Positions 1 to 22,591 of a stretch of 22,591 nucleotides of DNA are shown here, in pieces. Both the position numbers and the translations under genes were made by a program. Each line of letters opens with the position of its first letter. Positions within the stretch are counted from its first letter, which is position 1. The DNA comes from a virus. The stretch covers positions 1 to 22,591 of the IMG/VR virus record IMGVR_UViG_3300020176_000105; one strand, given 5' to 3'. The notes under the pieces are model-generated. The model made no database searches and was not told where the DNA came from. It worked only from the letters and a program-made list of their open reading frames with translations.

Positions 1-10
1 TGAGAGCAGA

Positions 11-217
11 ATGATTACCATTGATGGTAAGGAATACAACTTTGAAGAACTAGAAGATAACCAGAAGGCTATGGTTAATCATGTTGCTTCTTTGAACAAC
101 AAGATTGCACAGGCTAGGTTTGACCTAGATCAACTTACTGTAGCGCAGGATGCTTTCAGCAAGATGCTGGTAGCTTCTGTAAACGAAACCCAAAGTGAAA
201 CTGACTCAGGGGAATAA
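11..217 (+). CDS. Small phage protein, predicted helical, unknown function
   Basis: Complete 68-residue ORF starting at ATG 11. It opens with a short strand-like segment (MITIDGKEY) and then becomes a charged helix with regularly spaced hydrophobic residues (residues 13-55), so a small coiled-coil dimer is plausible. The tail (SETDSGE) is acidic and disordered. It resembles small phage proteins that I recall being labelled DUF6447, but that is memory, not a search. A TGA at positions 1-3 could be the stop of an upstream gene outside the window. The next gene starts only two bases after its stop, so both are likely on one transcript. No function can be assigned. Confidence 0.7.
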   Translation: MITIDGKEYNFEELEDNQKAMVNHVASLNNKIAQARFDLDQLTVAQDAFSKMLVASVNETQSETDSGE

Positions 218-219
218 GC

Positions 220-774
220 ATGTTTGACATCCTTAAAAAAGGTACGAAAAAAGTTAACCTAGAGCATTACACCCGCAATAGTGCAAAATTTGAAGATGGT
301 GAATGGTGGTATGTACAGCCGGGAGACGGAAACCGTAGAAGGGTAGAGTCCCATGCTCGTAAAAACACAAGCAGAATGTTTGTTAATGGTAAGTATATTC
401 CAAAGACACATCCACTACACAAACCCGGTCGATACAAATCACTCGATGATGCTTGGTCACACAATCAGATTGAAAGCGTTAATGAAGGTGAGGTTTACAT
501 AATTGTAAACACAGCATGGCCTGAGTGGGTAAAGGTAGGTAAGGCGGTTAGCTCTGACGACAGACTTAATGGCTACCAAACATCTTCACCATTCCGTGAC
601 TACAAAGTAATAGCAAAACTTCAAGCTGACAATAGACACGAAAAGGAAAAGGAGATGCATAAAATCTTTGAACATTTTGCCCAAGAACGCAGGGGTGAGT
701 GGTTTAAGATTGACAAGGTTACAGCAATTAAACTTTTCAATTACCAACTTAAAGGAGAAAAAGTTGCGGCGTAA
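220..774 (+). CDS. T5orf172/MUG113-type (GIY-YIG-like) domain protein
   Basis: A 184-residue protein. The C-terminal half (about residues 90-175) shows the ordered motifs of the T5orf172/MUG113 family, a divergent branch of the GIY-YIG fold: EVYIIVN (first strand), WVKVGKA, RLNGYQT, then EKEMHKIFEHF and RGEWFKI. The N-terminal half (residues 1-85) is basic and contains a HARKNTSRMFVNGKYIPKTH segment of unknown fold, possibly a DNA-binding extension. GIY-YIG relatives cut DNA, but T5orf172 proteins in phages mostly have no proven activity, so a nuclease role is an inference. The start is supported by AGGGGA at 208-213, seven bases upstream. The 3' end overlaps the next gene by 11 bases. Confidence 0.72.
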   Translation: MFDILKKGTKKVNLEHYTRNSAKFEDGEWWYVQPGDGNRRRVESHARKNTSRMFVNGKYIPKTHPLHKPGRYKSLDDAWSHNQIESVNEGEVYIIVNTAWPEWVKVGKAVSSDDRLNGYQTSSPFRDYKVIAKLQADNRHEKEKEMHKIFEHFAQERRGEWFKIDKVTAIKLFNYQLKGEKVAA

Positions 775-970
775 TGGCTTGACTAAATACGATGCACCTC
801 TACGCATCCAGTTTGAGTGGGGGCAGGAAGCATTTCAAAAGGGAAAGTTAACCTGCCCCATTGATCCAAACACAATGCAGGCAAGAGAATGGCAGAGAGG
901 ATGGAATGATGCCTACTATGTGAATTTACAGAAGGTGAAACGCAATGAACAGGCTAGAACAAGAGGCTAA
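764..970 (+). CDS. Ribosome modulation factor (RMF)-like small protein, TTG start
   Basis: A 68-residue basic protein that I start at TTG 764, because AAAGGAG at 751-757 sits seven bases upstream. The frame is open back to an ATG at 668, but that start would overlap the preceding gene by 107 bases. Residues 16-51 match the layout of ribosome modulation factor (Rmf/CrpP-type fold): G20-x-x-A23-x-x-x-G27, then C31-P32, then W43-x-x-G46-W47-x-x-A50, compared with G..A...G, CPY and W..GW..A in E. coli RMF. RMF dimerises 70S ribosomes into inactive 100S particles in starved cells. A phage copy might alter host translation or ribosome storage; this is inference from a short motif match. It lies directly upstream of the mazG-like gene. 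Confidence 0.62.
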   Translation: MRRNGLTKYDAPLRIQFEWGQEAFQKGKLTCPIDPNTMQAREWQRGWNDAYYVNLQKVKRNEQARTRG

Positions 971-992
971 ACAGTGGATGAAGGAGAAACAA

Positions 993-1319
993 ATGAGTGG
1001 CATTACAGCAGCATTATATCAACAGAAGGCTTGTGATACAGCCATCTTCCCAAAAGAAACAGCCCTAGCGTACTTGACGTTAGGACTGGCAGGTGAAGCA
1101 GGTGAGATTGCTAACAAGGCTAAGAAGCTGATACGTGATGGGGATAACCCAGCCAAACGTGCAGAGATTACGAAGGAGTTAGGTGATGTATGTTGGTATA
1201 TTGCTGTACTGGCACAGGAACTAGGAGTTAACCTTGGTAAAGTTATGGAAGACAACATTGAAAAACTTGCAGACAGGAAAGCTAGGGGTATGCTTCAGGG
1301 TTCTGGGGATAATCGTTAA
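993..1319 (+). CDS. mazG: MazG-like nucleotide pyrophosphohydrolase
   Basis: A 108-residue member of the all-alpha NTP pyrophosphatase superfamily, which splits (d)NTPs into the monophosphate and pyrophosphate. The metal-binding signature is present as E35-x-x-E38 (GEAGE) and E62-x-x-D65 (ELGDVCWY), and YQQKACDTA, YLTLGLAGE and IRDG also fit single-domain phage MazG proteins. I choose ATG 993 because AAGGAG at 981-986 is six bases upstream and the family motif YQ..A..TA then falls near the N-terminus. ATG 945 in the same frame, preceded by AAGGTGA, would add 16 residues and overlap the previous gene. Phage MazG is usually linked to recycling of host nucleotides or changing alarmone levels. 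It is the last plus-strand gene, followed by a terminator. Confidence 0.88.
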   Translation: MSGITAALYQQKACDTAIFPKETALAYLTLGLAGEAGEIANKAKKLIRDGDNPAKRAEITKELGDVCWYIAVLAQELGVNLGKVMEDNIEKLADRKARGMLQGSGDNR

Positions 1320-1323
1320 GAAA

Positions 1324-1355
1324 GAGGGGGGCTTAATTGCCCCCTTTATTTTTTT
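1324..1355 (+). terminator. Intrinsic terminator between converging operons
   Basis: The stem GGGGGC (1327-1332) pairs perfectly with GCCCCC (1339-1344) around the loop TTAATT. It is followed by TTTA and a run of seven T at 1349-1355. It starts a few bases after the mazG-like stop and ends the plus-strand unit. Read on the minus strand the same stem is followed only by CTCTTTCTT, a weaker U-rich tail, so it may also end the late operon, less efficiently. The T-run is at the same time the last codons and stop of the opposing gene. Confidence 0.9.
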
Positions 1356-3646
1356 GACATTAGACCGCCACGATTCATTTTTTGTGTTGTTAGAAACAGT
1401 AATCGTTTAAGATCATTATAATCAAGCCCATTTATAAATTCACTATCGCCTGTCACATTAGGTATTCTAGGCGTGTCTACAGTTTTCTCTGTTCCGTCTT
1501 TACGTTTGATTATCGTTTTAGCGTCTTTGAATATTCCTAAGTTTTCATCTTTTGCAGATTTTAACAATTGTTGATCTGTTACACCTCTACCAGCAGTGTC
1601 TGACATGAGTGTAGCATTTGAAGACATAGTTGATCTACGCTGTAAAATGTTATATATAATTCTTATATTTTCAGCTTTTTCTTTTGGTAGGTCATTTCTT
1701 ATGAAATGCAAATTAGATTCAATGTCTCCTAGAATACCACCTTCTTTTGACAAACCCTCAAGCAATTTATCATATGTTCCTCTTGCCCCATATTGTTCAG
1801 TAAACTGTCCAAGAGACTGTAAGTCATTAAAGTATGATCTAACATCATCATAATATTTGCTTGCTATAACTTTTTTGGATGCTTCTTTACGCATGTCTTT
1901 TGGATAATAATAATCATCTCTTATCCGTCTAGCCAGTAGTTGCTCCCTACGTTTTAAAGAGTTTGCAATCTGTTGTCCCGCTAATACTTTATCTTCTAAG
2001 GTTTTTAGTTTTCCTATATTTTTATTAACAGCATTTACTATTTTCTTTTCTTTAGCCCTAAACGCATCAGCTACCTCTGCTCTGCTTTTATCGCCTTCAA
2101 TCACCCCTTCTTCGATCATTCTTCTATAAGAGTAAAGTTCTTCAGGCATATCAGGCTTATTAGCTGGTCCTACGTATCTATCTTTATCAGATAACCTTTT
2201 TATAGGCCCAAGTTGTTCCGGTTTAGATAGGGCAACTTCAGCTTCAAGGTGATCGCTCTTAGGTAAACCTAAAGGTTCATCCGATAATTTACTGGCATCC
2301 CTATAGTTTCTTGCATCTGTATAATCTTCTCCACTGAGACCTTTCACTTTTGATCTTTGAAGATCAGCGTATACAACATTAGCAGGATTAAATTCACCAA
2401 AACCTTCTTTTAATGACACGAGAGGGTCACGTGAAGTGGACAACATTTTCTTGTCTAACTCCATGTGTTCACCAGTAGCTTGTCTTCTTCCTAGCCCTAC
2501 ATCACCCTCAAATTCATCATACGGTTGGAACCCTTCTTGAACCAGTCTTTCTGCTTTTGAGGCGGGTTCATCCATACCCTGCACGGCTAACTTAGTTAGG
2601 CCAGAATTACGTGCTTCACTTTGATTTAAAAAATTAAAGGTTTCTATCAAAGCATCTGTTGATATTTTTCCATCCTCACCTACAGTTAGGGTCTCCCTAG
2701 GCTGGTCGTCTACTTTTACTGTTAAACCCTTAGAGCCATCGTCATACTTCATAACTTCATACGTAAGCAATCCCTCATCTATAAAATAATCAGCGGCGTT
2801 TCCACCCACTCTTTTAGTAGGTTTAGTAATATAAACAGGTGGACCTGAGAGTAATTCATCTATCGAAACACGGTCTTTTCTAGCTTTATTTTTAGCTATT
2901 AATGCGTTTTGTTCATACTGATACCTAATCTGTTCTCTTTCTTCTGGCGTAGAGTTTGTTGGAAATGCTTTCTTTTTTGGTGGCTTGTATTTATCCATAT
3001 CAATAAGAGAATCAAACAATGCGTTTTTATTTGCCTCTACATTTTTAGCCATCTTTAGCATAGTATTATCTAGTCCCTCTTGGCTAATGGCTGTAATTTT
3101 ACCCATCTCAGGAGAGCCGTGAAATACTTTAGGTACAGGGCGATTGACTTCTTTTAAATACGTCCTACGTTCTGCTTTTGGTAGTGTTTTTGCATACGCT
3201 AGCTGCTCCGCACGTTTAGGCGTAATTAAGTTTTCCATCTGATCTTTTACAGAAGACTTGATACCCGCCTTGACTACATCAGTACCAATTTTTACACCCG
3301 GAAGTAAACCAAGTATAGACAGTGCAGTAAACGCACCGCCCAATCCCATCTTCTTAATGTCGGATTCATCATAACCTTCTTCTACAAGAGCCTTAGCATA
3401 TGACAAATCATCAGGAAATTCAGTTGCAGCTTTAGCACCACCTACAAATGGTGTCATGTCTGCAGCCATGCTACCCAGTTCACCAGCTAACTTACCTGCT
3501 TCAGCCTTACGTAACGCAGCCTGTGCGGGTGTTTCTCTACGTGACATGAAATCAAAATCTGTTGACGTATCCATCATGTCATCAGGTGATAACATTTCAT
3601 CTGCGTCAACTAATTTAGAAGCTAAATTGTAATCTTTTCTATCCAT
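1346..3646 (-). CDS. Large virion-associated protein with ADP-ribosyltransferase-like motifs
   Basis: A 766-residue protein, last gene of the late operon, whose start overlaps the preceding stop (TAATG). Layout: a disordered N-terminus; a small hydrophobic glycine-rich stretch at 100-128 (GLGGAFTALSILGLLPG); an FHGSP motif at 175-179; a low-similarity segment; LSTSRDP at 402-408; LEAEVAL at 467-473; then a charged helical C-terminal half ending MNRGGLMSKK. H-G after a hydrophobic strand, S-T-S and E-x-E-V-x-L are the order and type of motifs seen in ADP-ribosyltransferases (for example the R/H, STS, ExE signature of toxins and T4 Alt), although the first two are unusually far apart (about 225 residues). 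Its position next to putative ejection proteins suggests it is packaged and delivered. The enzyme call is tentative; a purely structural internal protein is the alternative. Confidence 0.75.
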   Translation of the reverse strand: MDRKDYNLASKLVDADEMLSPDDMMDTSTDFDFMSRRETPAQAALRKAEAGKLAGELGSMAADMTPFVGGAKAATEFPDDLSYAKALVEEGYDESDIKKMGLGGAFTALSILGLLPGVKIGTDVVKAGIKSSVKDQMENLITPKRAEQLAYAKTLPKAERRTYLKEVNRPVPKVFHGSPEMGKITAISQEGLDNTMLKMAKNVEANKNALFDSLIDMDKYKPPKKKAFPTNSTPEEREQIRYQYEQNALIAKNKARKDRVSIDELLSGPPVYITKPTKRVGGNAADYFIDEGLLTYEVMKYDDGSKGLTVKVDDQPRETLTVGEDGKISTDALIETFNFLNQSEARNSGLTKLAVQGMDEPASKAERLVQEGFQPYDEFEGDVGLGRRQATGEHMELDKKMLSTSRDPLVSLKEGFGEFNPANVVYADLQRSKVKGLSGEDYTDARNYRDASKLSDEPLGLPKSDHLEAEVALSKPEQLGPIKRLSDKDRYVGPANKPDMPEELYSYRRMIEEGVIEGDKSRAEVADAFRAKEKKIVNAVNKNIGKLKTLEDKVLAGQQIANSLKRREQLLARRIRDDYYYPKDMRKEASKKVIASKYYDDVRSYFNDLQSLGQFTEQYGARGTYDKLLEGLSKEGGILGDIESNLHFIRNDLPKEKAENIRIIYNILQRRSTMSSNATLMSDTAGRGVTDQQLLKSAKDENLGIFKDAKTIIKRKDGTEKTVDTPRIPNVTGDSEFINGLDYNDLKRLLFLTTQKMNRGGLMSKK

Positions 3647-6600
3647 TATTCTGACTTACTCTTTGATCTAAATATAGCCCATTGCAAGACATTCATTCTA
3701 CTTCCGTCTGGTAAAGTAATAGTTTTATCTCTGTCAGCAGATACCGATTCACCACCGAAGTCTTCTTTGTACTCTCTATCTATTCTATTTTTAGTCAGCC
3801 TGTCCATTTTTTCCCAAGCCATTCTATCTATAGATGTATACTTTGAGTCTGTTGAACCTGCTTCGCTTTCTATGCGTTCACTAGCAGAAGTGCGAACTTC
3901 TGTGATTAGTGCTTTAGCCCTATCATTGAGTAACGCACGTTTCTCATCTATGTTCATAGATTGGTATTTTTCTGATTTTATCACACCTTCCATGACTTCA
4001 TTTAGATTATATGGACTTCCCTCTTTAGAAAGTTCTTGACGCATATAAAAGTCAAGTTGATCATTAGGATCACGTTTATATAAGTCATACGGTGTCAGAT
4101 TCAATCTGCCCATTTCGTTTTGCAATACATTTTTAGCGGGGCGTTTAGACAAACCAAACATTTGTTTTTCCAGAGGATTAACCGGCGTTAATTCTCCTGT
4201 TTGGAAAGGCGATCTTGCCCTTTGGGCTTCATCAAAATATTGTGCATATCCTTCTGTTGCATCACCTACAAAGTTTTTAGGTAATCCGCGTGTTCCACGT
4301 ATGTACAAGACATCAAGAAAATTGTATTCCCCAGTTCTGGTTTCAGGTATACCTCTTGCATCCTTATCAAACTGTGCATAGACATCTCGCAACGCAGACA
4401 CAGGTATTAAGAATGTGTTTACTATGTTACCGACAAATTCTCCACCCATTTTTTCTAATTCACCTGACCCGATATCACTAACAAATTTATCTAACGCATA
4501 CAGACCTAAACCTGTTCTAAAGGTTGAACCCAACAGTGATTCGCTTATGGCTCTTCCATAAAACTGCACAGGACGTGCTGGCATTTGATCGTTTTGGTAT
4601 CTGTATATGGTGTCTGCAAGTAACATAAAGGGAGCAAAGGGACCATATACAGGTCTACCGTCTATTGCATTGCCGTTGTTATCTTTAAACTCATACCAGT
4701 GTTCTGTTTCCCCTTGTTTTAGCCGCCAGTTATACGCCGCAGTGAGCATAACAGCACCAGTTGCTTGCTTGGCAAACATGTCTTTATAGTAACCCGGAGC
4801 CTTTGCAGTCTTTGCACCCAGTCTATCTAAATGCATCATTCCCACGACAGGCATATGTTCATAAACAAACTTTAACTGGTTTGCCACGAAACGAGGAAAA
4901 GGCATAAAACTAGAGATAAGAAAAGGTGCAGCGTGATGCATCTTTATAACTCCACGTGCAAATGCACTAGGCATGTTTTTACCAGTCATGGGTGCTTGGT
5001 AAACAAACTCATATGCATCTGCAATGGAGTCTTTTATCATTTCATCTGGCATTTGTGAGAGTGAATTTGTTTCAATTAAATCTTCTAGTTGTACAGTTTT
5101 CTTGGCATTTAAATCGCCATACTCATCCATAAGTTTAGTTATGTCGTCTTGACTTGCTTTTGACAACACATCATCAACTTGCTCTGCACTCATTTGACGT
5201 GACATTCTGTTACGCAGCATTAGTTGCTTTAGTCTATCAGACATAGGTATTTTAGCATCTGATACTCTACGGCGTAGTGATGCAGCAATTACTGCACGTT
5301 TAAAGAAGTTGTCAGATGCAGTATTAAGCACGTTCACTTTTCTTCCCAAAGTAGCTAAAACTGTTTCTCCTGATTTAGCCGCTTCAATATCGGCTGCTTC
5401 ACGAAACAATTTAGCCCCCTGCTCTGGAAAGGTTTCTTTAAATAACTTTTGTATTACAGTTGCTTCATACGGATTTAACATGTATTTAGCAATGTCAAAC
5501 GTACCATCCATAGGATTACGCAAGTTAAATATGTTATCGAATGTTCTTGTAGTTGCATCAATAGCAACACGAAAACCGCCGTTTAAGTTGTTGCGCATAG
5601 TAGTCGCTGGCTGCGAGGTCATAACACCTAAACGCAACTTATCTAGGTCTTGTGCAACTTGATACGCTTTATTTGTACTACTAATTATTTCTTTAGCTTC
5701 ATCTGCATTAATAGCAGATTTACCGCCTCTGTTTAAACCATCTACGGAAGATATTAATTTTTCTACTTCTTTTTGTGCAGCTATAGCGTCAGCTTTCATT
5801 GCTTTTTTTACTTGACCTTGAAGCTGTAAGGTTCTACCAGCATCAGATATTTCCGCTAAATACATTAACGAAAACTCATCATAGGACAAATTATGTTCTT
5901 CTAAAATTTCTTTTACGCCATCAACTTCATCGGTAATCTTACCATCTTGCATAGCGCGAAAAATACCACTGGTAATTCTCTCATTAGGTTCAAGACCAAG
6001 ACTATTACGTATACGTATTGCCGCTGCTGCAATGTTTTCCTTTACTTCTAAAGGCAAACCAACTTCAGTTGAGTCTGCTTTTGACGACATTTGTTTTAAG
6101 CGTCTACCGGCTTTTACTTTTTCTTCTGGTAACGCATCTAAAACATCTGTTGCTTTTTTAAACTCAGCCTCAGACGTAGTTTTTTTAGTTTCTTTTGTTT
6201 TTTCTGCCGCAATATTAGCTTTTCTAGCACGACTAAATTCTGCCTGTGCCAACATTTCATTTGCTTCATTTGCACGTTTTACGTTCAGTGCTTGAATAGG
6301 CAGATTAAGAAGACCACCCGTACCACCCGCAATCAGTCCAGTCTGCAAAACTTTATCTGTGTCGATTTCTTCCTGCATCCCTGTCTCAACACGTACTTGC
6401 TCTTGTACTGCGCCTTGACCTGCACCGATAGCACCTTCTACAACTGCAGCTTTTGCTGAACGCTTTGCTGCTTCTGCTAATATTTTACGCACACCAATCT
6501 TAGCAGCTTGCGTAGCACCGTATGCTGCAGCTTTACCTGTGCCACCTGAAATAATCCCCAAATAAGTAGACGGTGCAGTAGCAATACCCTCTGCATAGTC

Positions 6601-6903
6601 AAGTGCAGAAGTTAAAGATACTTCACCGTCTAATCTGTCATAAGCGTCAATCAAGTTTGCAAAACGCAGTTTACCTTCTTGGCTTGCGTTCTGTGCATAT
6701 TCCAAGTCACGTATGGTTGTTACTTCATTAACATTGTGAAAGCGCATATGCTCCATAAAAGCATCATACACCTCTGTAGGTTTTGTTAAATTTTTCTTAC
6801 CTCCACGTTCTGCTAAAAAGTTTTTAGCGTCCTCGTAAAAATCAAAATCTTTTAACAAATCATCTTTTGTTAGGTTGTCTTTTTGCGAATACTTGCGTTG
6901 CAT
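3646..6903 (-). CDS. Putative internal virion / DNA-ejection protein, 1085 residues
   Basis: The largest protein in the window and largely alpha-helical. Residues about 90-205 alternate glycine/alanine-rich hydrophobic stretches (SGGTGKAAAYGA, EGAIGAGQGA, LIAGGTGGLLNLP) with basic helices, a pattern compatible with membrane insertion. Residues about 205-290 are a highly charged coiled-coil-like region. The centre (about 420-445) has MTSQPATTMRNN, and around 660-700 there is an APFLISSFMPFPRFVANQ motif, which I recall from large ejected proteins of other podovirus-like phages. Size, location at the end of the tail operon and amphipathic character fit a T7 gp15/gp16-like internal core protein that helps DNA cross the envelope. 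I see no transglycosylase signature. AGGTG upstream of the ATG overlaps the preceding stop codon. The functional call is inference. Confidence 0.72.
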   Translation of the reverse strand: MQRKYSQKDNLTKDDLLKDFDFYEDAKNFLAERGGKKNLTKPTEVYDAFMEHMRFHNVNEVTTIRDLEYAQNASQEGKLRFANLIDAYDRLDGEVSLTSALDYAEGIATAPSTYLGIISGGTGKAAAYGATQAAKIGVRKILAEAAKRSAKAAVVEGAIGAGQGAVQEQVRVETGMQEEIDTDKVLQTGLIAGGTGGLLNLPIQALNVKRANEANEMLAQAEFSRARKANIAAEKTKETKKTTSEAEFKKATDVLDALPEEKVKAGRRLKQMSSKADSTEVGLPLEVKENIAAAAIRIRNSLGLEPNERITSGIFRAMQDGKITDEVDGVKEILEEHNLSYDEFSLMYLAEISDAGRTLQLQGQVKKAMKADAIAAQKEVEKLISSVDGLNRGGKSAINADEAKEIISSTNKAYQVAQDLDKLRLGVMTSQPATTMRNNLNGGFRVAIDATTRTFDNIFNLRNPMDGTFDIAKYMLNPYEATVIQKLFKETFPEQGAKLFREAADIEAAKSGETVLATLGRKVNVLNTASDNFFKRAVIAASLRRRVSDAKIPMSDRLKQLMLRNRMSRQMSAEQVDDVLSKASQDDITKLMDEYGDLNAKKTVQLEDLIETNSLSQMPDEMIKDSIADAYEFVYQAPMTGKNMPSAFARGVIKMHHAAPFLISSFMPFPRFVANQLKFVYEHMPVVGMMHLDRLGAKTAKAPGYYKDMFAKQATGAVMLTAAYNWRLKQGETEHWYEFKDNNGNAIDGRPVYGPFAPFMLLADTIYRYQNDQMPARPVQFYGRAISESLLGSTFRTGLGLYALDKFVSDIGSGELEKMGGEFVGNIVNTFLIPVSALRDVYAQFDKDARGIPETRTGEYNFLDVLYIRGTRGLPKNFVGDATEGYAQYFDEAQRARSPFQTGELTPVNPLEKQMFGLSKRPAKNVLQNEMGRLNLTPYDLYKRDPNDQLDFYMRQELSKEGSPYNLNEVMEGVIKSEKYQSMNIDEKRALLNDRAKALITEVRTSASERIESEAGSTDSKYTSIDRMAWEKMDRLTKNRIDREYKEDFGGESVSADRDKTITLPDGSRMNVLQWAIFRSKSKSE

Positions 6904-6911
6904 AAATACAC

Positions 6912-8165
6912 CTAAGCCGCTGGACCGCTTAGCGCATCATTTGGTATACTGCGCAAATTCTCCATACGATTACGTTCTTTCTCAAGACGATTACGTTCTC
7001 TGATTTCGGCTGACTTTTGGTCTAGAATTAGACCGAATCGAAATTCTGCCATTGTTTTAGCCCTATCTTCAGGAAATCCAAATGAGGTATATAAGTCAAT
7101 TAGTTCTTGCAGTAGTGCTAGTCTTTCAGTCTCATTTTTAGGCACACCCATTGCATTATCTAATTTTCCTGATATCTGTTCTGATAATTCGTTTACTTTA
7201 GTTGTTTCTTCATTTGATAATTCTGTACCGACCCTTGCGTTTCCAACTTTTTCTTCACCTGTATCTTCACCTTCACCTTCACCTGTACCAGTATCTGGGC
7301 TACGCAATCTTTCTAAAATTTGTTTCCCAGCTTTTTGTTCAGCTTCTTCAACAGTAAGTGTAGGGTCTTCCTGCATAAGTTTTGCAACAATAACATTACC
7401 TTCTGTAGCCAACAACATAGCTTCACCAGCTTTTTGTTTCGCTTCTTCTGGGTAAATAGGTTTATCGTTAACTGCGTCATAGTCTGCTTTGAATCCTAAT
7501 TCGTTACCAAACAATCTAAAGAAACGACCGTATCTACCGGCTTGACCTGTAAGTTTAGTTGCACCTGTTCCCGGCAAGGTAATAGTACCACCTAGCTTTT
7601 CACCGTACTCTAAATCATCCATTGCTAGACTTCTATATTGCATAGGATCAACACCAAAAGCAGAACTAACTGCAGCCGCACGTTTTTTCATTATAGCAGC
7701 TTGAATACCGCTAATATCTTTGCCTGTTGTATCAGCTATAGCATCAGAAATACTCATGCCTGACGAGACTTTGCCCATAACGCCATCAAGGACTTGATCC
7801 ATAGTCATGCCGCTATCCTTGTAATCAGGAGCAAAACTAATTATATCAGCAGCCATAGTTCCACCAAACTGTTTTTTAGTATCCGTTTCATATTTTTTTA
7901 CATAGTCAGCAACGCTTTTATGCTGACCCTGACGCATAGCGGTATAAATTTGATCGTTAGAAAAACCTTTACCCTTCAAAAAATCAGCAACTTGTTCTAA
8001 CTCTTTGCGTTGTTTTTTTCTGGCTCTCCACACAGGCAAACCCATTTCACTCCACATTTTGATAGAGCTATCAACAAGTTCTTCTGCACCCTTTATTTCG
8101 TCTTGGATTAGTTTAGAGCCACGTTCAAAAATACCTGCGCTAAATCCTGCAGTACTAAATGCCAT
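6912..8165 (-). CDS. Putative internal virion protein, 417 residues
   Basis: A helical protein starting at ATG 8165 with AAGGAGA seven bases upstream, inside the end of the preceding gene (11-base overlap). The N-terminus (MAFSTAGFSAGIFERG) is a mildly hydrophobic segment followed by amphipathic helices rich in Lys, Glu and Ala. A low-complexity acidic linker (TGEGEGEDTGEE, about residue 290-305) separates a larger N-terminal part from a C-terminal helical part ending RNRLEKERNRMENLR, a likely coiled coil. No family recognised. Because it is sandwiched between the 172-residue protein and the giant 1085-residue protein and shares their helical, Ala-rich composition, I take it as a further internal or ejected protein. 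Confidence 0.7.
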   Translation of the reverse strand: MAFSTAGFSAGIFERGSKLIQDEIKGAEELVDSSIKMWSEMGLPVWRARKKQRKELEQVADFLKGKGFSNDQIYTAMRQGQHKSVADYVKKYETDTKKQFGGTMAADIISFAPDYKDSGMTMDQVLDGVMGKVSSGMSISDAIADTTGKDISGIQAAIMKKRAAAVSSAFGVDPMQYRSLAMDDLEYGEKLGGTITLPGTGATKLTGQAGRYGRFFRLFGNELGFKADYDAVNDKPIYPEEAKQKAGEAMLLATEGNVIVAKLMQEDPTLTVEEAEQKAGKQILERLRSPDTGTGEGEGEDTGEEKVGNARVGTELSNEETTKVNELSEQISGKLDNAMGVPKNETERLALLQELIDLYTSFGFPEDRAKTMAEFRFGLILDQKSAEIRERNRLEKERNRMENLRSIPNDALSGPAA

Positions 8166-8673
8166 TTGAATTTCTCCTTGCCATTAAGCCTTTAGGTTCT
8201 TCCCTTTGAATAGGCTGCTCATCTTGTAATTCTTCCATGATACCAGATTCTTCAACTTTTTTGTTTGCAAGAGAACTCAAAGCAAGTGAAATCTGTGAAT
8301 CATCAGGTTTGCCGTCTCGCTCGTCACTACCTAGCACAGAGTACTCTATTTCGGCAGCTTTAGCCATACCTTCCATAACTTCTACTAATGCAGGTGATAT
8401 GATTATGCCAACATCTACAGTATGTAAACCTTCCATTACGCCACTTAATTGCATAGCGTCAACAAGCGAAGCAATAGGAATCCCCATTTCAAGTACATCA
8501 AACATCTGATTAGCTGCTCGTGGTGTTGTCAAACGTTCAACATAAAAAGCAAGAGCATCATCTGCTTTTGCAAAACGAGGGGGACGCTGCCACGGTCTGT
8601 CTCCTAAAGGTGCAGTTAAAGACTGACCCGGAATAGGAGCATCTGTAAATGGATTTTCGCTACGTTCAAGCAT
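8155..8673 (-). CDS. Marine-phage structural-type protein, 172 residues (PIPGQSL family)
   Basis: Starts at ATG 8673, overlapping the upstream gene by 8 bases, with AAAGGTAAG upstream. The N-terminus contains ENPFTDAPIPGQSLT followed by PWQRPPRF, then a helical domain (residues 38-125) with ALAFYVERL, DVLEMGIPIASLVDAMQ and VDVGIIISPALVEVM. I recall the same layout (APIPGQSLT, YERPP, a helix-rich centre, IHSIDVSLIIAP) in proteins of unknown function from marine T4-like phages; this is from memory. The C-terminal 50 residues are acidic and end KGLMARRNSNGI, a short basic motif echoed in neighbouring proteins. Function unknown; a virion or assembly protein is likely from context. Confidence 0.75.
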   Translation of the reverse strand: MLERSENPFTDAPIPGQSLTAPLGDRPWQRPPRFAKADDALAFYVERLTTPRAANQMFDVLEMGIPIASLVDAMQLSGVMEGLHTVDVGIIISPALVEVMEGMAKAAEIEYSVLGSDERDGKPDDSQISLALSSLANKKVEESGIMEELQDEQPIQREEPKGLMARRNSNGI

Positions 8674-8866
8674 TACTAAACTTACCTTTAATCATTTTAG
8701 CTAGACGAATAGAGTCATGCTCTGGTTGTGACCCTTTAATTGTATCATTTTTAGTTCTAGAAAGCAAGCCCATTTTATTATCGACAACTTTTGGTTTAAC
8801 GTCTTGTTCTTTTCTTATTTGCATTCTAGTATTTATTACAGCATTTTTAATTAGATTTGTTTCCAT
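8666..8866 (-). CDS. Small basic phage protein, 66 residues
   Basis: The open frame begins at 8890, but ATG 8866 is the better start: it forms a TAATG overlap with the preceding stop and has GGAGG nine bases upstream. The product (METNLIKNAVINTRM...) is basic, probably helical at its N-terminus and disordered later, and includes the motif DNKMGLLSR in the middle. No domain recognised. It is squeezed between the 843-residue coiled-coil protein and the 172-residue protein with overlaps at both ends, which suggests a small structural or assembly partner of these two. Confidence 0.65.
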   Translation of the reverse strand: METNLIKNAVINTRMQIRKEQDVKPKVVDNKMGLLSRTKNDTIKGSQPEHDSIRLAKMIKGKFSNA

Positions 8867-11397
8867 TAAAATAAACCTCCAAAAGACCAATCTGATTTAA
8901 TACCTAGACCAATAACGTCCATTATGAAAGTTCCAGCAGATTTACTTGCCTCATAGTCTCCTTTAATCTTTTGAAGATCGGCAGCACTGTCTGCTTGTAT
9001 TTTAGCCACAGCTAATTGCATTTGTCTATCTGCTTCATTATCAGATGATTCCCATGCCCACTCCATAGTATCTGCATAGTATGTCCATAGGTTATCATAC
9101 GCAGTCTTACTAATATCTAAGATAGCATTAGCATTTAACTCATTAGCACGGTTAACTGCTGCAGTATCTGCAGTAGCAATTTGCCTACGCCATTGAGCGT
9201 TTGACTGTGCAATTACTAACTGGTTCTGCGCATTGAACTGGTCACGTTGATTATTCAGTTCTGCATTAAAACGATTGACTGTGTTAGCTTGTCCAGCATT
9301 AAACTGTGACTGTGCATTTTGTTGTGTTGCATTAAACTGAGATACCTGAGAAGCAAGATTAGCAAAGAACTGGTCTACTTGGTTTTGACTTGATGCATTA
9401 AACTGTGCGGCAGCGTTAGTGGCAGCTTGATCTGTAAACAAAGACTGCACACGTTGTTGTGCTTTAAACAAATCAGTCTGCTGACGATTGGATAAGTTAG
9501 CCATATCATACTGCAAAAAGTTCTGTGCATTTTGTACTGCAGCTTGCTGACGGTTATTCAAGTTAGCTGTATCTAGCTGCGCCAAGGCTGCAGCTTCTGC
9601 CATAACAAGAGCCTGCGTGTTAGACAAGTTCTGTAGGTTCATTGTGTTAGCAGCACGTGAGTTCTCTAACTGTACCTGCTGTTCTGCTGTGAAGTTCTGA
9701 TTAGCTATATCGGCAATACGGGACGCATTCTGCACTTTAACTTGGAATGCCTGATCAAACTCTTGACCCATAAATCTAGCACGTTGTTCTGCTGCCATCA
9801 TTGCTGATTGCTGCCTGTTAGATAAGTTTTGTGATTCAAACTTAGCTATTGTAGCTGCATCAGCCTGTGCAATAGGCATAGCTGATTCCATAGCAGCTTG
9901 TACCAAAGCCTGACCTGCAAGAGATGACGCACCCAATCCACGTGCAGCCATTTGTGCTGTAGCATTACGCATAGCACCTGCCGCCCATGCTGGTGTAGCA
10001 CCACCTTGGAACTGGTTCATTAGACCAGCCAACTGATCTTGTACCATTGCCTGTTGGCTAGGATTAGCCGTAGCTGCGGCAGCTTGTGTCTGCGCTGTTA
10101 GTTGAGCAGCAGCCTGTGCATCTACACCTGTGCCTGTAATAATTTCACCAGATTGTATCTGACGCTGTACAGGATTGTTAATAAGTACTGCATTGCCCTG
10201 TGCGGCCTGTAGGTTGCCCACTGAGGACGCTGTTTGCTGTGCCGCTGTAACCTGTGAACGAGGGTCGCTAGGGTCTGCCTGTGCCGCTTGTGTGGCGTTC
10301 ATAGCAGAATCTACCGCAGGAGCAGCCTGTGCAGCCTGCATTGTATTAGCTTGTGTTTGATTTACTGGACCAGCTTGTGCTGTTGAAGCCATAGCTGTTG
10401 GTACAGCTACCTGTCCAGTAAGCTGTCCTGTACCTGCTGCTACATCTTGTGATGGGTCTACAGGTGTTGTTGCAGCTACAGTCACGCCACCTGCAGGTAA
10501 TGCAGGATTATACATTTGGTCTATGCTATAATCTCCGATAGCAGGAGTTCCATCGGCACTTATAGACATACGTGGGTCACGAATACCTGTCATGTCGAAG
10601 TCAGCGTATAGACTATTTGGTGCGTCAGGATTACGCATCATTTCATATTTATTTGCGTTTGCCCAGTCTTCGTAGCTGCCCTCACCGGGAAGTACTACCT
10701 GACCCATAAAACCTTCTGCACGTGATTTTTTTGCACTAGCAACAAGTTTTTGCCATTCAGCCTGCATTTGCTGTTCAGACTTTGGACGTGATGTATCTGG
10801 TACAAATAAACTGCCTGAAAAACCACCTGTACCCGGACCACCCAATACGCCTATATTCATACTTGGGGGGTTAAGTTGTTGTTCTGGTAGATCAGGTCCT
10901 AGTTGCTGTGGAGAGATAGATTTTTGCACATTAAGACTATTAATGTTCCCTAATCCACGATAACGACCATCTGTTATATTTGGTGCAGGTGGTTGATACT
11001 GTTGTGGACCAGCCTGTGTAGTGGTTGTACCTGTTTTTGCTTGCTGTAATTGTTCAGCAGTCATATTACCACCGGCACCGGGTCCAGAAGGTAAATTGTA
11101 TGATTGTAAAACAGATGGATCAGGTGCAGCTTGTTTGTTTAAATATGTTTGTCCAGTTTGCGGGTTGTAATAATTAGGCATTACCGCAGCACCTAATGCT
11201 AAACCACCAGTCTGCATCTTACGTGCTACACCACCCCTTGCCATCTGCATAGCTTGGTTAGTATAGTTTTGCATCTGTTGTTGACGCATAGGGTCTTGGG
11301 AGACGTAATCTTGAAAACCTTGCATGTTTCCTTGATAGCCCATAACACGTGCTATCTTTTCCATGCCACTAGGTTTAAATGCTTTAAACATTGCCAT
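8866..11397 (-). CDS. Gln/Ala-rich coiled-coil virion protein with 22/11-residue repeats
   Basis: An 843-residue protein in three parts. Residues 1-70 carry basic and glycine motifs (MARGGVARKMQTGGLALG). Residues about 70-455 are low-complexity, rich in Pro, Gln, Ala and Thr, probably disordered. Residues 455-520 (GGATPAWAAGAMR, MAARGLGASSLAGQALVQAAME) are a conserved-looking helical domain that I recall from marine phage genomes. From 523 a regular repeat runs to about 741: six exact 22-residue units, then seven 11-residue units of the type QFNAxxxNxxx. The C-terminus (WTYYADTMEWAWESS) is aromatic and ends WSFGGLF. A long alpha-helical rod inside the virion or tail, perhaps an ejection protein, is my reading; family function is unknown. 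AGGGA precedes the start. Confidence 0.8.
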   Translation of the reverse strand: MAMFKAFKPSGMEKIARVMGYQGNMQGFQDYVSQDPMRQQQMQNYTNQAMQMARGGVARKMQTGGLALGAAVMPNYYNPQTGQTYLNKQAAPDPSVLQSYNLPSGPGAGGNMTAEQLQQAKTGTTTTQAGPQQYQPPAPNITDGRYRGLGNINSLNVQKSISPQQLGPDLPEQQLNPPSMNIGVLGGPGTGGFSGSLFVPDTSRPKSEQQMQAEWQKLVASAKKSRAEGFMGQVVLPGEGSYEDWANANKYEMMRNPDAPNSLYADFDMTGIRDPRMSISADGTPAIGDYSIDQMYNPALPAGGVTVAATTPVDPSQDVAAGTGQLTGQVAVPTAMASTAQAGPVNQTQANTMQAAQAAPAVDSAMNATQAAQADPSDPRSQVTAAQQTASSVGNLQAAQGNAVLINNPVQRQIQSGEIITGTGVDAQAAAQLTAQTQAAAATANPSQQAMVQDQLAGLMNQFQGGATPAWAAGAMRNATAQMAARGLGASSLAGQALVQAAMESAMPIAQADAATIAKFESQNLSNRQQSAMMAAEQRARFMGQEFDQAFQVKVQNASRIADIANQNFTAEQQVQLENSRAANTMNLQNLSNTQALVMAEAAALAQLDTANLNNRQQAAVQNAQNFLQYDMANLSNRQQTDLFKAQQRVQSLFTDQAATNAAAQFNASSQNQVDQFFANLASQVSQFNATQQNAQSQFNAGQANTVNRFNAELNNQRDQFNAQNQLVIAQSNAQWRRQIATADTAAVNRANELNANAILDISKTAYDNLWTYYADTMEWAWESSDNEADRQMQLAVAKIQADSAADLQKIKGDYEASKSAGTFIMDVIGLGIKSDWSFGGLF
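9175..9831 (-). repeat. Coding repeat: six 22-residue and seven 11-residue (hendecad) units
   Basis: This encodes residues 523-741 of the 843-residue protein. Six consecutive blocks of exactly 22 residues start with [QA]N[LF][ST]N or a variant (523, 545, 567, 589, 611, 633). After a ten-residue joint (655-664), seven blocks of exactly 11 residues follow, mostly beginning QFNA (665, 676, 687, 698, 709, 720, 731). No indel occurs inside either block. An 11-residue period is that of right-handed (hendecad) coiled coils. Confidence 0.8.
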
Positions 11398-11400
11398 TTT

Positions 11401-11625
11401 TTAATCCCTACTCAGTACCTTATCTAGTTTATCTTCTACACGATGCAAGGCTTCCATAACTTGCCGCATATCATCTCGCAACTCTAAACGTGTAGCATAT
11501 TCTTCACGTGTTTTGTTTAGCAAAATCTCTACACGTTTTTGTTCTCTAGTGGTGTTATTAGCCCACCAACCAAAACCAAACAAGATTAAACCAATAAGGG
11601 TATCTATTAAACTTGCCATATCCAT
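11401..11625 (-). CDS. Small membrane protein, one transmembrane helix plus coiled coil
   Basis: A 74-residue protein. Residues 5-22 (SLIDTLIGLILFGFGWWA) form one clear transmembrane helix. Residues 26-72 are a highly charged helix with heptad-like spacing (RVEILLNKTREEY, MRQVMEALHRVEDKLDKVL), a probable coiled coil. The layout resembles small holin- or spanin-like phage membrane proteins, but there is no lysozyme or lipobox nearby, so a lysis role is only possible. Similar short membrane proteins with a coiled coil are common in phage tail clusters with unknown role. Its start forms a TAATG overlap with the stop of the preceding fibre gene, and its stop is three bases from the next gene. Confidence 0.68.
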   Translation of the reverse strand: MDMASLIDTLIGLILFGFGWWANNTTREQKRVEILLNKTREEYATRLELRDDMRQVMEALHRVEDKLDKVLSRD

Positions 11626-12248
11626 TACGAGTCTCTTGCGCCATAAAAATTTGATAATGATATTACACCAGAAGTTGGTACACTTGCGTTTACTGGTAAG
11701 TCGATACTAGCGTTATTATAACTACTACCACCTATGTAAACCGTCATAACAGCCCAGCCTGCTGAACCACCGCTTCCTGTTACTCTTATTACCTGACCAG
11801 CAGTAACCGATAAAGTGCCAGTAGCAGAAGCAGTATTGTTACCTGCGGTAAGACTATGTGTAGCCACTTGAGTTCCCGCAACATATAAAGTATGAGTCGC
11901 AGTTTTACTCGCATTTTGGATATAATACGCAACATAATAGTTATACGTACCAGTTTTATTGACAGTAAAGTTTCTATCAAAAGTAATTGTACTGCCGTTG
12001 TCACCCCATATTGCCTGTGTGTAAAGCCGACTAAAAGTATTTATCTGTGGATCATAACCGCCATTTGCAGGTACTCTGTAGTTAGCTGAATTAGTGCCGC
12101 CAAGATTACTAGCGGTTACAGCATCTGGAACCGTAGTTGGCACTAAACTACCACCCTTGTAAAACTCTGACATAGAATAAGGAACACCATCCCCAAATTC
12201 TGTGGCAAGATTAGCTAACGATATTGCACCTGAAGATTGCAGTGTCAT
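11625..12248 (-). CDS. Tail-fibre-type beta-rich protein with terminal SG[AV]ISL motifs
   Basis: A 207-residue protein, Ser/Thr/Gly/Asn-rich, as in surface beta-structures. It starts MTLQSSGAISLANLATEFG, then MSEFYKGG, which I recall as the usual start of many marine phage fibre proteins. The middle (residues about 80-185) looks like a jelly-roll or lectin-like beta-sandwich (YNYYVAYYIQNAS, THTLYVAGTQVATH, GQVIRVTGSGGSAGWAVMTVYIGG). The C-terminus repeats the opening theme as SGVISLSNFYGARDS. Probably a minor tail or fibre-tip protein involved in host contact. Starts at ATG 12248 in a TAATG overlap and ends in another at 11625. Confidence 0.75.
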   Translation of the reverse strand: MTLQSSGAISLANLATEFGDGVPYSMSEFYKGGSLVPTTVPDAVTASNLGGTNSANYRVPANGGYDPQINTFSRLYTQAIWGDNGSTITFDRNFTVNKTGTYNYYVAYYIQNASKTATHTLYVAGTQVATHSLTAGNNTASATGTLSVTAGQVIRVTGSGGSAGWAVMTVYIGGSSYNNASIDLPVNASVPTSGVISLSNFYGARDS

Positions 12249-14119
12249 TATGGTGATCCGTAGGCAGTTACGTTACCTGCCGCAGTAGCATTGCCACTAG
12301 AGTCTAATTTAAATTTAGCTACATTATTATACCTAAACTCTAAGTCAGTACCGTCAAGCACAATAGTCCAGCTACCAAACTGAATAGACTGACCATTAGT
12401 GTCTAATGTGCCACCAAGTTGAGGGGTAGTATCGTTTACAAGTTCAGTACTAACCCCGCCGATAGCACTAGACAAACTGTTTATTTGTGTTTGAATATTA
12501 CTTGTAACGCCGTCAAGGTAGTCATATTCAGTAGTGGTTACGCCTGTCGCACGTAAGTCTTTAGCATAGTTAAGGTCTGTTACTGTACCAGTAAATCCAT
12601 CTAGGTTATTTAACTCTGCTGCTGTAGCACTAACTGTTGTTCCATTAATCTGGAAGCTAGATGCATTTACTGTGCCTTCAATATTAGCTAACAAAGTACC
12701 TGTAGTAATTGATAAGTTACCCGTTGAGGCTCCGGTAAATGATCCCGTACCAACGACAAATTTATCAAGGCTTTCATCCCAGCCAATAAAGGCATTAGAA
12801 GATGTACCTCTTTCAATAACAATACCAGCATCATTAACAGGTGAACCTGATGTACCATTACCTAGTTCAATCAAAGAATCAGCTACGACTGTGTTGGCTG
12901 TATTGACAGTGGTAGTAGAACCGTTAACAGTAAGGTTGCCTGTAACAGTTAAGTTACCGCCGACAGCTACATTACTGGTTGTGTTAATGCTTTGCATATA
13001 AGCATTAGACCAGTAGTTAGAACTATCTCCAAGTGTATATGTATTAGTAATAGAAGGAATAATATTAGAAGATACATCTGCAATAAATGTTACTGTGTCT
13101 GTCGCAGCGTTACCAATAGTAGTATTACCCTGCACAGTCAAGTTACCTGATAGCGTAGAGTTTCCGGTTACAGATAAGGTAGAAGACAGTGTAGCAGCAC
13201 CGCTAGCATTAAGGGTTCCTACAGAAGTGTTCCCAAGAGATGCTGCACCTGTAGTGGTAATAGTAGAAGAGCCAGTGTCAATATTGCCAAAACCACTAGT
13301 AATAGAGCCAGCATTAAGTGCGCCGACAGTTGTTACGTTAGGCATTGAAACAAGATATGTTTCAAAGTAATCCTCAAAGTCAGACATAGCAACTTGTTTC
13401 ATTACGCTGCTATCGTTTAGAATAAGCCTGTCTACTGTATTAATTGTAACACCTGATGCAGTATTACTACCGTCCAGAATATTGAGTTCTGTAGTAGTAA
13501 TGTTTGCACCATCTAAAATATTAATTTCGCTAGCAGTAGCGGTAACACCATCTAGGATGTTTAACTCTGCCGTTGTTACAGTTGCACCATCAAGAATACC
13601 AAGTTCAGTTTGATCTACGCTAGATGAACCAATTTCAATTGTTGTTCCTGCAGTAATACTACCAGATACATCTAAGTCACCATTTAAATCTACAAGAGGT
13701 GTGACAATCTGTAGTTCTACGTCTGCAGCAATATCAAGTTGACCGTCTACAGACGAGTGAATGTACAGAGCGTTATCCCGGAACTGTACTTTATTGGCAA
13801 GAAGGAATGTAGTATCTTCATCAAAGCCGTCAATATATGCATTACCATCAATGTACAGATTTTTAAATTGTGCGCCTACTGATCCCAAGTCAAGTGTATT
13901 ACTTGTCAGTGGTGTGACTTGGGTACTTGATACGTTAAGATCACCGGCAGGACCAATCTCAAGAATACGTGCGCCACCTGCTGCAGTACCATCGTGAGTA
14001 TGCCCTGTTGATGCGCTAAACGCTGCTTCAATAGCGTTAAACTCATCATTAAAGTCGTTAGCATCAATAATGTTATTAGCTACAATATTAGCTGCTGCTT
14101 GTCTGGTATAACCTGCCAT
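12248..14119 (-). CDS. Tail fibre protein with ELNILDG repeats
   Basis: A 623-residue fibre. The N-terminal part (residues 1-50: FNDEFNAIEAAFSASTGH, HDGTAAGGAR) looks like a virion-attachment region, followed by NTLDLGSVGAQFKNLYIDG, a module common in phage fibres. Residues 169-217 contain four copies of a 14-residue repeat (TELGILDGATVT, AELNILDGVTAT, SEINILDGANIT, TELNILDG); variants return near 510-555 (AELNNLDG, EYDYLDG). Between them lie Ser/Thr/Gly-rich beta-repeats (LSGNLTVQGNTTIG, VGGNLTVTGNLTVNG) typical of trimeric beta-fibres. No S74 chaperone is present. GGAAGAAAG lies upstream of the ATG. Role in receptor binding is inferred from fold type and position. Confidence 0.82.
   Translation of the reverse strand: MAGYTRQAAANIVANNIIDANDFNDEFNAIEAAFSASTGHTHDGTAAGGARILEIGPAGDLNVSSTQVTPLTSNTLDLGSVGAQFKNLYIDGNAYIDGFDEDTTFLLANKVQFRDNALYIHSSVDGQLDIAADVELQIVTPLVDLNGDLDVSGSITAGTTIEIGSSSVDQTELGILDGATVTTAELNILDGVTATASEINILDGANITTTELNILDGSNTASGVTINTVDRLILNDSSVMKQVAMSDFEDYFETYLVSMPNVTTVGALNAGSITSGFGNIDTGSSTITTTGAASLGNTSVGTLNASGAATLSSTLSVTGNSTLSGNLTVQGNTTIGNAATDTVTFIADVSSNIIPSITNTYTLGDSSNYWSNAYMQSINTTSNVAVGGNLTVTGNLTVNGSTTTVNTANTVVADSLIELGNGTSGSPVNDAGIVIERGTSSNAFIGWDESLDKFVVGTGSFTGASTGNLSITTGTLLANIEGTVNASSFQINGTTVSATAAELNNLDGFTGTVTDLNYAKDLRATGVTTTEYDYLDGVTSNIQTQINSLSSAIGGVSTELVNDTTPQLGGTLDTNGQSIQFGSWTIVLDGTDLEFRYNNVAKFKLDSSGNATAAGNVTAYGSP
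13469..13615 (-). repeat. Four 14-residue ELNILDG coding repeats
   Basis: Residues 169-217 of the 623-residue fibre: four units with consensus xTExxILDGxxxT at an exact spacing of 14 residues (42 bases). On the plus strand the units can be followed as recurring variants of ATCYARRAT within TTBARYTC contexts. The DNA copies have diverged but the period is intact. Confidence 0.75.
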
Positions 14120-14123
14120 AGTA

Positions 14124-15665
14124 TTACTTTCTTCCGTTTATTGCAAATTCAATAATAATAGCATCTAGTGAAAAAGGTGGATTAGTATCATTAGATGTTA
14201 GTGTTACTGATGCATTATATGCAGACCCAATTATCTGTGTTTCTAGTATGCTATCTACGTTTCCTGAACCATATGTTGCCGTACCGTATGTAGCTGATGG
14301 TGATCCAAACCTAGAAAAATTACTTGTGTTATTAGCTAACGGTATGATATTTGGCTGAACAACGCTAGTATTAGCCCTGTCAAAGTCAAGTATTAACTGA
14401 AAGTCAACTTCTACTGAGCCTGTCGGATCGGTGTATAAGTGTGCTTTATAAAAAGTCTTACGTAGTCTAGGGTCTTGAAAAGTCAGAAAAGGACTAGCAA
14501 ATGTTGCAAGAATGTTTTCTCCATCAAAGCTAGAACCACGTTCTAATCTATATACATACCCATCATCATTAGCAAAGTAAATACGTTCTTCATCATCTAC
14601 ATATTCACTGAAACTTACACGTGCATTAATGCCACGAGTTTCTGCCCAAGCAAACTGTCCTTCACCTATTTGTGATGCTATTACACCTAGACTAGATGCA
14701 TCTGACACACCACTTGCATAACCAAATAATCTATACTGGCTTTTGTTTCTAATTACTAAAGAGCAAAAAGCACTTGAGTTATCTACGAAATTAGTAACCT
14801 GTGACTGAATTGATTTAGATAAAACAGCAAGATTAAAGTCACCAATCCTGTCAGTAGCACCTAGTGTACGTATGCCATCTGGCCCAAGGAATACTACGTC
14901 ACCACTAACCTCTTTTGCTGTATCAGGTTGAATAGCACCCAAGTCAGTAGAGATGTCATGCAACTGAAAATCTGCTATGCTATTTCCAGTAATACGTTTG
15001 ATAACGGTCTTACCAAATATGATTAACTGCTCACGAAAAACAATCAGATCAGTTACATCATCTGTGATGTTAATAACACCACCGCCGCTACCTACACTAA
15101 AGTCTGTATCTTTATAGGGAGCAGAGAAAAATAAGTTTTGTCCGTTAGCTAAAAACAAGTGATTTGCAAACTGTACTACAAAATCACATCCAGTAAAGTC
15201 GCCGCTTAAACTTGTTAACTCTGTTAGTGTTCCCGCATTACCATCAAATATAAAAGGCTTACTAGAACCATCTACAATAAATAGTTTCTCAGTGCCATTA
15301 AAATCATACTTTTCAAACCTAACAGTTCCAGAGCCACCTAAACCAATACCGACACTGGAAAAGGCAATATTGTTTGTTACTTGTGTCCATCCACTACCAG
15401 ATGATCTGTATAACTCTGTTCCTCTAGCGGCATATACACGACCACCGTAGAATGTAAGACCACGAATAATACCAGAGCCAGCTACAGTATTAATATCGTG
15501 CTTTACGTAACCTTCAATTTTTCTGTATCCACCCTCAACAGATGGCTCAAAATTAATTAAGACTCTGGCACTACCCGGCTGATTCATGCCTTGCTGTAGT
15601 GGACTGAGGTTAGTAATTAGCCCTTCTTTAAATTCTATGGGAAATGTATTCCATGAATCTGGCAT
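14124..15665 (-). CDS. Phage tail stabilisation/hub protein (P22 gp10-like, beta-propeller type)
   Basis: A 513-residue beta-rich protein beginning PIEFKEGLITNLSPLQQG, then RVLINFEPSVEGGYRKIEGY. This opening is characteristic of podovirus tail proteins that extend the gp4-type connector (P22 gp10, functionally like T7 gp12). Repeated blade-like segments follow (GGRVYAARGTELYRS, EKLFIVDGSSKPFIFDG, NHLFLANGQNLFFS, VVFLGPDGIRTL, RIYFANDDGYVYRLE), consistent with a propeller forming the tail nozzle or tube. It lies directly after the gp4-like gene, as in many short-tailed phages. It is preceded by the only sizeable non-coding gap of the late operon, containing a likely promoter. An AGGA lies ten bases before the ATG. 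Family placement is by pattern recognition. Confidence 0.78.
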   Translation of the reverse strand: MPDSWNTFPIEFKEGLITNLSPLQQGMNQPGSARVLINFEPSVEGGYRKIEGYVKHDINTVAGSGIIRGLTFYGGRVYAARGTELYRSSGSGWTQVTNNIAFSSVGIGLGGSGTVRFEKYDFNGTEKLFIVDGSSKPFIFDGNAGTLTELTSLSGDFTGCDFVVQFANHLFLANGQNLFFSAPYKDTDFSVGSGGGVINITDDVTDLIVFREQLIIFGKTVIKRITGNSIADFQLHDISTDLGAIQPDTAKEVSGDVVFLGPDGIRTLGATDRIGDFNLAVLSKSIQSQVTNFVDNSSAFCSLVIRNKSQYRLFGYASGVSDASSLGVIASQIGEGQFAWAETRGINARVSFSEYVDDEERIYFANDDGYVYRLERGSSFDGENILATFASPFLTFQDPRLRKTFYKAHLYTDPTGSVEVDFQLILDFDRANTSVVQPNIIPLANNTSNFSRFGSPSATYGTATYGSGNVDSILETQIIGSAYNASVTLTSNDTNPPFSLDAIIIEFAINGRK

Positions 15666-15687
15666 TCTACTTAATTCCTATACTATA

Positions 15688-15715
15688 GTTTTACATATTT
15701 AAACGCATTTGTCAA
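15688..15715 (-). promoter_or_regulatory. Probable internal sigma70-type promoter of the late operon
   Basis: On the minus strand a perfect -35 box TTGACA (plus-strand 15710-15715) is followed after 16 bases by TAAAAC (15688-15693), a four-of-six match to TATAAT, in AT-rich DNA. A second AT-rich hexamer, TATAGT, lies just downstream (15682-15687) but at 22 bases it is too far for normal spacing. The box sits in the 61-base gap 15666-15726, the only such gap in the minus-strand cluster. Transcription would start about 15-20 bases before the ATG at 15665. Confidence 0.6.
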
Positions 15716-15726
15716 GTGTTAAATGC

Positions 15727-16440
15727 TTACACCTTAACAATAAAGCTAGCCTGAGTGCCTAATGCAGTAGAACGCACATAATCATAACGATTAATTAACA
15801 CTGAACGCATGTTTTTAATTCCTTCTTGGAACTTTTCTTTAGCAATCAATGCGTCTTGTGAATTACCCCTAAACAAGTATGCATAGTGCATAGCACCGTC
15901 AGTAATAACGTGCATAAACCTTTCAGGAATAGTGGGTACATCTGTGTCTAAAATCAAATCTACGGGCATACGGTAGTATTCGTAGACTACAGTGTATGCT
16001 TTATCTGGTGGTGGAACCATTCCGTATTCTTCAGCCGGAGATTGAAATACAAAAGTAGGCAGCGCAGAAGACGCATTAGTTACATCATACTCATAGCCAA
16101 TATAATTATTTAAGTAGTCTTCGTAAGCAATCACTTTTAATTTTTTTGTTGCATTGCCTAGTGCCGCATCTTCTTTAATTCTAAACGTGTTAAAGTTAAT
16201 TAGCTTTGCATCGAAAGGAAATGAGTAACGAGTAATGTTAGCAGTAAGAACATCTTCCTCTTCTACATGATTAAAAGGCCAATTATATTCATACTGATTA
16301 ATATCACGAATAGCGGCATTTACTGCATCTTTTGCCTGCGCATAAAAACCTGAAGCTGTGGCAAAGTTAGCAGAAGTAAGTTCTACTTCGTTAAGTCTAC
16401 GGTTAACTTGATTTACCAGTCCTAAAAAATCATATGCCAT
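15727..16440 (-). CDS. Head-tail connector / tail accessory protein (P22 gp4 / T7 gp11-like)
   Basis: A 237-residue protein with features of podovirus tail-adaptor proteins: an N-terminal helical part (FLGLVNQVNRRLNEVEL, AQAKDAVNAAIRDINQ) ending in the aromatic YEYNWPFNH, then a beta-domain (ITRYSFPFDAKLINFNTFRI, TYTVVYEYYRMPVDL), and a helical C-terminus with PTIPERFMHVITDGAMHYAY and AKEKFQEGIKNMRSVLINR. The gp4/gp11-like group forms a dodecameric ring between portal and nozzle; this is known for the family, and the assignment here is from layout and from the neighbouring gp10-like gene. The start at ATG 16440 is coupled (TAATG) to the preceding small Ig-like protein. Its stop is followed by the promoter-bearing gap. 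Confidence 0.78.
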   Translation of the reverse strand: MAYDFLGLVNQVNRRLNEVELTSANFATASGFYAQAKDAVNAAIRDINQYEYNWPFNHVEEEDVLTANITRYSFPFDAKLINFNTFRIKEDAALGNATKKLKVIAYEDYLNNYIGYEYDVTNASSALPTFVFQSPAEEYGMVPPPDKAYTVVYEYYRMPVDLILDTDVPTIPERFMHVITDGAMHYAYLFRGNSQDALIAKEKFQEGIKNMRSVLINRYDYVRSTALGTQASFIVKV

Positions 16441-16763
16441 TACTTTTCTCTCACTTTAAGTTTGATGCTACGTTCTGCAATATTGCCTGTGTTATCTGAA
16501 ATCTGACAGAAAATGGTATACTGAATATTATTAGTTCCATCTGCTAAATAGATTGTTGCAATTTGGTTATTGCTACTAATAGTCTGTGATACACTGCGTA
16601 GGTTATGCACTGTTCCTGTTGGCGTAAGAACAGTCTTAACTCCACTAGCATTATTAACATACCATACTACGCTACTAATAGTACCTGTACCAAGAAATCT
16701 AGACCAGTCTACACTGTAGTCCAGCAATTCATCTGGGTCTTTATTAGGCCAACGAAAAGACAT
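16440..16763 (-). CDS. Small Ig-like tail protein, possible fibre-tail adaptor
   Basis: A 107-residue beta-sandwich-like protein. It opens FRWPNKDPDELLDYSVDWSR, a signature I recall from phage proteins annotated as fibre-tail adaptors, followed by strands SSVVWYVNN, TIYLADGTNNIQYTIFCQ and a final ERSIKLKVRE typical of an Ig-like domain. Short size and position between a repeat-rich tail protein and the gp4-like connector support a role in joining fibres to the tail. The Shine-Dalgarno candidate is weak. Its stop overlaps the next start (TAATG). Function is from family memory and context, not proven. Confidence 0.72.
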   Translation of the reverse strand: MSFRWPNKDPDELLDYSVDWSRFLGTGTISSVVWYVNNASGVKTVLTPTGTVHNLRSVSQTISSNNQIATIYLADGTNNIQYTIFCQISDNTGNIAERSIKLKVREK

Positions 16764-16772
16764 TTTTTACTC

Positions 16773-17597
16773 CTATGCTGCAACTCTAACTGTGCGATCA
16801 AATGTGGTTTGTTTTCTTTCAATGGTAAAGCTACGTACATCTGCACTGACTCTAACAGTTCTCTCTGTTGATGATGTTTGTCTTTCAACATAGACTATAC
16901 GTTTCGGATCGTATGAATCTCTTAAATTAAAGTAGTTAAATGCACTTACAGAACTATAAGCACTAGCTGATCCAAGTAAATTACCAAAAGCACCCTGTAT
17001 TAAAATGGTCAATACAGATGTTATAGCTATGCCGTTTACTGTGCTATTACCATCTGCAACTCTAAGCCCATTGCCTGTAATCTGAGCATCCGCTTGTACA
17101 GTAGCGGAAATAGGCTGTACAGACCTGCCAGTAGCAGCAGTTGTGGCTACACCATTTACTGTTGGTGTTGGGTTTCCTACAAATGAACCACCTGCTGGTG
17201 CAGATGTAGCAGTACCAGAAATGTTTGTAGTAACTGGTCTAATTGCATTTGCTACACTTGTTGTAGTGCCAGCCCCAGAAACAGTTGCTGTAGAAAGCTG
17301 TATGTTTACCGGGCTTGCTGCTACTGTTGCTACACCTGATGCAGATGCAATTGGGTATTGAACACGGATACTAGAGGCAGTAGTAGATGCTAGTCCAAAT
17401 ACAATAGTCTCAGCATTTAATAAGCCGTAGCCTGTCGCAGATGATGTGCCAAATGCTGTTACAGAACCTGCTGCTAGTCTTCGTGCAGTCGCTGTACCTG
17501 TTTGACTACCCGCACCGGATACACTCGCAGAAACATCAAAGGTTTCTGGCGGCAGTGAAGATAGAGCTAGTTCACTTAGTGCGCCGTATGAGAGCAT
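16773..17597 (-). CDS. Repeat-rich tail/fibre protein with RTVRV C-terminal pair
   Basis: A 274-residue protein, extremely rich in Ala, Ser, Thr, Val and Gly. Residues about 20-205 can be divided into some nine imperfect units of roughly 20 residues, each with a core like VSGxATxxA (ASVSGAGSQTGTATAR, ATVSGAGTTTSVANA, PTVNGVATTAATGR, STVNGIAITS), suggesting a beta-solenoid or stacked-strand stalk. The end holds two related segments, YVERQTSSTERTVRVSA and TIERKQTTFDRTVRVAA, which I recall as a common terminal signature in marine phage tail genes. Probably a minor tail or fibre stalk protein. AAGGACA lies upstream of the ATG. Confidence 0.75.
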   Translation of the reverse strand: MLSYGALSELALSSLPPETFDVSASVSGAGSQTGTATARRLAAGSVTAFGTSSATGYGLLNAETIVFGLASTTASSIRVQYPIASASGVATVAASPVNIQLSTATVSGAGTTTSVANAIRPVTTNISGTATSAPAGGSFVGNPTPTVNGVATTAATGRSVQPISATVQADAQITGNGLRVADGNSTVNGIAITSVLTILIQGAFGNLLGSASAYSSVSAFNYFNLRDSYDPKRIVYVERQTSSTERTVRVSADVRSFTIERKQTTFDRTVRVAA

Positions 17598-17614
17598 ATT
17601 AAATTGTCCTTATG

Positions 17615-17857
17615 TTAGGCTGAGTATGCCTGTCCAGCAGCAATAGCCGCATTAACCGCAGTCATATCCTCATCAGTCCAAAACTCTTTAGCAACCATAA
17701 TCTCAAGATGCTCAACATTCCTGTTTACACAGTCCTGCTTGTCTGCGGCATCATCGTCTGCCATAGCCTCACCAGCAATAATAGCATTGATGAGGTCAAC
17801 GCTGTGACCCATCGCTGTATAATGCTGTGCGATTTGTTCTGCTGTTAGTTCGTCCAT
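17615..17857 (-). CDS. Small acidic protein in fibre cluster, unknown function
   Basis: An 80-residue acidic, Ala-rich helical protein (LTAEQIAQHYTAMGHSVDL, EFWTDEDMTAVNAAIAAG). No membrane segment, signal peptide or known motif. It starts at ATG 17857 with AAGGAG about eight bases upstream, between the big S74 fibre gene and the repeat-rich tail protein. Position and composition are like small assembly chaperones that accompany fibre genes, but this is a guess from context. Confidence 0.68.
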   Translation of the reverse strand: MDELTAEQIAQHYTAMGHSVDLINAIIAGEAMADDDAADKQDCVNRNVEHLEIMVAKEFWTDEDMTAVNAAIAAGQAYSA

Positions 17858-17874
17858 TTTATTCTCCTTGTAAA

Positions 17875-20427
17875 TTAGGACTCAAGTGCGGCTATACGAG
17901 CCTCAAGTGCTGTGATTGTTTCTTGCTGTTCTTTGATTGCAGCGGTCAATAACGGAATGATGTCTGTATATGACATACCTAAAAATTCGCCAGCATTATC
18001 TTCTTGTGATTGCACTGCTTCTGGCAAAACCGCTTGAACATCTTGTGCAATCAAGAACGGTCTACGAGTTCCTTCTTCCTCTATTTTATATTTACCAATA
18101 ACAGTCCGAAGTTGTGATACTTTATTCACAGCGTCAGTAATCGGCTCAATAATATCCTTTCTGGTTTCATCTGAAATAGCTGCCCAGCTTGTTGCATTGT
18201 GCGCTAGATAAACACCACTTCCTGATGCTCTTCTGCCATACGCATACAGGGAAGAATCCCAGCTTGTTATATATGGATTGGCAGCGTTGGCAGTTCCCTG
18301 AAGAGAAAGACCAACCCCATTATCCAAATACACTCTAGGGTCACCATCGCCATTAGACAGCACGATGTTGTTGTCGGATGTGGTGATGTTTAGGCCGCCT
18401 TGGTTGCCGGTGTAGTTACCAAGAATAGTATTACTTGAGCCAGTGGTCACAGAATAACCACTATTAACACCGCCAACAAAAGTGTTTTTAGTTCCATTAG
18501 TTACACTGTAACCACTTTGCATACCTAAAAATGTGTTAAAAGCATTGCCTGTTCGGTTTTGTGAATAGCCTGCCGCATATCCAACTGCTGTGCTACCTGA
18601 TGCGGTGGTGTTGGAGTAAAGAGCCGCATATCCAACAGAAACATTGTTAGCACCAGTTGTGTTTTGTCTTAAAGAAGCAGCACCAAAAGATGAATTATAA
18701 TTGCCTGTTGTGTTTGAGTATTGTGAACGATAGCCAAAGGCAGCATTTGGAGTGCCAGTAGTGTTTGCGTAGCCTGCCTGATAACCAACAGCAGTGTTTT
18801 CGCTACCGGTGGTGTTGAAGCGTAAGGCTTGTTTACCTAAACCAGTGTTGTAGTTACCCGTGGTGTTTGCATACATAGATTGCAAACCAACTGCTACATT
18901 ATCTATTCCTGTAGTATTTGAATACATACTGGTGTAGCCAACCGCTGTGTTAGAATCTGCGGTGGTGTTGGATAAAAGTGCGGAATTGCCCAGTGCGGTA
19001 TTGTAGCTGCCTGTGGTGTTGGAAAACAGAGATTTCCACCCATAGCCAGATAGATAATTTCCTGTTGTGTTGTTATACAGGGAGTATGCACCACTAGCTA
19101 CATTATAAGTTCCAGTAGTATTATTATACGCCGCCTGAAAACCCACTGCTGTGTTTTCGCTGGCGGTGGTGTTGGAGTAGAGGGCATAACTACCATAAGA
19201 AGTATTGTATGCACCTGTAGTATTTAACCTTAAAGCAAGATAACCCATTGCGGTGTTATCAACACCAGTTGTGTTAAAGTCTAACGAAAGATAGCCTAGT
19301 GCGTTGTTTCTTGTTCCTGTTGTATTTGATTGCAAAGCCTGATAACCAACAGCCGTGTTGTTGCTTGCGGTGGTGTTGGCATATAAAGCAGACTTACCTA
19401 TTGCGGTATTGTTTGAGCCAGAAGTATTAGTGTTAAGTGCCGCATCACCAAATGCGGAATTGTATGCGCCGTTAATATTGTTGCTTGCTGACGCATGACC
19501 CATAGAGGTGTTGTAACTGCCAGTTGTGTTTGCGTCTAATGCAAGAGAGCCTGTTGCCACATTTCGTGTGCCAGTAGTATTTGCGGTGAGTGCCTGATAG
19601 CCGACCGCAGTGTTGTTGCTTGCGGTGGTATTTGCATTTCCTGCTAATCCACCTATAAAAGTGTTAGAATTTCCTGTAGTAGTGTTTCTACCTGCATTAG
19701 AACCTACTGCTGTATTATAAATATTTCCAGAAGAATTAACTTGATTTTCTAATGCACTTTTGCCAAGTGCTACGCTATTTTGACCACCCGTTTCACTTTT
19801 TAATGCTTCATAACCAAATGCCGTATTGCCATTTCCTACAGTATTAGCATACAACGACTGATAACCCACTGCGGTGCTTTGCGAGGCGGTGGTGTTGGCG
19901 CGAAGCGCTTGTTGCCCAAGTGCCGTGTTATATGACCCAGTGGTATTTAAATATAGTGCAGAATACCCAACACTTGCGTTTGCCGTCCCGCTTGAGTTTG
20001 TGCTTAAAGCATATCCACCAACCGCTGTGTTGTTACCAGCGGTATTTGCATACAAAGACTGATACCCAACAGCAGTGTTGTTGCTTGCGGTGGTGTTGGA
20101 GTTAAGTGCTTCTTCGCCTAGCCCTGTATTGTATGAACCAGAGGTGTTGTTCACAAGGCTATTTTTACCAGCGGCAGTATTGTAACTACCGTCAGTGTTG
20201 CTGTATAAAGCGTTATCTCCAATTGCAACATTACGCTGTCCTGTTGTAACTGCACCAAACGCATTATCACCCAACGCCACGTTGTCTGTACCAACAGGAT
20301 AGTTACCGTCCAGCTTGATTGTGCCGGAGTCAACAGAGACATTGCCAGCTACAGTGAGGCCGTCAACCGTAAGGGTTCCTGTGATATCCTTATCTGCGCT
20401 ATCTGCTAAGTCTCTTGCTCTACTCAT
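17875..20427 (-). CDS. Tail fibre/adhesin of 17-residue repeats with S74 self-cleaving chaperone
   Basis: An 850-residue fibre. Residues 1-47 (MSRARDLADSADKD, GTLTVDGLTVAG) are a probable attachment segment. Residues 48-678 are about 37 tandem 17-residue repeats, consensus YNTAxGxxALxxNTTGS, like the stacked repeats of trimeric YadA-head-type adhesins. Residues 679-748 form a linker tip. The C-terminus (about 749-850) is a Peptidase S74 intramolecular chaperone: S752-D753-E-T-R-K757 gives the Ser-Lys pair five residues apart, followed by GKYKIEEEG, FLIAQDVQAVLPEAV and a terminal coiled coil (QQETITALEARIAALE). In this family the chaperone trimerises the fibre and then cuts itself off before the serine, here releasing about 99 residues. 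TAATG start overlap with the preceding gene. Confidence 0.88.
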   Translation of the reverse strand: MSRARDLADSADKDITGTLTVDGLTVAGNVSVDSGTIKLDGNYPVGTDNVALGDNAFGAVTTGQRNVAIGDNALYSNTDGSYNTAAGKNSLVNNTSGSYNTGLGEEALNSNTTASNNTAVGYQSLYANTAGNNTAVGGYALSTNSSGTANASVGYSALYLNTTGSYNTALGQQALRANTTASQSTAVGYQSLYANTVGNGNTAFGYEALKSETGGQNSVALGKSALENQVNSSGNIYNTAVGSNAGRNTTTGNSNTFIGGLAGNANTTASNNTAVGYQALTANTTGTRNVATGSLALDANTTGSYNTSMGHASASNNINGAYNSAFGDAALNTNTSGSNNTAIGKSALYANTTASNNTAVGYQALQSNTTGTRNNALGYLSLDFNTTGVDNTAMGYLALRLNTTGAYNTSYGSYALYSNTTASENTAVGFQAAYNNTTGTYNVASGAYSLYNNTTGNYLSGYGWKSLFSNTTGSYNTALGNSALLSNTTADSNTAVGYTSMYSNTTGIDNVAVGLQSMYANTTGNYNTGLGKQALRFNTTGSENTAVGYQAGYANTTGTPNAAFGYRSQYSNTTGNYNSSFGAASLRQNTTGANNVSVGYAALYSNTTASGSTAVGYAAGYSQNRTGNAFNTFLGMQSGYSVTNGTKNTFVGGVNSGYSVTTGSSNTILGNYTGNQGGLNITTSDNNIVLSNGDGDPRVYLDNGVGLSLQGTANAANPYITSWDSSLYAYGRRASGSGVYLAHNATSWAAISDETRKDIIEPITDAVNKVSQLRTVIGKYKIEEEGTRRPFLIAQDVQAVLPEAVQSQEDNAGEFLGMSYTDIIPLLTAAIKEQQETITALEARIAALES
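18394..20286 (-). repeat. About 37 tandem 51-base coding repeats (17 residues each)
   Basis: The repeat region of the 850-residue fibre. Most units are exactly 17 residues, with consensus [YN]NTAxGxxALxxNTTGS; a few, near residues 200-260 and at the end, are 16, 18 or 20. Some adjacent units are nearly identical in DNA (for example the recurring gcggtggtgttggc phrase), pointing to recent unit copying. The array could expand or shrink by recombination in steps of 51 bases without loss of frame. Confidence 0.85.
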
Positions 20428-20711
20428 TACTCTGCGCCTTCCTCTTCAGCCGGAGCCATTGCAGCAGCCTGTGCCGCCAGATGTGCCGCATAGGCATCCT
20501 TCACAGCCTGTGTATGTACCGCTGCACAAATAGCTTGCACCTCTGTGCTTTCGCCTGTGATGTCAGCGTCAGGTGCTACAACGTGCCGTGAGAAGCTACG
20601 GCTAATCTCAACGCCATCACGCTTGATGACTGTTGCGGTGCGTACTTGAACGTGCTTGTAGTCACCTACGATTTCAATTTTGTCTTGTACTTGTTCTTCT
20701 GTTAGTGCCAT
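20427..20711 (-). CDS. Small conserved phage protein in fibre cluster, 94 residues
   Basis: A short protein with a beta-rich N-terminal part (KIEIVGDYKHVQVRTATVIKRDGVEIS, in two halves around residues 11-37), a charged centre (RHVVAPDADITGESTEVQAIC) and an Ala-rich helical end (VKDAYAAHLAAQAAAMAP) with an acidic tail. I recall closely similar short proteins in marine phage tail regions, without known function. ATG 20711 has AGGAGAT five bases upstream; its stop overlaps the start of the large S74 fibre in a TAATG junction, suggesting coupled synthesis and perhaps a role in fibre assembly. Confidence 0.72.
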   Translation of the reverse strand: MALTEEQVQDKIEIVGDYKHVQVRTATVIKRDGVEISRSFSRHVVAPDADITGESTEVQAICAAVHTQAVKDAYAAHLAAQAAAMAPAEEEGAE

Positions 20712-20739
20712 TTTTATCTCCTATGGATGGACTGTCCGA

Positions 20740-20756
20740 CCTGATATCCAATCAGG
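20740..20756 (-). other. Perfect hairpin directly after the fibre stop codon
   Basis: On the minus strand CCTGAT-TGGAT-ATCAGG forms a six-base-pair stem with a five-base loop immediately after the TAA of the large fibre gene, within the 45-base gap before the 94-residue gene. There is no T-run after it, so it is not a standard terminator; mRNA processing or a mild attenuator is possible. Confidence 0.45.
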
Positions 20757-22591
20757 TTATGTTGTTCTGTAGACAATAAAACAATTAAAGGTATCTACAT
20801 CATTTGGGGAGCCGTTATCGTATTTGCGAATAACATTTACTTGAGTACCAGTCACGGATTCCATTACGAACAGATGACCGGTAACGTTGCTTCGCGCTAC
20901 ACCGTTTACAACTGTGATGTCTGTTGCTTTCGTGAACGGAAGGTTGTTAATGCCTACGTTTTTACTTCCAGAACCAGAAATTCCCGTCCACCCTACTTTT
21001 ATTTCACAAGTAACGATGTTTCCAATTTTAGTGTAGCGACCCACCCCCGCACCATTGTCTGTAATCGTTCTGCCGTTGGGGTTGTAGGTTAAAGAAACAT
21101 ATGGAACAAAAGTCCCCTCCTCATAGTCATCCAGCAAATTAGCCGAACCAGTGCCGCCCAAGTAGACACCGCCGGAGAGGTAGAGGTCTTTGAAGCGATA
21201 GGAAGATGAGCCAATATCTACTGTGTTGTCTGCTCTGATTTCACTTCCAAAATTGTTTCCAGCGGGTTCTATCTTGTCAGTGTTCAAATACAACCCAGTG
21301 TAACTAGCCGCAGACCCAGAAATTACCCCAATAGCGGAATTATATGCACCAATAATCCCCACAGTGGTGCTGTCTTTGCGGAACACCGCAAGGTGACCAT
21401 CCGACCCTAGTCTAGCACCAAAGAACGGATTTACGTTCGTTGCTACTGCTATAACTTGACCGTTTTCCCTTAACTCGCCACCTTCAACATTTGTTGCAGC
21501 ACTCGTCTTACCCACCAGCAAGTTGCCACTTGCATCCAGTCTGGCGGCTTCGGAGCCATTATTTTGAAAGCGTGTTCCACCAGTGGCGGGGTTAAGTATA
21601 ATAGGGTCAGTAGATGTTTTCAGGGTAAACGCAGTTCCATCAGTAAACACTTCACCATATCTGGCGTTGTCTGAGCGGTAGAAACGACCTACACCACCTG
21701 CACCCAGTGTTAGAGCGGCAGTAGGATTACTCGTCCCAATGCCCACGTTGCCGCTGGTATCAATGCTGATACCCCCAGTGCCATTGTTTGTTAATGTGCC
21801 AGATAGGTAGAGGTCTTTCCATCGCACAGAACTGCCGCCCAAATCATACAAGTTATCAGCAGTAGCTCCCGTGCTTGTGCATGGGTCTAATGATACATTG
21901 CCAAACTTTGCTCCGTATGATGGCCCTGCCGTATAAACTCGCCCACCATTAGCCCCAATACTCCCCACAGTGGTGCCGTCTTTTTGAAAGCCTACGATGC
22001 TTCCATCAGATGTTTTGCGGTTAAACTGTGCAGGTGTATTTCCATCACGAGTAGCAAAGAAAGCACCAGTAGCACCCGCAAGAACACCAACATTGTTACT
22101 ATTAAATGAAGTAGTCCCCACCAGCAAGTTACCGCTGCTGTCGATGCGCATGCGTTCTGTGTTGTTTTGCTTAAACGCAATAGGCTCATTATTTAACTCA
22201 TCGAAAACAAGTCCAACTGCACTACCACCATTATGAATAGTAGCTCCAGTTGCGTTATCACTCCTACGCAAATACAGCTTACCGCCCGCAGCAACATCTA
22301 ACTTTTGTGTAGGCGAACCACCAATGCCCACATTTCCACTGCTATCAAACACAACGCCATCACTAGTGCCGTACTGAAACTTCAGTGACCCTGTACCTGC
22401 ATCACGGATTATTGAGTTAGAACCGTCATGGAATATTTGAAGGTCATTGCCTGTGCCAAAGTTAGCCTTAACATTATCTTTAAAGTTCAGGTCAGCAGCC
22501 ATATTACCGCCGAACACACTGAACGTGTCATACACAATAACCTCAACCACATCACTTGCAACAAGGGCAGTGAGTCCACCTATTGTGTTCG
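20757..22591 (-). CDS. Large tail fibre protein with duplicated module (5' end outside window)
   Basis: The frame is open to the right edge. A GTG at 22550 exists, but upstream codons (NTIGGLTALVASD) continue the coding pattern into EVIVYDTFSVFGG, a segment usually inside phage fibres, so the gene is probably longer. The visible part holds two copies of a roughly 190-residue module, each running from SGNVGIG through RSDNA, SGNLLVG, KDxTTVGxIGA to an LGSSxxRxKDLYLSG motif. A C-terminal domain of about 135 residues follows (ANLLDDYEEGTFVPYV, VGRYTKIGNIVTCEIKV, VGINNLPF), like receptor-binding tips of other marine phage fibres. No S74 chaperone. First visible gene of the late operon in this window. 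Confidence 0.82.
   Translation of the reverse strand, partial: NTIGGLTALVASDVVEVIVYDTFSVFGGNMAADLNFKDNVKANFGTGNDLQIFHDGSNSIIRDAGTGSLKFQYGTSDGVVFDSSGNVGIGGSPTQKLDVAAGGKLYLRRSDNATGATIHNGGSAVGLVFDELNNEPIAFKQNNTERMRIDSSGNLLVGTTSFNSNNVGVLAGATGAFFATRDGNTPAQFNRKTSDGSIVGFQKDGTTVGSIGANGGRVYTAGPSYGAKFGNVSLDPCTSTGATADNLYDLGGSSVRWKDLYLSGTLTNNGTGGISIDTSGNVGIGTSNPTAALTLGAGGVGRFYRSDNARYGEVFTDGTAFTLKTSTDPIILNPATGGTRFQNNGSEAARLDASGNLLVGKTSAATNVEGGELRENGQVIAVATNVNPFFGARLGSDGHLAVFRKDSTTVGIIGAYNSAIGVISGSAASYTGLYLNTDKIEPAGNNFGSEIRADNTVDIGSSSYRFKDLYLSGGVYLGGTGSANLLDDYEEGTFVPYVSLTYNPNGRTITDNGAGVGRYTKIGNIVTCEIKVGWTGISGSGSKNVGINNLPFTKATDITVVNGVARSNVTGHLFVMESVTGTQVNVIRKYDNGSPNDVDTFNCFIVYRTT
21171..22349 (-). repeat. 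Tandem duplication of a ~190-residue fibre module
   Basis: Copy A covers 21798-22349 and copy B 21171-21764. Shared landmarks in the same order are SGNVGIG, RSDNA, xxxDxSGNLLVGxTS, FxKDxTTVGxIGA, ADNxxDxG and RxKDLYLSG. Similarity is clear in protein but patchy in DNA, so the duplication is old or was assembled from related modules. Confidence 0.75.

Follow-up and report, generated by a model that had tools for sequence, protein, structure and literature searches.

The open reading frame at positions 764-970 (+ strand) of the window, by which is meant the whole 22,591-bp stretch of DNA analysed here, an IMG/VR viral record with kinship to the HMO-2011-type marine phages, is best explained as the gene of a two-helix protein, 68 residues long, from the RMF/CrpP fold superfamily, within a large phage subfamily tied to ribonucleotide reductase (RNR). 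RNR is the enzyme that makes the building blocks of DNA, and ribosome modulation factor (RMF) is a bacterial ribosome-hibernation factor. The original prediction had read the product as a phage copy of RMF that could act on host ribosomes, a functional reading which probably puts the stress in the wrong place, the strongest evidence linking the family to RNR. The subfamily is defined by the signature G..AF..G...[NC]P[YF]...[KR]EW.RG[FWY][ND].[AGS][YF], and the EW.RG[FWY] motif is present in the window protein.

The gene and its surroundings in the window

The frame on the + strand, which codes for 68 residues and ends with its stop codon, is present as originally described, opens with TTG at 764, and is confirmed as a genuine conserved coding gene and not a chance frame. 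Its relatives in IMG/VR number 106 loci when searched with the single sequence and 538 when searched with an alignment; the median pairwise dN/dS is 0.06 (NG86, 107 pairs, overlaps with neighbours left out), and diversity is highest at the third codon position (0.32 vs 0.11 and 0.06 at the other two). With regard to the start, the relatives open with [M/V/L]RRNGL at the codon matching TTG 764, which is ATG in most of them, GTG in others (e.g. L016, L020, L027) and TTG in still others (e.g. L008, L011, L018); a ribosome-binding site, AAAGGAG, lies at 751-757 (+), 6 nt before the TTG, so that the proposed choice of start stands. The upstream alternative, which the original prediction had set aside under the name of ATG 668, actually reads TTG, and a start at 668 was dropped, the upstream reading being absent from the relatives compared at the start region.

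The gene is embedded among others on the same strand. A small gene of unknown function (phrog_21153) occupies 11-217 and is followed at 220-774 by a T5orf172/MUG113-type (GIY-YIG-like) gene, which shares 11 nt (764-774) with the frame under study; downstream, the gene of a MazG nucleotide pyrophosphohydrolase (945-1319; Pfam MazG E 4e-9, PHROG 229) shares 26 nt with it (945-970). The latter arrangement is the usual one in this phage group, mazG lying immediately downstream, overlapping or adjoining, in 140 of the 145 HMO-type relatives. On the other side, RNR is found upstream in 141/142 HMO-type loci; base 1 of the window aligns to position 3299 of the relative L010, some 125 bp beyond the 3' end of the RNR match there, and therefore the RNR of the window phage is expected just beyond the left edge. 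In L008 and L010 RNR lies directly upstream, and by comparison with them the window phage probably has one as well.

The gene that separates RNR from the RMF-fold gene is replaced by others among the HMO-type relatives, and one or more genes stand between the two in the HMO-2011 and CRP-1/CRP-345 groups. This slot is filled by the T5orf172-type gene (220-774) in the window and by two other frames without Pfam match in HMO-2011 (L002) and CRP-345 (L003), differences which suggest a hot spot of exchange.

Predicted fold and kinship with RMF

The AlphaFold2 model of the 68-residue protein (pLDDT 84) consists of two predicted helices joined by a linker: helix 1 (DAPLRIQFEWGQEAFQK) spans codons 10-26 (791-841, +), and helix 2 spans codons 38-67 (875-964, +) and contains the EWQRGW motif (codons 42-47, 887-904, +), in which E42, W43, R45 and G46 are invariant, as are L13, G20 and F24, in the profile of 48 relatives (alignment A1). 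The arrangement G..A...G / CP / W..GW..A, which had been taken as the mark of RMF, is indeed present in the product, with the qualification that its CP element is confined to the close subfamily. Among PDB structures searched with Foldseek, the top match of the model is RMF (2jrm; probability 0.85, TM 0.59/0.66), the next best probability being 0.35; the E-value of 0.93 for 2jrm is explained by the tiny size of the fold. A divergent second member (L237) has the same predicted fold, and again 2jrm comes first (probability 0.80) and another RMF chain third. The two helices and short linker anticipated by the original prediction are thus what structure prediction alone returns.

Sequence profiles point in the same direction, at lower scores. 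The sole Pfam match of the protein is the RMF family PF04957, as had been proposed, with E 0.0069 and 16.9 bits, below the curated cut-off of 27.9 bits; 25 of the 48 family members match PF04957 at E<=1 (best 8e-4), and the best value in a wider phage set is 5.6e-6. The best NCBIfam model is Rmf_CrpP_fam (NF041886; E 0.0014, 18.2 bits vs a cut-off of 28), while Rmf_like_phage (NF041887) gives E 0.021 and 14.3 bits vs a cut-off of 40, neither threshold being reached. In profile alignments (hhalign), A1 matches a set of RMF-like bacterial sequences (A4) with 96.4% and true RMFs with 50%, values that 150 column shuffles approach to at most 5.6% for A4 and 12.7% for RMF; with the wider phage set (A6) the corresponding figures are 97% and 82%. 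Since A4 was itself picked by PF04957, the hhalign and Pfam results count as a single line of evidence. A PDB profile search with A1 placed two RMF chains first (E 0.08), near unrelated FRB domains, and tblastn of E. coli RMF against phages gave no match. Two other candidates were rejected, namely the FRB-domain (mTOR) matches at E about 0.1, which scored beside RMF without structural support, and an SSB-like PHROG match at chance level (E 0.18).

Direct membership of the RMF family fails on both score and functional residues. Nonetheless, the protein can be retained as RMF-like in the sense of a distant relative of the fold, in view of the PF04957 match, the hhalign value of 96%, the two-helix model and 2jrm as top PDB match; the original prediction was to be abandoned if there were no significant RMF profile match and a fold unlike two helices, and, given the profile similarity and the model, that situation has not arisen. 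From profile and model together we conclude that the 68-residue protein is a distant homologue of RMF, sharing its predicted fold without being an RMF itself; the structural intuition behind the original prediction, like its choice of start, is right.

The likeness to RMF (PF04957; PDB 2jrm, 4v8g, 6h4n) extends to size, to the two helices with their short linker, to a basic pI, to the glycines of helix 1 (G16, G23) and to the W..GW motif. Unlike RMF, the protein scores below the family cut-off, has an invariant E and R in EW.RG, belongs to a family in which many relatives carry a linker insertion (about 10-13 extra residues) and is linked to RNR; moreover, of the residues assigned to ribosome binding or dimerisation only G23 is kept in register. 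The fold superfamily covered by NF041886 and NF041887 is broad and already holds phage proteins, although the scores obtained here lie below both cut-offs, and no published function of these two families, or link of theirs to RNR, was found. Phage proteins of the RMF fold have been annotated before, as in the case of the RMF-superfamily proteins of phage Milano (PMC6588377) and of the 'Ribosome modulation factor' of Caulobacter phage CcrBL9, which was matched in BFVD.

Linkage to ribonucleotide reductase and possible roles

IMG/VR was scanned with a degenerate DNA form of [KN]EW.RG..[ND].[AG][YF], with no condition on the neighbours. Among the scan matches listed, 80 of 80 are RMF-like open reading frames, one of them (L300) being cut by the contig end and represented by the motif only, and RNR is on the same contig in 76 of the 80. 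In 73 of the matches listed the retrieved stretch itself contains RNR, always on the same strand, at a median distance of 201 bp and a maximum of about 2.1 kb; for L296, L299 and L300 it is on the full record (presence only). The remaining four of the 80 sit no more than 1.5 kb from the end of their contigs. In 38 of the 73 listed cases RNR is directly adjacent (120 bp or less), with several start/stop overlaps of -4 or -11 nt; eight of the 73 have the RMF-fold gene ahead of RNR. The linkage holds in all 13 of the clusters formed at 50% identity from the matches listed, and in seven out of seven complete isolates with the gene (RNR within 0.9 kb). The zone reaching 1.5 kb from RNR makes up about 9% of each such genome, a figure that supports a chance comparison as a guide only, because the assumed independence and uniform placement do not strictly apply; since phage lineages are related, the linkage counts are not independent.

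The linkage crosses RNR classes, gene orders and two replication backbones. The RNRs concerned are of the class II HMO type, of the ctYwJ313 type with a B12-dependent RNR insertion domain, of the CRP-212 type and of class I (nrdA-nrdB), and the orders observed are RNR followed by the RMF-fold gene, the reverse, mazG-nrdB-nrdA followed by the RMF-fold gene, and RNR, another gene, the RMF-fold gene and mazG. Distant relatives found by similarity of the RMF-fold protein alone also adjoin RNRs of other classes: those of L094 and L215-L222 come after class I nrdA-nrdB, that of L096 after mazG-nrdB-nrdA, and those of CRP-212-type and L095-type relatives after another RNR. As to the replication genes, a PolA of the HMO type carrying a DnaJ insert occurs in L253 (class I RNR) as well as in HMO-2011 (class II), and another PolA type is common to L236 (class II, with a primase-helicase) and L237 (class I).

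In the control loci, with flanks of 1.5-5 kb, no RNR was found within 1.5 kb of canonical RMF or of alphaproteobacterial RMF-like loci, nor near two other phage RMF-like frames (L366 3959-4420 of RHph_TM16 and L367 5001-5132 of Ep020); RMF-fold proteins in phages therefore extend beyond the RNR-linked subfamily. Conversely, many phages with RNR do not have the gene (CRP-2, CRP-603, CRP-207, CRP-13, CRP-5, ICBM2, CRP-738, Yaboi and RHph_I3_11), so that the gene is an option for RNR and not a requirement, and strict co-dependence is ruled out. No literature linking phage RMF-fold genes with RNR was found in open-access text, a weak negative.

Since the family lies nearly always beside RNR, a part in the supply of DNA precursors is likelier than one in ribosome hibernation, and we give an even chance to the proposal that the phage uses the protein, built on the RMF fold, as an accessory factor for RNR and dNTP supply. 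Such a factor of dNTP synthesis would act by binding other proteins, either RNR itself or a complex centred on it, and might in this way alter the oligomeric state or the allosteric control of RNR, or tether it to MazG or the replisome. Because the gene accompanies RNRs of both class I and class II, we expect a contact point common to both, which might be the barrel of the alpha subunit, the specificity site or the use of the product, and would involve no class-specific cofactor. More specifically, and more tentatively, at somewhat short of even probability, the protein may be a regulator or scaffold that partners RNR of whatever class in marine phages, evolved from the RMF fold and kept beside class I and class II enzymes through repeated changes of gene order and RNR class.

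The neighbourhoods of RNR genes are known hot spots of homing endonucleases (PMC10448857), and, since homing-type nucleases cluster there, the gene could also be a passenger, carried along on the same recombination or homing cassette as RNR and having an unrelated role such as counter-defence or nucleic-acid binding. The swapping of T5orf172-type and other genes between RNR and the RMF-fold gene fits this reading, as does the clustering of such nucleases (PMC10448857); we consider it rather unlikely, because the gene is under purifying selection and overlaps RNR directly, in both orders and with both class I and class II enzymes, with no nuclease between.

Improbable to a further degree is a true RMF-like action, in which the protein would bind the 30S platform near the anti-Shine-Dalgarno sequence and slow translation or shift the ribosome pools during infection; the adjacency to RNR would then be understood as reduced translation sparing nucleotides for DNA synthesis. 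The predicted fold and distant homology speak for it, together with a basic pI of about 10, as in E. coli RMF. Against it, the residues R3, K5 and R11 of RMF, assigned to ribosome binding, and R45, assigned with G23 to dimerisation (PMC8778775), are not conserved in register: the first three fall on T7, Y9 and I15 when the hhalign register is extended to the N-terminus, only I15 lying inside the aligned stretch, and R45 corresponds in that register to N48 or D, while G23 corresponds to the conserved G27. Basic residues near the expected ribosome-binding positions (R2, R3, K8, R14) may substitute. Canonical RMF was found in none of 289 sampled genomes from the class to which a Paracoccaceae contig belongs, taken as Alphaproteobacteria (best 38.9 bits; gamma-type RMF matches reach 63-82 bits in a 200-genome sample of the phylum), and most of the alphaproteobacteria sampled for it carry the long-HPF C-terminal domain (77/115). 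In addition, RMF genes are themselves not near RNR, and homologues of RMF can change function, as in BatR of P. aeruginosa, a kinase-binding protein with no role in hibernation (PMC13411936). With these residues unconserved and the family tied to RNR almost everywhere it is found, the hibernation role originally proposed is not upheld.

Small proteins associated with RNR are known, among them NrdH/glutaredoxin, NrdI and yeast regulators such as Sml1; the protein resembles them in being a small product associated with RNR and differs in fold and in having no redox motif, and we know of no sequence relation between them. That it replaces glutaredoxin as RNR reductant, or serves as an adaptor to host thioredoxin, was attractive at first, since glutaredoxin fills the slot after RNR in CRP-2, CRP-603, CRP-207, CRP-13, CRP-5 and ICBM2, all without the RMF-fold gene. 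The idea lost ground because CRP-345 and CRP-1 carry both genes, their glutaredoxins lying unannotated next to RNR, so that no simple replacement applies, and CRP-235 has a glutaredoxin elsewhere; moreover, cysteine is absent from 54 of 70 members (the window protein has one), which argues against a thiol reductant, and the CxxC motif and thioredoxin fold of glutaredoxin/NrdH were not found in the all-helical window model. We regard this function as very unlikely. The least probable reading of all, that MazG and not RNR is the partner, draws on the overlap or adjacency of mazG in the HMO-type relatives, and has against it the position of mazG on the far side of RNR in the CRP-212, CRP-3 and ctYwJ313 types and by the many class I loci with no mazG match nearby.

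Members in public phage genomes and contigs

If the proposed role beside RNR is true, a small, abundant and overlooked protein becomes a testable handle on the way phages tune their nucleotide metabolism, the RMF fold is in use away from the ribosome, and the label 'ribosome modulation factor' can mislead when given to such genes. Public genome records of at least four phages leave the RMF-fold gene without annotation: the frames come immediately or a short way after RNR in CRP-212 (L005 13007-13174), CRP-3 (L006 12876-13058), CRP-235 (L355, about 13379-13537) and ctYwJ313 (L007, about 9401-9604). Orthologues with 51-62% local identity and the same neighbourhood, annotated only as hypothetical, are gp20 of Puniceispirillum phage HMO-2011 (YP_008320282.1), which has a linker insertion, gp38 of CRP-345 and gp29 of CRP-1. 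In the latter two phages, the unannotated glutaredoxin frames (CRP-345 18609-18788, L003; CRP-1 17744-17923, L004) are flanked by RNR on one side and the next annotated gene on the other.

Two occurrences in bacterial records deserve mention. A Paracoccaceae single-cell contig (L097 3439-6899) carries an RNR fragment, an RMF-fold frame, another frame and an integrase-like frame, and is possibly a decayed prophage. The same two contigs, with an HMO-like gene order, appear under both Neomarinimicrobiota and Flavobacteriales MAG titles (L088-L091), and are probably phage contigs binned into both.
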